This document shows positions 1 to 64,000 of a stretch of DNA of 64,000 nt, one piece after another. Below the pieces are notes generated by a model. That model was not told the DNA's origin. It did no database searches and saw only the letters and a program-made list of their open reading frames with translations. The stretch comes from Spartobacteria bacterium LR76 (GTDB lineage: Bacteria > Verrucomicrobiota > Verrucomicrobiia > Chthoniobacterales > Terrimicrobiaceae): assembly GCA_003054655.1 (NCBI GenBank), contig QAYZ01000011.1:1-64000 (forward strand). The letters run 5' to 3'. Every line of letters starts with the position of its first letter. Positions within the stretch are counted from its first letter, which is position 1. A program made the position numbers and the translations under genes.

Positions 1-18
1 CGCCTGGCGCTTTTTTTT
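1..18 (+). terminator. possible 3' half of a terminator at the window edge
   Basis: A GC-rich stretch followed by eight T residues lies at the very start of the window. It looks like the descending arm and T-tract of a rho-independent terminator whose other arm lies outside the window. Only half is visible, so this is tentative. Confidence 0.25.
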
Positions 19-211
19 GCCCTACGACCGCGACATCGGATGCGGCAAATCCGGCAGAATCGCGGTTCGCTTCCGTGCCGGGAACATGTGGCTCCATGGT
101 CCAAACCGACTGCTGCCGATGATTTCGGCGTTTCGAAAGTGCTTTGTACGAAACTGAAAGCGCGTCTTCGACTTGATTGAGGGAGGGATTGTGGCGAAAT
201 AGGCTTCGAAT

Positions 212-550
212 ATGCGGCGCAACTGGTCATGGGCGGTGAATGGCGCGATTGGGATTGTGCTGGCTGGTCTGCTCTTTTTTGAGTTTGTTGCGCCGTATTG
301 CGTGCAGCCTGGGCTGGACCTTACGTTTCTCGATGGCAGGCCATCTCGAGACGAGGTCGTAAGTCGATTTGGAGAACCCCAGGAGCAGATCGGCCCGGGC
401 GGGAGGTTTCGCATGACGGGCTGGCGTCCGCTGCCGGAGCGCGAGGCCGAGTATGGGGGGATGGCGTTTCAGCGCCCGAACTCGGACAAAATCTATGTTT
501 TTTTCTCCGCGGACGGGCGGGTCGCATCGTTCGAGGTAGCGCGTTCCTGA
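212..550 (+). CDS. small membrane-anchored protein with BamE/SmpA-like domain
   Basis: The product is 112 aa. Residues 8-27 form one hydrophobic N-terminal segment, a membrane anchor or uncleaved signal, so the rest is probably periplasmic. The motif GRPSRDEVVSRFGEP near residues 43-57 resembles the start of the BamE/SmpA/OmlA fold, in which a short helix precedes a G-x-P turn. There is no lipobox cysteine, so it is not a classical BamE lipoprotein. It stands alone with about 100 bases before the next small gene. The fold call is inference from motif shape; the function is unknown. Confidence 0.6.
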   Translation: MRRNWSWAVNGAIGIVLAGLLFFEFVAPYCVQPGLDLTFLDGRPSRDEVVSRFGEPQEQIGPGGRFRMTGWRPLPEREAEYGGMAFQRPNSDKIYVFFSADGRVASFEVARS

Positions 551-668
551 AGCCCGAAAGTTGAGTTTTTCGCGGACAGGGTTGGCGTGAGTCAGGGTCT
601 GGCTGATGCCGGTATAGGGTATATCCTCGGGTACGGTCGCAGGGCGGTGTGCCATGCGATACACGGGC

Positions 669-821
669 ATGAGTACATTGCTGCTTATCATTCTGGTTCT
701 GCTTTTGGTGGGTGCTTTGCCGGCGTGGCCGCATAGTTCGGGCTGGGGGTATTATCCCAGCGGTGGCCTGGGGTTGATCCTTGTGATTGTCCTCATCCTT
801 GTGCTCATGGGACGGATCTGA
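669..821 (+). CDS. DUF3309-type very small hydrophobic protein
   Basis: This 50-aa protein begins MSTLLLIILVLLLVGALP and continues with WPHSSGWGYYPSGG and a second hydrophobic stretch ending LMGRI. This two-helix hairpin with a central WPHS/GYxPSGG segment is the pattern of the DUF3309 family of about 50-aa membrane proteins. Function is unknown. An in-frame ATG at 654 would add five residues, but the ATG at 669 gives the usual family N-terminus. Confidence 0.75.
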   Translation: MSTLLLIILVLLLVGALPAWPHSSGWGYYPSGGLGLILVIVLILVLMGRI

Positions 822-996
822 CGGCACGGCGTCTCGCGCGCCGCCTATGGTGGTGTTGCGCCGTTCGGCCTCCGGGGTTCGCTGGGGGGACCCCCTGCCC
901 GGGCGGCGCAGGCCTGCGGGCGGCGGATGTTTTGTTGTTTAGGTCGCGGCGGGGCTGTGGTACCTTTGAGTCGGAAGTCCAAACCCCGCGAATCCC

Positions 997-1365
997 ATGG
1001 AAACGATCTGGTCATTCCTGACGGTGCAGACGCTCTTTCTGCTGGCACCGGTGGGGTTCATGCTCATCTGCGCGCTGGCGGCTCCGATGAAACCCGGCAC
1101 GCGCTGGGATATTTTCTTTGCCGGGCTGGTAGGTGTGACCGCGGGCTGGTCGGCGTTTTTAGTGCTCTGGGCGGCTGGATTGATCGGGCGCGCCGACGGT
1201 GGGCTGGATCGCGGCATGGCGATGATCGGGCTGCTCGGGTGCTCGTATGTGAGCGCGGGGATGTATTTCTTTTTTGCGCGAGTGTGGCGGAGTGCGCGTC
1301 ACGGCGCGGTGCGCCAGGGCGGCCGCTGGGATGCGGCGCGCGATGGCCGCGACGACCGGACGTAG
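997..1365 (+). CDS. hypothetical membrane protein, three to four helices
   Basis: The product is 122 aa. Hydrophobic segments lie near residues 10-28, 40-62 and 74-94, followed by a basic, polar tail rich in Arg and Asp that should be cytoplasmic. I do not recognise a family. The ATG at 997 is the first in frame and lies just upstream of the first helix. The gene is monocistronic and converges on an SMR exporter gene. Real coding is supported by the hydrophobic periodicity; no function is assigned. Confidence 0.6.
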   Translation: METIWSFLTVQTLFLLAPVGFMLICALAAPMKPGTRWDIFFAGLVGVTAGWSAFLVLWAAGLIGRADGGLDRGMAMIGLLGCSYVSAGMYFFFARVWRSARHGAVRQGGRWDAARDGRDDRT

Positions 1366-1443
1366 GGAGTGAGCCCCGGCAGCCTGGGAGAGTGACGAAA
1401 CGAGCGGATTATTTCTCGTTCGCTTTTGCACTTGGGACAGCGG

Positions 1444-1776
1444 CTAGTGTGCGACGGACTTGGAGAAGAAATTCAGCACGACGACTCCGGCGATGATAAG
1501 GCTGAGGCCGATGATGGCGGGGAGGTCGAGCGCCTGCTTGAAAACCACCCATCCGATGAGGCTGATGACGGCGATGCCCAGGCCCGACCAGATGGCATAG
1601 GCCACGCCGACGGGAATGGTGCGCAGGCTGAGCGAGAGAAAGTAAAACGCGATGCCGTAACCCACGAATATGACGACGGTAGGCCAGGGTTTGGAGAAAC
1701 CTTCACACGCCTTGAGCGCGCTGGTTCCGGCGATTTCGGCAAAGATTGCGACGACGAGGTAAATGTACGGGTGCAT
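1444..1776 (-). CDS. small multidrug resistance (SMR) family transporter
   Basis: This 110-aa inner-membrane protein has four helices. Members of the EmrE/SugE/QacE family work as dual-topology dimers exchanging protons for cationic compounds or guanidinium. The essential membrane glutamate is present at residue 14 in the context AIFAEIAGT, exactly where EmrE has Glu14. The family motif around AYAIWSGLG is also present. The start at 1776 was chosen over an upstream ATG because it places Glu14 at the family position. Whether it is a drug or a guanidinium exporter cannot be decided from these motifs. Confidence 0.9.
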   Translation of the reverse strand: MHPYIYLVVAIFAEIAGTSALKACEGFSKPWPTVVIFVGYGIAFYFLSLSLRTIPVGVAYAIWSGLGIAVISLIGWVVFKQALDLPAIIGLSLIIAGVVVLNFFSKSVAH

Positions 1777-1846
1777 GGCGGCAGGCGGCATCCTGCGCCG
1801 GGAATCGGCTCGCCGTCGAGCGCGGATGGGGATAAAGGTGCGGTAA

Positions 1847-2041
1847 ATGGAAGTCGTTCTCTTATCGATCTGCCTGGCCTTGCTGCTCGCGACGATAGCG
1901 ACAGTGGTCTGTGAACGCCGGTTGCGCCGGGGGAAGCGGGTGTCGATCTGGCTGGTGGTTCCAGCTGCTGGGGTTATGGCGTTTGGCTCGGTGCTCGCGG
2001 TGTTTGCTATGATGCTGGGTTGGGAGTTGTCTCGGAGATAA
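1847..2041 (+). CDS. hypothetical two-helix membrane protein
   Basis: A 64-aa protein with hydrophobic segments at about residues 3-20 and 35-58, separated by a basic loop ERRLRRGKR. It is divergent from the SMR gene with about 70 bases between the starts. No family is recognised. The alternation of two helices and a positive loop suggests a real small membrane protein. Confidence 0.5.
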   Translation: MEVVLLSICLALLLATIATVVCERRLRRGKRVSIWLVVPAAGVMAFGSVLAVFAMMLGWELSRR

Positions 2042-2133
2042 GCGTAAGGTTGATCGGGCCGGCGTGACTAACGGCTCCTGCGAATTGCGATTATTTGATT
2101 GTGAGGCGCAGCTCTCACCTGACGCAGCGCCAA

Positions 2134-2165
2134 CGCAGGCGGGATCATTATTTCAACCGCCTGCG
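2134..2165. repeat. 9-bp perfect inverted repeat (hairpin)
   Basis: CGCAGGCGG and its exact complement CCGCCTGCG are separated by 14 AT-richer bases. No T-tract follows, so it is not an ordinary intrinsic terminator. It lies between the 64-aa membrane gene and the zinc-ribbon gene. It may be a REP-like element or an attenuating hairpin. Confidence 0.5.
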
Positions 2166-2266
2166 GGACGACATGGCGGAGCCGGGATTGTCGGCACACG
2201 TTTCTTCAAGCTGGCCATTCCCTAGTGGGCTGGAAAAGAATCGGCGCATCTATTTTTGATCCGAAT

Positions 2267-2605
2267 ATGGCAGAGAGTTACTATTGTTGGCGTTGCAAGA
2301 CAAAGGTTCCCATGCTTACAGAGGACGAGTGGGAGGTCATTCACCCTTTGCTGGTTCTCGATCTCAAGCGAATCCAGGACATTCGCATTGAGAAGGGGGT
2401 GGCGCTTGATCGGGCCTTGGCAGAATGCCGATCCTTGGCGTGTGAGAAGTTTGAGCAGATGACTGGATATCGGGAATCAACTATGAATGCGATCTGGCAT
2501 CACCGGCGATCGCTTTTCGGGATGGAATGCCCTGCGTGCGGCCATCTTTTTAGAACACCCCAATCTCGTTTTTGTGCTCATTGCGGTTGCAGTTTGTCGC
2601 AATGA
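2267..2605 (+). CDS. zinc-ribbon protein of unknown function
   Basis: From the ATG at 2267 the product is 112 aa. Two Cys-x2-Cys pairs stand at the ends: YYCWRCKTKVPML near residue 7, and MECPACGHLF then FCAHCGC near residues 85-110. The middle is helical and charged. Such paired knuckles bind one or two zinc ions and often mediate nucleic-acid or protein contacts, but no enzyme motif is visible. A GTG at 2225 would add 14 residues; the ATG is preferred because it puts the first Cys pair close to the N-terminus. Confidence 0.65.
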   Translation: MAESYYCWRCKTKVPMLTEDEWEVIHPLLVLDLKRIQDIRIEKGVALDRALAECRSLACEKFEQMTGYRESTMNAIWHHRRSLFGMECPACGHLFRTPQSRFCAHCGCSLSQ

Positions 2606-2736
2606 CATTTCGAGCCGATGGTGAAGCTGACCTTGCCGCCGCCCGGGGTGGTGGAGGACCCGCTATAGCCGAAGGGCAGGTTCAGCCCGCTGAACAGGAT
2701 GCCCGCGAGAAGCAGGATTTTGAAGGCCTCCCACAT
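2578..2736 (-). CDS. possible 52-aa secreted or membrane small protein
   Basis: An open frame on the minus strand begins MWEAFKILLLAGILFSGL, a good hydrophobic signal-like segment. It continues through a Gly/Ser/Thr-rich part to KCHCDKLQPQ. It overlaps the 3' end of the convergent zinc-ribbon gene by 28 bases. A weak purine-rich stretch precedes the ATG. Coding is plausible but the only support is the signal-like N-terminus. Confidence 0.35.
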   Translation of the reverse strand: MWEAFKILLLAGILFSGLNLPFGYSGSSTTPGGGKVSFTIGSKCHCDKLQPQ

Positions 2737-2787
2737 GGTGATCTTCTGACAGCCAAAGACGCCGCGGTTGCGCAGGCGCGCTCTCCG

Positions 2788-3162
2788 TTAAGCTCCGGGG
2801 TCTGGTGCGCGGAGCTGAAAATACGCTGCGCCGAAGAAGAAGGCGGTGTTGGCCGCGAGGACGAGGAAGAGGGTGAAGGCAAGGCGGTCGGAGTCGCGTA
2901 GGAGGTGGTCGTAGAGGGCAAAGATGCGCGTGGCGACCTCATGCTGGGCGTCTAGGTTGGCGGAGAGGGCGAGGGCGACGGTGCTGGTCTTGATCTTATC
3001 GATGGCGTCTTGCGGAAGCTTGGTGAGCTCGGCGGCGTGGGTTTGGATGACTTGTTCCCGGTCGTTCTGCCGCCCGACATGGAGGAGCACGCTGATGGCG
3101 GCCAGGAGGTTCAGGCTGGCGAGGATGAGGAAGATGAGGGCTGTGCGTTTACGTTTGGTCAT
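2788..3162 (-). CDS. hypothetical membrane protein, two helices with a long soluble loop
   Basis: From the ATG at 3162 the product is 124 aa. A first helix lies at about residues 7-26 and a second at about 93-116. Between them is a helical, charged segment of about 65 residues, probably periplasmic. The upstream gene on the same strand overlaps this start by 14 bases, so the two are probably co-transcribed. No family is recognised. An upstream in-frame start at 3210 would add a polar leader and is less likely. Confidence 0.6.
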   Translation of the reverse strand: MTKRKRTALIFLILASLNLLAAISVLLHVGRQNDREQVIQTHAAELTKLPQDAIDKIKTSTVALALSANLDAQHEVATRIFALYDHLLRDSDRLAFTLFLVLAANTAFFFGAAYFQLRAPDPGA

Positions 3163-3469
3163 GCGGGGCGGGTGATCTTCTGAGGGAACGCCGGAGGGTT
3201 GTCCATCCACCAGTTATCCAAAAGGCGAGGAACAGCCCGCCAGCGACGCCGCTAAGAAATCGCACGCCAAATTCCGTAACGAGTACCGATGCGATGTGCT
3301 GATGGTGATTGCCTAATGAAACGGCCAGAATCGCGGCAGCCGATCGTATCGCGAAAACGACAAAGAGAGATAGCAGGAGGCGCTTGTGGATTGGCGCGAA
3401 GGCGGCCCTGGAGAGCGAATAAAGCGCGAGGGCGGAAATGAGGAGTATGGCGGTCTCTTCAATCATCAA
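3149..3469 (-). CDS. hypothetical three-helix membrane protein
   Basis: A 106-aa protein with hydrophobic stretches near residues 4-22, 30-50 and 68-90 and a basic tail RRSLRRSP. It overlaps the next gene downstream by 14 bases, which suggests translational coupling of two membrane proteins of unknown role. No motif is recognised. Confidence 0.6.
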   Translation of the reverse strand: MMIEETAILLISALALYSLSRAAFAPIHKRLLLSLFVVFAIRSAAAILAVSLGNHHQHIASVLVTEFGVRFLSGVAGGLFLAFWITGGWTTLRRSLRRSPAPHDQT

Positions 3470-3606
3470 GTTCTTGGGATGATTTGTTTCCTCGCCTGAT
3501 CGCAGGAAGGGGGGGGATGATCAATCCCAAGCACGGTTTTTTTGCGCCCCTGTTCCCGGGCCGTCCCTAAACTTATCCGTACAAAAGGCTTCTCCGTCTT
3601 TGCCTT

Positions 3607-4218
3607 TTGCCTAAGCTTTGTTTCCCCTTGAGCTTGCGGTTATTCACGCGGTGGCGCTGGTGGGTTCCCGTATTTGTGGCGCTTCTGCTGGGAATGCCGG
3701 AGCAGGCGAAGGCGACTTGGGCGGCGCACCGGATTATCGCCGAACCGGGGAATCCTAAACTGCGCCCCATTGCGGTGAAGCTTGCGGAAGACAAACGCTC
3801 GGTGCAGGTGTTCCTGCCGACTATGCCGGAGAAGTCGCCGCAAGGGTACTTTCTCATCAAAGCCAAGGCGCGGCTGCCGAGGGAGTCGCTGGAGTTTCGG
3901 ATGTCGATGATGCGATGGTTCATGGAGTCCGAGAGATACCAGAAGAAACGAGCGACTTTTGACCGCCATTTCGTTGATGCTTCGGACAAGGCGGAGTACG
4001 CGGATATCGACCGTTTTCGGGAGATCACGCGGCTCGCTCCGGAGAGAAAGGATGGGGCTGGCGGGATCTTTTTGGAGATGAGCGTGGAGGATGCGATGCG
4101 CTCCTATATTGTTCGCGATTACCTGCCGAACGGCGGCGCGATGGTGGACGATGGCGGATTTGGGGACACCTATGACCTGCCGGCCATCGTGGAGGCCGCA
4201 CGTGAAGCGAAAGAGTAA
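3607..4218 (+). CDS. secreted hypothetical protein
   Basis: The 203-aa product starts at TTG (3607). A basic N-terminus is followed by a hydrophobic core WWVPVFVALLLGMP and a plausible signal-peptidase site after KATWA, near residue 37. The mature part is mixed alpha/beta and charged, with no cysteine pair and no recognised motif. There is no ATG that would keep the signal peptide, which supports the TTG start. Function unknown. Confidence 0.6.
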   Translation: MPKLCFPLSLRLFTRWRWWVPVFVALLLGMPEQAKATWAAHRIIAEPGNPKLRPIAVKLAEDKRSVQVFLPTMPEKSPQGYFLIKAKARLPRESLEFRMSMMRWFMESERYQKKRATFDRHFVDASDKAEYADIDRFREITRLAPERKDGAGGIFLEMSVEDAMRSYIVRDYLPNGGAMVDDGGFGDTYDLPAIVEAAREAKE

Positions 4219-4367
4219 GGAGCGCGTGCGTGGCTGGCGGTGTCCTTGGTGATTTTCCAACGACAGTCCGGTTTCGCTAGGCCTCTGTGCGCGGAGCGAG
4301 GATCGGGGATGCCGATTGATCTGCTGTCGTGGTTTTGCCATGCTTCCGAGCGGTATCGGAGAAAGAC

Positions 4368-4649
4368 ATGGTTACCGAAGATCAGGCGAGGCGGATTCTC
4401 CAGTCGATGCGCAGAGGGCGTGCCCCGGCGGGCACGGACATGGAACTGCTGAACACGGTCCAGTCGACCTCGACGGGGCTGGTCATCCTGACGGGCCTGA
4501 CTTTCGCGCTCCTCCTTGACGCCGATACCGACGGATGGCTGGTCGTCCTCATGGCGGCCATCGTCATCTATCCCTTGTGGATGATCGGCAACTGCATCGC
4601 AGTCAAAAATCTCCTGATCTCCAAGGGACGTTTCAACCTGGACGGGTGA
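4368..4649 (+). CDS. hypothetical small membrane protein
   Basis: The product is 93 aa from the ATG at 4368, beginning MVTEDQARRILQSMRRG. A polar, helical N-terminal part precedes two hydrophobic segments near residues 34-50 and 54-74. The N-terminal part could be cytoplasmic. An ATG at 4329 would add 13 residues of low quality. No family is recognised. Confidence 0.6.
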   Translation: MVTEDQARRILQSMRRGRAPAGTDMELLNTVQSTSTGLVILTGLTFALLLDADTDGWLVVLMAAIVIYPLWMIGNCIAVKNLLISKGRFNLDG

Positions 4650-4663
4650 CGGTCCGTCCGCGC

Positions 4664-4948
4664 TCATTGCGTCGTTTTGGCGTGGCTGTGGCGGGCGATG
4701 GTATTGGCCTCGGCGCGGTGGAGTTCCACGGGGTCGTGGAGTTTTGACGCTTCCTTTCGTTCCGGCTGGGGCTGGTCGGGCGGCATGATGTCGGGTTCCG
4801 CGACGTCCGGGGTGGGGGCGACCGGCGGCGCGGGGTTGGGCGCGGTGGTGGGGCCGGGATAGGTCGGGGCGCTCGGGGGAGACTGGGGAACTTCCGGAGA
4901 TGGCGTGGGCGTGGGGGCTACGGGCGGGGTGGTTTCGGGTGTGGACAT
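4664..4948 (-). CDS. proline-rich, probably disordered protein
   Basis: A 94-aa protein in which the first 60 residues are dominated by Pro, Thr, Ala and Ser, followed by an acidic/basic tail with HDPVELHRAEANTIARHSH. There is no signal peptide and no domain. It starts 7 bases after the stop of the preceding minus-strand gene, so the two form an operon. Low-complexity sequence makes the coding call less certain, but the spacing and the ordinary C-terminus support it. Confidence 0.55.
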   Translation of the reverse strand: MSTPETTPPVAPTPTPSPEVPQSPPSAPTYPGPTTAPNPAPPVAPTPDVAEPDIMPPDQPQPERKEASKLHDPVELHRAEANTIARHSHAKTTQ

Positions 4949-4955
4949 GGCGGAT

Positions 4956-5381
4956 TCAGGGGTGAGGGACGGCGTTGAGGTCGAGGCGGAGGGGAAGTTC
5001 CTCCTCGGGTGTGTGAAAGAGATCCTCGCGGAGATTTTGCGCGAGGCAGGCGTGGTAACGCACGGGCAGGCCGTCGAGGATGGCGGCATTGATTTCCGCC
5101 GGAGCGGCAAAGGCCCAGCGGGCGTCGGGGGATTCATCCAGGAGGTCGCGCAGGCGGCCAGTGATCTTGCGGAGCCGCCACATGCCTGGCTCCGCCTCGT
5201 GGCGCAGGCGCTCGGAGGTGGTCTCGTCGGATGGTGCTCCGAGGCGGTCGGCGGGGTGGTCGAGCCAGCGGGTGCCCGGGTAGTCGATGGGGTAGTAGTC
5301 GACGAGCCGTGGGCCGTCATCCTCCATGCGGTAGGTCTTCAGCCCGTCGGGGCTCGCGATGTAGAGGAACGGTGCATTCAT
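4956..5381 (-). CDS. hypothetical protein, possibly host-attachment/baeRF-like
   Basis: From the ATG at 5381 the product is 141 aa with no signal peptide. It starts MNAPFLYIASPDGLKTYRM and ends with a helical region DARWAFAAPAEINAAILDGL then LAQNLREDLFHTPEEEL. An initial strand naming the residue environment, a central polar loop and a late AP-helix-LxxDL pattern recall the Host_attach/baeRF family of small proteins, but the match is weak. It is co-directional with the small lipoprotein upstream and the Pro-rich protein downstream. Function unassigned. Confidence 0.55.
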   Translation of the reverse strand: MNAPFLYIASPDGLKTYRMEDDGPRLVDYYPIDYPGTRWLDHPADRLGAPSDETTSERLRHEAEPGMWRLRKITGRLRDLLDESPDARWAFAAPAEINAAILDGLPVRYHACLAQNLREDLFHTPEEELPLRLDLNAVPHP

Positions 5382-5454
5382 GGCGATGGGGTATCGGTTC
5401 CCGGTGAGCGGTGCGCGTGAGGGATCGGCCTGAATCGCGCCTCGGCGCGGGAGT

Positions 5455-5622
5455 TTACGGCGTCGTGCCGGGGACGGGCGAGGGTGTCGGGGCGGGGGAG
5501 CGCTCGGTGTCGGGCGCATTGCCGGGGCCGCCCGCGCTCTGGGACGTGCGCACGCCCGGGGTGCGGTCGCACCCGGCGAGGGCGAGGAGAAACAGGGCGC
5601 AGAAAGAGAGGAGGATTTTCAT
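5455..5622 (-). CDS. small lipoprotein
   Basis: A 55-aa protein with a textbook lipoprotein signal: MKILLSFCALFLLALAGC, with the lipobox LALAGC and the acylated Cys at residue 18. The mature 38 residues are Pro/Ser/Thr/Gly-rich and probably disordered. It is the first of three co-directional small genes. It may be an entericidin-like small envelope lipoprotein, but no specific function is implied by sequence. Confidence 0.7.
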   Translation of the reverse strand: MKILLSFCALFLLALAGCDRTPGVRTSQSAGGPGNAPDTERSPAPTPSPVPGTTP

Positions 5623-5847
5623 AACCCGAATACGCGGGTGGCGGTCTCCGTGCGGTTCAGCCCGGCCCCGGAGTGCCGCATGGGGTGGGCGAAAAGGCGG
5701 CGGCGGCCATGTCTCACACAGCGGAAAGCGGGCGAGGCATGAGCTGGATGGCCGGGGTCGGCGGATGGATAAGCCGGCACTCGCGGGCCTGCGGCGTTGA
5801 CACCCGGGCGCGGGGTGGTGAGGCTCGGCGGGGAAAATTCCCTCCTC

Positions 5848-7395
5848 ATGCCTGCCCCGAGTATTGCGCGCTTCCGAGTCCTGTTGCTGGCTGTGCTGGC
5901 GGGGGTGGTGGCATTCCTTTTTTATGCGCGGTCGGTCGGGTCGGAGTTCGTCTACGACGCGCGCCCGCAGGTGCTCTTTGGCGATTATATTCATAATCCG
6001 TCGCACTGGGGCGAGGTGCTGACTTTTCGCGTGCTCGGGCAGGATGTGCTGGATGCGAATCGCCCCGTGCAGCTTGCCTCCCTCATGCTCGACTCCGCGC
6101 TGTGGGGGCGCAATCCCGTGGGCTATCACCTCACGAGCGCCGCTCTCCATGCCGCGAATGTCGCGCTGCTTTTCCTACTGCTCATGGAGCTGGGCGGCGG
6201 CCGGCCAGGACCGGCGCTCCTCGCCGCGCTGGCCTTTGCCGTGCATCCGATGCTGGTCGAGCCGGTGGCGGAGGTTTCGTCGCGCGAGGATGTGCTGACT
6301 TTGTTTTTCCTGCTCCTCGCCATGTTCCTCGCGCTGCGCTGCGGACGGAGCACGGGTCGTGCGATGTGGTGGACGGGGGCCGGATGCGTGGCCGCGTCGC
6401 TGCTGGCGGTGGGGGCAAAGGAGACGGGCGTCATTGCGCCGGTGCTGGTGGGGGCGTGCGGCGTGCTCTTCCGCGAGCGTGGCACAGGGCGGCGCTGGCT
6501 GGTGCTCACGGCGCTCGTGGCGGCGGTGGTCGGCGGGTTTTTGGCTGCGCGTTTCGCCTTGGAGCCGCGCGAGTCGGTGATCTTTCTGAGCAAGCCCGGC
6601 AGGCTGGGCGGTTCACTCGTGGAGACGCTGAAGATCCAGCCGCGCATCTGGGGCTTTTACGTGCGGCAGATCTTCTGGCCGGTGGAGCTCTCCGCCATCT
6701 ACACGCCGCAGAATGTCGCGCGCATCGCGGCTGTCTGGCTTTACCTCATGCTCGCCGCCCTCGTGCTCGTGCAGGGTGTCGCGGCCTGGCGGAGCCGGGT
6801 GGGGCTGCTCGGGATGCTGATGTATTGGGCCGCGATGGGGCCGGTCTCAAACCTCCTCACGATGTACTGCCCGGCGGCGGATCGCTATCTCTACGTGCCG
6901 CTGGCGGGACTCGCCATGACGGTCTTTGCCCTGCTCGCCATGGTGCGGCTCGGCGCGCGAGCGTGGCCGTTTGTAGCGGCGGGATGCATTGTTGTATTGA
7001 CTGCGCTTGCGTGGCTCGGCTGGCAGCGGCAGGAGGTCTTTGCCACGTCGCTGAATCTCTGGACCGACACCGTGGCGAAAAGCCCCGCCTCGGACAATGC
7101 CGCCAACAACCTCGGCTACGCCCTGGTGCGCAAGGGCGACAACGCCAAGGCCCTCGCCGCCTTTGAGCGCGCTCTCCAACTGACCAATGGACGGAAGGCC
7201 GACGCCTGGGCTGGAGCCGCCATCGCGCTAGATCGCACAGGCCGCCCGAGCGATGCCGTGCGCGCCCTGCGCCGCGCGGTGGAGATCATGCCGATCTACG
7301 GAGACCCCGATCAGCTCGTGAAGTCCATGGTTGCCGAACCCGCCGATGCCGAGGCTTGGCGCGAAATCCGCTCCCATGCCGTGATCGACCCGTGA
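5848..7395 (+). CDS. multi-pass membrane protein with C-terminal TPR repeats (TMTC/PMT-like)
   Basis: The 515-aa product has about ten hydrophobic segments over residues 1-410 and a soluble tail from about 425. The segments NRPVQLASLMLD, GYHLTSAALHAANV and AVHPMLVEPVAEVSSRED match the DUF1736/TMTC class of O-mannosyltransferase-like GT-C proteins, where an HPxxVEPVA-type loop is characteristic. The tail has at least one clear TPR (NNLGYALVRKGDNAKALAAFERAL) and a second partial repeat. It probably acts on lipid-linked sugars or on protein glycosylation at the inner membrane (inference). The ATG at 5848 leaves a short basic leader before the first helix. Confidence 0.8.
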   Translation: MPAPSIARFRVLLLAVLAGVVAFLFYARSVGSEFVYDARPQVLFGDYIHNPSHWGEVLTFRVLGQDVLDANRPVQLASLMLDSALWGRNPVGYHLTSAALHAANVALLFLLLMELGGGRPGPALLAALAFAVHPMLVEPVAEVSSREDVLTLFFLLLAMFLALRCGRSTGRAMWWTGAGCVAASLLAVGAKETGVIAPVLVGACGVLFRERGTGRRWLVLTALVAAVVGGFLAARFALEPRESVIFLSKPGRLGGSLVETLKIQPRIWGFYVRQIFWPVELSAIYTPQNVARIAAVWLYLMLAALVLVQGVAAWRSRVGLLGMLMYWAAMGPVSNLLTMYCPAADRYLYVPLAGLAMTVFALLAMVRLGARAWPFVAAGCIVVLTALAWLGWQRQEVFATSLNLWTDTVAKSPASDNAANNLGYALVRKGDNAKALAAFERALQLTNGRKADAWAGAAIALDRTGRPSDAVRALRRAVEIMPIYGDPDQLVKSMVAEPADAEAWREIRSHAVIDP

Positions 7396-7522
7396 GGGGG
7401 TGCGTGTTGGCTGGCCCGGGGACAAACCGCCTTGGGCATGTAGATGACGTTTAACTTTGAAACTTTCGTTTTCTTCGCGGGAAGGAGTTGATTTTTTTTC
7501 GGTCCGTCGGATGCTTTCAGCC

Positions 7523-7975
7523 ATGAAATTCATCGCGTCCCTCCTGACGGTCCTGGTGGCATCCACTCTCACTCTGTCGAACGCTCGCGCCGCCGATGCG
7601 GACTGGCAGACGGATTACAAGGCAGCGCTCGCTCAGGCCGCCAAGGAAAAGAAGTCCGTCCTCCTCGACTTCACCGGCTCCGATTGGTGTGGATGGTGCA
7701 TCAAGCTCGACAAGGAGACCTTCTCCGAGTCGCGCTTCAAGAACTTCGCGAAGAACAACCTCGTGCTCGTCGAGGTGGACTTTCCGCAGAAAAAGACACA
7801 GTCGGCTGAGCTGAAGGAGCAGAACGAGGCGCTTAGCAAGCAGTATGGTGTCGAGGGATTCCCGACCCTCGTCCTACTCAACTCCGAGGGCAAGGAGATC
7901 GCCCGCAATGTCGGTTACCTGCCCGGTGGCCCGGATGGATTCATGAAATGGGTCAAGGCCGCGGAGAAAAACTAA
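7523..7975 (+). CDS. secreted thioredoxin-fold protein
   Basis: The 150-aa product has a signal peptide (residues 1-23, ending ARA-A). The thioredoxin-like domain carries the redox motif C56-G-W-C59 in the context GSDWCGWC, and the cis-proline motif GFPTLVLL near residue 115. This is the thioredoxin_7/DsbD-gamma-like class that acts as a periplasmic disulfide reductase or isomerase. The start at 7523 is the one that gives a clean signal peptide. The gene is followed by a strong terminator, so it is monocistronic. Confidence 0.88.
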   Translation: MKFIASLLTVLVASTLTLSNARAADADWQTDYKAALAQAAKEKKSVLLDFTGSDWCGWCIKLDKETFSESRFKNFAKNNLVLVEVDFPQKKTQSAELKEQNEALSKQYGVEGFPTLVLLNSEGKEIARNVGYLPGGPDGFMKWVKAAEKN

Positions 7976-8004
7976 GTCAGCGAGCTTAATCTCTCGCTCT
8001 TTTC

Positions 8005-8041
8005 AGCGGCGACGCCGGTTCTCCGGGGGCGCCGCTTTTTT
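8005..8041 (+). terminator. rho-independent terminator of the thioredoxin-like gene
   Basis: A GC-rich hairpin (AGCGGCGACGCCGG paired with CCGGGGGCGCCGCT, loop TTCT) is followed directly by a run of T residues. It lies 30 bases after the thioredoxin-fold stop codon. Confidence 0.85.
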
Positions 8042-8109
8042 ACGTAGCATTACGATGAGAGGTGAGAATTTTCATTCGCGCTTCCCCTCGTTCGAGCTAG
8101 CTTTCGAGG

Positions 8110-8769
8110 GTGGATCACGCTTTCTGGCACGACAAATGGGCGACGAATGACATCGGCTTTCACGCGCCGATTCCGAATACCCACCTCGTCAGCTTCCTCG
8201 GCCAGCTCGCACCCGCTCCGGGCGCGCGCGTCTTTGTGCCGCTCTGCGGAAAGACGCTCGATATTCACTGGCTGCTGGCCGGCGGGTATCACGTCGTGGG
8301 GGCGGAGCTGAGCCGCGTCGCGGTCGAGCAGCTCTTCGCCGATCTGCGCGTCACGCCGCAGGTCACGCCCTGCGGGGCGCTCACCCGCTTTCACGCGCCG
8401 CGCCTCGACATCCTCCAGGGTGATATTTTTGAGGTGAGCGCGGAGACGCTCGGGCCGGTCGATCTCGTCTACGACCGAGCCGCTCTGGTGGCGCTGCCCG
8501 GCGATCTCCGCATGCGCTACGCCGCGCATCTCCGCGCCATCACGCAGCACGCGCCGCAGTTGCTCGTCTGCTTTCACTACGACCAGTCGCTCATGAGCGG
8601 CCCGCCGTTTTCCATCGGGGAAAAGGAGGTCGCCGCCCTCTATGGCGCGCACTACGCGACGGAGCGGCTCGAGTCCGTGGAGATCGCAGGCGGGCTGAAA
8701 GGCCTCTGCCCCGCCACCGAGGACGTCTGGGCGCTGCGCCGCAAAGCTGGCACGGCAGGAAGCCGTTAG
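8110..8769 (+). CDS. tpm: thiopurine S-methyltransferase family (TPMT) enzyme
   Basis: The 219-aa cytosolic product starts at GTG. The N-terminus MDHAFWHDKWATNDIGFH is the family signature (W-x2-KW-x3-xIGFH). The SAM-binding region is VFVPLCGKTLDIHWLLAGGYHVVGAELS, with the usual LCGK loop and acidic strand end. Family members transfer methyl groups from SAM to thiopurines, tellurite or selenium compounds. Length is typical of bacterial Tpm. The physiological substrate is not shown by the sequence. Confidence 0.9.
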   Translation: MDHAFWHDKWATNDIGFHAPIPNTHLVSFLGQLAPAPGARVFVPLCGKTLDIHWLLAGGYHVVGAELSRVAVEQLFADLRVTPQVTPCGALTRFHAPRLDILQGDIFEVSAETLGPVDLVYDRAALVALPGDLRMRYAAHLRAITQHAPQLLVCFHYDQSLMSGPPFSIGEKEVAALYGAHYATERLESVEIAGGLKGLCPATEDVWALRRKAGTAGSR

Positions 8770-9143
8770 GGCCGGCGTTCCCGCCAGCCTGCGAGACAGG
8801 CGGACTAGTCAATAGGCGCGGAAAAAACCCGCCGATCTGGCGCGGGAACGACGCACTCGAACCCTTCCTTTCGGCGAAAAGGAGCGGTTTTCCTCCTGAT
8901 AGCCCTCCCGGCCTCGTGTCAAGCCGCGACTGCCTTCCTCCTCGGGCGGAGGAGGGAATTTTGGGGAAATCCGGCAAAAAAGTGTTGCGAATTCCCAAAA
9001 GTGGAGCACCCTATGGCCTCAGAGTAAATTGTTCAGGTTCGTTGCGCGGTAGTTGTCAGGCGGGTTTATCCGATGATGATCGAAACCCGGTTCTCGGGAA
9101 CGGCTATGTGATCGTCAGTTATAGCTCCTAAATCCAAAATCAT
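8770..9143. other. 374-bp intergenic region upstream of the RRM gene
   Basis: No convincing gene is present; the open frames here have unnatural composition. It includes a short hairpin (GCCTG-CGAGA-CAGGC near 8787-8801) and must hold the promoter and 5' leader of the RRM gene. I can identify no riboswitch or clear promoter boxes. Confidence 0.5.
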
Positions 9144-9467
9144 ATGAAACTCTACGTCGGAAATCTCTCTTTCCAGTCCTCCAGTGCTGATCTCGAAGAA
9201 CTCTTCGAAGCTCACGGCCAGGTCGTCGACGCCGCCATCGTCATGGACAAGATGACCAACCGCTCGCGCGGCTTTGGTTTCGTCACCATGGGCAGCGCCG
9301 AGGAAGGCCAGGCTGCGATCAATGCCCTCAACGGCAAGCAGGTCGACGGCCGCGCCCTCACTGTCAACGAAGCTCGTCCTCGTGAAGACTTCGGCGGTGG
9401 CAACGGCGGTGGCAATCGCCGCTCCGGTGGCAACGACCGCGATCGTGGCGCCCGTCGCCGCTACTAA
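9144..9467 (+). CDS. RNA-binding protein with single RRM domain
   Basis: The 107-aa product is one RRM (residues 2-76) plus a Gly/Arg/Asn-rich tail ending GARRRY. RNP2 is LYVGNL (residues 3-8) and RNP1 is RGFGFVTM (residues 42-49), both with the aromatic residues that stack on RNA bases. Proteins of this layout in bacteria resemble cyanobacterial Rbp proteins, which bind single-stranded RNA, often in the cold. The tail may add non-specific RNA affinity. A terminator follows 30 bases downstream, so it is monocistronic. A second RRM gene lies at 62688. Confidence 0.93.
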   Translation: MKLYVGNLSFQSSSADLEELFEAHGQVVDAAIVMDKMTNRSRGFGFVTMGSAEEGQAAINALNGKQVDGRALTVNEARPREDFGGGNGGGNRRSGGNDRDRGARRRY

Positions 9468-9496
9468 GTAGCCTTCGCGCTCTCACTGTTTTTTCG

Positions 9497-9539
9497 AAAT
9501 CCCGGTTCGGAGTCCTCTCCGCGCCGGGATTTTCTTTTT
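9497..9539 (+). terminator. rho-independent terminator of the RRM gene
   Basis: The stem AAATCCCGG / CCGGGATTT encloses an 18-base loop and runs into a T-rich tract. It lies 30 bases after the RRM stop codon. Confidence 0.8.
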
Positions 9540-9647
9540 CCGGGCGGGGCGGGGCTGCTTTCTTCCCTTACGTAGCGAACCCGCTCCGGGCGGAAAAACC
9601 TCCCAGTACGAGATGCCGCCTCCCGTCTTTGCGTAGATATCTGCGAG

Positions 9648-9889
9648 CTACGCCGCCAGGGGGCCGTATCCTTCCAGCCAGAGCACGAACTCTGGAGAGT
9701 TAGGGTTATCGCCGCCGGGCCTGAGCGGCAGAATGATGCAATCTGCCCGACTGTCGAAAGGTGGAGGATGGTGCTCCTGCCGATCTCCGCAAAGTGCCGG
9801 TCGATCTCTTAAAGCGGCGTCTCTCTGGCTGCCGGTACGTCGCGCACATCACTGCGCTTCTGCTTCCCAGCCCCGCGCTGCGGGATATT
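9648..9889 (-). pseudogene. possible gene remnant upstream of nothing functional
   Basis: In a 422-bp gap, the minus strand has a frame ending CIILPLRPGGDNPNSPEF and then VLWLEGYGPLAA before a stop at 9648. This composition looks protein-like and recalls the C-terminus of phage-type DNA modification enzymes, whose tails contain NPxFVxWLxG. There is no intact start or upstream domain. It could be a degraded phage or methylase fragment. The call rests on a short stretch only. Confidence 0.25.
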
Positions 9890-10621
9890 TTAGCGAAGCC
9901 CAGCCGCCGGGCGAAACTCCAGCACGGCGTACAGCTCATCCGGGCAGACGAAGCGCACACTTACGGCGGCAAATCCCGCCGCCCGGGCCAGCGCGCCGTA
10001 CGTATCGAGGCTCTCCGGGTAGTCGTTGCCAAAGACGTGCTCTTTCACCGACTCCATGTCGGCGGGCGAAAGCTCCGACCACTTGGGCGAGACGACCTCC
10101 CACCAGCGCGAGAGCACGTCGCTGCGGGATTCCCCCGCGCGGCAGATCGGCTCGCAGACCAGGAGGCAGCCGCCCGGCTTCACGAGGCGGCGCAGTTCCG
10201 CGAGGAACCGCCCCTTGTCCTCCGGCGGCAGGTGATGCAGGGACAAGCCAATATACACAAAATCCACCGCCTCGCGCACTCCCGGCACGAGCGCAAAGAA
10301 ATCCGCCTGCGTGAACTCCGCCGCGCACCCGACCCGCCCGACATTCTCCCGTGCCAGCGCGAGCGCCACCGGCGAAATGTCGACGCCGTGGTACGAGGCC
10401 ACCGCATGCCGCCCGAGCACGTCGGCCATGTAGCTCGCATCGCCCGACCCCAGGTCGAGCACGGAAACCGCCCGCCCGCCGAAGCCGCCGAGCACGCGGT
10501 CCACCTCCGCATACGCCTCGCGATGGAAGAGGTAGTTCCGCTCGATCACGCGCCGGTAAATCCCCCACTGGTCGAAAAAACTGCGCACATTCTCGACATC
10601 CTCCCCCGCCTCGCTGCTCAT
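9890..10621 (-). CDS. class I SAM-dependent methyltransferase
   Basis: The product is 243 aa. Motif I is VSVLDLGSGDASYM near residue 55, motif II ends YHGVDISPVALALA, and the post-I/IV region contains FVYIGLSLHHLPPEDKGRFL then LVKPGGCLLV. This is the Methyltransf_12/25 type of small-molecule methyltransferase. The C-terminal part with a Trp-rich segment (SRWWEVVSPKWSEL) may form a substrate lid. The substrate is unknown. The gene is monocistronic and divergent from a small membrane protein. Confidence 0.85.
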   Translation of the reverse strand: MSSEAGEDVENVRSFFDQWGIYRRVIERNYLFHREAYAEVDRVLGGFGGRAVSVLDLGSGDASYMADVLGRHAVASYHGVDISPVALALARENVGRVGCAAEFTQADFFALVPGVREAVDFVYIGLSLHHLPPEDKGRFLAELRRLVKPGGCLLVCEPICRAGESRSDVLSRWWEVVSPKWSELSPADMESVKEHVFGNDYPESLDTYGALARAAGFAAVSVRFVCPDELYAVLEFRPAAGLR

Positions 10622-10821
10622 CGCCGCATGGCTACCACGCCGCGAGCCGGCTGTCTACTGTGCGCATTGGGCGAGGTTTCGCCCTTCGGACACTCATCTT
10701 TCGCAGGTCCTCAAATGATCGTGTATAGCCCCTCTAGCGTTCTCTCCGATTCTTGAAGCGAGAGAGGCAGATCGCTGATTCCAATCGTCTGCATTGGTCG
10801 GATGGTATTATCATTTCAGGA

Positions 10822-11151
10822 ATGAAATGGACGGTCCGAGTGGCTGGCGTTCTTGTGCTGGGTTGGTTCCTTCATGCCTGGATCGAACATAGCCGGACAG
10901 CGGTTTGGTCGGGTCACGCAATTTTTGGCGCGGTCACGGTCTATCTTTTGCTCTTTCTCCTCGCGACCTTCTCCACAGGCCACCTCTGCCGCTCTTTTGT
11001 CACTTTCACCCTTGTGGGATTCCCGCAGTTCATCCTTGCGGCATTGCAGCTTCTGGTCCTGCGAAATAACTGGCTGGAGTTTTCCGTCGTGGCTTTGGCG
11101 GTGCTGGTTTTCTCCTCATTTGTCGCCCGGGAATATTGGCGACGATCCTAG
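10822..11151 (+). CDS. hypothetical four-helix membrane protein
   Basis: The 109-aa product begins MKWTVRVAGVLVLGWFLHAW. It has hydrophobic segments near residues 6-22, 35-52, 60-80 and 85-101, and ends with a basic EYWRRS. An upstream start at 10753 would add 23 polar residues and is less likely. No family is recognised. It converges on the next gene with only 8 bases between stops. Confidence 0.6.
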   Translation: MKWTVRVAGVLVLGWFLHAWIEHSRTAVWSGHAIFGAVTVYLLLFLLATFSTGHLCRSFVTFTLVGFPQFILAALQLLVLRNNWLEFSVVALAVLVFSSFVAREYWRRS

Positions 11152-11159
11152 GCTGGTTC

Positions 11160-11861
11160 TTAGGAAATAGCCGGTTTCTTCCTTCCCGGACTACCGGAAA
11201 CAAAGCGCGCGGTGACGAGCTTTTGATTCTGCGGCGTGAACTCGATCCGCTCCACCGGGCGACGGAAGGTCGCGAGGAGGCCGGTCGGTCGCAGGGCGTG
11301 GCCGTTTGCCGGGACAAAGACGATCTGGGATTTTCCCGCTGGCTCGGGCGGGTGAATCGGCACGTATCCGGCGATGTGACCGGGGAAGTTTGGCTGTACG
11401 TAGTGGATACTCGCCTCAAACTTCCGCGCCACAGCCGAGAGCGGAATGTTTACCTCATAAATGGTGAATCCCCATCCCTTAGGCAGGCGTCCCTGTATTG
11501 GTGGGAGGTCTGCATAAGGATCCTCACCGATTTTCGTAGGGAAAGTTTTGCCGCCAACGGTCACCGTCGGAGTGCCGTAACGGTGTTCATACGCGGCAGC
11601 TCCGCCCTTCGGCAGCAGCACCGGGATATAGATCAAGACATGGGAATCCCGCACCTCCGGCCAGACGTCCTTTTGCTGCAGGAAGACATAGCGCCCCGAT
11701 ACAGAGGATTCATCGCGATCCACCGTGATAATGACATCCTCGGCGAGCATCGTGGTTAGCCGCTGCTCGGGGTCGACGACGATGGGGTTTGCGATGGCTG
11801 CGAAGAAGGGCAGCCCGAGGATAGACAGGATCGTGGTTTTCAGTGAGGGGATGCGTACCAT
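11160..11861 (-). CDS. secreted hypothetical protein
   Basis: A 233-aa protein with an N-terminal hydrophobic stretch (TTILSILGLPFFAAIANP) that acts as a signal peptide. The mature part is rich in beta strands and Pro/Gly, with two aromatic turns (LPKGWGFTIYEVNIPL, YVQPNFPGHIAGYVPIHPPEP) and no cysteine pairs. It is probably periplasmic. I do not recognise a family. Confidence 0.6.
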   Translation of the reverse strand: MVRIPSLKTTILSILGLPFFAAIANPIVVDPEQRLTTMLAEDVIITVDRDESSVSGRYVFLQQKDVWPEVRDSHVLIYIPVLLPKGGAAAYEHRYGTPTVTVGGKTFPTKIGEDPYADLPPIQGRLPKGWGFTIYEVNIPLSAVARKFEASIHYVQPNFPGHIAGYVPIHPPEPAGKSQIVFVPANGHALRPTGLLATFRRPVERIEFTPQNQKLVTARFVSGSPGRKKPAIS

Positions 11862-11927
11862 GTCCGGTTCAGTGTCGAACGAGGTGTACGGTGCCTTGGC
11901 GGGGCAGACGAGGAAAAGTGATTTTTA

Positions 11928-12428
11928 TTGAGCGGCTTGAGAGTGGCTGGCAGACCTTTGGTTGTGAATGTCCCTCTGGTTCTTGCGAATGTCGTCTGGC
12001 CTGCCTTGTATCTAAGCCAGAGATATTATTCCTGGTGGGCCATCGCCTTGGGCCTTGTGATTGAGACATTCGCTCTGCGCGTACTCCTCAAGCAGTCCCT
12101 GCCGAAGAGTTTCCTCATGGCCCTTGCCGCCAATGCCATTTCCGCGTTTGTCGGGGTCTGGGTCTTTGTCTGGATCGGGTTCGCGTGGGAGTACCTGCTC
12201 GCGTACACCGTTTACCAGATTATCCCCCTCGGAACGTTTAATCTTTTTGGCTGGCTCGCGACCACGATGCTCGCCGCAGCGTTCAGCACTTCCATCGAGT
12301 GGGCGGTCATCAGGTTTCTTTTTAGGATGCCGACAACGAGGAGGTTCGTCCTGCTGTTCTTTGGCGCGAACCTCATCACGGCAGGAATTGCTCTGGTTAC
12401 GCTGATCGTGAATCCGATAAAGTTCTGA
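11928..12428 (+). CDS. hypothetical membrane protein, about five helices
   Basis: The 166-aa product starts at TTG with the purine-rich GAGGAAAAG seven to fifteen bases upstream. Hydrophobic segments are near residues 12-30, 35-50, 60-85, 95-125 and 140-160. No motif is recognised. The strong Shine-Dalgarno-like sequence decides for the TTG start. Confidence 0.6.
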   Translation: MSGLRVAGRPLVVNVPLVLANVVWPALYLSQRYYSWWAIALGLVIETFALRVLLKQSLPKSFLMALAANAISAFVGVWVFVWIGFAWEYLLAYTVYQIIPLGTFNLFGWLATTMLAAAFSTSIEWAVIRFLFRMPTTRRFVLLFFGANLITAGIALVTLIVNPIKF

Positions 12429-12509
12429 GGAACCGGGACCGCGAAGCGGTGGAGCCGAGCTGTCCGCCTTCGATGAGAAGGAACAACCCTGGGCAGGAAT
12501 GACGCCCGC

Positions 12510-12733
12510 CTATTTCCCGAGGGCTGCCGAGACGATGAGCCCGATGCCGAAGAGCACCGCGAATCCGAAGAAGAAGACCGAGAGAAAACGGTGAAAGTAA
12601 ATCCGATCCTCGATATCCTGCGGGAGCCACATAAGCCCGAACCACTTGCGGCCAAGTTGCCCCGCCAGCCCTTGATGCCAAAGGTCACGCCGAACCAGAT
12701 CAAGCTCGCCCCAATGAGGTATCTGATGTCCAT
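12510..12733 (-). pseudogene. frameshifted small two-helix membrane protein gene
   Basis: The first part reads MDIRYLIGASLIWFGVTF and then GIKGWRG in one frame. Natural protein sequence then continues in another frame as QLGRKWFGLMWLPQDIEDR and onward through a second helix FFFGFAVLFGIGLIVSAALGK to a stop at 12510. Joined, this gives a 74-residue protein with two helices. The switch falls at or beside the four-C run at 12660-12663, as if one base were missing. It may be a sequencing error or a real disruption. Confidence 0.65.
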
Positions 12734-12873
12734 GGTGTAGCGGGTGGTGATTGTAAGGGATTCTTTCTACCGGCGAAAGCTGATCTTGCTTCCGACTCAA
12801 CGATCTTTCCCGTTTCTTCAAGAGGTTCCTGAACGATTGCAACGGGCGACGGTGGAGGCATAGAGTCTGGTTT

Positions 12874-13266
12874 ATGGCTAGAGTTTGGCCGACATGTTTG
12901 GTTGTGGGAAAGGCGTTTTCGCCGGCTCGCATCGTTTGGACGGGATCGCCCATGGTACGTGATGTTAATGAGCCGGGAGATATCGGAACCAAAGGGCGCT
13001 ATGTTGGCGTTCCTCTCCCGTACGGGAGCTGCACGATCGAGGTTTCGCATGGGCCTGGGGAGTGGAGCCTGCTAGGGGATATGCTGACGGCCCTGGAAGG
13101 AAACATCGCAAAACTCCGCGAGGCGGGCGGCACGGACATCAGCCTGACCTGCAATGTCTTCCACGATGGCCAATGCAACTTTGAGTTCTCCAACGAAGAG
13201 CTGATTCGTCTTTCCAAGCTCGGCGTGGGTCTGGCCGTTTCGTGTTATTCCGAAGCCGAGGAATGA
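12874..13266 (+). CDS. DUF4279-like protein
   Basis: The 130-aa cytosolic product shows alternating strands and helices. The segment GEWSLLGDMLTALEGNIAKLREAGG followed by LTCNVFHDGQCNFEFSNEELIRLSKLGVGLAVSCY fits DUF4279, where a late LSxExLxxLaxLGxxLxixxY pattern is typical. DUF4279 proteins are often found among immunity or accessory genes; no activity is established that I can rely on. It is 28 bases upstream of the kinase-like gene and may share its transcript. Family call is moderate. Confidence 0.6.
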   Translation: MARVWPTCLVVGKAFSPARIVWTGSPMVRDVNEPGDIGTKGRYVGVPLPYGSCTIEVSHGPGEWSLLGDMLTALEGNIAKLREAGGTDISLTCNVFHDGQCNFEFSNEELIRLSKLGVGLAVSCYSEAEE

Positions 13267-13294
13267 CGCAAGGAACCTGCTTTGACTATTCCTC

Positions 13295-13738
13295 ATGAAT
13301 CTGGTGATCTTTATGGGTATCCAAGCCACTGGAAAATCCACCTTTTTCCAGCAGCGGTTCGCCGAGACGCATGTCCGCATCAATCTTGACATGCTCAAGA
13401 CGCGGCATCGGGAAAACCTGATTTTCTCGGCCTGCCTTGAGGCGAAGGCTTTGACGGTGGTTGATAATACCAACCTCACCCGGGAGTTTCGCGCACGGTA
13501 TCTCACGGCTGCGCGGGGCGCGGGATACTCTGTGCACGGATACTTTTTCCGGTCGCGCATCGAAGAGGCATTGGCAAGGAACGCACTGCGAGGAGAGGGG
13601 ACCCGTTTGCCGGATCTGGCCCTGCGAGGTGCTGCAGGCCAGCTTGAGCTGCCCTCGTACTCGGAGGGATTCGACGAATTATCTTACGTGAGCATGGTTG
13701 GCGATGGCACTTTTCTCGTGGAGGCCTGGAGGAAATGA
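13295..13738 (+). CDS. P-loop kinase of the polynucleotide-kinase (AAA_33) type
   Basis: The 147-aa product has the Walker A motif GIQATGKST at residues 8-16, and VVDNTNLT at residues 55-62, where D-N-T-N is the signature of T4 Pnkp-like kinases. An arginine-rich lid (RSRIEEALARNALR) lies near residues 86-99. There is no phosphatase or ligase domain, so it is a stand-alone kinase unit. Substrate is not proven; 5'-OH RNA or DNA ends are the best guess from the DNTN motif. Its stop overlaps the ATG of the Thg1-like gene (ATGA), which indicates translational coupling. Confidence 0.85.
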   Translation: MNLVIFMGIQATGKSTFFQQRFAETHVRINLDMLKTRHRENLIFSACLEAKALTVVDNTNLTREFRARYLTAARGAGYSVHGYFFRSRIEEALARNALRGEGTRLPDLALRGAAGQLELPSYSEGFDELSYVSMVGDGTFLVEAWRK

Positions 13739-14526
13739 AGTTTGATGATCTCGATAAGAAGCTGCGCGTCTTTGAGACGTCGCACGACTGCTATGTCTTG
13801 CCGGGCATCTACATGGTAGCCAGGCTGGATGGCCGAGGCTTTACCCGGCTAGCGAGGGAGGTGCATCATTTTGAAGCGCCATTCGATACGCGCTTTCGCG
13901 ACTGCATGATCTTCACGACTGAGCACCTCATGAACTGCGGTTTCCGTGTGATCTATGGGTATACACAGAGCGACGAGATTTCGCTCCTCCTGCATCGGGA
14001 GGAAGGGTTGTTTCGCCGCAAGTTGCGCAAGCTGGTCTCCGTACTGGCCGGAGAGGCGAGCGCGGCGTTTTCCTCCAGGCTTGGCAGTATTGCCTGCCTC
14101 GATTGTCGGATCAGTCAACTCCCATCACCGGAGACAGTCGTTGAGTATTTCCGCTGGCGGCAGGAAGACGCGATGCGAAATGCGTTGAATGCCTATTGTT
14201 ACTGGACGCTCCGAAAGGAGTCCTTTTCCATGGAGAAAGCGACCACTGCGCTGCTGGGACTAGGCATAGCAGAGAAAAACGAATTGCTCTCCCAGAGAGG
14301 GATCGATTTTAACGAAACGCCCCTCTGGCAGAGGAGGGGTGTAGGTGTTTACTGGGATACAGTCCGGATGGAAGGACAGAACCGCCAGACCGGACTGCCG
14401 ACTCAGTATTCCCGCAGACGATTGAAGGTCGATCTCGATCTGCCGATGGGGGAAGAGTATGAGACGCTGCTTGAGAAGATGACGGCTGAGGCAAGCAAGA
14501 GTTTATCGTTTCCGCGAAGATCCTGA
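13735..14526 (+). CDS. Thg1-like 3'-to-5' nucleotidyltransferase (tRNA-His guanylyltransferase family)
   Basis: The 263-aa product matches Thg1/TLP length. Metal-binding residues are present: D32 in ARLDGRGFTRL, and D80-E81 in GYTQSDEISLLL, equivalent to D29, D76 and E77 of the human enzyme. The helical region with NALNAYCYWTLRK and KNELLSQRGIDFNETPLWQRRG also fits the family. Bacterial Thg1-like proteins add nucleotides in the 3'-to-5' direction, often repairing 5'-truncated tRNAs. The overlap with the kinase-like gene suggests that 5' ends are phosphorylated and then extended. The substrate here is inference. Confidence 0.93.
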   Translation: MKFDDLDKKLRVFETSHDCYVLPGIYMVARLDGRGFTRLAREVHHFEAPFDTRFRDCMIFTTEHLMNCGFRVIYGYTQSDEISLLLHREEGLFRRKLRKLVSVLAGEASAAFSSRLGSIACLDCRISQLPSPETVVEYFRWRQEDAMRNALNAYCYWTLRKESFSMEKATTALLGLGIAEKNELLSQRGIDFNETPLWQRRGVGVYWDTVRMEGQNRQTGLPTQYSRRRLKVDLDLPMGEEYETLLEKMTAEASKSLSFPRRS

Positions 14527-14540
14527 TCTAGATTTACTGC

Positions 14541-14933
14541 TTACCAGAGCAAGACGTTCAGCCCCTCCACCTTTTGGAAATGAGCGTCAGCGGTGGCGAC
14601 GGGTAGGCCGCATTGCAGGGCGGAGGCGGCGATCCAGATGTCATTTTGGGGAATCGGGGTGCCGTTCCGAGCCAAGCGAGCGGCGATCTGCCCGTAGAGG
14701 CGGGAGGTTTCCTCGTCGGTTCCGAGGACGTCGGCGGCGATCAGGAAGCGCTCGATCAGCGCAATGTTATCCCCGGCGCGGCTTGACTTGTATGCTCCGT
14801 AATAGAGTTCGCCGAGAGCGGCTTGAGGAATGAAAAGCTCGTCGAATGCTGAGAGCTTTTCGGACAATGCAGAGGAGTCCCGAAAATGACGTACGATGAC
14901 GCTGCTATCCAGCAGGACGCTATTTCCAGTCAT
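14541..14933 (-). CDS. vapC: PIN-domain RNase toxin (VapC family)
   Basis: The 130-aa product starts at the ATG at 14933 (MTGNSVLLDSSVIVRHFR). The PIN-domain acidic residues appear in VLLDSSVIV, in the central LGELYYGAY helix, and in PQNDIWIAASALQCGL followed by VATADAHF. VapC toxins are Mg-dependent endoribonucleases that cut tRNA or rRNA. The start overlaps the end of the upstream small gene, as is usual for antitoxin-toxin pairs. It converges on the Thg1-like gene with 14 bases between stops. Confidence 0.9.
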   Translation of the reverse strand: MTGNSVLLDSSVIVRHFRDSSALSEKLSAFDELFIPQAALGELYYGAYKSSRAGDNIALIERFLIAADVLGTDEETSRLYGQIAARLARNGTPIPQNDIWIAASALQCGLPVATADAHFQKVEGLNVLLW

Positions 14934-15180
14934 CCGGTGCGATGCGATTGGCTTCTTCGCGGACGGAGGTTTCAAAAGCGCGGCCTTCTTCCTCCCCCAG
15001 GCAACCTGCCGTCGCCTTGATGGCTGCGAGGCGTTCTTCCCGGCGGCGGGGGTTGAGGCGGCTGACGTAACGCGCCACCTCGACCAGCTTGGGGGCTGGC
15101 AGGGCTTCGAGATCCCTGACGATGGATTCCAATACGCTCACGATGCGGGAAAGAGTACCATCGGTGCGGACGTTTGACAA
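14920..15180 (-). CDS. antitoxin partner of the PIN toxin
   Basis: An 86-aa charged helical protein with a TTG start at 15180. The middle PAPKLVEVARYVSRLNPRRREERLAA could form a helix-loop-helix, and the acidic C-terminus ends RIAPDDWK, like antitoxin tails that block a PIN active site. It overlaps vapC by 14 bases and precedes it, the usual order. The exact start is uncertain since no ATG is present in this frame. Confidence 0.7.
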   Translation of the reverse strand: MSNVRTDGTLSRIVSVLESIVRDLEALPAPKLVEVARYVSRLNPRRREERLAAIKATAGCLGEEEGRAFETSVREEANRIAPDDWK

Positions 15181-15216
15181 TGTCGGCGGGCCGCGGCTGT
15201 CGGGTGCGTTTTTGCC

Positions 15217-16098
15217 CTACTCCACTGCCGCCTTGGCGCGTGATTTCCCTGGCTCGGCGCTGACGGCGGCTTCGCGTTGGAGTTGGGCGCGGCGGTTTTG
15301 GACGAAGGTGTTGTTGTCGCCGAAGGCGGCCCAGGGGCCTTGCGGGACGTCGGTGAACTCGACGAATTTCCAGTCGGTCACGTCGGTGTCGTTCATGCCG
15401 AGGAAGTCGCGGACGGCGGGCGAGACGTCGAGGCCCGCGCCTTTGTTCAGGTTGGGCTTGGGGCGTTCGTTGCCAAAGACGTACTGCCAGTGGTCGGTGC
15501 GGAACGGGCCGGCGTCCTCCCACTGGGCGTAGCAGACGCGGTCCTTGAACCGGATGGCGATCCAGCGGCCTTTGCATACGGATTCCTTCGGCCCCTTGAA
15601 CTCCTCGCTGAACCACGGGATGACGCTGGAGGCCTCGGGCTTGAGGCCTTGCGTGGTGACGTCGTTGTAGGGGAGGGCGACGTAAAAGGGGTTCTGGCGC
15701 GGGGTGAAGGCGGCGGGGGTGTAGGAGGGGGTGCGGGCGGATTTTTTCGGCGTGTCGGTGCCGCCGTAGTTGCGGGCCCATTGCGGGTCCCAGCAGCTTT
15801 TGTGGTTGGGGACGGGGTTGTTTTCCGTGGGGCGTTCACCGACCCAGAAGGTGGTGGTGACGATGGAGTACCGCCAGGGGTACTGGCGGGCGGTGTTCCC
15901 GGCGGTCGAGCGGGGAAAGAGGCTGAATCCTGCGAATCCGCCGCCGTTGCCATTGCGCTCGGGGTCCTTGCCGTTGCGGGGCTTGGGCTTTACGTCGCCC
16001 GTGGTGACGGGCGTGGCGTGGAGTTGGTGACCGGCAAAGATGGAGGCGAGGGAGGACAATCCGACTCCCAGCCAGCGGAGGAGTGCGTTCCTTTTCAT
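15217..16098 (-). CDS. secreted protein, possibly double-psi beta-barrel (RlpA/expansin-like)
   Basis: From the ATG at 16098 the product is 293 aa with a signal peptide (MKRNALLRWLGVGLSSLASI, cleavage near HATP). The C-terminal half contains GRWIAIRFKDRVCYAQWEDAG and then GAGLDVSPAVRDFLGM, with DWKFVEF afterwards. D-x-GP and GLDxSPA-x-LG motifs are typical of double-psi beta-barrel proteins of the RlpA/expansin type that act on peptidoglycan or polysaccharide. The fold assignment is inference. Confidence 0.7.
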   Translation of the reverse strand: MKRNALLRWLGVGLSSLASIFAGHQLHATPVTTGDVKPKPRNGKDPERNGNGGGFAGFSLFPRSTAGNTARQYPWRYSIVTTTFWVGERPTENNPVPNHKSCWDPQWARNYGGTDTPKKSARTPSYTPAAFTPRQNPFYVALPYNDVTTQGLKPEASSVIPWFSEEFKGPKESVCKGRWIAIRFKDRVCYAQWEDAGPFRTDHWQYVFGNERPKPNLNKGAGLDVSPAVRDFLGMNDTDVTDWKFVEFTDVPQGPWAAFGDNNTFVQNRRAQLQREAAVSAEPGKSRAKAAVE

Positions 16099-16280
16099 GG
16101 CTCGTCTGCGGGCCGGGGGTATCCGTTCCGGGGACCGGCCACTCTTTAACGTCGGGCCGGTTTGCGGGATGCGCAAGGGGAGAGGGGAGTTTTCAGTGGT
16201 TCAGTTTTCAGTTTTCAGACTCCGCGCGGCGGGGACGGCGAGGTGAGTTCGTGGGCGCGGCCTCGGGGAACGGAAGGATT

Positions 16281-16382
16281 GAACAAAGAGGAAGCGAAGG
16301 GAACGAAGGGGAAGGCGGGAGGATTTTTACAGAGCCGAGCTTGCGAGACAGGCGGAGCCAACGTCGCTAAGATCGCAAAGGG
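16281..16382 (+). repeat. AAG-rich dispersed repeat, copy 1
   Basis: The core AGGAAGCGAAGGGAACGAAG, then a GGATTTTTACAGAG segment and a terminal CGCAAAGGG, match the copies at 34288-34363 and 34501-34577. About 35 unrelated bases interrupt it, including a GCGAGACAGGCGGA motif also seen at 8791. Confidence 0.7.
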
Positions 16383-16473
16383 TTGGGCGGTGGGTGTTTG
16401 CGGCGGGACGCTCTTGGGCGGGGGCGCGGCTTTATGGCGGAGGCGATAAGGCCGGGCGAGCTTCGTAAAAACG

Positions 16474-16513
16474 GAAAAACCCCGCGGCGGGCGGGTGGCT
16501 CGCGGCGGGGCTT
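16474..16513 (-). terminator. rho-independent terminator of acs
   Basis: On the minus strand a CCCCGCCGC / GCCGCGGGG hairpin with one mismatch is followed by a T-tract. It begins about 20 bases after the acs stop codon. Confidence 0.8.
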
Positions 16514-16535
16514 TCCTTGCGGGAGAGAGGGTTGC

Positions 16536-18482
16536 TTATTCGTCGCTGGCGCGGAGCTTGGCGAGCACGCTGAAGTCTTCCAGCGTGGTCGTGTCGCCCG
16601 TGACGGCGTTGCCTGCGGCGATCTGCTTGAGCAGGCGGCGCATGATCTTGCCGGAGCGGGTCTTGGGCAGCGCCTCGGCGAAGCGGATCTCGTCGGGCTT
16701 GGCGATGGGGCCGATGACGGCTCCGACGTGCTTGCGCAGCTTCTCGGAGAGGTCCTCGGTGGCCTTGATGCCGGTCTTGAGGGTGACGAAGGCGACGACG
16801 CCCTGGCCCTTGATCTCGTCGGGACGGCCCACCACGGCGGCCTCGGCGACGGACTCATGGGCGACGAGGGCGCTCTCGACCTCGGCGGTGCCGAGACGGT
16901 GACCGGCGACGTTGAGCACGTCGTCGATGCGGCCGACGATCCAGAAGTAGCCGTCCTTGTCGCGGCGCGCGCCGTCTCCGGTGAAGTAGCACCCCTTGAC
17001 CTCGCTCCAGTACTGCTTTTTGTACCGGGCCTTGTCGCCGTAGATGGTGCGCAGCATGGAGGGCCAGGGTTTGCGGATGACGAGCTTGCCGCCCTCATTG
17101 GGGCCGACTTCCTTGCCATTGTCGTCGACGATGGCGGCGTCGATGCCGAAGAAAGGCAGCGTGGCCGTGCCGGGCTTCAGCGGGGTCGCGCCGGGGATGG
17201 GCGTGATCATGTGCGCGCCGGTCTCGGTCTGCCACCAGGTGTCGGAGATCGGACAGCGGCCACCGCCGATCTTCTCGTAAAACCACATCCAGGCCTCGGG
17301 GTTGATCGGTTCGCCGACGGTGCCGAGGAGGCGGAGGGAGGAGAGGTCGTGCTTGGCCGGCCATTCGTCGCCCCACTTGATGAAGGAGCGGATGGCGGTG
17401 GGCGCGGTGTAAAAGATATTCACGCCGTAGCGGGCGATGATGTCCCAGAAGCGGTCGCTCTGCGGCCAGTTCGGCGCGCCCTCGTACATGAGCGAGGTGG
17501 CGCCGAGGGCGAGGGGGCCGTAGACGACGTAGCTGTGGCCGGTGATCCAGCCGACGTCGGCGGTGCACCAGTAGATGTCCTCCTCGCGGATGTCGAAGAC
17601 GTACTTCGTCGTGAGCAGCGCGCCGAGCAGGTAACCGCCGGTCGTGTGCAGGATGCCCTTGGGCTTACCGGTCGAGCCGCTGGTGTAGAGGATGAAGAGC
17701 GGGTGCTCGCTGTCGAGCGGCACGGGCGGGCAGTCGGCAGTGACGTAATCCGCCTCGCGGTGCCACCACACATCGCGGCCTTCCGTGATGTGGATGTCCA
17801 TGTTGGCGCGACGAAAGACGATGACGCGCTTCACGGCGGTGTTGCCTTCCAAGGCGCGGTCGACGTTTTGCTTCAACGTCACAGCCTGGCCGCGGCGGTA
17901 GCTGCCATCGGCGGTGACCACGCAGGTCGCGCCGCTGTCGGCGAGGCGGTCCTTGATGCTTTCGGCACTGAATCCGCCAAAGACGACGGTGTGGATCGCG
18001 CCGATGCGGGTGCAGGCCAGCATGGCGATGGCGGCCTCGGGGATGTGCGGGAGGTAGATGAGGACGCGGTCGCCCTTCTTTACGCCGTTGCGCTTCAGGA
18101 TGTTCGCAAAGATGCAGACCTCGCGGTGGAGCTGGTGGTAGGTGAGCGTGCGCTTCTCGCCGGGCTCGCCCTCCCAGATGATGGCGGCCTTGTTGCGGCG
18201 CGGGCCGTTGAGGTGGCGGTCGAGACAGTTCTCACTGACGTTCAGCTTGCCGCCGACGAACCACTTGGCAAAGGGCGACTTCCACTCAAGCACCTTCGTC
18301 CACTTCTTGTTCCACAGCAGCTCGGCGGCCTGCTTGCCCCAGAACTTCTCCGGGTTCTTGATGGACTCGTCGTAGAGCTTCTTGTACTCGGCGAAGTTCT
18401 TGATTTTCGCCTGCTTTGAGAATTCGCGGGAGGGTTTGAAAACGCGCTTCTCCGTGAGAACGGATTCGATGCTTTGACTCAT
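16536..18482 (-). CDS. acs: acetyl-CoA synthetase
   Basis: The 648-aa cytosolic enzyme activates acetate with ATP and CoA to acetyl-CoA, AMP and pyrophosphate. Full-length Acs architecture is present: an N-terminal ACAS_N segment with [13 protein letters not shown], the AMP-binding motif [11 protein letters not shown] near residue 270, the WWQTETG motif in the core, and the C-terminal catalytic K612 in [10 protein letters not shown], which is also the known site of inhibitory acetylation. Length equals the family norm. It is monocistronic with its own terminator. Confidence 0.97.
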
Positions 18483-18862
18483 GTGGGGAAGAATCTTGGG
18501 AGCGCCCTTTTAGGCACGATCCCGGCCTGATCGGAAGGGAAATCTTGGCGGGGGGTCGGAAAAAGGCAAAAAGGCCGCCGGAGGGGCTTCGGAAAAGGGG
18601 GAATGGGCGTGCGGGACGGGCCTGGGGAGGCGATGGGGGCGGTACGGAGCCGCTGCCTGCAGTCCGCGCGCCGCGAAATTCGGGAATTCCCCGGGAAAGG
18701 TGGGAGCACGGCTGCATTTTCTTAGCCGATTCTAAGCTTAGGAGCTTTGGGAAAATAAGAGTACCGGTTGCGCAGAGGGGGCAGGCGGTGAAATGTGCTC
18801 GCAAGGGAGGCGTCATCTTTCCGGAAAGCGGAGGAAAACTCGCTCCCGTAGCCGCAAAGGGG
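18483..18862. other. 380-bp intergenic region between acs and the SprT gene
   Basis: The region must contain the acs promoter (minus strand). It includes two short palindromes (GGGAATTCCC at about 18682 and TCTAAGCTTAGGA at about 18731). No gene of natural composition is visible on either strand. Confidence 0.5.
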
Positions 18863-19504
18863 CTACGCCGCGATGCTCTTCGGCGGTTCGATCGGGACGA
18901 AGCGGAACCGGTCGTGATACCGGCCGTGATTGTGGCTCTTGCAGCACTTCAGACAGGCGACGCGGCGCTTCAGCGGGCGCACGCGGGCGAGCTGGGTGCC
19001 ACACTCGGGGCAGGCGTAGAAGTAGCGGCGGGCGACCTTGGCGCGCTTGAAGGGCAGGTCGTGGCACCGCGACTCGCGCGGGATGCCGAGGTCGGCGCAG
19101 GCGCGCTTCCACTCCGCGCCATGGGCGGCGATGCGGCGGCGGCCCGCCCGGTGTTGCGCGAGGAAATGGGCCAGCTCGTGGCGCAGGGTGCGCTGCACCT
19201 CGTCCTGCGAGACGTCCATGAGCTTTGGGTTCAGGTAGATGGCATGGTCGCGCCAGGAGGCGAGCCCGGCGGTGGTGCGCAGGCGGGAGTTCCAATACAC
19301 CTCGACCTTCAGGTCGTGGCACCCGGCGGCGCGCAGGAGCTCGGCGGCGAGGGCCTCGAGGAGGAGTTCGCGGCGGGTGGAGGGCTTTGCCTTGCGCGGA
19401 GGGGGCGTCTTTTTCTCGGCCACGACGGCGAGGTCGGGCACGAGGCTGAGGCTCCGCATGATGCTGCGGCTGAACTTCAGCAAAAGTTGCGTGTGCTTGA
19501 TCAT
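18863..19504 (-). CDS. SprT-family zinc metalloprotein
   Basis: The 213-aa product has the zinc-protease motif H109-E110-x2-H113 in LRHELAHFLAQH and a C-terminal zinc ribbon (YACPECGTQL and VACLKCCKSHNHGRY). This is the SprT/Spartan layout. Eukaryotic Spartan cleaves DNA-protein crosslinks; bacterial SprT is poorly defined. The start at 19504 overlaps the desulfurase stop by ATGA, so translation is coupled. It is the last gene of the cysE operon. Confidence 0.88.
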   Translation of the reverse strand: MIKHTQLLLKFSRSIMRSLSLVPDLAVVAEKKTPPPRKAKPSTRRELLLEALAAELLRAAGCHDLKVEVYWNSRLRTTAGLASWRDHAIYLNPKLMDVSQDEVQRTLRHELAHFLAQHRAGRRRIAAHGAEWKRACADLGIPRESRCHDLPFKRAKVARRYFYACPECGTQLARVRPLKRRVACLKCCKSHNHGRYHDRFRFVPIEPPKSIAA

Positions 19505-20652
19505 GCGGCTGCAAATGCGGCCTGCCGCGCGAGGACAGACGCCAGCGCACGCAGGCAGTGATCGATATCGGCCTCTGTGGTCGCGAGGCCCAGCGAAAAT
19601 CGGACCGTGGACGACGCCACGGCAGGGGCGACTCCCATGGCGATGAGCACGTGGGAGGGCTGCACGGAGCCCACCATGCAGGCGGACCCGCTGGAGACGC
19701 ACACGCCCTCCAGATCGAGGCCGATGAGGAGCGCCTCGCCATCCACGCCGGGGAAGCTCACGTTCAGGGTATTCCCCAGCGAGAGGTCGTCCGGCGCGCC
19801 GTTGCGGATGGCGCGGGGCTCGACCTGCTGGATGCCCGCCCAGAGCCGGTCGCGGAGCGCGGCCTGGCGCGGCTGGTCGGCGATGCCCACGGCGAGGGCC
19901 TTTTCCGCGGCGGCAACCATGCCGACGATGGCGGCGACATTTTCCGTGCCGGGGCGGCGGGTATTCTCCTGCGCGCCGCCGTGGAGAGTGCGCGCCGTGG
20001 CGATGCCCGAGCGGAGGTAAAGGGCGCCTACGCCCTTGGGGCCGTAGAACTTATGCGCCGCGATGGAGACCGCCGCCGCGCCGAGGTCGGCGGGACGCAC
20101 GGGGATTTTTCCGAAGGTTTGCACGGCATCGGTGTGGAAAAACACCTTCCGCTCGCGGCAGAGGGCGGAGATTTCCTCGATGGGCTGGAGCACGCCGGTC
20201 TCGTTATTGGCATGCATCACGGACACGATGGTGGTGTCGGCGCGAATGGCTCGCGCCACATCCTGCGGGTCGACTCGTCCAGAGGCATCCACGGGCAGGA
20301 TGGTAAGCTCATACCCCTCGTGATGCAACAGATGCTCGCAGGCATGCAGCACGGCGTGGTGCTCCGTCGCCGTGGTGACGAGGTGGCGGCCTCGCGGCAG
20401 GTGGGCGCGGGCGATGCCGAGCACGCCGAGATTGCACGCCTCGGTGCCGCCGCCGGTGAAGATGATCTCGTGGCCCTTCACCCCGAGCAGGGCGGCCAGT
20501 TTCTCCCGCGCGTCGTCGATCCCCGCCCGGGCCTCGCGGCCGGCGGCATGAATGCTCGAGGGATTCCCATACCCCCCGTGGAGGAAGGGAAGCATGGCCT
20601 CCAGCGCCTCGGGCGCCAGCGGGGTCGTGGCGTTGTAGTCTAGATAGACCAC
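19501..20652 (-). CDS. cysteine desulfurase, NifS/IscS-like
   Basis: The 383-aa PLP enzyme starts at GTG (20652), inside the end of cysE. It begins MVYLDYNATTPLAPEALEAM, the canonical N-terminus. The PLP lysine lies in SIAAHKFYGPKG, and the persulfide cysteine in CVSSGSACMVGS, a class I-like loop. It releases sulfur from cysteine for Fe-S clusters or tRNA thiolation. Lying right behind cysE, it joins cysteine synthesis to sulfur transfer. No IscU or SufU scaffold gene is nearby, so its acceptor is unknown. Confidence 0.93.
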   Translation of the reverse strand: MVYLDYNATTPLAPEALEAMLPFLHGGYGNPSSIHAAGREARAGIDDAREKLAALLGVKGHEIIFTGGGTEACNLGVLGIARAHLPRGRHLVTTATEHHAVLHACEHLLHHEGYELTILPVDASGRVDPQDVARAIRADTTIVSVMHANNETGVLQPIEEISALCRERKVFFHTDAVQTFGKIPVRPADLGAAAVSIAAHKFYGPKGVGALYLRSGIATARTLHGGAQENTRRPGTENVAAIVGMVAAAEKALAVGIADQPRQAALRDRLWAGIQQVEPRAIRNGAPDDLSLGNTLNVSFPGVDGEALLIGLDLEGVCVSSGSACMVGSVQPSHVLIAMGVAPAVASSTVRFSLGLATTEADIDHCLRALASVLARQAAFAAA

Positions 20653-21554
20653 TCGAGTTCGGCCTCCTTCCGGCGGTTCACCTTGTCCAGGATGTGAAGC
20701 TGCTTTTCCTCGTAAACGACGAGGGAATTTGGCGCAACGCTTTGCAGGAGAAAGACATTCGCACCGATGGTCGAGCGCGCCCCGATGACGGTCTCGCCGC
20801 CGAGGATGGTCGAGTTGGGGTAGATCGTGACGTAATCCTCGACATTCGGGTGGCGCTTGCCGCCCTTCACGATCTGGCCGGAGTCGTCCTTGGCAAAGCT
20901 CCGCGCCCCGAGGGTCACGCCGTGGTAGAGCTTCACATGCTCGCCGATCACGCACGTCTCGCCGATGACGACGCCCGTGCCGTGGTCGATGAAGAAATGC
21001 GACCCGATCGTCGCGCCGGGATGGATGTCGATTCCCGTGCGGGAATGCGCCCACTCCGTCATGATGCGCGGCAGCACCGGCACCCGGGCCTCGTAGAGCA
21101 GATGGGCCAGCCGCTGGATGGCGATGGCCTCCATCGACGGGTAGGAAAGAATGATCTCCTCGCGGCTCAGCGCCGCCGGGTCGCCCTCGTAGGCGGCCTC
21201 GATGTCCGTATGCAGGATCTCGCGCACGGCGGGAATCTGGCGGCAAAACTCGATCGTCACCTCGTGCGACAGCGCGATCGGGCAGCCGGGATCGACGATG
21301 CGCAGGCTCTGGCGCACCTGGGTATTCAGCCGCTCGGCGATGGTGGCGAGCCGATGCCGGGTGAGCACGGGCAGCGACCGCTTTTGAATCGCCTCCTCGT
21401 CATGAAACCCGGGGAAGAGGAGTTGCAGGAGGTCCTCGCAGACCGCGCCCATGGCGCGCTTGGAAGGCAGGTTCGCGCCGCTGCTGTTCAGGTCTCCCAC
21501 ACGCTCGTAGGAAGCGAGAACTTCATTTGCGACTTCAGAAAGGGCCTTCTCCAT
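20640..21554 (-). CDS. cysE: serine O-acetyltransferase
   Basis: The 304-aa product converts serine and acetyl-CoA to O-acetylserine, the first step of cysteine synthesis. An N-terminal helical domain precedes a left-handed beta helix with hexapeptide repeats: GIDIHPGATIGSHFFIDHGTG, VVIGETCVIGEHVKLYHGVTLG, and HPNVEDYVTIYPNSTILGG. His residues in DHGTG and in YHGVTLG are the known catalytic positions. The C-terminal tail is longer than in E. coli CysE and resembles EpsC/SrpH. It overlaps the cysteine desulfurase start. Confidence 0.95.
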   Translation of the reverse strand: MEKALSEVANEVLASYERVGDLNSSGANLPSKRAMGAVCEDLLQLLFPGFHDEEAIQKRSLPVLTRHRLATIAERLNTQVRQSLRIVDPGCPIALSHEVTIEFCRQIPAVREILHTDIEAAYEGDPAALSREEIILSYPSMEAIAIQRLAHLLYEARVPVLPRIMTEWAHSRTGIDIHPGATIGSHFFIDHGTGVVIGETCVIGEHVKLYHGVTLGARSFAKDDSGQIVKGGKRHPNVEDYVTIYPNSTILGGETVIGARSTIGANVFLLQSVAPNSLVVYEEKQLHILDKVNRRKEAELEWSI

Positions 21555-21714
21555 AGCAGTCCATCAATATGTCGCGCCGGGAGAGCTTGTCGAGCACGTG
21601 GCGGAAAGTTTGAGCAGGGGGTTGAGGGAGAGGGGGTTATGGGGAGAAGATTTCGCGCCGGGCGCGGGGAGAAGGCGGCTTGTCTTTGAGGGGGTATTTG
21701 AATAAGGTAAGTCT

Positions 21715-21903
21715 ATGACTGCAGCTCAGGTCATCGACGAAATCAAAGCCCTGAACGCCGAGGAACGCGAACAGGTGGCTTCGTTTCTGCGCCAGTACGA
21801 GGATCGTCCTGCCGTTCGCTATGCGGATGACCAAGCGGTGGAGGAGGCTTCCCGCCGCATCCTCGATCGCCACGCCGACCTGATGCGCAAGCTGGCCTCG
21901 TGA
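21715..21903 (+). CDS. antitoxin-like small protein preceding the Doc-like gene
   Basis: A 62-aa charged helical protein (MTAAQVIDEIKALNAEEREQ at the start; a tail rich in Arg and Asp). Its stop codon overlaps the next start (GTGA). Position and size fit the antitoxin of a type II pair. The sequence resembles short addiction-module antitoxins with an N-terminal IKALNxEE helix, but no DNA-binding fold is obvious. Confidence 0.75.
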   Translation: MTAAQVIDEIKALNAEEREQVASFLRQYEDRPAVRYADDQAVEEASRRILDRHADLMRKLAS

Positions 21904-22280
21904 GCGATCCGTTCTTTCTCACGGTGGCGCAGGTGACGGCATTGCACCGTCTTTCCATCGAGAGATTTGGCGGAGCTGATGGCATTCGGGATGCTGCGCT
22001 CTTCGAAGGAGCCGTCACTCATCCTCAGCAGGTTTACTTTTACACACAGGCCGACCTTTTCGATGTCGCGGCGGCCTATGCGTTTCATATTGCCCAAGCC
22101 CAGGCATGCTTCGATGGCAACAAGCGCACGGGCGCGGCTGCAGCGCTTTTGTTTCTGGATGTCAACGGCGTGTCGACGGATGTCGATTCAGCGCCGCTCC
22201 ATGAGGCGATGCTCGCGGTCGCCGAGAGGAAAATGACGAGAGCCCAACTGGCGGATGTGCTTAGGCGTCTTTGCAAATGA
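21900..22280 (+). CDS. Doc/Fic-fold death-on-curing family protein with altered active-site motif
   Basis: The 126-aa protein has the Doc topology, with an early helix FLTVAQVTALHRLSIERFGG, the ALFEGAVTHPQQ region and the Fic loop FDGNKRTGAAAALLFL. Doc kinases inactivate EF-Tu using an H-x-F-x-D-x-N-K-R loop. Here the loop reads Q68-A-C-F-D72-G-N-K-R76: the catalytic His is Gln and the hydrophobic Phe is Cys. The phosphate-binding DGNKR is intact. It starts at GTG overlapping the antitoxin-like gene. Confidence 0.88.
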   Translation: MSDPFFLTVAQVTALHRLSIERFGGADGIRDAALFEGAVTHPQQVYFYTQADLFDVAAAYAFHIAQAQACFDGNKRTGAAAALLFLDVNGVSTDVDSAPLHEAMLAVAERKMTRAQLADVLRRLCK

Positions 22281-22320
22281 CGCTTGTATTTAGAGAGATT
22301 TTCTTGAGTTATGGCGGGGA

Positions 22321-22887
22321 ATGAAGGTGGGCCGTCGAAAGTTTGTCGTCCTGTTTTTTGGAGCGATGGTTTGGATGTCGGCAATCGCGGCTCTTGCCGG
22401 CGACTATACGAGGGGGATGTTCAAAAGGGCCTTAAACGACAATAGTACCTCTCCGCTGTACATCTTGATCAACGTCCCGAAATACGGGAAAGACGACATT
22501 TGCATCGCTGCGCCGTTTTTGCTGGGTGCGATTGCTATAGATCGGGGACTCGATTATGATTCTGAAGGAAAAAAGAAACAGATCGGGCTTGCGGAGGCCA
22601 ATTTTGGCCGAGCCTTCTCGTTTTCCAGTTCCAAAGCATTGGCAAATATAAAACCTCGATACCGACAGGACCAACTGGCAGCGGTGGTAAGGTTTGCCGG
22701 AAACCTTTCCGACAAAGAAATTGTAAAGCAGCTGCGCTCCTCTAAGTCGCCGCTGCATGAGCTATATGCAAGGTATCCCGATCCGTCCCGTTGGATGGCT
22801 TATCGTGATGCGCTTGCTTGCGTCTTGCTCAAGCGGGGCATTCTTGTTGGGATTCAGGATATAACAGGAAGGCTCTTTGTTCCATAG
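22321..22887 (+). CDS. secreted hypothetical protein
   Basis: A 188-aa protein with a signal peptide (KVGRRKFVVLFFGAMVWMSA then AALAG). The mature part is mixed alpha/beta with a Cys in DDICIAAPFLLG and another in DALACVLLKRG. No family is recognised. Local GC content is lower than in neighbouring housekeeping genes, which may mark transferred DNA. Confidence 0.55.
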   Translation: MKVGRRKFVVLFFGAMVWMSAIAALAGDYTRGMFKRALNDNSTSPLYILINVPKYGKDDICIAAPFLLGAIAIDRGLDYDSEGKKKQIGLAEANFGRAFSFSSSKALANIKPRYRQDQLAAVVRFAGNLSDKEIVKQLRSSKSPLHELYARYPDPSRWMAYRDALACVLLKRGILVGIQDITGRLFVP

Positions 22888-22914
22888 GTGCCTTTCCTTG
22901 AATGGCTGAGTTAA

Positions 22915-23190
22915 ATGATGATTCGAAAAAAAAGGCGAAGCACAGCCAGTATGACCATGTCGGTGATCTCTTCGGTTTCAGAGGTGGTGTTTCTGCTCGG
23001 GCTGGTGTGTTACTGCGGGTTTGCCGCGCTTCATTCCACGCAGTATCTCCCCTCGCCGAAGGACCGTTCCATCTGGCTGATCGTGATTCTCGGCATGAAC
23101 GTGTTCGGAGCCTGCTGGTATTATCTGACGCGATACCAATCCTTCCGAAAGGACGGAAAGGGGCGTTTTATGTCTCTCAACCCCGACTAA
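22915..23190 (+). CDS. small membrane protein (PLDc_N-like)
   Basis: The 91-aa product has two hydrophobic segments near residues 20-40 and 53-74. The second, IWLIVILGMNVFGACWYYLT, resembles the PLDc_N domain of short two-helix membrane proteins. The C-terminal tail is basic and should be cytoplasmic. Function unknown. Confidence 0.55.
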   Translation: MMIRKKRRSTASMTMSVISSVSEVVFLLGLVCYCGFAALHSTQYLPSPKDRSIWLIVILGMNVFGACWYYLTRYQSFRKDGKGRFMSLNPD

Positions 23191-23212
23191 ATATTGTGCG
23201 CGTAAATCTCCG

Positions 23213-23905
23213 ATGAGAATCATTCAAATTATAACGGTCTTCATGCTAAGTTCGGTGGGCGGTGCGATAGCTGGGGTAAATGATATTAATAATCGTGAGG
23301 ATATGGTGGCAGTTCCGGTGTTTTACCATTACTGTGATCCTGCTCGCGAGTTCTGGGAAATTACGTTTACAGGTCAAACATTCATCGATGCGGATACGGA
23401 GCGCCCGATAGCCGATTTTCGGCTCAGTTCCTTGGGAGAGCATGCCAGATCCGGAGCGGCTGGATTGCCTGTGCTGTTCGTGCTGAAGATCCCGGCAGAG
23501 GGCGATCTTGCGGCATTCGGGGATTTGGTTGTCAGGGTACTTCGAGAAGCGAATAGAACGTCTCTGCCATATCAGGTAGTGGTTTGTTTGCCGGATAGGC
23601 TTGGGGCGCAGCCATTACGAACTAGCAAGCTCCCACCCGATGTTCCCTCAGTTTTGTTGAAAGCTTCCGGCGATTTTCTTTATGAAGGAAATTTGCTTTC
23701 GGGTGACCAATTGAAAGCGGCGTTGTCCTCTGGAACTGGGGGTTCTCAGTCTCGTGACTTGCGAGTTGAGCTTGAACCGATGGGGTTAAAATCAAGTGCT
23801 GCATGGTTGCAACTTTATGAATTATTGTCCCTTCTGAACCGCGTGGAATCGCGCGGTGGACCGATGTTTCTCTACGCCTTTGCGGTGCAGGTCAGCAGAG
23901 AGTAA
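23213..23905 (+). CDS. secreted hypothetical protein
   Basis: A 230-aa protein with a signal peptide (MRIIQIITVFMLSSVGGAIA). The rest holds alternating hydrophobic strands (LPVLFVLKIPAE, YQVVVCLPDRLG) and polar loops, with no recognised motif. Composition is less GC-rich than the neighbours. It begins 23 bases after the preceding gene and could be co-transcribed with it. Confidence 0.55.
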   Translation: MRIIQIITVFMLSSVGGAIAGVNDINNREDMVAVPVFYHYCDPAREFWEITFTGQTFIDADTERPIADFRLSSLGEHARSGAAGLPVLFVLKIPAEGDLAAFGDLVVRVLREANRTSLPYQVVVCLPDRLGAQPLRTSKLPPDVPSVLLKASGDFLYEGNLLSGDQLKAALSSGTGGSQSRDLRVELEPMGLKSSAAWLQLYELLSLLNRVESRGGPMFLYAFAVQVSRE

Positions 23906-24070
23906 CTTGTCGGCCTGCGCAAATGGGAGATAGGGGTGGTTTGCAAGCTCTTGCGCGATGTTGTTCCAGAACCTCCATGTTTATGCTGTCTGTCCGGTAG
24001 CGAACGAGGTCAGCGGTCATGTATCCGGGATGGAGCCTAGAGATCGTGCGAATGAAGGCAGATTGAAAAC

Positions 24071-24739
24071 TTACTCTCTCCCGAGCTGGGGCAGGAGTTG
24101 CTTCCTCAGGCGCTTATTCGTCCAGAGGAGGAAGGCTCCGCCGAGGGCGAGGAGCAGGTAGGTGGAGGGCTCGGGGACGACGTCGATATTGAGCTTCGTC
24201 ACGCGGAAGCGGCCGTCGGTGTCGGCGCGGGTGAGGACCTCGGTGAGAGCCGTGGGCGTGTAGTCACCCTCGTAGTTCAAGAAGTAATCGTCGATGGTTG
24301 TGCCGACCGGGGCCGTGGCAAAGTTCACGATGTTGGCGGCATAGACCTCGATATAGACGACACGCTCGTTATTCGGAGTCTGGAAGGTGACCGAGGGGGA
24401 CACCTTGTTATGCATGTTGGTAATCGTGCCGCCGATCCCGTACACTTCCACGATATTGCCGGGATCGGCAAAGCCCGCCGTCCCGGTGGTGGAGCCCATG
24501 GAGACGGATTCCCAGAGAGGGTCGGAAAGCGTGCCGTTCCAGATGACCTGATTGGAATCGGCCTCATCGGCAGTATTCGTGCCGAAGACCTGGAACTGGA
24601 AAATGACTTCCTGATCGAGAGTGAAGCCGAGCGCGACGGCGCTGGCGGTGGCGGTCGTGTAATAAGTGAACAGTGTGGAGGCAAAAGCTCCGCCGGACAT
24701 CAACAGCACCATTCCCCCTGCTAGTATGAGTCGCTTCAT
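24071..24739 (-). CDS. PEP-CTERM sorted surface protein
   Basis: The 222-aa product has an N-terminal signal (LILAGGMVLLMSGGAFA), a beta-rich Thr/Val-rich body, and the C-terminal sorting tag VPEPSTYLLLALGGAFLL followed by a basic cluster NKRLRK. Proteins with this tag are processed by an exosortase (EpsH/XrtA family) and usually associate with exopolysaccharide. No exosortase is in this window. The body has no enzymatic motif. Confidence 0.85.
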   Translation of the reverse strand: MKRLILAGGMVLLMSGGAFASTLFTYYTTATASAVALGFTLDQEVIFQFQVFGTNTADEADSNQVIWNGTLSDPLWESVSMGSTTGTAGFADPGNIVEVYGIGGTITNMHNKVSPSVTFQTPNNERVVYIEVYAANIVNFATAPVGTTIDDYFLNYEGDYTPTALTEVLTRADTDGRFRVTKLNIDVVPEPSTYLLLALGGAFLLWTNKRLRKQLLPQLGRE

Positions 24740-25001
24740 GCTGAGGCTGGTCTAGCGAGGCAGATGCGGAGCGTCAATCGACAAAAGCGGGATCACGGAA
24801 ATTGCGGAAATTTTTCCAAATGACGGCCGATATGCGAGTGCCGGGAACCTCGGAAAGGCCGTGGAAAACAGGAGATGCCCTCCGGTAAAATTCGCTTAGT
24901 CTCTTCGCGATATGATAGTTGTTATTTAACCGGCTCTAAGGATCGACATTATCGTCCCGTCGGGCGAGATCGAGAGGTGGCGGCTTTTTTCAGGGATGGC
25001 G

Positions 25002-26021
25002 TCAAGAGCCGTGCAACTTGGGAGAGGTCCGCGAGCGCCGTTGCCTGCGCCGGGTCGGATGCCATGATATCGCCCTGAGGAAGGGCAGGAGAGCGGGATC
25101 GGCCTCCCAGGCCTTGGCGACTTGATCGAGCCGGTATTCCAATTCCTCGATCAGGCCGGAGAGCGCAGGGCTGACGCGGTCCCGCCGCCAGGTGATGCCG
25201 ACCTGGAGCGAGGGAGTCCTGCCGCTGATGAGGATGGGTAGCCAGGGGCCTGATTGTATCTGAGATGGCTCTCCGGAGGTGCGATTCAAATGAAATCCAT
25301 GGACGATGCCGATACCGGCCTCGGATTCCACCATCGCGAGGAGGACATCGAGATCTTCACAGTGGACGGTCGTCGCGGGATCAAAGAATCGCGACTGGCG
25401 GCAGAACTGGAGAATCTCACGGCCCATGTGGGTCGGGTTTGACAACCCGGGCAGCAGGAGCGGATAACCGGCCAGATCCTTCATGGTCACCTCGGTACGG
25501 CTGGCCATCGGGTGGGAGTCGGGCACGATGGCCTGCAAGCTGACCTCGGCCCACAGGATGGAGTCAATATGAGCGTCGGGGGCGACGTATGCCCCGATAT
25601 TTGCGTCGGCCTCGTCATTGGAGAGGAAATCGCGGGAGTTCCTGTTCGAGGATGGGACGAGCTTCAAATGGACGTCCGGGAATTTTGATCGGAACGCTTT
25701 CATGGAAGGAGGGAGAATCGAAATGGGGCGAACGAACCCGATCCGAAGGATCTGCTTTTTCTGTTGCAGCAGTTGAAGCTCGGCTCCGGTGCGGCTGATT
25801 TGCGCCAGAATGCTCCGCGCCCGGGAAAGCAGAAACAGGCCGGAGTCAGTCAATTCCACCTTGCGGCTCGTCCGGTTAAACAGGCGGGTGTGCAGTTCCT
25901 CCTCCAGCTCCTTGATGGCCTGGCTGAGCGGAGGCTGGGAGATGTTCAGCCGCCGGGCCGCCCCGAGAAAGCTCAACTCCTCGGCGACGCTCACAAAGTA
26001 GCGGAGATGGCGAAGTTCCAT
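25002..26021 (-). CDS. LysR-type transcriptional regulator
   Basis: The 339-aa regulator begins MELRHLRYFVSVAEELSFLG and continues with ARRLNISQPPLSQAIKELEE, the canonical winged helix-turn-helix. The remainder (residues 90-295) is the periplasmic-binding-like effector domain (LRIGFVRPISILPPSM). The tail after residue 300 is basic and unusual. It is divergent from the LpxA-like gene across 183 bases, so it may regulate that gene; the effector is unknown. Confidence 0.93.
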   Translation of the reverse strand: MELRHLRYFVSVAEELSFLGAARRLNISQPPLSQAIKELEEELHTRLFNRTSRKVELTDSGLFLLSRARSILAQISRTGAELQLLQQKKQILRIGFVRPISILPPSMKAFRSKFPDVHLKLVPSSNRNSRDFLSNDEADANIGAYVAPDAHIDSILWAEVSLQAIVPDSHPMASRTEVTMKDLAGYPLLLPGLSNPTHMGREILQFCRQSRFFDPATTVHCEDLDVLLAMVESEAGIGIVHGFHLNRTSGEPSQIQSGPWLPILISGRTPSLQVGITWRRDRVSPALSGLIEELEYRLDQVAKAWEADPALLPFLRAISWHPTRRRQRRSRTSPKLHGS

Positions 26022-26204
26022 CGGATGAAGCTATCTGAAAATCAGAATGATGAAAAGTGAATGATAATTTTCAAGATACATAGGATGGTTTTAGTTGGGC
26101 TTGATGACTACGTACTGCCCGCCCGCCGGAGATCGGCTGCCTGCGCCGTTGCCTCCCCTGTGTTTTGAGATGATGGAGGCGAGGGAAGGGAATCTCCCAG
26201 CCGA
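26022..26204. promoter_or_regulatory. divergent intergenic region LysR / LpxA-like
   Basis: The AT-rich stretch at 26035-26090 contains GAAAATCAGAATGATGAAAA and AATGATAATTTTC. LysR regulators usually bind such spaces between themselves and the divergent target gene. No exact operator can be defined. Confidence 0.35.
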
Positions 26205-27050
26205 ATGCAGCCAGCGAGGCCCGGGAGCATTTATCCCGCGGAAACGAATTTGAAAATCCATCCTACTGCGATCGTCGGCTCTTCTGCCCGGTTGGGGGAG
26301 AATTTGGAAATCGGCCCCTATGCCATCGTGGAGGACGGTGTGACCGTCGGCAGCGATTGCGTGATCCAGGCGCACGCCGTGCTGACCAATCATGTCACAA
26401 TCGGCGACCGGAACCTGATCGGTTATGGAGCCGTGATCGGGTCGGCCCCGCAGGATCTCGCGCACAGCGACTCAATCTCCAGCGGAGTCGTCATCGGAAA
26501 CGACAACGTCATCCGCGAATACGTTACCATCCATCGCGGGTCGAAGGAAGGATCGCTGACCCGGGTGGGGCATGGAAACCTGCTGATGGCGGGAGTACAC
26601 CTGGGCCACAATGTTTCCATCGGCGATCGCAATATCTTCGCGAACAATTGCCTTCTCGCTGGCTATGTGGATGCGGCGGACGACATCGTGCTCGGCGGGG
26701 CGTCGGTATTTCACCAGTTCCTGCGCATCGGCTCGATGTGCATGATCCGGGGCGGCACGGCATGGAGCAAGGACATCCCTCCATTCACGGTCGGGGTGAT
26801 CATCAACAAGGTGTGCGGCATCAACGCCATCGGGATGAAGCGCAAGGGCGTCGGATCTCCCAACCGGGCAAACGTAAAAAGAGCCTACAAGCTGCTCTAT
26901 CGGAGCGGGCTGAACGTGACGCAAGCCATCGACGCCGGCCAGTCCATGGAGTGGACCAGGGAGGGAAAGATGTTCATGGATTTTGTCGGACACCGCACCA
27001 AGCGAGGGCTGTGCGCCTCGCAATCCGAGGAATTGGCTGCTGCTCTCTGA
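26205..27050 (+). CDS. lpxA: LpxA-like UDP-N-acetylglucosamine acyltransferase
   Basis: The 281-aa product is a left-handed beta helix with repeated hexapeptides from residue 17 (IHPTAIVGSSARLGENLEIG), then a helical C-terminus. The catalytic base equivalent to E. coli His125 is His135 in GVHLGHNVSIGDR. The following AGYV carries Tyr where E. coli has the His of AGHV. LpxA transfers an acyl group from ACP to UDP-GlcNAc in lipid A synthesis. The gene is separate from lpxD or fabZ, so it may be a paralogue. Confidence 0.85.
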   Translation: MQPARPGSIYPAETNLKIHPTAIVGSSARLGENLEIGPYAIVEDGVTVGSDCVIQAHAVLTNHVTIGDRNLIGYGAVIGSAPQDLAHSDSISSGVVIGNDNVIREYVTIHRGSKEGSLTRVGHGNLLMAGVHLGHNVSIGDRNIFANNCLLAGYVDAADDIVLGGASVFHQFLRIGSMCMIRGGTAWSKDIPPFTVGVIINKVCGINAIGMKRKGVGSPNRANVKRAYKLLYRSGLNVTQAIDAGQSMEWTREGKMFMDFVGHRTKRGLCASQSEELAAAL

Positions 27051-27162
27051 GCGGAGTTCCACGCCCGCGATCTGCCGGTGGGTGAGTCCATACCGGGTGT
27101 CTTCGTTGATCGACCGAGGGCGCGCAACACCGGTGGCGTCGAGCTTTGCGCGGTGCCGCTGA

Positions 27163-29013
27163 TCAGTAGGAAAACTGCACGCTGCCGCCGCCCCAGAAGG
27201 TGTTGGCGGCGGTGCCGCTGATGTCATTGAGGGCGTGGCTGTAGGCTCCGTAGACGGCGAAGGTGATGTAGCGGTTCACGCGGACGGGGAGCGAGAGGCC
27301 GCACTCGAGGTTGTTTGGCCCGGTGAAGGGCGTGGTGTCGTCGTCGGGTGCGGGTGAGGTATTGTAGCGGAAGTTCACGCCAAAGGCGCCCCAGAAGTCG
27401 AGGGCGAGGATGTCGCGGTAGAGCGGCAGGTTGCCGTCGAGGCGGAGATTGAGGAAGCTCGAGCAGGCCTCGACGAATCCGCTGCCGCTATCGGAATCCG
27501 GCCCGAGGGCGAACCAGTAGGTGGCCGAGGGCGTAAGGGTGAGCGGCCCGAGGGTGAAGTCCCACCCGGCGGAGGCGACGAGCTCGTTCGAGTAAAAATT
27601 GCCATCGCTGTAGCCGTAGTTGAAGTCATACTCGAGGCTGACAAAGCCGTCGCCGATGAGCTGGGTGAAGGCGAGGTCGGCGTCGGTTTCGCGGTAGGAT
27701 GGGCCGCTGGTGGCAAAGGCCTGCCAGACCCCGGCGGTGAGGAAGTTGGACTCCGAGATGTTCCAGGTGAGCGAGAGGGCGGTCCAGTAGATGCCTGCGC
27801 CATAGCGGTTGTTGTCATTCAGGCCGTTCGCGCCTTTGTCCATGTAAAGACTGTCCCATCCAGTCGAGAGGCTGGCGTTGAAGGTCTGGCGCTCCTCCTC
27901 GAAGTCGGAGAGGCTTTTGCCGCCGGAGACCCAGGCCTCGACGAGGGGCCACCAGTCGTTGTCCACCTGGTTGAGCGTGCCGGTAAAGGTGACGCCGCGC
28001 TGCGGCCAGTAGTAGGCGAAGGAGTTGCCGTGTCCGTCGTGACCCCAGACCTCGCCGAGCCCGCCATCGAGCTTCACGCGGTAAAGGCCGAGTCCATACG
28101 AGATGTCCTGCTCGCCCGTGGGGACAAAGGTGAGCATGGCCTGGAGGGTGGCGGGGTCGTGGAAGAGCTTCCCGTCGGCCAGCCCGCGCAGGAAGCGCTC
28201 GAGGTCGCGCGCGGTGCTCACGAGTCCGCCGCCCGCCCAGTCGGCGCTCTGGCGGGGGACGTCGGTGAGATCCTCGCCGCCCTCGTAGCGATGCGACTGC
28301 GGCGCGCCCCGGCGGGGTTCGTGATAGGTGAGCCACGTCGAGTCCATGCCGAGCGGGCGGAAGATTTTCTGGCGGTAGACGGTGTGAAGGGGCTGGCCGG
28401 TGACGTGCTCGATGAGGAGGCCGAGGAGGACGAAATTCGTATCCGAGTAGTGAAAGCGGCCCGGGCGGCGCGAGGGAATCTCGCGGGCGTAGGAGAGGAT
28501 TTCATCCGGCGTCCAGTTATGCCCCGGATCGGCGAGGAACGAGCGGAGGAAGGCGTTGTTGCCCTCGCGGTCGCGCGCGCCGTCGGTCCAGTAGTGGAGC
28601 AGACCGCTGGTGTGGGAGAGGAGCTGGCGGATGGTGAGGGACGCGTCAAAACCCTGCACGGCTTTTGCCGGGAGCACCTTGCCGATGGGGGTGTCGAGCG
28701 AGAGCTTTCCCTCCTCGGCGAGGACGAGGATCGTCGCGGCAGTGACGGCCTTGGTGATGCTGGCGATCTCAAATGGCGTGTCCGGCGTCATGTCGGGCGA
28801 GGCCGGGCCGGCGAATTTCCCTGCCGCGCCCTGGCAGAGGGTGCCTGTGCGGTCGGCAATGCGCACGATGCCGCCGCCATGGCCGTCGTTGTCGGCCACG
28901 AGCTGGTCGAGTTCCGTGAGCACAGCCTGCGAGGCGGTCTGGGCGCGGGCAGTGGATGAGATGGCGGAAAGGGCAAAGCCGCAGGCGAGCAGCCGGAGGA
29001 TGGGGGAATTCAT
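27163..29013 (-). CDS. serine beta-lactamase-family hydrolase fused to an outer-membrane beta-barrel
   Basis: The 616-aa product has a signal peptide to about residue 24. Residues 30-370 form a class C-like serine hydrolase: S85-I-T-K88, Y189-S-D191, and HDGHGNSF for the third motif. Residues about 375-616 lack hydrolase motifs and show alternating aromatic strands (WDFTLGPLTLTPSATYWFALG, FVSLEYDFNYGYSDGNFYS), ending in QFSY. A C-terminal aromatic residue is the usual outer-membrane insertion signal. The fusion suggests a surface or periplasmic hydrolase anchored by a barrel. It may act on esters, peptides or beta-lactams; no specific substrate is implied. Confidence 0.85.
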   Translation of the reverse strand: MNSPILRLLACGFALSAISSTARAQTASQAVLTELDQLVADNDGHGGGIVRIADRTGTLCQGAAGKFAGPASPDMTPDTPFEIASITKAVTAATILVLAEEGKLSLDTPIGKVLPAKAVQGFDASLTIRQLLSHTSGLLHYWTDGARDREGNNAFLRSFLADPGHNWTPDEILSYAREIPSRRPGRFHYSDTNFVLLGLLIEHVTGQPLHTVYRQKIFRPLGMDSTWLTYHEPRRGAPQSHRYEGGEDLTDVPRQSADWAGGGLVSTARDLERFLRGLADGKLFHDPATLQAMLTFVPTGEQDISYGLGLYRVKLDGGLGEVWGHDGHGNSFAYYWPQRGVTFTGTLNQVDNDWWPLVEAWVSGGKSLSDFEEERQTFNASLSTGWDSLYMDKGANGLNDNNRYGAGIYWTALSLTWNISESNFLTAGVWQAFATSGPSYRETDADLAFTQLIGDGFVSLEYDFNYGYSDGNFYSNELVASAGWDFTLGPLTLTPSATYWFALGPDSDSGSGFVEACSSFLNLRLDGNLPLYRDILALDFWGAFGVNFRYNTSPAPDDDTTPFTGPNNLECGLSLPVRVNRYITFAVYGAYSHALNDISGTAANTFWGGGSVQFSY

Positions 29014-29252
29014 GGCGCGAACCTGCCTAATAACGGTCTGGCGGAATTTCGTCAATTCCGCCAGACCGATGTATTTATGCAGGGAAAGGCTGTGTCCCGC
29101 CCCTCCGGGTCGAGGCGGTGCGGGATGCTGCCCGTGTCCGGAAAGGGAGGGCGGCACGGCGTGGTTCGCCCTCCCCTCCTGGCAGGCAGCAGATGGGTTT
29201 GTTTCCTCGGGGTCGGAGGCGGGGGCGTCCGGCGGCGGGAAACTTCAATAAG

Positions 29253-29456
29253 CTAGATGTCGTCTTCCCAGACGGCAGGCTCCACGAAGCGGGCGTACCC
29301 GACGATGGAGCGGCTCTCGAGATTGGGAAAGGTCAGGACCGACAGAGGCGACACACGGTGGCGGGACAGGTGGGTGGCGCGATCTTTCTCGGGATTGAGC
29401 GACGTGGGGGTGCCGCGATTGGAACCGCGAAGAGAAACAGTGGATGTGTTTTTCAT
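29253..29456 (-). CDS. 67-aa small orphan protein
   Basis: A 67-aa open frame begins MKNTSTVSLRGSNRGTPTSL and ends FVEPAVWEDDI. It has no signal peptide or hydrophobic segment, and its composition looks natural, with an acidic aromatic C-terminus. It could be a small regulatory protein or a peptide precursor, but no modifying enzyme lies beside it. Confidence 0.4.
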   Translation of the reverse strand: MKNTSTVSLRGSNRGTPTSLNPEKDRATHLSRHRVSPLSVLTFPNLESRSIVGYARFVEPAVWEDDI

Positions 29457-29611
29457 GGGCGTGGAATGGTTTCGCAGTGAGCATAGTTTGCCCGTGGGAA
29501 TGCGATACCCGTCCCTTGGCACGGATCACCCATGTATTGCCTTTCGTTGAGCAATCGGGGGTGAGGAATCCGGCGGAGGGCGCTGACAGCTCGCCCTCCA
29601 CCGGGGTACGG

Positions 29612-29965
29612 CTAATTATCCATCCAGACTCCGGCGATGGGCTTGGAGTAGGGATTCATTTCCTGAATCTCCGACGGCGCATTCCACAGCGGGCCGGGAC
29701 CGATCAACGTGGACCCTTTCTTTACAGTCGGGTCGTAGATGTAGATCCCTCCATTGTGGGCGTAGGCGGTTACAGCATGCTTTGAGCCGTCGGCGAATGT
29801 CATGGTCATCACCTTGGCGGGGACGTGATTCTCGACGAGGAGCTTCCTGGCGGCGGCCACGGCATAAACGTGACAGGAGTTGGGGAGCTTCTTGACGGTG
29901 GTTGTCCCTGTACTGGTGCAGGCGGTGAGGACGGCGGCCTCGATAAGGGTGAGGATCGCTTTCAC
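29612..29965 (-). CDS. small lipoprotein-like protein with Cys-His-Asp pattern
   Basis: The 117-aa product starts with a signal-like MKAILTLIEAAVLTACTSTG, whose LTAC could be a lipobox. The body has NSCHVYAVAAARKLL, then KHAVTAYAHN, then YIYDPTVKKG. This Cys-His-Asp order, with the Cys at a helix start, is that of papain- or transglutaminase-like folds. It is too small for a full protease domain. Activity is inference. Confidence 0.6.
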   Translation of the reverse strand: MKAILTLIEAAVLTACTSTGTTTVKKLPNSCHVYAVAAARKLLVENHVPAKVMTMTFADGSKHAVTAYAHNGGIYIYDPTVKKGSTLIGPGPLWNAPSEIQEMNPYSKPIAGVWMDN

Positions 29966-30282
29966 CGGATGTTCCTCGGGCTGACAGTGTTGCGGATCCG
30001 GAGCGGAGTCATGCTGACTGGTCCGTAGGGATCGGCAGGCTGGCGGCGCGGGGAAGCGGTGTTCGGGTTTTTACAACTTTTCAGGGTTATTGTTTGCCTG
30101 AACTGAGTCCATCCTGGGGGGAGGGCCAGCAGGCTTGCTGACAGGGGGGTGCTAATCATTGGACTGCTTGGGGAACGGTTAACAAAATAAGCGAGAGTCC
30201 AATATTCGCTAATGATTTTTTGCTAATAACTGGACCAAAATTGCCCTTTGTCGGGCAAAGGATGGTTGCCCCGAGCCGGGAG
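29966..30282. other. 317-bp intergenic region with repeats GCTAAT...TGGAC
   Basis: This AT-rich gap has GCTAATCATTGGAC (30151-30164), GCTAATGATT (30208-30217) and GCTAATAACTGGAC (30222-30235). ATTGGACT (30158-30165) and AGTCCAAT (30196-30203) form an inverted repeat. It lies between the 29612-29965 gene (start side) and the YdeI-like gene (3' end). No gene is visible. Confidence 0.5.
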
Positions 30283-30906
30283 CTATTCCGCAACAGGTTT
30301 GCGGCGGGTGGCCGGGGGATGAATGGTGCGCCCTTCCTCCAGCATGGCGATGAATTGCGCGAGGAGTCGCTGGCGGGTTTCCTCCCGCTTCGCATGGGTG
30401 AGGCGATAGAGGATGGCGTATCGGTTGCGGCTGTCCAACCCGGCGAAGGCCGTGGCGGCGGAGGGGGAGGAGTCGAGGGCACGCCGGAGGATGTCGGGGA
30501 TCTCGATGACTGAGGAGGAGGCGTAGGCGTTTTCCCAGCGTCCGTCGGCGCGGGCGGCCTCGACCTCGCGGAGGCCGGTAGGCTGCATGCGACCGCTGGC
30601 GATGAGGGCCTCGGCTTTGGCGCGATTGATCCGCGACCAGAGGCTGCGCTTGCGTCGGGGCGTATAGCGTTGGAGGTAATGGGTTTCGCTCAGCGAGGCG
30701 GCCTGCCCGTCGATCCATCCGAAGCACAGCGCCTCCTCGATCACCTCGGCGTAGGTGACGGAGGGAATACCAGTGGATTTCTTCGCGTAGCAAATCCAGA
30801 GGGCGTCGTGAGAGGCATGGTTCTCCTCCAGCCAGCGCCGCCATTCCGCCTGGGTGGCAAAGGGAAGGACCGGCTCGTTCTTGTAGGTTTTGGGAAGCCT
30901 AGGCAT
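30283..30906 (-). CDS. YdeI/OmpD-associated family protein
   Basis: The 207-aa product carries the family signature in the N-terminal half: EWRRWLEENHASHDALWICYAKK, then TYAEVIEEALCFGWIDGQAAS, and LQRYTPRRKRSLWSRINR. The C-terminal half is the helical region typical of the family. YdeI-like proteins are described as bacteriocin-tolerance or OmpD-associated, with no known enzyme activity. Its start overlaps the 3' end of the MidA-like gene by 8 bases, so it is the last gene of the kdsD operon. Confidence 0.85.
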   Translation of the reverse strand: MPRLPKTYKNEPVLPFATQAEWRRWLEENHASHDALWICYAKKSTGIPSVTYAEVIEEALCFGWIDGQAASLSETHYLQRYTPRRKRSLWSRINRAKAEALIASGRMQPTGLREVEAARADGRWENAYASSSVIEIPDILRRALDSSPSAATAFAGLDSRNRYAILYRLTHAKREETRQRLLAQFIAMLEEGRTIHPPATRRKPVAE

Positions 30907-31867
30907 CGGGCGAGGTTTCCAGCACCTTGAAGGCCTCTCCGGCGTCGCCGAGTTCCACGGGCTGGCCCTGGGCGGAGAGAAATTGCGCGAGCGTCTGCGC
31001 GGGGGCGGGGGCGCGGAGCCAGTGGCGGAGGTCGGTGAAATTCACGTCCACCGTGAGGTCGCGCTTGCCGAAGCCGATGTAGGCCTGCGGTCCCTCGAGT
31101 CGCTGGTGGTGGGCGTAGGCGCGGAGCGAACCGCGCAGGCGGCGGTGGTACAGCTCGGCGACCTCCTCGCCGTAATCGATCACGAGCATGGCCCCGGCTT
31201 TCCAGAGCGGACGCCACGCCTCGTACCACTGGCGGAAGGCCTCCTGGGTCTCGACGCGCTGGCCGTCGGGCCAGGGATGGGTCAGGGACGTGGAGTCGGG
31301 TAATGTGGCGGGATCAGTCCAGTGCTCGATCCAGCGGGAGCCGCCAATACTCAGCGAAAGTTCCCGCCAGCGGTCGTCGTGCTTCTGGAAGACCCGGCAG
31401 GGAAAGGCGTCGACGAGCTCGTTGGAGTAAATCACGGCCTCCCCATCGCAGGCGGCGAGGGCATCGGCCATGGAGTCGTGCCAGCGAGTGCTGCGCGGGA
31501 GGACCTTTTTTTGCGCGGCGCGCAGGATGGGCGAGACGTCGACGATGTGGAGCTGCGGGCGGCCGAACCACCCGAGCGCCTTCCAGACGCCCGCGCCGAG
31601 TGCGCCGGTGCCCGCGCCGATCTCGATGAGATGCCAGCGGCGGCGCGGCTGGTGCGAGCGCGCCCAGCGGGCGATGGCGAGGGAGAGATTGCGCCGCATG
31701 ACGGGCCAGGTGGTGAAATCGCCACCACGCCCGATGTCGAGGATATTGGCCGTATAGTAGCCGTGCTGCGGATGATAGAGCGCCTCCTGCATCCAGCGGT
31801 CAAAGGGGATGCTGCCGTCGTGCGCGGCCTGGAGCTGCTCCAGGAAGTCTATCGTCGAGTCACTCAC
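30899..31867 (-). CDS. MidA/NDUFAF7-like SAM-dependent methyltransferase
   Basis: The 322-aa product starts at GTG (31867), overlapping the stop of the upstream gene. Early residues FDRWMQEALYHPQHGYYTAN and GGDFTTWPVM match COG1565. The SAM-binding motif is LIEIGAGTGALGAGVWKAL, and the post-I sequence VIYSNELVDAFPCRVF is characteristic. NDUFAF7 methylates an arginine in a complex I subunit; the bacterial target is not known. It is in an operon with efp and kdsD. Confidence 0.85.
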   Translation of the reverse strand: MSDSTIDFLEQLQAAHDGSIPFDRWMQEALYHPQHGYYTANILDIGRGGDFTTWPVMRRNLSLAIARWARSHQPRRRWHLIEIGAGTGALGAGVWKALGWFGRPQLHIVDVSPILRAAQKKVLPRSTRWHDSMADALAACDGEAVIYSNELVDAFPCRVFQKHDDRWRELSLSIGGSRWIEHWTDPATLPDSTSLTHPWPDGQRVETQEAFRQWYEAWRPLWKAGAMLVIDYGEEVAELYHRRLRGSLRAYAHHQRLEGPQAYIGFGKRDLTVDVNFTDLRHWLRAPAPAQTLAQFLSAQGQPVELGDAGEAFKVLETSPDA

Positions 31868-32631
31868 CGGAGCGCCCGGTTCAGGAGGAGCGTGAGGTCG
31901 GAGGTGAAGTCGACCGTGTTCTGGAACAGCTCGCGCAGAAAGCTCAACCACGTGATCTCCGGCGCGGCCAGCACCAGCATGATCGAGAGCAGGATGAGGT
32001 TGAGGATGTAAATGACGGTCAGGGAGAAAAACGTGCCGCCGTAGTAAAGGTCGGGCTGGCCCTTGGTGATCATCCAGACCGTGAAGGTGAGGTGAAACGC
32101 CCACGTGATGCCGATGACCATATAGAGAATCCACCGGTATGGCGCGACGTCCCAGAAGATCCCGCAGACGCCATACACGAGGATGGCGAGCAGGCTGTAG
32201 AGGGGAAAAAAGTACGGCGCGAGCGCGATCCACGTATTCGTACGATCGGCCAGGATATGGCCGCCTTGGCGGGTGACCTGAAAGCGGTGGACTCGTCCGC
32301 CCATGAGCATGACCCAGATGGCATGGGTCAGCTCATGGCCGAAAACATAGAGCCAGATCGGTCGCGGCAGGCCGAAGAAAGCGACCAGCCACAGGATGAC
32401 TCCGAGAGAAAAGAACCAGAACTCTTCCGTGATCCAGAACTGGTTCCGGATCGTGGTCCGCGCAAACGCCATGAAAAACGTCTGCGTGAGCACCCAGGCA
32501 GCGGGCAAAAGGAACAACCCGACGAGGAGCTTGACGAAGCGCTTCGGCACGGTGGCCGGCAGCACCCCGGTGGCGGAGACATCGAGTCTCCGCACGGGCC
32601 TGCGTCGGGAAGTGGTTTTTCGCCTCGCCAC
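31864..32631 (-). CDS. membrane protein with HExxH motif (M50-like)
   Basis: The 255-aa product has a basic N-terminus and about six hydrophobic segments (near residues 33-55, 72-88, 95-110, 137-158, 165-185 and 200-222). The motif H99-E100-L-T-H103 lies at the start of a helix (VFGHELTHAIWVMLMGGRV), as in site-2 proteases, where the HExxH sits inside the membrane. The usual distal NPDG or LDG motif is not evident. It is probably an intramembrane zinc peptidase or a degenerate relative. Confidence 0.75.
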   Translation of the reverse strand: MARRKTTSRRRPVRRLDVSATGVLPATVPKRFVKLLVGLFLLPAAWVLTQTFFMAFARTTIRNQFWITEEFWFFSLGVILWLVAFFGLPRPIWLYVFGHELTHAIWVMLMGGRVHRFQVTRQGGHILADRTNTWIALAPYFFPLYSLLAILVYGVCGIFWDVAPYRWILYMVIGITWAFHLTFTVWMITKGQPDLYYGGTFFSLTVIYILNLILLSIMLVLAAPEITWLSFLRELFQNTVDFTSDLTLLLNRALR

Positions 32632-32654
32632 CGTGGGGATGGGCGCGTGCTGGA

Positions 32655-33212
32655 CTAGGCGCGGCCCATGTAGGAGCCCGTGCGCGTGTCGATCTTGATC
32701 AACTCGCCTTCCTTGATGAAGAGCGGGACCTGAACGACGAGGCCGGTCTCGAGAGTGGCCGGTTTCTGCACATTGTTGGCGCTGTCTCCGCGTACACCCT
32801 CGGCCGATTCCGTGACCTTGAGCACGACGGAGGAAGGGATTTCCACCTGGGCGGGACGGCCCTCGATGCTGAGGACTTCCACCTTGAGGTTCTCGACGAG
32901 GTAATCCTTCACCTCGGAGACGAGATCAGGCTGGAGCGTGATGGTCTCGTAGTCGTCGGGATTGATGAAATGAAAGCCCTGCGGGTCGGCGTAGCTGAAC
33001 TCGAGCTCCTGGCGGTTCACGTCGACGAGGTCGACTTTCTCCGTGGACGAGAAGCGCACGTCGGCGGATTTGCCGGTATTGATGTACCGGATGATGACCT
33101 GCACGAAGGCGCGGAGGTTGCCGGGCGTGCGGTGCTGAACTTCAAGAACGATGGCCGGGTTATTGTTATACCGGATGGCCATACCTTTGCGGAGATCGTT
33201 TGCGAGTGCCAT
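32655..33212 (-). CDS. efp: elongation factor P
   Basis: The 185-aa product has the three-domain EF-P layout: KOW-like domain I, then OB domains II and III, ending KIDTRTGSYMGRA. EF-P rescues ribosomes stalled at consecutive prolines. The domain I tip reads HRTPGNLRAF, so the residue at the position of E. coli Lys34 is Asn32, not Lys or Arg. No epmA, epmB, earP or ymfI-like gene lies near. It is downstream of kdsD by 46 bases. Confidence 0.96.
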   Translation of the reverse strand: MALANDLRKGMAIRYNNNPAIVLEVQHRTPGNLRAFVQVIIRYINTGKSADVRFSSTEKVDLVDVNRQELEFSYADPQGFHFINPDDYETITLQPDLVSEVKDYLVENLKVEVLSIEGRPAQVEIPSSVVLKVTESAEGVRGDSANNVQKPATLETGLVVQVPLFIKEGELIKIDTRTGSYMGRA

Positions 33213-33258
33213 GAAAGGAAGAGAATGGGTCAGCGTAGCCGCGCGGGCGGGGGGCTGG

Positions 33259-34230
33259 CTAGAGGATTTTCAAGCGGGATAGGTCCTGTGAATCCACGAG
33301 CCCGATGGCGCGGCCACCTTCGTCGACCACCACGAGGTCGTCGATCTTGTGCTTTTGCAGGATATTGAGCACCTCGGCGGCGAGGCGGTCGGCTCCGATG
33401 GTGATGGGGCGGCGGGTCATGTAGTCTCCCACGGGCTGGCTGCCGATGTCGGGGTGAGCCGAGAAATGCCGGGCGAAATCCCCGTGGGTGAAGATGCCGA
33501 GGAGGATGCCCTCCTCGTCCGCAATGACGGCGGCACCGGTGCGGCGGGAGTTCATCACCTTGATCACCTCGATGACGGGAGTGTCGAGCGAGACGACGGC
33601 AAGCTGGTCGGCCTCGCGCATGATCTGGCGCACCTTGAGCAGGAGCGAGCGACCGAGGGAACCGCCGGGGTGGAAGCGGGCGAAATCCTCCTTTTCAAAC
33701 CCGCGGGCCTCGAGCAGCGCCATGGCGAGGGCGTCGCCGAGGACGAGCATCGCGGTGGTGCTGGAGGTGGGGGCGAGATTGAGCGGGCAGGCCTCCTGGG
33801 AAACCTGGGCGTCGAGCACGCAATCGGCCGCCTTGGCCAGCGTCGAGGACAGGCCGCCGGTGAGGGCGATGATCTTCACGTCGAAGCGCGCCAGGGCGGG
33901 CAGGACGTTGAGGAGTTCGTCCGTCTCGCCGCTGTAGCTCAGGGCGATGATGATGTCGCCGTCGGTGACGACGCCGAGGTCGCCGTGGAGGGCGTTGAGG
34001 GAATTCAGCACGACAGCCGGGGTGCCTGTGCTGGTGAGCGTGGCGGCGATTTTTTCCCCGATGTGGCCGCTCTTGCCCACACCCACGACGACGACCTTGT
34101 GGCGATTGTCGGCGGCGGCGCGCACGAGTTCCACGGCCTCATTGAAACTGCTGTTGAGGCGGTCGGCCATGGCTTTGATTTCAGCAAGCTCGATCTCTAC
34201 GACTTTTCGAGCACGGACAAGATGATCCAT
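33259..34230 (-). CDS. kdsD: arabinose-5-phosphate isomerase, KdsD/KpsF type
   Basis: The 323-aa product has an N-terminal SIS domain (VVVVGVGKSGHIGEKIAATL, ALSYSGETDELL) and two C-terminal CBS domains (from about residue 210). The segment NALHGDLGVVTDGDI has the family HGDLG motif. The enzyme makes D-arabinose 5-phosphate for Kdo, needed in the lipopolysaccharide core. It is the first gene of an operon with efp. Length matches the family. Confidence 0.95.
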   Translation of the reverse strand: MDHLVRARKVVEIELAEIKAMADRLNSSFNEAVELVRAAADNRHKVVVVGVGKSGHIGEKIAATLTSTGTPAVVLNSLNALHGDLGVVTDGDIIIALSYSGETDELLNVLPALARFDVKIIALTGGLSSTLAKAADCVLDAQVSQEACPLNLAPTSSTTAMLVLGDALAMALLEARGFEKEDFARFHPGGSLGRSLLLKVRQIMREADQLAVVSLDTPVIEVIKVMNSRRTGAAVIADEEGILLGIFTHGDFARHFSAHPDIGSQPVGDYMTRRPITIGADRLAAEVLNILQKHKIDDLVVVDEGGRAIGLVDSQDLSRLKIL

Positions 34231-34287
34231 GCCGCATTGTGGAGTTTCCGGGCGGACGATTCAAGGGGAGAACCCCAAGGCAGGATT

Positions 34288-34363
34288 GGAACAGAAGGAA
34301 GCGAAGGAAACAAAGGGGAAGACAAAAAGGCAATCAACAGAAGGACGCAAAGAACGCAAAGGG
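34288..34363 (+). repeat. AAG-rich dispersed repeat, copy 2
   Basis: The copy begins GGAACAGAAGGAAGCGAAGG, continues AAACAAAGGGGAAGACAAAA and ends with ACAGAAGGACGCAAAGAACG followed by CAAAGG. It matches the reverse complement of copy 3 (34501-34577) nearly base for base apart from a few changes. Confidence 0.8.
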
Positions 34364-34500
34364 GAGGCTTCGCGGATAGATGGTGCGTGTTTTTACCGGG
34401 GAGGCGCCGCACGAAAGGAGGTTTCGTTGGTATCCCCTTTTTTTGGAAAGGAGACTCGGCGGCGGATGGGGATCATTCTGAAAGAGAGCCATTGCGGCAG

Positions 34501-34577
34501 TCCTTTGTGTCCTTTGCGTCCTTCTGTAAAAACTTCTTCTGTCTTGCCCTGTGTTTCCTTCGCTTCCTTCTGTTCCG
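34501..34577 (-). repeat. AAG-rich dispersed repeat, copy 3, inverted
   Basis: Read on the minus strand it begins GGAACAGAAGGAAGCGAAGG and continues AAACACAGGGCAAGACAGAA, then TTTTTACAGAAGGACGCAAA followed by GGACACAAAGG. Copies 2 and 3 form a long imperfect inverted repeat around 34364-34500. Confidence 0.8.
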
Positions 34578-34632
34578 ATTTGTCTTCGGATGCGGTCTTG
34601 CCGGGGGCGGAATACGATACTAGAGTAAAAAT

Positions 34633-34932
34633 ATGCGCAAGATTCTCACATCGCTGTTCCTGGCGGCCTCGCTTGCGCCGCTGGTGGCCCAGGACTTTTC
34701 CGCGGAGAAGCCCAAGGACGCCCGGTATCAGACGACTCCCATCGTGATCCAGCAGGGTCCGTCGATCGAGGGCATCGTGGCCGATATTTTTAACAACAAG
34801 AAGCCCTGGCAGATGATCAATCCGGCTGCTCCGGCGAAGTACGGATCGGGCCAGAAGTTCGTTTCCAAGGACTTCGGACCGGGCACGCCCTATCATTCCA
34901 CGGGGGTCGTTGTCGCCGGTGTCGAGTGGTAA
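34633..34932 (+). CDS. small secreted protein
   Basis: A 99-aa protein with a signal peptide (MRKILTSLFLAASLAPLVAQ, cleavage near VAQ-D). The mature part of about 80 residues has GPSIEGIVADIFNNKKPWQM and ends STGVVVAGVEW. No motif is recognised. Its 3' end overlaps the start of the glycosyltransferase gene, so the two are probably transcribed together. Confidence 0.65.
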   Translation: MRKILTSLFLAASLAPLVAQDFSAEKPKDARYQTTPIVIQQGPSIEGIVADIFNNKKPWQMINPAAPAKYGSGQKFVSKDFGPGTPYHSTGVVVAGVEW

Positions 34933-36064
34933 ACGGCCGGGGGTCGGGCTCTTTTGCGCGACCTTCCTGAAGCCGGAGATGCTGCACATCTACCGGCACG
35001 TCACCGGTTTACGGGAGTTCCGCCCCGTCGTACTGACTCAGAAGACGGAGGGCGATTGGATGGCCGAGACGGTCGAGGTGATCCCGCGGTCATCATTCCG
35101 GTTTCTCGGGCGATTTTTTGAGAAGCGCACCGGCAGGCCGTGGCAGATTTCACCCGGCGAGGTGCAGGCCTTTTGCGCGGCCCTCGATCGGCACGATTGC
35201 GAATTGCTTCACGTGTTTTTTGGCAACGTGGCGGTGCATATGTTGCCGCTCTTTCGCAAGCTGAAGATCCCCTTCGTGGTGTCCTTCCATGGGTCGGACG
35301 TGGCGGGTTCGATGGCGTCGCCGGAGTATACCGAGACGCTGGCGGAGATTTTTGACCGGGCGGCCTTCGTGCCGTGCCGGAGCGAGCAGCTCGCCCATGC
35401 CGTGCACAAGCTCGGCAGCCCGCAGGACAAGCTGCGCATCATGCGCACGATCGTGCCGGAGTTTGCCGGGATCGTACGGCCGCATCCGCCCTCGGACGGA
35501 ACCTGGCGGCTGGTGCAGGCGGCGCGGCTGGTGCGCAAAAAGGGCATTCCTACCACGCTGCGGGCCTTTGCCGAGTTTACGCTGGCGCACCCCTTTTCCA
35601 CCCTGACCATTGCGGGGGAGGGGCCGCTGGAAAACGAACTCCGCGCCCTGGCGAGCGAGCTGAATATCGAGGATCGCGTCGAGTTTGCGGGCTTTCTCGA
35701 CCAGGAGTCGTTGCATGGACTCTTTGCAGGATCGCACTTTTTTCTCCAGCCGAGCGAAACCGCCGGCGGCGATGTCGAGGGCGTGCCCAATGCGATGCTC
35801 GAGGCCATGGCGATCGGGCTGCCCGTTTTCGCCACGCGTCACGGGGGCATCCCGGAGGTGGTCACCGAGGGACGGGAAGGCCTGCTCGTCGAGGAGGGAG
35901 ACCACGCCGGACTCGCCCAGGTCATGTTGCGTGTGGCGGGTGATCCGGCGCTGTACGAGGAGCTTTCCCGGCACGCCTCGCAGACGATCCATGAGCGATT
36001 TTCGCCGGCCCGGCAGGTCGCGGCCATTGAAGCGATGTACCGGGAGGTCATCGCAACACCCTAG
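34919..36064 (+). CDS. glycosyltransferase family 4 (GT-B)
   Basis: The product is 381 aa from the GTG at 34919; a TTG at 34910 would add three residues. The N-terminal domain includes VVSFHGSDVAGS. The C-terminal donor-binding domain has RLVQAARLVRKKGIPTTLRA, then LTIAGEGPLENELRALA, then FLQPSETAGGDVEGVPNAML followed by EAMAIGLPVFATRHGGIPE, the E-x7-E motif of retaining GT4 enzymes. It probably transfers a sugar in envelope or exopolysaccharide synthesis. Substrate unknown. Confidence 0.92.
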   Translation: MSSGKRPGVGLFCATFLKPEMLHIYRHVTGLREFRPVVLTQKTEGDWMAETVEVIPRSSFRFLGRFFEKRTGRPWQISPGEVQAFCAALDRHDCELLHVFFGNVAVHMLPLFRKLKIPFVVSFHGSDVAGSMASPEYTETLAEIFDRAAFVPCRSEQLAHAVHKLGSPQDKLRIMRTIVPEFAGIVRPHPPSDGTWRLVQAARLVRKKGIPTTLRAFAEFTLAHPFSTLTIAGEGPLENELRALASELNIEDRVEFAGFLDQESLHGLFAGSHFFLQPSETAGGDVEGVPNAMLEAMAIGLPVFATRHGGIPEVVTEGREGLLVEEGDHAGLAQVMLRVAGDPALYEELSRHASQTIHERFSPARQVAAIEAMYREVIATP

Positions 36065-36139
36065 GGGCTTTCCCCGAGGCGAAATTCGGGTGAAAAAGTG
36101 CGAGACTGTTGGCGAAAAGCCGATTAGTTACTGCCGCGC

Positions 36140-36754
36140 ATGAGCATCGAAATTCTCTTTGAACAGAATCGTCGCTGGGCAGCTCAGATGATCGAGGAGG
36201 AGCCGGATTTCTTCTCCAAACTGGTCGACGTGCAAAACCCGAAGTATTTGTGGATCGGGTGTTCCGACAGCCGCGTGCCGGCCAATGAAATTCTCGGACT
36301 CAAGCCGGGCGAGGTTTTTGTGCATCGCAACGTGGCGAACCTCGTCAACCACACCGATTTCAACTGCCTCTCCGTGCTCCAGTACGCCGTCGATGTGCTC
36401 AAGGTCGAGCATGTGATGGTGGTCGGTCACTACGGCTGCGGCGGTGTGCGCGCGGCCCTGCTGGACCAGGAGTTTGGCCTTATCGACAACTGGCTGCGCC
36501 ATGTGCGCTCCATCTACCGCCGCCAGCCCGAGCGCTTCGCAGGTCTGGATCAGGTGGAAAAGGAGGACATGCTCTGTGAGCTGAACGCCATCGACCAGGC
36601 CCGCCACGTGGAGGAAACCACCATCGTGCAGAGCGCCCTTCGTCGCGGCCAGAAGCTGAGCATTCACGCCTGGTGCTACCGCCTGAACAGCGGCCTCATC
36701 AACAATCTCGAGTACAAGCCCTCGCTTCCTCCCGCCCTGCCTCCGCAGGACTGA
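36140..36754 (+). CDS. can: beta-class carbonic anhydrase
   Basis: The 204-aa product interconverts CO2 and bicarbonate in the cytosol. Zinc ligands are C41, H97 and C100 in WIGCSDSRVPANE and VVGHYGCGGV; the D43-R45 dyad is present. Length and motif spacing match beta-CA of the E. coli Can type. It is monocistronic. Confidence 0.96.
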   Translation: MSIEILFEQNRRWAAQMIEEEPDFFSKLVDVQNPKYLWIGCSDSRVPANEILGLKPGEVFVHRNVANLVNHTDFNCLSVLQYAVDVLKVEHVMVVGHYGCGGVRAALLDQEFGLIDNWLRHVRSIYRRQPERFAGLDQVEKEDMLCELNAIDQARHVEETTIVQSALRRGQKLSIHAWCYRLNSGLINNLEYKPSLPPALPPQD

Positions 36755-36813
36755 GGAGACCAGAGACCATTTTGACGTCGTTCCCAGGGGCGAAGGGGGG
36801 GCGGCGTCGCGAG

Positions 36814-37418
36814 TTATTCCTGGTATTTCGCCAGCGTATTGCGCAGGTCGATCATGCTCTGCTGGCTGACAACGATGAGCCCGCGCTCGGGGCTGGCCTC
36901 ATCGAGAATGGGACGGGATGGCGGATGCTTTATGATCCGAAGATCGCAGCGCGAAGGGCGGACTCCCGCGGCTTTTTCAGGAGGGCGCCCGCTTCCGGGA
37001 ATTTTGCACCCGGACGGCTTTTCTGCCGCGCCCTCATGTCGTCGAGGATGGGGGTGATGTCATCGCGGGTCGGAGTGAGCACCAGCGGCGGCTGGTCTCT
37101 GTCCTTCTCATCCCACAGGACTAGGTAGACGTGATCGAAGGATTTCTGCGCCTGCCGGACGAGATCGAACCGCGAGCTGAGAAAACGGCGAGAGCTTTCC
37201 GAGAAGATGATCGGAGTCTTACGGCCCAGGCGGGGAGCGTTCGTCGCGAGCCACTGTTGGAAGTTATATACGGAGATGAAATCGCCTCCGAGCTGCATAG
37301 TGTTACCAACGGTCGTAATGTAGACAGGCTGCACGGCTGGCGGCTCTTTTGCCACCAGAGAAAACACGGCGATGCCGGGCAGGCAGAGCAGAGCAAAGGC
37401 GAGGGGAGTCCTAAGCAT
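36814..37418 (-). pseudogene. secreted protein gene with probable frameshift
   Basis: From 37418 the frame codes a signal peptide (TPLAFALLCLPGIAVFSLVA) and a 162-aa product ending at 36930 with RAAIFGS. Just beyond, another frame continues with natural sequence HPPSRPILDEASPERGLIVV and then SQQSMIDLRNTLAKYQE to a stop at 36814. The join needs a single-base shift near 36930-36945. The complete product would be about 200 aa. The family is unknown. Either a sequencing error or a recent mutation is possible. Confidence 0.6.
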
Positions 37419-37480
37419 TGTGATCAGCTTATTCTTTCAGGGAGTGTGGGGCAATAGCCTTTTCTCCAGAGAGCTGGCAT

Positions 37481-37978
37481 TCACGAGGCGGAAATCGTGC
37501 GGCTCAGCGCGGCGGCGAACTCGCCGGGGCGGTCGGGGGAGACGACGATCTTGCGTTTGGGGAAGGTCAATACGACGGCCTTGCTGCTGTCGGTGAAGTA
37601 GGCGCGGTAGCGACCGAGTTTCGGGGAGCTGAAGGTGCCGGTGAAGGAGTAGAACCCGCCGGTGCCAAACATGCGGTAGCTGCCGTCGATGAGGGACGAG
37701 TCGGCAATGGCGGATTGCAGGTCATCAAGCGGGATGCGGGTCTTCCACCCAATGCGGTGGATGAAGAGCGTGCCGCCGTCGATGGTGTAGCCGCGCACGG
37801 CGAAGGGAATGCAGCCGAGGGTGAACGCGACGAGGATGAGGGAAAGAACCGGCTGCCGGGCGAGTCCGCCTGTGGCCAACAGCAGGGCGAGGCTCAGGGT
37901 TACGAAAGTGCAGATGATGGAGAGCGCGACCAGCATGCGGCCCCAGGGAGCGTGAAAGAAGATGCCTCGGCTGCTCAT
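37481..37978 (-). CDS. membrane protein with bacterial PH-like domain
   Basis: The 165-aa product has two helices (near residues 15-37 and 42-60) and then a domain of about 100 residues with short beta strands (GYTIDGGTLFIHRIGWKTR, then IPLDDLQSAIADSS). The layout helix-helix-PH, with a YxIxxxxLxxxxxxxxxxIPLxDI pattern, is typical of bPH_2 membrane proteins. Function unknown. Confidence 0.75.
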   Translation of the reverse strand: MSSRGIFFHAPWGRMLVALSIICTFVTLSLALLLATGGLARQPVLSLILVAFTLGCIPFAVRGYTIDGGTLFIHRIGWKTRIPLDDLQSAIADSSLIDGSYRMFGTGGFYSFTGTFSSPKLGRYRAYFTDSSKAVVLTFPKRKIVVSPDRPGEFAAALSRTISAS

Positions 37979-38245
37979 CGGATTAATCCTGCCTGTTTTC
38001 TGACTTCAGAGGCAATGATGGAACGTTTTTGCGAGAAGAGCATAATAAATTTCGCAGGGCAATTTTTGTGAGATGCGGGAATCCGGTCCCGTGTCGCGGA
38101 ATGAGGGCGGTGGCCCGGGAAGGCTGGAAAATACAGGCCTGACGGGCGTTTTGCTCTGTTGCGAACCAGGGACCTCCGGGGAATTTCTTTGCGTCGTTTA
38201 CGGCCATTTCTAGAATGGGCCGACGATGCCAATGGGCATTTTGCG

Positions 38246-39730
38246 ATGCCTAACGTCCTTCTCCTTTATCCTGAAATCCCGGACACGTTCTGGAGTTTTC
38301 GCCACGCGCTGAAGTTTGTCTCGAGGAAGTCGGCGTTTCCTCCCCTCGGTTTGCTGACGGTGGCCTCCCTGCTGCCCTCCCACTGGCGGAAGCGGATGAT
38401 CGATCTGAATGTGGCGGATCTGCGGGACACCGATCTGGACTGGGCGGATTACGCGCTGATCAGCGGGATGACGGTGCAGCGCAGCTCCTCGCGCCAGTTG
38501 ATCGCGCGCTGCAAGGCGGCGGGGCTGAAGGTCGTGGCGGGAGGGCCGCTGTTCAGCACGGAGGCGGAGAGCTTTCCCGAGGTGGATCATCTTATTCTCG
38601 ACGAGGCGGAGATCACGCTGCCGCGTTTCCTGGCCGATTTGGAAAACGGTACGCCACAGCGGGTTTACAGCGCGAATGGGGAGTTTGCCGACATTCGCAC
38701 GACGCCGGTTCCGATGTGGGAGCTGGCAGACCTGAGGAAATACGCCTCCATGAGCCTGCAATACTCACGGGGGTGTCCGTTTCAGTGCGAGTTTTGCAAT
38801 GTCACGGCGCTCTTCGGCCACCGCCCGCGCACGAAGTCGCCCGCGCAGGTGATCGAGGAGCTGAACCTGCTGCGCAGCCTTGGCTGGCGGGGCAAGGTCT
38901 TCTTCGTCGATGACAACCTCATCGGCAACAAGAGCCATCTTTCCCGCGAACTGCTGCCCGCCTTGATCGAATGGCAGAAGAACGGGGGCGGGATGCCGTT
39001 TTACACCGAGGCTTCCATCAACATCGCCGACGACGTGCCGCTGATGGAAAAGATGCGGCAGGCGGGATTTGAGTCCGTCTTCATCGGCATCGAGACGCCG
39101 AACCCGGAGGCGCTGGAGGAGTGCAACAAGAAGCAGAACACGAGCCGCGACCTGATCAGCGACGTGAAGCGTATCCAGCGCGCGGGGCTGGAGGTGCAGG
39201 CGGGGTTCATCGTGGGTTTCGACAACGACACTCCGACGATCTTTCAGCGCCAGATCGATTTCATCCAGAAGAGCGGCATCGTCGTGGCGATGGTCGGGCT
39301 TTTGCAAGCCATCCCGGGGACGCGGCTGTACAAGCGGCTGCAGGAGTCCCAGCGCCTCCTCGGCGAGATCACGGGCGACAATGGGGATGGCACGACGAAC
39401 ATCCAGACCACGATGGACTGGCCGACGCTGCGCGACGGCTATCGCCGGATCGTCGAGACGATTTACTCACCGGGAAATTACTATCGGCGCGTCACGACCT
39501 TCCTGCGGGAATACCGGGCTCCGGAAATCCGCGAGCGGCTCGAGTCGCGGCACATTGCCGCGGCGTTCCGTGCGTTTTATTCCCTGGGCATTCTCGGCCC
39601 GGAGCGCGTGCACTTCTGGCGGCTGATGGTGTGGACGATCGTCAATCGTCCGGAGCTGCTGCCGCACGCGATCACGCTTTCCGTCTTCGGGTTTCACTTC
39701 CGGGTCAGCGCGTTGGCGGCCCGGGAGTAA
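38246..39730 (+). CDS. B12-binding radical SAM protein (DUF4070 type)
   Basis: The 494-aa product has an N-terminal cobalamin-binding-like domain (MPNVLLLYPEIPDTFWSF to about residue 140) and a radical SAM core with the cluster motif C-x3-C-x2-C in YSRGCPFQCEFCN. The core continues with FFVDDNLIGN and FIGIETPNPEALEECNKKQN. The C-terminal DUF4070 region has the NxxxxMDxPTLxxGYxxI pattern. Such enzymes perform methylations or other radical chemistry; hopanoid methylase HpnP is a relative. Product unknown. The ATG at 38246 is followed at once by the first strand. Confidence 0.9.
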   Translation: MPNVLLLYPEIPDTFWSFRHALKFVSRKSAFPPLGLLTVASLLPSHWRKRMIDLNVADLRDTDLDWADYALISGMTVQRSSSRQLIARCKAAGLKVVAGGPLFSTEAESFPEVDHLILDEAEITLPRFLADLENGTPQRVYSANGEFADIRTTPVPMWELADLRKYASMSLQYSRGCPFQCEFCNVTALFGHRPRTKSPAQVIEELNLLRSLGWRGKVFFVDDNLIGNKSHLSRELLPALIEWQKNGGGMPFYTEASINIADDVPLMEKMRQAGFESVFIGIETPNPEALEECNKKQNTSRDLISDVKRIQRAGLEVQAGFIVGFDNDTPTIFQRQIDFIQKSGIVVAMVGLLQAIPGTRLYKRLQESQRLLGEITGDNGDGTTNIQTTMDWPTLRDGYRRIVETIYSPGNYYRRVTTFLREYRAPEIRERLESRHIAAAFRAFYSLGILGPERVHFWRLMVWTIVNRPELLPHAITLSVFGFHFRVSALAARE

Positions 39731-39766
39731 AAAAAGGCGGCCCGGGCATTCGCTGCCAGAGCCGCC
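39729..39766 (-). terminator. rho-independent terminator of the cydAB operon
   Basis: On the minus strand the stem GGCGGC / GCCGCC closes a loop and is followed by seven T residues. It lies right after the cydB stop codon and abuts the stop codon of the convergent radical SAM gene. Confidence 0.75.
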
Positions 39767-39787
39767 GATTGAGAGAGAGGGAGTCGC

Positions 39788-40804
39788 CTAGTAGCTGTGG
39801 CCGGTGAGGCGGGTCTTGCCGCGGAAGATCCAGTAGATGCAGGCGGTGTAGGCCAGCACGATGGGAACGCCGATGAGGGCGATGATGAGCATGATGCCGA
39901 GCGTCTTCTCGGTCGAGGCGGCGTTGTAGATGGTGAGGCTGTTTTCCGGATTGGGATTGGAGTACACCATGTACGGGAACGAGGTCGCGCCAAAGGTGGC
40001 CATCATCGCGATCATGCCGAGGCAGGAGGAGAGAAAGGCGTTGAAGCGGCGGCCCTTGTGCATTTCGCGCGGGATGTTCATCACGATGAGCACGCCGACG
40101 AGGACGATGGCGAGGATCCACGGGCGGGACTGCACGGTCTTGAGCACATGCGGCACGTAGACGAGAGTGAGCATGTTGAGCACGACGTAGGCGGTGATGA
40201 AGAGGCCGATGAGACGGGGAATCCAGCCGACGATGATGTCGTGGAGTTCGCCGTCGTTTTTCATCGCGAGGTAGATCGCGCCGTGCATGACGAAGAGGAG
40301 CACGGTGGTGATGCCGACGACGAGGGCGTAGGGATTGAGGAGGCTGAGAAAGGTGCCGGCGTACTCGTGATCGGGAGTGAGCGGGAGGCCGATGACCATG
40401 TTGCCCATGGCGACGCCGATGAGGAGGGCGGAGACGAAGCTGCCAAGCGAGAAGGCGACGTCCCAGAGCTTGCGCCACCAGCCCCACGGTTCCTTGCTGC
40501 GAAACTCGATGGCGACCGCTCGGAAGATGAGCGCGCAGAGCAGGAGCATGAAGGCGAGGTACAGGCCGGAGAAGACGGTCGCATACGCCTCGGGAAAGGC
40601 GGCAAAGAGCGCGCCGCCCCCGGTGACGAGCCACACCTCGTTGCCATCCCACACGGGGCCGATGGAGTTCAGGAGGAGGCGGCGATGCTCGTCCTTTTTG
40701 ACGAAGAGATGGAGCGTGCCGACGCCGAGATCGAAGCCGTCAAGCACGGCGTAACCCGTGAGCAGGACTCCGACGAGGATGTACCAGACGATGTTCAGGT
40801 CCAT
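39788..40804 (-). CDS. cydB: cytochrome bd oxidase subunit II
   Basis: The 338-aa membrane protein begins MDLNIVWYILVGVLLTGYAV and carries GPVWDGNEVWLVTGGGALFAA, the CydB family signature. Eight to nine helices are predicted. It supports heme d binding in the high-affinity quinol oxidase. It follows cydA with a 4-base gap. No small cydX-like gene is seen. Confidence 0.97.
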   Translation of the reverse strand: MDLNIVWYILVGVLLTGYAVLDGFDLGVGTLHLFVKKDEHRRLLLNSIGPVWDGNEVWLVTGGGALFAAFPEAYATVFSGLYLAFMLLLCALIFRAVAIEFRSKEPWGWWRKLWDVAFSLGSFVSALLIGVAMGNMVIGLPLTPDHEYAGTFLSLLNPYALVVGITTVLLFVMHGAIYLAMKNDGELHDIIVGWIPRLIGLFITAYVVLNMLTLVYVPHVLKTVQSRPWILAIVLVGVLIVMNIPREMHKGRRFNAFLSSCLGMIAMMATFGATSFPYMVYSNPNPENSLTIYNAASTEKTLGIMLIIALIGVPIVLAYTACIYWIFRGKTRLTGHSY

Positions 40805-40808
40805 AATG

Positions 40809-42323
40809 TTAAGCTCTTGCTTCCTTGGTTCGGATGATGGCTTTCCAGTTTTCCGGCATTTCGGTGTCCTCGTCGAGATGCTCCGGGCCGTGCTGGATCT
40901 TGCGCGTCAACAGGAAGATGAAGACGAGGAAAAGCAGCAGGTAGACCAGGGTAAACATGATGAGCGAAGCCACGATGTGGTTGGCTGTTACGACTTTGGA
41001 CAGGGCCTCGGAGGTCTTGAGCAGCTCGTAGACGATCCAGGGCTGGCGGCCGATTTCGGCGGTGAACCAGCCTGCCTGGTTGGCGATCTGCGGGCCGAGC
41101 ACGCTGAGGACGAGCACCCAGAGGAAGGCCCGGGTGAGCTTGCTCTCGGTCTGGAAGAGGCGTCCGCTCCAGAGCAGGAAGAGCGCGATGACCACGATCA
41201 CCAGCAGGGCGACGCCGATGCTGATCATGATGTGGTAAAACTGGAAGGTCGCGGGGACCGGCGGCCAGTAGGACCGGCGGATTTTCGTGATCTCCTCGGC
41301 AGAGGCATTGGGATACCGGGCCTTGAGGAAATCGTCGCTCGGGATGTTGTGCAGGCCGGTGACGGTGGCATTCACATCCTCGTAGCTGAGGAAGCTCAGG
41401 AGGCCGGGGATTTTCAGGCCCTGGACGGTCTCCTTGACGGGATCGACCCAGCCGATGACGGTCATCGGGGTGCGGGCCTCGGTCTGGTAGACGCCCTCGA
41501 GGGCGGCGAACTTGGCGGGCTGGTTCTTGAGGACGCCCTTGGCGGTGAAGTCGCCGCTGACCATCTGGAGGAGGGTGGCGACGGTGCCGACGATGAGGCC
41601 GACCTTCATCGAGGCCTTGGCAAAGTCGAGGTGGCGTTTGCGGAGCAGGTAAAACGCGCTGATGCTGATGACGAGGAAGGCTCCGGCCATCCAGGCGCCG
41701 AGGACGACGTGGATGAGGCGGTCAACGGAAGAGGGGTTGAAGACCATGGCCCAGAAGTCGTCGATGACGGCGCGGACCGTGCCGAGATCGGCGGGAGTAA
41801 GGACATGCTCGGGAGGCAGGCGCACGGCCTGGCCGTTCACGGTGGTCTCGAGGTGATACCCGGCGGGGGTTTGCATCCAGGAGTTGGCGACGACGATCCA
41901 GATGGCGCTGAAGTGCGCCCCGAAGCAGACCATGCAGGTGGCGAAGAAATGGAGCTTGGGTCCGACCTTGTTCCAGCCGAAAAGGAGGATGGCGAGGAAG
42001 CCGCTCTCGAGGAAGAAGGCAAAGATGCCTTCGGCGGCGAGGGCGCTGCCAAAGATGTCGCCGACGAAGCGCGAGTAGGTCGCCCAGTTTGTGCCAAACT
42101 CAAACTCCATCACGATGCCAGTGGCGACGCCGATGGCAAAGGTGAGGGCAAAGACGCGCGTCCAGTAGCGCGCCATGTTGTGATAGAGGGGGTTGCCGGT
42201 CTTGAGCCAGATGGCCTCCATCACCACGAGAACGATACCCAGGCCGATGCTGAGCGGGGGGTAGATGTAATGAAACGCTGCGGTGAAGGCAAACTGGACC
42301 CTGGCGAGTATCTCTGCGTCCAT
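40809..42323 (-). CDS. cydA: cytochrome bd oxidase subunit I
   Basis: The 504-aa quinol oxidase subunit has an N-terminal [20 protein letters not shown] with the heme ligand His19-type residue in AFHY, and the C-terminal motif [12 protein letters not shown] that bears the quinol-site residues. The Q-loop is about as short as in cyanobacterial or Bacillus-type CydA. The enzyme reduces oxygen at low pressure without proton pumping. It forms an operon with cydB. Confidence 0.98.
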
Positions 42324-42372
42324 GATGAGGACGTAATACTATGCGGTCACGCGGATTGTCTATTAGAATATC

Positions 42373-42957
42373 TTATTCCTTCGGTAAATTTCGCGACCTT
42401 CGCACGAGCCGCTGGTGGATCCCAAATCCGACGATGAGCAGGGGAGGAAAAGCGAGTACGGGCCAGTACGCGAGCACGGGCGGCTGGGGCGGACCAGCCT
42501 CGAGCGGGCAGGTCATGGTGTAGGTTTCGCCATTGCGGGTCACGCGTACGAGGAGCTTGGAGGCTCCTTGGGAGCGCACCGGGACGATGGCGGAGTAGAG
42601 CATCTTGTTTTCCGAGTGGTTGCGGGTCGCCTCGGCCTTGTCGGCTGTACCCATGCTGCAGCATGGCGGCATCCAGGCGGGGAAGGCATCGGCTTCGGCC
42701 GACCAGGCCATTCCCACCTCGGCGTCGAGGTAGGGTGCCCGGGTGGCGGGGTTTTGCACGAGTACGCTGAAATCGACCGGCCCGGCGCGGATGGGCGCGG
42801 GGGAGGCAAAGACGGTGATGTCGTAGGGGCCGACCACCTTGCGGTCGAGGATCACGCCGCCATCGGCGCGGGCGCTCGGGACGGGGGCAATGACCGCGAG
42901 CAGGCAGAGCACGCAGAGCGCGAGGACAAGACGGGGCGTTGACGGTGGCTTGCTCAT
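42373..42957 (-). CDS. membrane-anchored FixH/YtkA-like protein
   Basis: The 194-aa product has a signal (LVLALCVLCLLAVIAPVPSA), an Ig-like body with VGPYDITVFASPAPIRAGPV and DFSVLVQNPATRAPYLDAEV, and a C-terminal helix before a basic tail. The body matches YtkA/FixH-type copper or oxidase-assembly domains. The motif PPCCSMG could bind copper. It is the last gene of the caa3 operon, 3 bases after the CtaG fusion. A role in oxidase assembly is inference. Confidence 0.7.
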   Translation of the reverse strand: MSKPPSTPRLVLALCVLCLLAVIAPVPSARADGGVILDRKVVGPYDITVFASPAPIRAGPVDFSVLVQNPATRAPYLDAEVGMAWSAEADAFPAWMPPCCSMGTADKAEATRNHSENKMLYSAIVPVRSQGASKLLVRVTRNGETYTMTCPLEAGPPQPPVLAYWPVLAFPPLLIVGFGIHQRLVRRSRNLPKE

Positions 42958-42960
42958 CGG

Positions 42961-45216
42961 TCAGTGCATCATGGTGCCGCGCATTTGCATCGGTTGGAAG
43001 ATAATCCAGACCCCTGCGACGTAAAGGGCGACCGCGATGAGCCCCCATGGCAGGAAGCCGGGAAAGGGGCGCGATGGACGTAGCGAAGATGCCAGCCGCC
43101 AGAGGATGTAGAGCGAGGTGAGAAAGCCCAGGCCGAGGAAAGCCAGTTCCAGCGCGGGCAGGTCGTAAAAGGCCCACGACGGCACGGCCCACTGCACTTC
43201 ACCATGGGCCAGCCCGAGGTCGCGCAGGACGCGGTGAATGACGGGAACTGGCGTGAGCGCGCCGGTGAAGAAATGGAAGGTGAAGTGGGCCACCCACATG
43301 CCAAACCCGAGCGGCGCAAGCGCCATGGAGAACCGGCAGAAGGTTTCGCGCTGGGTGAGGCCGAATTGCTTCCGGCTGAGCGCGGCGGCCCACGAGGCGA
43401 GCAGGCCGGGGAGGACGACGAGGGTGAGGATGCCGAGGATGGCGGTGGGCAGGTGGTCGGTGGAGAGGCCGAGCTGTTTGTTGAGAGCGTCGAGCCAGTT
43501 TAGCACGGGCACGACCATGCCGGCGGCGTTGGCAAAGGCACCGAAGGTGAGCACGAGGACGAGCGAGGCGAGGTCGAGGCGCTTCGCGTAGCGCCCGACG
43601 GAGGAGCGCGGCAGGTCGATGGAGAGATCGGTGGCGATGGGGGTGGCGAGGATGCCGACATTGTCGTGCGGGCAGGCCTTGATGCAGTCGAGGCAGAAGG
43701 TGCAGTCCATGTTCCCGGCCTTGCGCGGCTGGAAGAGCTTCAGCTCGCACCCGCGCTGGGTGGAGTTGCCCTTGATGCAATCGTACGTCCGGCAGCTTGC
43801 GCAGACGTCGGGCTGGCGGATGCGCACCTGGAGCGGCGAGACGAGGGACTGGACGAAGTGGAACTGGCCGACCGGGCAGACGTATTTGCAGAAGCTCGCG
43901 TCCTTGAAAAACCCGTCGATGAGGAGCGCGCCGAGGAAATAGAGGATGAAGACGCCGGAGGTGGCGGCCGGGTTGTCCCAGAGGTCAAAGGCCTCGTAGG
44001 CCCAGAAGTAGACGACGAGGAGGCCGACGGCGATCCACTTCGACCGCAGCGCGCGCGGCCAGGTGAAGCGCGCGGGGAGGAACTTTCGCCCGATGTCGCG
44101 CACGAAGGTGAAGGGGCACGCCATGCAAAAGAAATTCCCCGCGACGAGGAGGGCGAGCACGGTGGCGGCCCGCCAGTGCGTCCATGGCAGCACGCCAGCG
44201 AGATTCATCGGGCTGAGCTGAGGCCCGAGCAGGCCGTCGAGGATGATGGCGAGGGCGAGGCCAAACATGGTCATTTGCAGCCCGGTGCGGAAGTACCGCG
44301 AGCGGATGAACGGCCCGAGGTACGGGACGCGCAGGAGGTCGAACGGCCCGGTGCGGCGGGCGGTGGCGGACGGACGGGGCGGTGGCGGAGGCTCCGCATG
44401 GCGGCGCTTGGGCGAGAGGAACTGGATGGCGATGTAGGCGACCGGGAAGAGGAAGACGATGGACCCGGGGACCCACATGATCGCTCCCGCACCATTCTGG
44501 TCCTCCAGCGGCGAGAAGCCGCCCAGCCGGGGCGCGGCCTCATAGGTCGGGTAGATGACCCTGGTGGAGAAGGAGAGGAAGGCAGCGAGGGCGGTATTCT
44601 GGAGATCCGCGCCGAGCAGGTAGGGGATGACGGTCCAGCGCGGGTATTTTGACCGGCTGGGCCAGGGGAGGATCACGTACCACCAGAAGAGCAGCGAGGT
44701 GGCGAGGAAGCAGAAGTGCTCAAACTCGTGCCAGCCGCGATTGCGCAGCGCGAGGTCGTAGAACTGTGGGATGTGCCAGATGACGTTGCTCGAGACAAAG
44801 AGCACCCAGCAGACGATCGGGTGCGTGATGCGGTCGACGATGGCATGAAAGACCGGCCAGCGCAGGAACGGCCCCAGCCCCTGGCTGACAAACCGGCGCG
44901 GCAGGCCGAGGAGCAGCGGGAGTTGCGGAAAGCCCAGCAGGATGAGCGGCGGGGCGACCATGGTGAGCAGGAGGTGCTGCACCATGTGCGAGATGAGCAG
45001 GAACGACGCAAAGGCATCGAGCGGCGAGGCCAGCGCGATGTAGACCGTGACCAGGCCGCCGAGAAAGCTCAGCAGCCGGTATGGGGTAAAACGATGCGGA
45101 GCCTGGCGGCGGAGGCGATTCCAGCCGAGGAGGTAGATGAGGGCGGTCGCAGCGAGACCGAACGCGGGGACGGGTTGAAACGTCCACGACGTCGCTATGG
45201 CAGTCTCCAGATTCAC
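42961..45216 (-). CDS. CtaG-like oxidase assembly protein fused to a CcoG/NapH-type polyferredoxin
   Basis: The 751-aa product begins with a CtaG_Caa3-like membrane domain (residues 1-270; HMVQHLLLTMVAPPLILLGF, ASPLDAFASF), the family that helps insert copper in caa3 oxidase. A second membrane domain follows (about 300-430), then Cys clusters FCKYVCPVGQ, CASCRTYDC, and CTFCLDCIKACPHDN, which match the 4Fe-4S motifs of NapH/CcoG polyferredoxins. The C-terminal 150 residues form further helices. I infer a single protein that reduces or inserts metal into the oxidase. Confidence 0.85.
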   Translation of the reverse strand: MNLETAIATSWTFQPVPAFGLAATALIYLLGWNRLRRQAPHRFTPYRLLSFLGGLVTVYIALASPLDAFASFLLISHMVQHLLLTMVAPPLILLGFPQLPLLLGLPRRFVSQGLGPFLRWPVFHAIVDRITHPIVCWVLFVSSNVIWHIPQFYDLALRNRGWHEFEHFCFLATSLLFWWYVILPWPSRSKYPRWTVIPYLLGADLQNTALAAFLSFSTRVIYPTYEAAPRLGGFSPLEDQNGAGAIMWVPGSIVFLFPVAYIAIQFLSPKRRHAEPPPPPRPSATARRTGPFDLLRVPYLGPFIRSRYFRTGLQMTMFGLALAIILDGLLGPQLSPMNLAGVLPWTHWRAATVLALLVAGNFFCMACPFTFVRDIGRKFLPARFTWPRALRSKWIAVGLLVVYFWAYEAFDLWDNPAATSGVFILYFLGALLIDGFFKDASFCKYVCPVGQFHFVQSLVSPLQVRIRQPDVCASCRTYDCIKGNSTQRGCELKLFQPRKAGNMDCTFCLDCIKACPHDNVGILATPIATDLSIDLPRSSVGRYAKRLDLASLVLVLTFGAFANAAGMVVPVLNWLDALNKQLGLSTDHLPTAILGILTLVVLPGLLASWAAALSRKQFGLTQRETFCRFSMALAPLGFGMWVAHFTFHFFTGALTPVPVIHRVLRDLGLAHGEVQWAVPSWAFYDLPALELAFLGLGFLTSLYILWRLASSLRPSRPFPGFLPWGLIAVALYVAGVWIIFQPMQMRGTMMH

Positions 45217-45261
45217 TGCCGGGGGCGATGCGGCGCTCGCGCGCCGCCGTCATGACCCGGA

Positions 45262-46782
45262 CTAGTGAGCACCCACGGCTTCGTGCTGTTCGCCTTCCTG
45301 GACGGACAGCGGCGCGGGAGTGGCCGGGATGGTCGAGTCACGCGCGGGCAGTTCGCCCTTGGGATGCAGGGAGACCATGTAGGCAACAAGGGCATCGGTC
45401 TCATACGGGGAGAGATTCTTACCGTAGGCAGGCATGTTGCCGCCACCCTGAATAATCTGGCGCACGAGCTGGTCCTTCGTGAGGCGGGTGCCCACGTCGG
45501 CGAGATCAGGGCCGCGATGACCGCCGATGCCGTCGATGGCGTGGCAGTTGCGGCACTGCTTGTTTTGCAGCACGGCGAGACCCTGAAGCTCGAGCGGCGA
45601 GCGGCCCTCGACGAATTCGCGGGGTGTTTCCGCACCGGACCAGGCCTTCATGTCGGGAGACCACGGAGAGGTCTGGCCGAGGTAGGTGAGGAGGCCGAGA
45701 GCGAGATAGATGAGGATGACGGAGAGAACCGCGATCGGGCGGCGACGCCAGCTCTTTTCACCCGTGTTGTTGATGAACGGCAGGATGAAGAGCAGACCGA
45801 TGATGATCGGCGGCGCCACGAGGAGCATGAACGTCTCCATGTAGTCCGGCATGAGCGCCGCGATGGCAAAGATCCAGAGGAAGAAGAAGTCCGGGCGCGG
45901 GACCGTGTCGATCTGCGTCGGATTTGGCTCACCGAGCGGCCCCTTGGGACCGAACATGAGGACGCAGAAGAGGATGCCGCCGATGACGATCGAGGCCGCG
46001 ACGAGATCCTTCCAGATGCCATGCGGGAAGAACGGGATGCCTTCCTTCTTAATGATCGTGGCGTATTCCTTGTCGTAGGTCTCCTTGCGAACGATCTGGC
46101 CGGGCTTCGGGTATTCGTTGATGCCCTTGGTCAGGACCATGCGGAGGTGCAGGGCGACGAGGGCGAGGACGGAACCCGGGAGCACGAAGACGTGCAGGGT
46201 GAAGAAGCGCGAAAGCGTCTCGCTGGCGATGATGGGACCGCCGAGCATGAAGTTCACCACCTGCTGGCCGATCATGGGCGAGCGGCCCGCGATGGCGGCA
46301 CCGATGCCGAGGCCCCAGTAGGCGTCCTCGTCGAAGCGCATCACCTGGCCGGTGAAGGCGAGGCCGAGCGTGAGGAGCATGAGGACCACGCCGGACATCC
46401 AGGTGATCTCACGCGGGTACTTGTAGGCACCGAAGAGGAAGACCTGGGTGACGTGGATGAGCATGATGCCCACCATGAAATTGGACCCCCAGTAGTGCGT
46501 CGCGCGGAGGAACCAGCCGAGCTCCTGCCGGAAGGTCAGGTACTCGAGCGTGGTGTAGGCCTCGGCGGCCGAGGGCACGTAGACGAGCGCCAGCAGGCAG
46601 CCCGTCAGGAGCTGGATCATGAAGCAGAGCAGCGTGGCGCTGCCGAAGACGTAGAACCAGCTCGCGGAGCTTTTCGGGATCGGGTGGCCGGCGGTGTGAT
46701 TGAAGAGGTCGGTGACATGGAGTCGCTTGTCGACCCACTCGTACACACCGTTCAGAGCCTGGATAAGAGCCTTGCCGTTCAT
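45262..46782 (-). CDS. cytochrome b of a bc-type complex fused to cytochrome c
   Basis: The 506-aa product has a cytochrome b core with His-rich helices: HYWGSNFMVGIMLIHVTQVF and FTLHVFVLPGSVLALVALHL supply the bis-His heme ligands, and a subunit-IV-like region includes the PDFFFLWIF segment. Residues 405-500 add a c-type cytochrome with C-R-N-C-H and the methionine segment NMPAYG. No separate cytochrome c1 gene is present, so this domain probably takes its role. It lies 6 bases after the Rieske gene. Confidence 0.93.
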   Translation of the reverse strand: MNGKALIQALNGVYEWVDKRLHVTDLFNHTAGHPIPKSSASWFYVFGSATLLCFMIQLLTGCLLALVYVPSAAEAYTTLEYLTFRQELGWFLRATHYWGSNFMVGIMLIHVTQVFLFGAYKYPREITWMSGVVLMLLTLGLAFTGQVMRFDEDAYWGLGIGAAIAGRSPMIGQQVVNFMLGGPIIASETLSRFFTLHVFVLPGSVLALVALHLRMVLTKGINEYPKPGQIVRKETYDKEYATIIKKEGIPFFPHGIWKDLVAASIVIGGILFCVLMFGPKGPLGEPNPTQIDTVPRPDFFFLWIFAIAALMPDYMETFMLLVAPPIIIGLLFILPFINNTGEKSWRRRPIAVLSVILIYLALGLLTYLGQTSPWSPDMKAWSGAETPREFVEGRSPLELQGLAVLQNKQCRNCHAIDGIGGHRGPDLADVGTRLTKDQLVRQIIQGGGNMPAYGKNLSPYETDALVAYMVSLHPKGELPARDSTIPATPAPLSVQEGEQHEAVGAH

Positions 46783-46788
46783 CGCGTG

Positions 46789-47358
46789 TTAGTGCCGGGG
46801 CTTCTTGTCGTCCATGGGATTGGCGAGCGTCGGAAGGATGCCGCCCTGGATGAACAGTTCGTTGTTTTCCACCTTGAAGGGGTATTCGTAGAGGCCGCGC
46901 GGCGGCGGGCCGGCGGCGTGGTCGCCATTCTCGTAGAAGGCACCGCCATGGCAGGGACACATGAAAAGCTTGGATTCTTCGAACCAGCGGACCGGGCAGC
47001 CGAGGTGGGTGCAGTTGATGGCGAAGACCTGGAAGTCATTCTCCTGGATGCGGCGCACCCAGCAGGGAATCTCGGCGGTCTGGCCGTCCCACTCGCGGTG
47101 GTCGGGGTTCAGATAGCTGGCGAGGCGGGTGGCTCCCTCGGGGAATTTGCTTACCGGGCCGAGCGAGATCCACTGGAGCGGGTAGCTCTTGAAGAAGGTG
47201 GAAAGCAGGTAGCCGATGAGCGGGATGCCGATCATGGCGCCGGCAATGGCGTTCAGACCGAAGCCAAGCAGGAGCAGGAAGTCGCGGCGCGAAGTCTTCT
47301 TCGGCTCCGGCGTGTGGTCACACCCGCAGGGTTTGTCGTTATTCGTCTCGGTGGTCAT
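46789..47358 (-). CDS. Rieske [2Fe-2S] protein
   Basis: The 189-aa product has a twin-arginine signal-like N-terminus (KKTSRRDFLLLLGF), one helix and a soluble Rieske domain. Ligand motifs are C116-T-H118-L-G-C121 and C134-P-C136-H137-G-G; C121 and C136 form the disulfide. It accepts electrons from quinol within the bc-type complex. It is co-transcribed with the cytochrome b fusion. Confidence 0.96.
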   Translation of the reverse strand: MTTETNNDKPCGCDHTPEPKKTSRRDFLLLLGFGLNAIAGAMIGIPLIGYLLSTFFKSYPLQWISLGPVSKFPEGATRLASYLNPDHREWDGQTAEIPCWVRRIQENDFQVFAINCTHLGCPVRWFEESKLFMCPCHGGAFYENGDHAAGPPPRGLYEYPFKVENNELFIQGGILPTLANPMDDKKPRH

Positions 47359-47376
47359 TTCCTGTGCAAAAACTGA

Positions 47377-48078
47377 TTACTGCTGGGCCGGGGCCAGCTT
47401 CTGGCCAAATTCATTCTCGCGGTGCGACGCCAGCCAGGCGACGACATCGCTGATTTCCTCGCTGGTCATTGCCTTGCCCGGGACGCGGCTGGCGAAATCG
47501 GGGCACCCGAGATCGTTGCGACCGGCGATGGTGATGGTGCGGAGATACTGGTCGGAGACGAGGCCGAGGTAGGCCGGGTTGACGACCGAGCCTGCCTTGT
47601 CCTTCAGGCCCTGGCCATCCGCGCCGTGGCAGCTCGCGCAATTCGCGGCAAAGACCGCGGCTCCGCGGGCGACGTCGCCGAGCGGGGCGCTGTAGGCCGG
47701 GGCGTTGGTGGGCGGCGGGTTTTTGGCCCATGCGTAGATGTTGTCGACGATGATGCCGATCTGCTCATTGGTGAGCGAACCGCCGTTCGACAGGGCAAAG
47801 GCCGGCATGCCGTTCTCGGCGCGGCCGTTGGTCACGATCTGGCGCATCTGCTCCTTGGGCAGGATGGACAGATAGAGCGGGTCGTTCATCGCGATAACCG
47901 GGCCGACTGACTGGCCGTTGCCGTGGCAACCTGCGCAGTTCTGACTGTAAAGGGTCTTGAAATCGGTGACGTGGTGCGGCTCGGGGCGGCGGTCTTCCTT
48001 CTTGGGACGACCGGGTATATCACAGCCCGAGAGGGCGATGGCCGAGAGGCAGGCTAGGGAAAGGGCGGCGATTTTCAC
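47377..48078 (-). CDS. diheme cytochrome c lipoprotein
   Basis: The 233-aa product starts at GTG (48078), overlapping the stop of the previous gene by one base. The signal ends LSAIALSGC, a lipobox, so it is membrane-anchored by lipid. Two heme-binding CxxCH motifs are present: QNCAGCHGNG and ANCASCHGAD; Met ligands lie in NGMPAF and in the second domain. It probably carries electrons between the bc-type complex and caa3 oxidase. Confidence 0.9.
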   Translation of the reverse strand: MKIAALSLACLSAIALSGCDIPGRPKKEDRRPEPHHVTDFKTLYSQNCAGCHGNGQSVGPVIAMNDPLYLSILPKEQMRQIVTNGRAENGMPAFALSNGGSLTNEQIGIIVDNIYAWAKNPPPTNAPAYSAPLGDVARGAAVFAANCASCHGADGQGLKDKAGSVVNPAYLGLVSDQYLRTITIAGRNDLGCPDFASRVPGKAMTSEEISDVVAWLASHRENEFGQKLAPAQQ

Positions 48079-48920
48079 TAGTGGGACTCCTCGTCGCGAT
48101 GTTGGGTTTCCACGCCCAGCTTCTGGGCCAGCGACCATGATTGCATCGTTGCCATTTTTCCGGATTTAAAGACGATCCAGCCGCAGACCGCGCCAAAGGC
48201 GATCTGGCAGAAAATGAACCACGGCCAGTTGACGCCCTGCGAGAGCATCGGGGAGACCCAGTGCAGGGTGGACCAGACGAGCGCAGTCCAGAGCAGCGGA
48301 CCGACGATGGCACCCAGGACAAACTCGGTCTTGCGCGGGAACATCGGGACGATGACCGCGTAGAGGAGGCCGACGAGCACCGAAAGGGTGACGTGGGCGA
48401 TGGTGCCAACGATGAGGCCGGCGGGGCTGAAGTCGTGCAATGCGGCGAGCGAGGAGGCACCCAGCTCCGGCACGCCGGTGGCGGCCATGAGGTTGATCGG
48501 ATACCAGATGCTTTTCTCAAAGACTACGCCCCAGATGCAGGCGAGGACGGCCATCACGAGGCCGCCGGCCAGACCGCCGATGACACCGATGCGGTAGGGA
48601 TGAAACTCCGTCGGGACATGGGCGCGGTGCGGGATGTTGCCCTCCTTGAGCATCTGAACGACGCGGCCCTGCGTACGAATGGGGGCCGGGCGGGCGCGGT
48701 CGGGATTCACCGGCACGGGTTCGTGTTTCGGATGCGGGAAGACATCGGAAAACCAGCCGACCGCCCCGAGGAGGCCGACGACGAAGCCGATGGCGGAAAC
48801 CAGGAGGTTTGTCACCAGACCGGCGAAGAGAAGGGTAAGGCCAAACGCCGACACAATCGGCCACGCCGTGGGCGTGGGCAACTCGATGGTGTCAGGATCG
48901 TGATGTGGGTGCTGCTGCAT
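48078..48920 (-). CDS. membrane protein of the oxidase operon, unknown role
   Basis: The 280-aa product has an N-terminal pair of helices (TAWPIVSAFGLTLLFAGLVT, AIGFVVGLLGAVGWFSDVF) like the tail of CtaD-type subunit I+III or a subunit IV. A polar stretch follows, then a second membrane domain (GVIGGLAGGLVMAVLACIWG and IAHVTLSVLVGLLYAVI). No cofactor motif is visible. It lies between ctaE and the diheme cytochrome and overlaps the latter by one base. It may be an accessory subunit. Confidence 0.7.
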   Translation of the reverse strand: MQQHPHHDPDTIELPTPTAWPIVSAFGLTLLFAGLVTNLLVSAIGFVVGLLGAVGWFSDVFPHPKHEPVPVNPDRARPAPIRTQGRVVQMLKEGNIPHRAHVPTEFHPYRIGVIGGLAGGLVMAVLACIWGVVFEKSIWYPINLMAATGVPELGASSLAALHDFSPAGLIVGTIAHVTLSVLVGLLYAVIVPMFPRKTEFVLGAIVGPLLWTALVWSTLHWVSPMLSQGVNWPWFIFCQIAFGAVCGWIVFKSGKMATMQSWSLAQKLGVETQHRDEESH

Positions 48921-48923
48921 TGC

Positions 48924-49520
48924 CTAGTAGTTGACGCTGATGAAATAGACCAGGGTGAGGACGACGACCCAGATGGCGTCGACGAAGTGCCAGTACCACG
49001 CGATCATCTCGACGTGCTCGGAGTGGCCGGGATCGAGCTTCCCTCGGAAGCTGGAGATCACGACGATCGAGAGCAGGATGAGACCGACGATGACGTGGCT
49101 GGCATGGAGGCCGACGAGCGAGTAGAAGGTCGAGCCAAAGACGTTGGTGCTGATCGTGAGGTTTTCCTTGTAGATCAGGTGATACCACTCCGCCCCGGTG
49201 AAGTAGACGAAGTACGCGCCGAGCGCGATGGTGATGAGCCACCAGACGTGGAAGAGCGCACGGTTGCCCTTGTGCAGGAACTTCTCCGCGATGGTCACGG
49301 TGAAGGAACTGCCGAAGAGCGCGATGCTGGCGAGCCACGGCACGTGCAGGACTTCCTTGGGGAAGGGGCCGTTGAGGCTCTTGCCCATGTACCAGACGTA
49401 GGCGACGACGAAGATGGTGAAAAGCGACGACTCGGTGAGGATGAGGCAAATCATCCCGACCTTGCGCTGCGAGGGCAGCTTCCAGTCGGAGGCGGTGTTG
49501 GTCAGTTCAGCGGAGCTCAT
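48924..49520 (-). CDS. ctaE: cytochrome c oxidase subunit III
   Basis: The 198-aa membrane protein has five helices with TESSLFTIFVVAYVWYMGKS and the motif HVEMIAWYWHFVDAIWVVVL, which has the family E-x7-WHFVD pattern. The start at 49520 overlaps the ctaD stop by ATGA. It stabilises the proton-uptake side of the oxidase. Confidence 0.95.
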   Translation of the reverse strand: MSSAELTNTASDWKLPSQRKVGMICLILTESSLFTIFVVAYVWYMGKSLNGPFPKEVLHVPWLASIALFGSSFTVTIAEKFLHKGNRALFHVWWLITIALGAYFVYFTGAEWYHLIYKENLTISTNVFGSTFYSLVGLHASHVIVGLILLSIVVISSFRGKLDPGHSEHVEMIAWYWHFVDAIWVVVLTLVYFISVNY

Positions 49521-51214
49521 TCGAATTTCCAGTCGGGGTCGTCGGGGTGCTTCAGGTCCCACAGAGGACGGCGGCTGCGCACTTCCGGTATTTTCTCAAA
49601 GTTGTATTCCGGCGGGGGTGAGGTGGTGGCCCACTCGAGGGTCCATGCATCCCACGGATCGTCGCCCGCCTCCTCGCCCTTGAAGTACGAGTAGATGAGG
49701 TTGTAGACGAAGAAGAGGATGCCGGGGATCTGGATGATCACGCCGATGGTGGAGAGCTGGTTCCAGATCTCCCAGCCGCGGCCCGCCTCGTAGGTGAAGA
49801 TACGGCGAGGCATGCCGAGGAAGCCCGAGATGTGCTGCGGGAAGAAGGTGAGATGGAAGCCGATGGTGAAGAGCCAGAAGTGCCAGAAACCGAGCTTGCG
49901 GTTGAGCATGCGACCGAAGGCCTTCGGATACCAGTAGTAGATGCCGGCAAAGAAGGTGTAAAGCAGCGCGCCGATGAGCACGTAGTGGAAGTGGGCGACG
50001 ACGAAGTACGAGTCGCTCAACTGCCAGTCAAACGGCACCACCGAGAGCATCACACCGGTGAGACCGGCGATGAGGAACTGGAAGAGGAAGGCGAGGCAGA
50101 AGACCATCGGAAGGTCGAAGTGGAGCTTGCCGCCCCACATGGTGCCGAGCCAGTTGAAGATCTTGATGCCCGTGGGCACCGCGATGACCATCGTGGAGAT
50201 GGCAAAGAAGGTGTTGCCCAGCGAGGTCATGCCGACAGTGAACATGTGGTGAGCCCACACACCGAGCGAGATGAAGGCGATCATCACCGTGGCCGCGACC
50301 ATGATCGGGTAGCCGAAGATGGGCTTGCGGGAGAAGACCGGGATGATCTCGTTCGCGATGGCGAAGCCGGGAAGGATCAGGATGTACACCTCGGGGTGGC
50401 CGAAGATCCAGAAGAAGTGCTGCCACAGGACCGCGTCGCCGCCCGCCTGGGTGTCGAAGAACTTCGCACCGAGGTAACGGTCGAGCGTGAGCATGATCTG
50501 GCAGGCCGAGAGCGGCGGCAGCGCGATGATGACCAGGAAGGCCACCACGACGAAGAGCCACACAAAGAGCGGCATGCGGCCCAGCGTCATGCCCTTGCAG
50601 CGCAGGCAGAAGGTGGTGACCAGGATGTTGATCGAGGTCGCCAGACTGCCGATACCGCCGAGCAGGATGGAGAGGGTCCAGTAGTCCGTGCTGTGTCCGC
50701 GGGAGAACGCCTTGGCCGTGAGCGGCGAGTAGGCGAACCAGCCGACATCGGGAGCGGAACCGGCATTGTACAGGCCGGGCGCGCCGAAGTAGCTGAAGTA
50801 CAACAGGAGGCCGGAGAAGAAAAACACCCAGAAGCCGAAGGCATTCAGGCGAGGGTACGCCATGTCCCGCGTGCCGATCATGATCGGGATCAGGTAGTTG
50901 GCGAAACCGAAGATCATCGGCATGCCGACCAGGAACACCATGGCCGTGCCGTGCATCGTGAAGAAACGATTGAAGACATCCGGGTCCAGGAAGGTGCTTC
51001 GCGGGAAGAAAAGCTGGATGCGGATGAGCGTGGCCATGATGCCGGCCACGACGAAGAAAAGCAGGCCCGCTCCGATGTACATCAGACCGAGCTTCTTGTG
51101 GTCTACGGTGAAGACGAGGTTCTGGATGACGTGGGACCACGTCTTGCCTTCCTCGCCCACACGCTCGGGCGCAGGGACTTTAAAGTCCGGATCTACGATC
51201 GTATCACTAGCCAT
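49517..51214 (-). CDS. ctaD: cytochrome c oxidase subunit I
   Basis: The 565-aa catalytic subunit has twelve helices. The CuB and heme ligands appear in WQHFFWIFGHPEVYILILPG and WAHHMFTVG; the heme a and a3 ligands in the VAHFHYVLIG segment. The Y of HPEVY is the cross-linked tyrosine of A-type oxidases, and the neighbouring residues fit a proton-pumping A-family enzyme. It lies 2 bases after ctaC. Confidence 0.98.
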   Translation of the reverse strand: MASDTIVDPDFKVPAPERVGEEGKTWSHVIQNLVFTVDHKKLGLMYIGAGLLFFVVAGIMATLIRIQLFFPRSTFLDPDVFNRFFTMHGTAMVFLVGMPMIFGFANYLIPIMIGTRDMAYPRLNAFGFWVFFFSGLLLYFSYFGAPGLYNAGSAPDVGWFAYSPLTAKAFSRGHSTDYWTLSILLGGIGSLATSINILVTTFCLRCKGMTLGRMPLFVWLFVVVAFLVIIALPPLSACQIMLTLDRYLGAKFFDTQAGGDAVLWQHFFWIFGHPEVYILILPGFAIANEIIPVFSRKPIFGYPIMVAATVMIAFISLGVWAHHMFTVGMTSLGNTFFAISTMVIAVPTGIKIFNWLGTMWGGKLHFDLPMVFCLAFLFQFLIAGLTGVMLSVVPFDWQLSDSYFVVAHFHYVLIGALLYTFFAGIYYWYPKAFGRMLNRKLGFWHFWLFTIGFHLTFFPQHISGFLGMPRRIFTYEAGRGWEIWNQLSTIGVIIQIPGILFFVYNLIYSYFKGEEAGDDPWDAWTLEWATTSPPPEYNFEKIPEVRSRRPLWDLKHPDDPDWKFE

Positions 51215-51216
51215 GA

Positions 51217-52329
51217 TTATTTCAGAGTTTCGAGGTAGGCCGTGATGGCCTCGGCCTCGTTATCGAGGAGTTGCATGTTCGGCATGAGGCAGCCGACCTT
51301 GAGGATCTGCGGATCGCGGACCCAGCTCAGGAGATTTTCATGGTTTAGGGGAGCGACGCCCGCGCCGATGGTCTGGCGGGTCATCAGCTTGGTCAGGTCG
51401 GGGCCGAAGATGCCCTTGGAGACGCTGTCACCGATGGTATGGCAGTTCACGCAGGCGTTGGCGTAGTAAAGGCGGCGGCCTTCGATCTCCTGCGCCGTTT
51501 GCGGCGGCGGGACGGGAGCTTTCTGGTCGGCGATCCACTTCTCGAAATTCTCCGGGGTATCCACGATGACGCGGAGGAGCATGTTGGCGTGCTGCGTGCC
51601 GCAGTATTCAGCGCAGTTGCCGAAGTAGGTGCCGATGGTGTACGGGTCGACCCACATCTTGTTGGTGCGGTTCGGGATGAGGTCGGTCTTGCCTGCAAGC
51701 TGGGGCACCCAGAAGGAGTGGATCACGTCGGCGGACTGGAGGATGAGTTCGGTCGGCCGGGCCTTCTTCGGGTCCTTGCTGCTGACGGGGATGTGGATTT
51801 CGTTCGCAGTGATGATGCCGTATTGCGGGTAGTGCACCTCCCACCACCACTGGTGGCCGACGACGCGGACCTGGAGAGCGTCCTCCGGGAGTTTCGCATT
51901 CTGCACCTCGCCGATGGTGCGGCTGGTGACGAGGATCAAGACGACCGTGATGAGGATCGGGATGACGGTCCAGGCGAGCTCGATGTTTGTGCTGCCGTAG
52001 ATCTGCGGCGGCTCCTGGGTGTTGTCGGTCGCCTTTTTGCGGAAGCGCACCACGATGTACAGGAGCAGCCCTGCGACGACGAAGAAGATGACTGCGCAAA
52101 TGACCAGAACGAGAAGCGACGTCTCATGGATCATCTCTGCCGGACGTGACAGAGGCTTGAACATGTCCGCGACCATGTGGGTCGGAAGATCGGCACCTGC
52201 GCCCTGCGCATGGACTCCGGTCATCCCGACGGCCATCATTAAACAGGTCGTCAAAAAACTATAAAAAGATAGACCTCTTGCTCTCACCGGGGATGTGGTT
52301 AACCAAGCATTCCAGTTTGGGGAATTCAT
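51217..52329 (-). CDS. ctaC: cytochrome c oxidase subunit II with C-terminal cytochrome c
   Basis: The 370-aa product has a signal, two helices (LVLVICAVIFFVVAGLLLYI and TVIPILITVVLILVTS) and a cupredoxin domain with the CuA site: VIHSFWVPQ, then GNCAEYCGTQHANM. The C-terminal domain has CVNCH and a CLMPNM methionine segment, so it is caa3-type, with a fused electron-accepting heme c. It is the first gene of the operon. Confidence 0.97.
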   Translation of the reverse strand: MNSPNWNAWLTTSPVRARGLSFYSFLTTCLMMAVGMTGVHAQGAGADLPTHMVADMFKPLSRPAEMIHETSLLVLVICAVIFFVVAGLLLYIVVRFRKKATDNTQEPPQIYGSTNIELAWTVIPILITVVLILVTSRTIGEVQNAKLPEDALQVRVVGHQWWWEVHYPQYGIITANEIHIPVSSKDPKKARPTELILQSADVIHSFWVPQLAGKTDLIPNRTNKMWVDPYTIGTYFGNCAEYCGTQHANMLLRVIVDTPENFEKWIADQKAPVPPPQTAQEIEGRRLYYANACVNCHTIGDSVSKGIFGPDLTKLMTRQTIGAGVAPLNHENLLSWVRDPQILKVGCLMPNMQLLDNEAEAITAYLETLK

Positions 52330-52483
52330 TTTTTCAAAAAACCCAACTTTTTGACCGCTCCCGAATTTTTTTTACGGAGTGCATGGGGTGAATATGGCGT
52401 GAAAGTTGCTAGAAAATCGGCCGGAGCGAGAAAGTATTTTGCGTTTGGCCAAAGTGTGTTTTGTTAGCGGCCAACTCCGATAA
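52330..52483. promoter_or_regulatory. divergent promoter region of the caa3 operon and the M15 gene
   Basis: This 154-base, AT-rich spacer separates two divergent starts and must hold both promoters. T-tracts at 52330-52372 and GAAAGTATTTTGCGTTTG near 52430 are visible. No exact boxes can be assigned. Confidence 0.35.
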
Positions 52484-53131
52484 ATGAGCAATTCTGACCT
52501 TACATCTCATAGTGCGGAGCCTCTCGGGGCACAGTTTGGCCGGCGCTCGGCGCTGCGGCTGCTTGCTCTTGCTGGCGCGGGACTCTTTGCCGGCACGTCG
52601 CGATCTGAGGCTTTCATGGGTTTCTTCTCCAGTTATACGAACGCATCGCCTTCCACGTTGCAGGCTTTGAAGATTCCTCCGGACTGGCAGGCGATTCTGG
52701 GGCCGATGCTGCCCTCGTATGCGGAGTTTTTGCGCAAGGCGCACCTGAAGTTCGTATCCGTACGGCAGCTCATCGAGCCGCATACGCACATCCGGGGAAA
52801 GGTGCATAACTCGCTGCCGCCGAGATCGATGTGGCCGAATGTCCGCTCGACGCTCAAGGTGATTGACTCCCTGGCCGATCGTCTGGATCTCCAGGTCAAG
52901 GATGTGGTCTCGGTTTATCGCAGCCCGGCCTACAATGCGAAATGCCCGGGAGCAAAGAGCAATTCCTTCCACATGCGCAACAATGCGATCGATATCGTGT
53001 TTCCCTGCGCTCCCGGCAAGGTGGCGGCGATGGCGCGGGCGATGCGCTCGAGCGGGATGTTTGCGGGCGGGGTGGGCCGATACGCTGGATTCACCCACGT
53101 CGACACTCGCGGGAACAACGCCGACTGGTAG
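52484..53131 (+). CDS. M15-family (DUF882-like) peptidase
   Basis: The 215-aa product has a twin-arginine signal (FGRRSALRLLALAGAGLFAG) and an M15_3 domain with zinc ligands H163 and D170 in SFHMRNNAIDIVF and H205 in GFTHVDTRG. DUF882/M15 enzymes cleave peptidoglycan cross-links or D-Ala peptides in the periplasm. The signal suggests folded export with the metal bound. It is monocistronic and divergent from the oxidase operon. Confidence 0.88.
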   Translation: MSNSDLTSHSAEPLGAQFGRRSALRLLALAGAGLFAGTSRSEAFMGFFSSYTNASPSTLQALKIPPDWQAILGPMLPSYAEFLRKAHLKFVSVRQLIEPHTHIRGKVHNSLPPRSMWPNVRSTLKVIDSLADRLDLQVKDVVSVYRSPAYNAKCPGAKSNSFHMRNNAIDIVFPCAPGKVAAMARAMRSSGMFAGGVGRYAGFTHVDTRGNNADW

Positions 53132-53179
53132 GCGGCGATTTTGGCGATTTTTGCCCAGATGGGCATAATTTTGTTGCCG

Positions 53180-53211
53180 ATGGAAACTTTATGAACGATT
53201 GTAGTTTCCAT
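53180..53211. promoter_or_regulatory. probable TetR operator overlapping the tetR start
   Basis: ATGGAAACT (53180-53188) and AGTTTCCAT (53203-53211) form a perfect 9-bp inverted repeat spaced by 14 bases, ending on the tetR start codon. Palindromes at this place are typical autoregulatory sites for TetR proteins. Confidence 0.65.
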
Positions 53212-53815
53212 GGTTTCCGAAGTGTCGAATTCTCCTGAGGAGCGAATCCTCGACGCGGCGGAGCGGATTTTTCTGTCGCGGGGATTTCATCGGGTTTCGA
53301 TGGACGAACTGGCCCGCGAGCTGGCGATGAGCAAGAAGACGCTCTACGCGCACTTTGGCAGCAAGGACGAGCTGGTGGCTGGCATCATGCGGCGGAGGGT
53401 GCGGCGGGTGGATGCGGAGTTTCGAGCGGTGCTGGCGATGGAGGCGGGTTTTGACGAGAAGGTGCGCGGGCTGATGCTGGGCATGCAGCGGAGGCTGGGC
53501 GAGGTGAGTCCGGCCTTCATCGATGACCTGCGGCGGTATACGCCGGAGGTGTTTCGCATCGTGGAGGAGTACCGGGCGCAGGCGATACCGAAATACCTCG
53601 GCGGGCTGATGGAGGAGGGGATACGGGAGGGATTCATCCGGGAGGATGTGAAGCCCGCGTTGGTGGTGCGGATGCTGGTCGCCTGTGTGCAGGGCATCCT
53701 GCGGGTGGATAATATGATGACGCTCGACATGCCGCCGGTGCAGGCGCTCGACACGATCCTGCGCGTGATTTTCCAGGGGGTCTTCACCGAGAAGGCCCGG
53801 GAGGTGCTTTCATGA
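53210..53815 (+). CDS. TetR-family transcriptional regulator
   Basis: The 201-aa product has the N-terminal helix-turn-helix ILDAAERIFLSRGFHRVSMD, followed by ARELAMSKKTLYAHFGSKDE, then a ligand domain of about 130 residues. Its stop overlaps the HlyD start by ATGA, so it controls the exporter operon it heads. A palindrome at its start codon supports autoregulation. Confidence 0.93.
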   Translation: MVSEVSNSPEERILDAAERIFLSRGFHRVSMDELARELAMSKKTLYAHFGSKDELVAGIMRRRVRRVDAEFRAVLAMEAGFDEKVRGLMLGMQRRLGEVSPAFIDDLRRYTPEVFRIVEEYRAQAIPKYLGGLMEEGIREGFIREDVKPALVVRMLVACVQGILRVDNMMTLDMPPVQALDTILRVIFQGVFTEKAREVLS

Positions 53816-54648
53816 AAAAGAAAAAACCGGCGACGATCCTGCGTCCGCTGATCCTGGTCCTGCTGATCGGCGGAGGCGCGGCGTATTGGCTCACACACAA
53901 TCGCGACAAGACCAACGACCACCTCGCGGGCTACGCGGAGGGCGAGATGGTGTATGTCTCCTCGCCCATCGCGGGCCAGCTCCAGGACCTGAAGGTGCAG
54001 CGCGGAGACCAGGCGCAGGCGGGGGCGGAGTTGTTCGGCCTCGAGCGTGAGGAGGAGCGCGAGGCGATGCAGCAGGCGGAGGCGTCGCTACGGGAAAGCC
54101 AGACGCGGCTCTCCAAGGCCAAGCTCGACTACGACCGGGCCAAGAGCCTGCGCGACAAGCGTGTCATCGCGTCGGAGGACTACGACACCGCCGAGCAGGG
54201 GTATCTCGCGGCCCAGCACAACGTGAACGCCTACGAGCGCGCGCTGGCGCAGGCGAACTGGAGGTTTTCGCAAAAGGTGCAGCCGGCCCCGGCGGGCGGG
54301 CTGGTCTACGATACCTATTACCGTCCCGGCGAGTGGGTGGCGGCGGGTTCGCCCGTGGCCTCGATCCTCCCGCCCGAGTACATGAAGGTGCGATTCTTCC
54401 TGCCCGAGTCGAGGCTCGGGGAATACCAGGTCGGCACTCCGGTGGAGATCCGCATGGACGGGCTGAAGGCTCCGCTGGAGGGCAAGGTGAGCTTTGTCTC
54501 GCCCTCGGCCGAGTACACGCTCCCGATCATCTACAGCCGTGAGAACCGCAACAAGCTGGTCTTCCTCGCCGAGGCGCGGCTCGCGCCGGAGCAGGCAAAA
54601 CAACTGCACCCCGGCGCTCCCGTCGAGGTCGTGCGCAAGCAGCCGTGA
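53812..54648 (+). CDS. HlyD-family periplasmic adaptor
   Basis: The 278-aa membrane-fusion protein has one N-terminal helix (residues 9-27), a lipoyl-like region (VYVSSPIAGQLQDLKVQRGD), a coiled coil around residues 80-140, and a barrel-like C-terminus. It is short for the family, as in YbhG. It partners with the ABC proteins downstream. It probably bridges the exporter to an outer-membrane channel that is not in this window. Confidence 0.9.
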   Translation: MKKKKPATILRPLILVLLIGGGAAYWLTHNRDKTNDHLAGYAEGEMVYVSSPIAGQLQDLKVQRGDQAQAGAELFGLEREEEREAMQQAEASLRESQTRLSKAKLDYDRAKSLRDKRVIASEDYDTAEQGYLAAQHNVNAYERALAQANWRFSQKVQPAPAGGLVYDTYYRPGEWVAAGSPVASILPPEYMKVRFFLPESRLGEYQVGTPVEIRMDGLKAPLEGKVSFVSPSAEYTLPIIYSRENRNKLVFLAEARLAPEQAKQLHPGAPVEVVRKQP

Positions 54649-55568
54649 CGGAGGAACTCGCAATCGACGTCGATGGTATTACCAAGTCCTTCGACGGGCG
54701 CGTGGTGGTGGACAACCTGGCCATGCAGGTGCGGCGCGGGGAAATCTACGGCTTCCTCGGGCCGAACGGCAGCGGCAAGACGACCTTCCTGCGCATGCTG
54801 TGCGGCCTTTTGCAGCCGGACTCCGGCAGCGGCACGTGCCTGGGCTGCGACGTGCTGACGGAGAGCGACCAGATCAAGCGTCGCGTCGGGTACATGACGC
54901 AGCGCTTCAGCCTCTACGAGGACCTGACCATCGCGGAGAACCTGCGGTTCGTCGCCGATATCTACCAGATCAAGCACGCCCGAGAGGCGGTCGAGCGTTC
55001 CGTCGTATCAATGGGCCTGGAGGGGCGCGGCAACCAGCTCGCAGGGACGCTCTCGGGCGGCTGGAAGCAGCGGCTGGCGCTGGCGGCATGTCTCATTCAC
55101 CAGCCCGAGCTGCTGCTCCTCGACGAGCCCACGGCGGGCGTCGATCCCAAGGCGCGGCGTGACTTCTGGGAGGAAATTCATCGTCTTTCCGCCGACGGGC
55201 TGACGGTGCTGGTGACGACCCATTACATGGACGAGGCAGAGCGGTGTCACCGGCTGGCGTACATCGCCTATGGGAAGCTGCTGGCGATGGGCACGCTCAA
55301 GGACGTGCTGGCCTCGGCGGGGCTGGTAACATGGGAGGTCTCCGGGCCGGAGCTCGGGGCGCTCTCAAAGGCTCTGCACGGACGCGAGGGCGTCGAGCAG
55401 GTCACGGCCTTTGGCAACAAGCTGCACGTGAGCGGACGCGACGAGGCGGCGCTGGAGCGCGGCATCGCGCCGGTGCGCGAGGCGCGGCACACCTGGCGGC
55501 GGATCGAGCCGGGGCTGGAGGATGCCTTTATCGGGCTCATGCAAACCTCGGAGGATAACTTTCGATGA
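54645..55568 (+). CDS. ABC-2 exporter ATP-binding protein
   Basis: The 307-aa product starts at GTG (54645). Walker A is GPNGSGKT, the signature is LSGGWKQRLALAACL, and Walker B is LLLLDEPTAGVD followed by the H-loop TTHYMDEAE. The C-terminal extension resembles YbhF/CcmA-type proteins. It energises the permease encoded next, to which it is joined by a 4-base overlap. Confidence 0.95.
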   Translation: MTEELAIDVDGITKSFDGRVVVDNLAMQVRRGEIYGFLGPNGSGKTTFLRMLCGLLQPDSGSGTCLGCDVLTESDQIKRRVGYMTQRFSLYEDLTIAENLRFVADIYQIKHAREAVERSVVSMGLEGRGNQLAGTLSGGWKQRLALAACLIHQPELLLLDEPTAGVDPKARRDFWEEIHRLSADGLTVLVTTHYMDEAERCHRLAYIAYGKLLAMGTLKDVLASAGLVTWEVSGPELGALSKALHGREGVEQVTAFGNKLHVSGRDEAALERGIAPVREARHTWRRIEPGLEDAFIGLMQTSEDNFR

Positions 55569-56698
55569 ACGGGTTCAGCATTCATCGCTTCTTCGCCATC
55601 ATCCGCAAGGAGTTCATCCAGATGCGGAGGGACCGGCTGACGTTTGCCATGATGTTCGGCATCCCGATCATCCAGCTCATTCTTTTCGGATACGCGATCA
55701 ATACGGACCCGAAGCACCTGCCGATGGCGATCCTGTCGACGGACAACAGCCAGTTTGTCCGCTCCTTTGCCCATGCGCTGGAGCAGAGTCAATACTTCAC
55801 GGTGGTCGACCAGTTCGAGCACGAGGAGGAGGCGCGGCAGGCGCTGGCGCGGGGCGATGTGCAGTTCGTGCTCAGCCTGCCGAGTGATTTCTCGCAGCGG
55901 CTGGTGCGGGGCGAAAGGCCGCCGATGCTGCTGGAAGTGGACGCGACGGACCCGTCGGCGGTGAGTTCCGCGGTGCAGGTGGTGAACGAGGTGGCGCGCA
56001 CGGCCTTTGACCGCGACCTGGAGGGGCCGCTGCAGAAGTTCACCGCGCAGCCGGGGCCGGCGGAACTGCGGATTCACCTCATGTACAACCCTGACCGCCT
56101 CACGCAGTACAACATCGTGCCCGGCCTGATGGGCGTGGTGCTCACGATGACGATGGTGGTCATCACGGCGCTGGCGGTAACGCGCGAACGCGAGCGCGGC
56201 ACGATGGAAAGCCTGCTGGCGACACCGGCCATTCCCATCGAGGTGATGACGGGCAAGATCATTCCCTACATCGTCGTCGGCTACGTGCAGGTGACGGTGA
56301 TCCTGCTGGCGGCGCGGGTGTTGTTCCAGGTGCCGATGGTGGGCAATCTTGGGCTGCTGTACCTGGGCGCGCTGTGCTTCATCGCGGCCACGCTGGCGGT
56401 GGGTATTACCATATCCACGCTGGCGACGAACCAGCTCCAGGCCATGCAGATGTCGTTTTTCTTCTTCCTGCCGTCGCTGCTGCTCTCGGGCTTCATGTTC
56501 CCCTTCCGGGGCATGCCGGAGTGGGCGCAGACGCTGGGCCAGATGCTGCCGCTGACGCACTTCCTGCGCGTGCTGAGAGGCATCCTGCTCAAGGGCAACG
56601 GCTTTGCCGACATCTGGCCGGATTTGTGGCCCATCCTCGCCTTTGGCGTGGTGGTGATGGCCTTTGGGGCGATGCGCTACCGGCGGACGCTCGACTGA
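55565..56698 (+). CDS. ABC-2 type permease
   Basis: The 377-aa product has one N-terminal helix, a large external domain (about residues 40-175) and five C-terminal helices from about residue 185. The motif ALAVTRERERGTMESLLATP is the ABC-2 signature. This is the YbhS/YhhJ class of drug or lipid exporters. Only one permease gene is present, so it may work as a homodimer. Confidence 0.93.
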   Translation: MNGFSIHRFFAIIRKEFIQMRRDRLTFAMMFGIPIIQLILFGYAINTDPKHLPMAILSTDNSQFVRSFAHALEQSQYFTVVDQFEHEEEARQALARGDVQFVLSLPSDFSQRLVRGERPPMLLEVDATDPSAVSSAVQVVNEVARTAFDRDLEGPLQKFTAQPGPAELRIHLMYNPDRLTQYNIVPGLMGVVLTMTMVVITALAVTRERERGTMESLLATPAIPIEVMTGKIIPYIVVGYVQVTVILLAARVLFQVPMVGNLGLLYLGALCFIAATLAVGITISTLATNQLQAMQMSFFFFLPSLLLSGFMFPFRGMPEWAQTLGQMLPLTHFLRVLRGILLKGNGFADIWPDLWPILAFGVVVMAFGAMRYRRTLD

Positions 56699-56700
56699 TG

Positions 56701-56919
56701 CGAAGTCGGAAGTGGGATTTCGGAAGTCGGAAGTTTTTTTGCTTCCACGCATTTCGTGTGCGGATGCAGGGTGCCGGTTCCTTGCGACATTTAGCAAAAA
56801 GTTTCGTGCATTGCCTTCGTTTCCTTTGCTTTCTTCTGTTTAAGAATCCGTTTTTGTGCCGTTGTACTAAAGGCGTGGAGCCACTTGTTCCGACTTCCGA
56901 AATCCCACTTCCGACTTCG
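56701..56919. repeat. element with perfect 32-bp terminal inverted repeats
   Basis: The 32-base arm at 56701-56732 (CGAAGTCGGAAGTGGGATTT and on) is exactly complementary to 56888-56919. Each arm contains three CGGAAGT-like units. The 155-base centre includes an inverted copy of the AAG-rich dispersed repeat (56811-56844). It lies between two convergent genes. Confidence 0.9.
56811..56844 (-). repeat. AAG-rich dispersed repeat, copy 4, partial and inverted
   Basis: On the minus strand it reads TTAAACAGAAGAAAGCAAAG followed by GAAACGAAGGCAA, which is the first third of the repeat seen at 34288 and 16281. It sits inside the inverted-repeat element. Confidence 0.7.
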
Positions 56920-56920
56920 G

Positions 56921-59287
56921 CTAGCTTTTTCCTTTGTAGACCAGCAGGCGCAGGCCGTTGAGGCAGACGAGGACGGTGCTGCCTTCGTGGCCGACGACGC
57001 CCAATGGCAGCGGCAGGGCGAAGCCGAGGCTGGCGGCGAGGAGGATGAGAATGACGCCGGTGGCGAAGGTGAGGTTTTGGATCAGCACGCGGCGGGAATG
57101 GCGGGCGATGCCGACGAGGAGCGGGATGTTGTCGAGGCGGTCGCCCATGAGGACGATGTCGGCCGTTTCCATCGCGATGTCGGTGCCGGCGGCTCCCATG
57201 GCCACGCCGAGATGGGCGGTGGCGAGGGCGGGCGCGTCGTTCACGCCGTCGCCGACCATCATGACGGCGCCCTCGGTTTTCAACTGGCGGATGGCGGCGA
57301 CCTTGTCGGCGGGGAGGAGGGCGGCGTGGAACTCGTCAATACCGGCCTCCCTGGCGATGGCGGCGGCGACGGGCTGCTGGTCGCCGGTGAGCATGACGAC
57401 CTTGCGCACGCCGAGGGCATGGAGCTTGCGGACGATCTCGCGGCCCTCGGGGCGGAGGGTGTCGGCGAGGCCGAAGATGGCCTCCACGGCAAGCGAATCA
57501 TCGGCGAGGCGGCGGCCCAGCCAGATGCAGGATTTGCCGGAGGACTGAAGATCGAGCGAGGCGGCGCGCAAAGCGTCCATGCCGGAGGCGGAGCACTCCG
57601 CGAAAAGGCGCTCGCTGCCGACGACGTAGCGCACGCCGTCGATGAGGGCGTCGGCTCCGCGACCGGGCGAGGATTGGAAATCGAGGGCGGACGAGAGCGT
57701 GAGGCCCGCCTTATGCGCGGCCTGGACGACGGCGGTGGCGAGCGGGTGCTCGGACTTCGCCTCCAGGCTGGCGCAGGTGGCGAGGAGCTGTTCGCCAGCG
57801 GCGGGGAGAGGCGCGGTCAGGGCAAAGTGATTGCCGCCCACGGTGACGATGTCGGTGACGGTGGGTTTGCCGACGGTGAGGGTGCCGGTCTTGTCGAGAC
57901 AGACGATGTCGACGCGGGTGGCGGTTTCCAGATGCGCGCCGCCCTTGATGAGCACGCCGCGCCGGGCCGCGCCGCCGATGGCGGAAAGGACCGTGGCCGG
58001 GGTGCTGATGACGAGTGCGCAGGGCGAAGCGACGACCATCACGGTCATGGCCCGGTAGAATGAGGAGGCGAATGCCTCGTGCCAGAGCAACCAGGGAACG
58101 AGGAGCACGAGCGCGGTGAAGGCGATGACGCCCGCAGCGTAACCCTGCTCGGCCTTTTCCAGGAAGCGCTGGGTATTGGACTTCTCCGCCTGGGCCTCGG
58201 CGACGAGGCGCACCATGCGGGCGAGGGTGGAATCCTCCGCCCGGTGGTTCACGCGGATCTCGATCGCGCCCGACTGGTTCAGCGTGCCGCCAAAGACAGG
58301 TGCGCCAGCGGCCTTCGGAACCGGTATGGACTCCCCTGTGAGGCTGGATTCGTCGATGTTGCTTGAACCCTCGACCACGTCGCCGTCGATCGGAATGAGT
58401 TCGCCTGGACGCACGATGACGACATCGCCGACCTGGAGGGAATCCACGGGCACGGTCTCGGTGGTCGTGCCGGATTTGCGGAGAGCGGTCTCGGGCCGGA
58501 GAGTGAGGAGAGACTCAATGGCATTCTGCGTGCGCTCGAGCGCGTGGCGCTGGAGGACATTGGAGAAGCTGAAGAGGAACAGAAGCAGCGCGCCCTCGAA
58601 AGGCGAGCCGACCGCCGCCGCACCGAGCGCGGCGAGGACCATGAGCACATCGACATCGAGTGTCTTTTCGCGCAGCGAGGCGATGGCGGAGCGCACGCCG
58701 TATTGACCGCAGAAGATATACGCGCCGAGGTAGAGCCAGTCGGCGAGCCCATGCTTCGCCACAGCCCTCTCGACGATGAAGGAGGCGATGAGAAAGGCGA
58801 GGCCTAGGAGGCAGGAAATCTCCTCATTCAGGTCGCCCGACTTTGCGCGCTGCCAAAGGGTGGGCTTGGCGGCGCGGCGGGACTCCAGCGGACGCACATT
58901 GGCTCCGGCGGCGCGAGCTCCGGCGAGGACGGAGGCTTCGCTGGCGACGGATTTGTCAAAGGTGAGGCAGAGCACGCGCCCGATGTAGGTGGCGGTGGCG
59001 CGGCGGACGCCGGGGACATCCTCGATGCGGCGCTCCAGCTTGGCGGCGGCGGCTTCGCAGGCCTGCCCGTCGAGGCGCAGGGCGAAGCGCTGCAACGACG
59101 CGTCGGGCTGGATATGCTCAAGCGCGATATGGCGGATGTCGTCCTCCGACAGCCGGGCGGGGTCGAAGGCGATCTCGACCTTTCCGCCGGAATCCCGCGG
59201 CACGATCTCCACGATACCCTCGTGGTCGGCGATGGAGTGTTGGTGCGGGGTGGCGGGGTCTTTGGGCGGGTTGGATTTGCGAATCAT
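56921..59287 (-). CDS. P1B-type heavy-metal transporting ATPase
   Basis: The 788-aa product has an N-terminal HMA-like segment without the usual Cys pair (LRLDGQACEAAAAKLERRIE, with a single Cys), six to eight membrane helices, the metal motif SPCALVIST (CPx type variant), the phosphorylation site DKTGTLT, SEHPLA of the N-domain, and VGDGVNDAPAL. SPC motifs occur in Zn/Cd/Pb or Cu exporters; the exact metal is unknown. It converges on the ABC permease and overlaps the end of the inverted-repeat element. Confidence 0.93.
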   Translation of the reverse strand: MIRKSNPPKDPATPHQHSIADHEGIVEIVPRDSGGKVEIAFDPARLSEDDIRHIALEHIQPDASLQRFALRLDGQACEAAAAKLERRIEDVPGVRRATATYIGRVLCLTFDKSVASEASVLAGARAAGANVRPLESRRAAKPTLWQRAKSGDLNEEISCLLGLAFLIASFIVERAVAKHGLADWLYLGAYIFCGQYGVRSAIASLREKTLDVDVLMVLAALGAAAVGSPFEGALLLFLFSFSNVLQRHALERTQNAIESLLTLRPETALRKSGTTTETVPVDSLQVGDVVIVRPGELIPIDGDVVEGSSNIDESSLTGESIPVPKAAGAPVFGGTLNQSGAIEIRVNHRAEDSTLARMVRLVAEAQAEKSNTQRFLEKAEQGYAAGVIAFTALVLLVPWLLWHEAFASSFYRAMTVMVVASPCALVISTPATVLSAIGGAARRGVLIKGGAHLETATRVDIVCLDKTGTLTVGKPTVTDIVTVGGNHFALTAPLPAAGEQLLATCASLEAKSEHPLATAVVQAAHKAGLTLSSALDFQSSPGRGADALIDGVRYVVGSERLFAECSASGMDALRAASLDLQSSGKSCIWLGRRLADDSLAVEAIFGLADTLRPEGREIVRKLHALGVRKVVMLTGDQQPVAAAIAREAGIDEFHAALLPADKVAAIRQLKTEGAVMMVGDGVNDAPALATAHLGVAMGAAGTDIAMETADIVLMGDRLDNIPLLVGIARHSRRVLIQNLTFATGVILILLAASLGFALPLPLGVVGHEGSTVLVCLNGLRLLVYKGKS

Positions 59288-59547
59288 TCTCAGCTCCCGA
59301 GTGTGAGGTAGAGGGTCGTCAATACGACCGAGGAAAAAGCCGCTGCTGGTCGGAGCGGTAACATAGGCAGCGGGAAGCTAGGGCCTCCCGCTTAGCCAAC
59401 GCAAGAATGAGTTCGCTAATACTATGAAATGAGACAGCGTCTTATTATCGAAAGCCTGTCGCGATTCGCAAAATACGGGCTGTGCCGGGATCGGGGTGCG
59501 CGTGCTACCTGATCCGGGAGAGTAGGTTAACTCTATCGGGAGCGGCC

Positions 59548-60462
59548 TTAGCGCGATTTGCGGCGGAGGAAGGCCTCGACGTCGGCGCGGGGCGGCATGC
59601 CCGGCTGGGCGCCGAGGCGGGTGACCTTGAGGCTGGCGGCGTGGACGGCGCGCCGAAGGGCTTCCCGGATGGGGAGGGATTCGGCAATACCGACGGCGAG
59701 CCAGGCATTGAGGCAGTCGCCCGCGCCCACGGTGTCGCGCGGTTTCACCTTCGGCACGGGAACGTGGAAAAACCCGTCCTCGTCGCAAAGGAGCGCGCCG
59801 CGGGTGCCCAGTGTGATGACGACGCGGCGGCAGCCTTTCTTGCGCAGGGCGAGGGCGGATTGCTCGGGATCAGTCAGGCCTGTGAGGATGGCGGCCTCGT
59901 GTTCATTGGGGGTGAGCGTGTCGACGAGGCGGTAAAGCGCGGCGGGCAGGGGGAAGGCCGGAGCGGGGTTGAGGACGAAGGGGACCCCGGCCTCGCGGGC
60001 GATCTCGGCGGCGCGGCGGACGGAGGGAATGGGCGTCTCGAGCTGGGCGACGATGACGTCGGCCTTTTTCAAATCGGGAGCGGCGCGGTCGATGTCGGCG
60101 GGCGTGATGGCGTTGGCGGAGTCGGCGACGACGATCTGGTTTTGCCGGTCCTTTTTGCCCAGAAGGATCAGGGCCACGCCGGAGGGGAGTTTATCCGAGG
60201 CGCGGAAATGGCGGACATCGATGCCCTCGGCGCGGAGGCCGGCCTTGGCGGCGCGTCCAAAGTCATCCGATCCATGCCCGCCGATGAAGGAAACCTTGGC
60301 CCCGGCCCGGGCGGCGGCGACGGCCTGGTTGGCCCCTTTGCCCCCGGCGTAGCGGTGGAGGTCGCCTCCGAGGAGGGTTTCGCCCGGCTGGGGGAGGCGG
60401 GCGCAGGTGATGACGAGATCGGTGTTGGAACTGCCGACGACGGCGATGCGAGGGGCTTTCAC
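59548..60462 (-). CDS. rbsK: ribokinase (PfkB family)
   Basis: The 304-aa enzyme phosphorylates ribose to ribose 5-phosphate. PfkB signatures are present: GGDLHRYAGGKGANQAVAAA at about residue 32 and the catalytic DTVGAGDCLNAWLAVG with D at about residue 245. The length and the GGKGANQ motif favour ribokinase over other sugar kinases. It lies 46 bases after the prepilin-like gene, so it could be read from it. Confidence 0.92.
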   Translation of the reverse strand: MKAPRIAVVGSSNTDLVITCARLPQPGETLLGGDLHRYAGGKGANQAVAAARAGAKVSFIGGHGSDDFGRAAKAGLRAEGIDVRHFRASDKLPSGVALILLGKKDRQNQIVVADSANAITPADIDRAAPDLKKADVIVAQLETPIPSVRRAAEIAREAGVPFVLNPAPAFPLPAALYRLVDTLTPNEHEAAILTGLTDPEQSALALRKKGCRRVVITLGTRGALLCDEDGFFHVPVPKVKPRDTVGAGDCLNAWLAVGIAESLPIREALRRAVHAASLKVTRLGAQPGMPPRADVEAFLRRKSR

Positions 60463-60508
60463 GCCCGGGAGACTGGCAAAATCTCGCGGTGAAGGAAAGC
60501 GGGACGCG

Positions 60509-61042
60509 TTATTTCAAGGTGGCGACGGCGTGGCCGTCGGCGTAGAGGCGGTTGCAGCGGTTGAAATGAACCGCCTCAAAGTCGATGCACAGGCGCATGC
60601 GGGCGGGGTTCACTCGGCGTGCGCCGCGGCGTCCGTAGATCTGGGGGTTGATCTTGCTCTCGCCGTCGATCATGGGGACCCACTGGTAGCTGGAGCCGGT
60701 GGTTTTGATGTAGGTATTGTCCTCGGGGCACTTCAGCACCTTGGCGGTTACGCCGTAGGGTTCGAGTTCCGCCAGCATGGGCTTGGCCTCGTCCTCGCCG
60801 GTGTAGACGGGGTCGTTCGGGTTGGGTTCGACGAAGGGAAAGGTCTGGTCGTTTTCGATGACGTAGGTATTCACCGAGGCACCGATCGAGCGGAGATTGC
60901 CCATGCAGGCGACGCTCTTGGCGCGCTCGAGGGTCTTCTCCAGCTCTGGCGCTAGAAAGGTGGCGAGCAGGGCGATGATGGCGATGACGACGATGAGCTC
61001 GATGAGGGTGAAGCCAGAGCGGAGTGAGGTGCGGCGTTGCAT
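60509..61042 (-). CDS. prepilin-type N-terminal cleavage protein, H-X9-DG class
   Basis: The 177-aa product has the type IV pilin leader GFTLIELIVVIAIIALLATF following a short basic peptide, so prepilin peptidase should cleave before Phe. The C-terminus contains H-F-N-R-C-N-R-L-Y-A-D-G, an exact H-X9-DG motif, a mark of Planctomycete/Verrucomicrobial pseudopilins. It may be part of a type II-like secretion or pilus machine. It follows the STN-like gene by one base. Confidence 0.9.
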   Translation of the reverse strand: MQRRTSLRSGFTLIELIVVIAIIALLATFLAPELEKTLERAKSVACMGNLRSIGASVNTYVIENDQTFPFVEPNPNDPVYTGEDEAKPMLAELEPYGVTAKVLKCPEDNTYIKTTGSSYQWVPMIDGESKINPQIYGRRGARRVNPARMRLCIDFEAVHFNRCNRLYADGHAVATLK

Positions 61043-62362
61043 TTAGCGGTTGCCCTGGGTGTTTGCCCCGGAGTTGTTGGCGGATTTGGCGGCCTCGCGG
61101 CGCTCGACATAGCGGCGGAAGCGGGCTTCGCGCTGCTGGGGGGAGCTTTGGGATTCCCGCTGGGAGGCTCTTTCGTCCATGCGCTCCTGGACGTCGGCGC
61201 GGTTGAAAAACTCCTCCATCTTGGCGCGGCGTTCCTCCTCGGAGAGGCCGCGCAGGCTTTCACGGAAGGCGCGCATTTCCTCCATGTCCTTTTGGACCAG
61301 GGCCTTCTGGTCCGGCGGCAGGAGGGCGATCTGGTTTTCCGTGCGTTCGGTGATCCACTCCGGACGGAAGGGCCGGGCGGGGCCGACTGATCCGCCGGGG
61401 GCGGGAGAGAAAATAGTCACGGGTCCGCGGCCACGATTGCCGCCCTCCTCATCGCCGCCGGGGGGGGCGTCGGGGCGGACGTAAACGAGGAAGACCTCCT
61501 CGACCTTGCCCTTGGAGGCTTTGGCGATGGCGCGGGCCATGTCGGTGACCCGGGCGCTGGAGGGGAGTCCGGCGAGGATGGGATTCCAGTCCACGGGAGA
61601 GGCAAAGAGGGCACCGGTTTTCACCGAGCCTTGGTAAAGGGTTGCCTGGAGGCCCTTGTCTTCCTCGACGGAGTACTTCCACAGGACAAGGCGGGGATCG
61701 ATCAAGCCATCGGTGAGACCTCCCATGCCGCCGGGGCCGCCAAAGCCGCCGCCGAAGTTGCCTCCTCCCGGGCCGCCGGGATTGCCCCCGCCGGGCTGGG
61801 TGCCTGCGGTGTCGCCCGGGTTGCCGCCAGGGCGGTTGCCGCGTGGCGGGCGGTTGCCTCCTGACTGATCTCCCCCGGGCGGATTGCCGCCGGGTTGAGC
61901 GCCGGGGCCTCCCGCCGGGAGTTGTCCGCCGGGCTGGCCACCCGGTTGAGTTCCATCGGCCTGCGGGCCGCGCGGACCTCCGCCGCCACCACCGAATCCG
62001 GTAAAGGCGGACCAGCCGCCGGGATTGCTGCCGGTCTGGTAGGCGACGATGGCCTCGGCGATCTTGCGGGAGTCGGGTGCGGCGATGTAGGCGAGGCGGG
62101 CGTCTCCGCCGAGGCGGATGGCGACGGTGTTGATCGCCTCAAAAGTCGGGGCCTTGCGGATGTGGATCGACATGGGTTTGGTCAGGTCGGCATTGGTCAC
62201 GAAGCGAATGCCGGTCTGGCGCTCGAGAGCCTTCACGACCTTGGCAGCGGGGACATTGTCAAAATCGAGGGTGACCCCGTCGTGCACGAAGAAAAGTCGC
62301 CAGACAATAACCCCGGCGATGAGCACGATGGCGGCTGCGAGAACGTTCTGGCGAGTGAGCAT
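61043..62362 (-). CDS. membrane-anchored protein with secretin/STN-like domain and Gly/Pro-rich segment
   Basis: The 439-aa product has one N-terminal helix (residues 7-25), then an STN-like domain at about residues 29-90 (VTLDFDNVPAAKVVKALERQ). Residues 120-220 are extremely Gly/Pro/Asn rich. The C-terminal part is charged and helical (residues 330-439). STN domains occur in secretins and TonB receptors. There is no barrel, so it is not a full secretin. It is coupled to the prepilin-like gene. Confidence 0.8.
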   Translation of the reverse strand: MLTRQNVLAAAIVLIAGVIVWRLFFVHDGVTLDFDNVPAAKVVKALERQTGIRFVTNADLTKPMSIHIRKAPTFEAINTVAIRLGGDARLAYIAAPDSRKIAEAIVAYQTGSNPGGWSAFTGFGGGGGGPRGPQADGTQPGGQPGGQLPAGGPGAQPGGNPPGGDQSGGNRPPRGNRPGGNPGDTAGTQPGGGNPGGPGGGNFGGGFGGPGGMGGLTDGLIDPRLVLWKYSVEEDKGLQATLYQGSVKTGALFASPVDWNPILAGLPSSARVTDMARAIAKASKGKVEEVFLVYVRPDAPPGGDEEGGNRGRGPVTIFSPAPGGSVGPARPFRPEWITERTENQIALLPPDQKALVQKDMEEMRAFRESLRGLSEEERRAKMEEFFNRADVQERMDERASQRESQSSPQQREARFRRYVERREAAKSANNSGANTQGNR

Positions 62363-62687
62363 CGGGGAATAAACCTCCTACGGGGGAGTAAGTTGCGAGA
62401 TTTTTCGGAGGTTGTAGAGGAGAAATGCCTCTTGCCAAGGGAGGCAATCTACGACAGCTTACGCAAGCCTCAGGCGTCTAGCGAAATGCAACAAGGAATC
62501 GCCCCCTGTATCTGGAAGTTACTCATGGGGGCCACCTTGTGCATGGCTGTCTTTTTGTTTTCCGCTGCCCGGTTATTTCGGGTGCGTGTGGAAAAAACAG
62601 CCCCGCCGGAGGCCCCAACAGATGGACCCCGCGTCCGGGAGATGAAAAATCCCGGGTCGGCGTCCTCCCACGTAACACAACATAGTA
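62363..62687. other. 325-bp divergent intergenic region
   Basis: The region separates the STN-like gene and the second RRM gene and must hold both promoters. An open frame from an ATG at 62487 encodes a hydrophobic segment but then reads through the RRM gene in another frame with unnatural composition, so I do not count it. Confidence 0.4.
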
Positions 62688-63293
62688 ATGTCATCCGAAT
62701 ACACACCCACCCGCGGTCGCCGTTCTCCTCGGCGAGGCGATCGCCGGTCCAGCCGCAATCGTGGCGGCTCCCGTCCGCGCCAGGAAACCCCAGCGAAACC
62801 CCAGAAGAAAACCCTGTGGCAGAAGATCGTCGGCTTTTTTACCGGCGGAGACTCGGCGAAGAAGCCAGCCTCGAGCCGCAGCACGGTCAGCACCAGCAGC
62901 GCCGGCAGCACCCAGGCCGCCGCGAGGAGCGAGCGTCCGGCGAGAGCCGCGAAGCAGCCCGTCGAGCGTCCCAGCGGCTTCCGCACTCCGGAAATCGTCG
63001 AGGTCACCAGTGCTCGCATCTACGTCGGTAACCTGTCGTTTGACGCGACGGAGAGCGACTTGTTCGAGCTCTTCAACGGCGTCGGCTCCGTCCAGAACGT
63101 CGAAGTGGTGGCCAACAAGTACACCATGAAGTCCAAAGGCTTCGCATTCATCCAGATGCAGAGCGTCGACGAGGCCAAGCGCGCCGTCGCCGAGCTGCAT
63201 GACAAGGAGTACATGGGCCGCAAGCTCGTGGTCAGCGGAGCCAAGGCAGTCGACGAAAAGCGCCCCGAGCGCCAGCGTCAGCCTGAGCAGTAA
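62688..63293 (+). CDS. RRM RNA-binding protein with basic N-terminal extension
   Basis: The 201-aa product has a long N-terminal extension of about 105 residues, rich in Arg, Ser, Pro and Lys (low complexity, like eukaryotic SR tails), with one amphipathic WQKIVGFFTGGD segment. The RRM follows: RNP2 IYVGNL at residues 111-116 and RNP1 KGFAFIQM at 150-157. It probably binds RNA, perhaps for translation control. miaA follows directly, overlapping its end. Confidence 0.9.
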   Translation: MSSEYTPTRGRRSPRRGDRRSSRNRGGSRPRQETPAKPQKKTLWQKIVGFFTGGDSAKKPASSRSTVSTSSAGSTQAAARSERPARAAKQPVERPSGFRTPEIVEVTSARIYVGNLSFDATESDLFELFNGVGSVQNVEVVANKYTMKSKGFAFIQMQSVDEAKRAVAELHDKEYMGRKLVVSGAKAVDEKRPERQRQPEQ

Positions 63294-64000
63294 TTTACCC
63301 ATAATCGTTGCCGGCCCCACTGCGGTCGGCAAAACTCTTCTCGCCGCCGAGCTGGCTCACCAGTTCGGCGGCGAAATTGTTGGTGCGGATGCCTATCAGG
63401 TCTATGAAGGCCTGGCAGTCCTGACGAGCCAGCCCGACGCGGAGACGCGCGTGCGTGTGCCGCATCATCTTTTCGGTTTCCTTCCGGTCTCGGAACCCTT
63501 TGACGCCGCGCGGTTTGTGCAGTTGGCGCGGGAGACGATGGACGAGATTGCCGCCCGGGGAAAGATCCCCGTCATCTGCGGCGGATCGGGACTGTATATC
63601 AAGGCGCTTACTCACGGCATTGCCGACCTGCCTGCGCCCGATCCCGCATTGCGCCAGGAGCTCGACGCCCTCCCGCTGGAGGTTTTGCGCGAGCGGCTGG
63701 AAAAGGCCGACCCGGCGGCGGCAGCGAGCATTGATTTAAAGAACCCGCGCCGGGTGGTACGGGCGCTGGAGATTTTTTTGCTGACCGGGCGGTCGGCGGC
63801 GGATTTGCGCCAGGGGTGGAAGAACCCTGATGCTCCGGGTTTCCGTGGGATCATCCTCGAGCGCGAGCGCGGGGAGCTGGAGGCGCGCATCCGGGCCACG
63901 GTGGACGCGATGTTTGCCCGCGGCGCGGTGGACGAGGTGCGGGCGCTCGGGCCGGTGGGTCCGACGGCGCAGATGACCATCGGGCTGCGCGAGATCCAGG
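63283..64000 (+). CDS. miaA: tRNA dimethylallyltransferase, partial at window end
   Basis: The frame codes VAGPTAVGKTLLAAELA (Walker A), GADAYQVYEGL in place of DSxQVY, GFLPVSEPFDAARFVQ, and CGGSGLYIKAL, all signatures of MiaA, which isopentenylates A37 of tRNAs reading UNN codons. It runs off the right edge after about 239 codons. There is no ATG or GTG near the N-terminus. The nearest candidate is CTG at 63283, 10 bases inside the RRM gene; the first in-frame ATG is at 63199. The start is unresolved. Confidence 0.92.
   Translation, partial: MSSNLPIIVAGPTAVGKTLLAAELAHQFGGEIVGADAYQVYEGLAVLTSQPDAETRVRVPHHLFGFLPVSEPFDAARFVQLARETMDEIAARGKIPVICGGSGLYIKALTHGIADLPAPDPALRQELDALPLEVLRERLEKADPAAAASIDLKNPRRVVRALEIFLLTGRSAADLRQGWKNPDAPGFRGIILERERGELEARIRATVDAMFARGAVDEVRALGPVGPTAQMTIGLREIQ

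Follow-up and report, generated by a model that had tools for sequence, protein, structure and literature searches.

The kinase and Thg1-like genes and their genomic setting

The window, a stretch of 64,000 nucleotides at the start of a contig from Spartobacteria bacterium LR76, carries two overlapping genes on the forward strand, located within a segment that is missing from a genome of the same genus. The features of the locus are the following:

13295..13738, forward strand: predicted small P-loop polynucleotide 5'-kinase of 147 amino acids (Pfam, PDB sequence and fold matches)
13735..14526, forward strand: predicted Thg1-like 3'-5' RNA polymerase of 263 amino acids (Pfam, PDB sequence and fold matches)
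13735..13738, forward strand: ATGA stop/start overlap of the kinase and Thg1 genes (an overlap is also seen in 66 of 69 homologous pairs)
12734..15217, no strand assigned: accessory segment with the kinase-Thg1 pair and a PIN-domain gene (gap relative to a same-genus genome, and G+C)

The kinase contains a Walker A motif, GIQATGKST, at residues 8-16 and DNTN at residues 57-60, along with a likely general base (D32), lid residues R95 and R99, and EGFD at 124-127. The Thg1-like protein has the metal-binding residues D32, D80 and E81 and a DxR motif (D123/R125). An earlier, sequence-only reading of the locus had pointed to the GIQATGKST and DNTN motifs, the three Thg1 carboxylates and the ATGA overlap, all of which are present where it placed them, and both active sites are intact as judged from the sequence. 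Because of the ATGA overlap and the sequence GGAGGAA just 5' of the Thg1 start codon, inside the kinase gene, the two genes are predicted to be translationally coupled. Neither a MACRO-domain gene nor an RNA ligase gene was found among the flanking genes scanned at the window locus. The open reading frame upstream of the pair (12874-13266) has no family match, and it was rejected as a conserved third gene since no recurrent family of its kind occurs in the other loci. PADLOC gave no match, and nothing was found in a viral scan with a single protein.

In Pfam, the kinase matches AAA_33 (E 4e-12), and its best match among the PDB sequences is the kinase domain of mammalian PNKP (E 1e-9). Partial matches were obtained to the NCBIfam models for PNK-3'Pase and bacterial Pnkp; since the protein has no phosphatase or ligase part, it scores under the cut-offs set for full-length proteins. 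A Foldseek search with the AlphaFold model (pLDDT 95) placed PNKP chains first among the PDB folds (E 2e-12, 28-30% identity). Alignment of the model to PNKP with VIA-align gave a Z-score of 18.6 and an rmsd of 1.7 over 139 aligned residues, which is a tie with two fungal kinases with GDP (Z 18.5-18.9), followed by C. thermocellum PNK (17.8), PSTK (15.7), zeta toxin (14.2) and T4 PNK (13.9). The P-loop consensus GxxxxGK[ST] and an aspartate general base were both identified, with G8, K14 and D32 invariant or nearly so among homologues, and with D32 aligned to the aspartate of NRDTL in mammalian PNKP. The sequence-only reading had named DNTN as a motif of T4 Pnkp-like kinases; the protein is, however, more closely related to mammalian PNKP and to Clostridium thermocellum PNK than to T4 Pnkp. 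By its best sequence and structure matches, the protein is probably a polynucleotide kinase that adds a 5'-phosphate to broken RNA. Zeta toxin was rejected as a candidate, since the Zeta_toxin Pfam score of 11.9 bits is below the cut-off of 22.3 and the neighbor is Thg1 and not an epsilon/PezA antitoxin.

Thg1-like enzymes form the sole family of nucleic acid polymerases known to work in the reverse direction. The protein encoded in the window matches both PF04446 (E 5e-29, 101.4 bits with a cut-off of 29.2) and the Thg1C domain PF14413 (E 3e-12, 47.3 bits with a cut-off of 26.3). It is similar to the Methanosarcina Thg1-like protein (TLP) 5axk in sequence (E 1e-22), and this is also the best fold for its structural model (pLDDT 91, E 1e-18). 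D32, D80 and E81, which correspond to D30, D75 and E76 in BtTLP, are invariant in 54 homologues, as is the DxR pair. An Rfam tRNA search of the host genome identified a tRNA-His gene (G000:C11, L157) with G at -1, C73 and CCA, and the acceptor stem GTGGCCG/CGGTCAC. With G-1 encoded in the gene, Thg1 is unnecessary for tRNA-His maturation, and such a role would be redundant.

No Thg1 gene was found in the two same-genus genomes examined. In one of these (G002), the flanks are about 94% identical and positions 12734-15217 are absent, and the G+C of this segment is about 0.56 as compared to 0.61-0.67 around it. The absence from the same-genus genomes indicates that the pair is an accessory, laterally moving module, which was recently gained or variably lost in the host lineage. 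Short stretches at 16170-16400 in the window (query ~6375-6600) match dozens of sites in the same-genus genomes and represent a dispersed repeat.

The minus strand carries, at 14541-15180, a VapC-like gene with a PIN domain and a small partner gene upstream of it, which lie within the accessory segment or at its border. PIN nucleases normally leave 5'-phosphates, so that no kinase is required for such damage, and the idea that the pair mends the damage of the neighboring nuclease was rejected for this reason. The proximity of the PIN-domain gene to the pair is probably due to chance clustering in the accessory segment.

Searches of the host genome revealed no second kinase of the window family (kinase profile) and no RNA ligase of the Pfam RNA_ligase (PF09414) type, and the simplest reading is therefore that the kinase feeds Thg1. 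The host genome also encodes RtcB, beside a TROVE-like (Ro60/Rsr) protein that was assigned by eye. At this locus (L169:3766-7088, G000:C11), the RtcB gene is followed by the TROVE/Ro60-like gene. A tRNA-Gly gene is located upstream, a weak tRNA-like match comes just after RtcB (C11:238044-238107), and the arrangement resembles the RtcB-Rsr-Y RNA type of loci.

Conservation of the pairing and its exceptions

Thg1 was present in 11 of the 388 genomes sampled from the phylum, and one further locus was obtained from among relatives; the kinase is located directly upstream in all 12 of these loci. The kinase profile gave a strong match in about 17 of the 388 genomes, including all 11 that are Thg1-positive. 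Several of the phylum loci (L004, L006, L007, L009-L012) encode a distant Thg1 type and yet are kinase-positive.

A GTDB-wide scan identified at least 527 stretches that encode Thg1 relatives, of which the best 80 were analysed. A same-strand upstream kinase was found in 69 of these 80 loci, and in 68 cases it is no more than a few bases from Thg1. The selection of the best 80 is skewed to close homologues, such that distant Thg1 groups (many of them from Bacillus plasmids or phages) may differ. The genes overlap in 66 of the 69 pairs (by 11 nt in 55, 4 nt in six and 14 nt in five), and are separated by a gap in three. Judging from the record titles, the pair occurs in Planctomycetota, Verrucomicrobiota/Lentisphaerae, Bacteroidota, Cyanobacteria, Chloroflexi, Bacillota, Acidobacteria, Myxococcota, Gamma- and Alphaproteobacteria, Desulfobacterales and Fibrobacteres, in total more than 12 bacterial groups by title, although many records are metagenome bins for which the labels may be wrong. 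Plasmid records add Deinococcus and Embleya to this range. Kinase and Thg1 distances are correlated (Mantel r 0.76, 0 of 2000 permutations), which suggests that the two proteins mostly travel together, although common ancestry by itself also yields a positive r. In these sequence comparisons, the pairing is far beyond chance and the active-site residues of both proteins are near-invariant. Conserved adjacency, on which the sequence-only reading had made its proposal depend, is thus kept both within the phylum (12/12) and in the GTDB-wide set (69/80).

Within about 5 kb of Thg1, Hen1 was identified at 10 and RlaP-family nucleotidyltransferases at eight of the loci studied, the families being named from representatives. 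Since Hen1 and RlaP are RNA repair families, their presence supports a role of the pair in RNA repair. Two adjacent paralogous genes for RlaP-family nucleotidyltransferases are located beside the pair or a lone Thg1 gene at five loci (L016, L014, L023, L028, L068), and Hen1 is also present at some of these.

Exceptions were found in both directions. Among the best 80 of the at least 527 loci, 11 had no adjacent kinase, and nine of these genomes showed no small kinase anywhere, which suggests that Thg1 is able to work without it. In the other two genomes, the kinase is encoded elsewhere, close to a Pnkp; this arrangement is seen in the two Calothrix genomes with a lone Thg1 gene (G442, G441), in which the small kinase is near a Pnkp of about 880 amino acids (L170, L171). 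Conversely, at least six genomes of the phylum have the kinase without Thg1. In one of them (G172), in which no Thg1 was found, the small kinase gene is located directly downstream of RtcB (L109:1495-3351). RtcB joins 5'-OH ends, and a kinase is thus a paradoxical partner for it; the L109 kinase might block or reset RNA ends. Another Thg1-less kinase is located near an ADP-ribosylglycohydrolase (L114), and the remaining ones are found in other contexts. The presence of the kinase in genomes that lack Thg1, once beside RtcB, implies that it has other uses, and with exceptions both ways the kinase and Thg1 form a strong pair rather than an absolute unit.

At viral Thg1 loci, a kinase was seen in only four or five of about 79, and there was no adjacent kinase in the three jumbo-phage Thg1 genes checked. 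A phage origin of the pair was rejected on these grounds, and the rarity of the kinase at viral loci suggests that the pair belongs chiefly to bacteria. On one viral contig (L206) the order is reversed, with the Thg1 gene first and the kinase gene downstream.

A putative role in the repair of RNA 5' ends

We consider it likely that the two genes encode a translationally coupled, laterally moving pair for RNA 5'-end repair, in which a kinase step is followed by extension by Thg1. In the first step, for which we infer both the activity on RNA and the position in the sequence of events, the kinase would phosphorylate an RNA that has been damaged or truncated, at its 5'-OH. In the second, the Thg1-like protein would adenylylate the 5'-phosphate and then add nucleotides in the 3'-to-5' direction opposite a base-paired template. 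Adenylylation of the 5'-monophosphate is the first step of the eukaryotic Thg1 cycle as described in the literature, and bacterial Thg1-like proteins favor 5'-truncated tRNAs in vitro (PMC6471195, PMC3701042). By analogy with these characterised proteins, the substrate would most likely be a 5'-truncated tRNA, the acceptor stem of which is rebuilt. Damage to the acceptor stem would fit better than anticodon cleavage, since extension needs a template strand. The proposal of the sequence-only reading, that Thg1 receives its 5'-phosphate from the kinase, is as a prediction well supported by the conserved, overlapping adjacency, the intact active sites, the match to the polynucleotide-kinase fold and the encoded G-1.

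A broader role is possible, but we regard it as tentative and rather doubtful: the pair may be a mobile immunity module for ligase-free rebuilding of RNA 5' ends after ribonuclease damage by rival toxins or phages, which swaps freely with RtcB and Hen1-Pnkp-Rnl in repair islands. If true, its route would differ from both of these systems.

It has also been put forward that the pair readies ends for ligation, with the kinase providing the 5'-phosphate, Thg1 an adenylylated (App) end and a ligase the seal, and an RNA ligase is among the published neighborhoods (Anantharaman et al., 2010, PMC2904730). This would agree with the occurrence of Hen1 and RlaP genes close to the pair at roughly one locus in ten, some with a second kinase-like match just downstream, and with the recovery of the kinase together with Pnkp in the absence of an adjacent Thg1. 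However, the host genome has neither a PF09414 RNA ligase nor a kinase of the Hen1/Pnkp type, and 5'-phosphorylation would block the host RtcB, making preparation for ligation an unlikely function here.

Less probable still is that the kinase acts on a substrate other than RNA ends, as do zeta-toxin-like or PSTK-like kinases, and that a function in conflict, such as that of toxin and antidote, lies behind the adjacency. The P-loop kinase superfamily is shared, the fold also occurs in kinases that act on different substrates, such as PSTK (Z 15.7) and zeta toxin (Z 14.2), and a PIN-domain gene is located next door, but the best sequence and fold matches are to polynucleotide kinases, and the family recurs beside the RNA repair genes RtcB, Hen1/Pnkp and RlaP. 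Finally, it is highly improbable that the Thg1-like protein serves in tRNA-His G-1 addition with the kinase being incidental, a role that corresponds to the name and founding function of the family but was rejected as nearly refuted because the host gene already has G-1 and C73, while two same-genus relatives manage without Thg1 and homologous pairs keep the overlap of the two genes.

Comparison with known systems

The preferred reading, a kinase that supplies 5'-phosphates to Thg1, is not new. Anantharaman, Iyer and Aravind (2010, PMC2904730) described a conserved bacterial operon in which a polynucleotide kinase is the most persistent neighbor of bacterial Thg1, and proposed that Thg1 acts on a 5'-phosphate made by this kinase; the remark in the sequence-only reading that no system built this way had been described was thus mistaken. 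The window genes belong to the identical families, are adjacent in one operon, and show the same adjacency across distant bacteria, with the same proposed mechanism. Nothing essential differs: MACRO-domain or RNA ligase neighbors occur only in a subset of the published operons, and there is no such gene among the flanking genes scanned here. The pairing and its mechanism are hence already known as a published prediction, and the pairing itself is real, occurs widely and makes biological sense. A search of the open-access literature found no experiments on the pair. RNA repair systems that include such components are reportedly covered in a review by Burroughs and Aravind from 2016.

Added here are the scale and the overlap statistics (66/69), a host in which G-1 addition is redundant, the proximity to Hen1 and RlaP, and cases in which the kinase accompanies RtcB or Pnkp but not Thg1. 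With a kinase partner in most close homologues, the role of bacterial Thg1-like enzymes becomes testable, and the interest of the locus rests on an experimental test of the published prediction.

The individual proteins have characterised relatives. The kinase shares the fold, the Walker A motif and the conserved aspartate after the second strand with the kinase domains of PNKP and Clostridium thermocellum Pnkp, and the DNTN motif with PNKP, but is a stand-alone protein of 147 amino acids that lacks their phosphatase or ligase domains. The Thg1-like protein has the fold, the three catalytic carboxylates and the Thg1C domain in common with the TLPs of Bacillus thuringiensis (PDB 4kgk/4kgm) and Methanosarcina (5axk), but belongs to a kinase-linked bacterial group and is about 20-30% identical to them over the aligned fold. 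Neither Hen1 nor Pnkp was found beside the window pair. A 5'-kinase step in RNA repair is common to the pair and the Hen1-Pnkp-Rnl complex (PMC4411300), and Hen1 is located near the pair in some genomes; however, the complex works by ligation, whereas the window pair would act by 5' extension.
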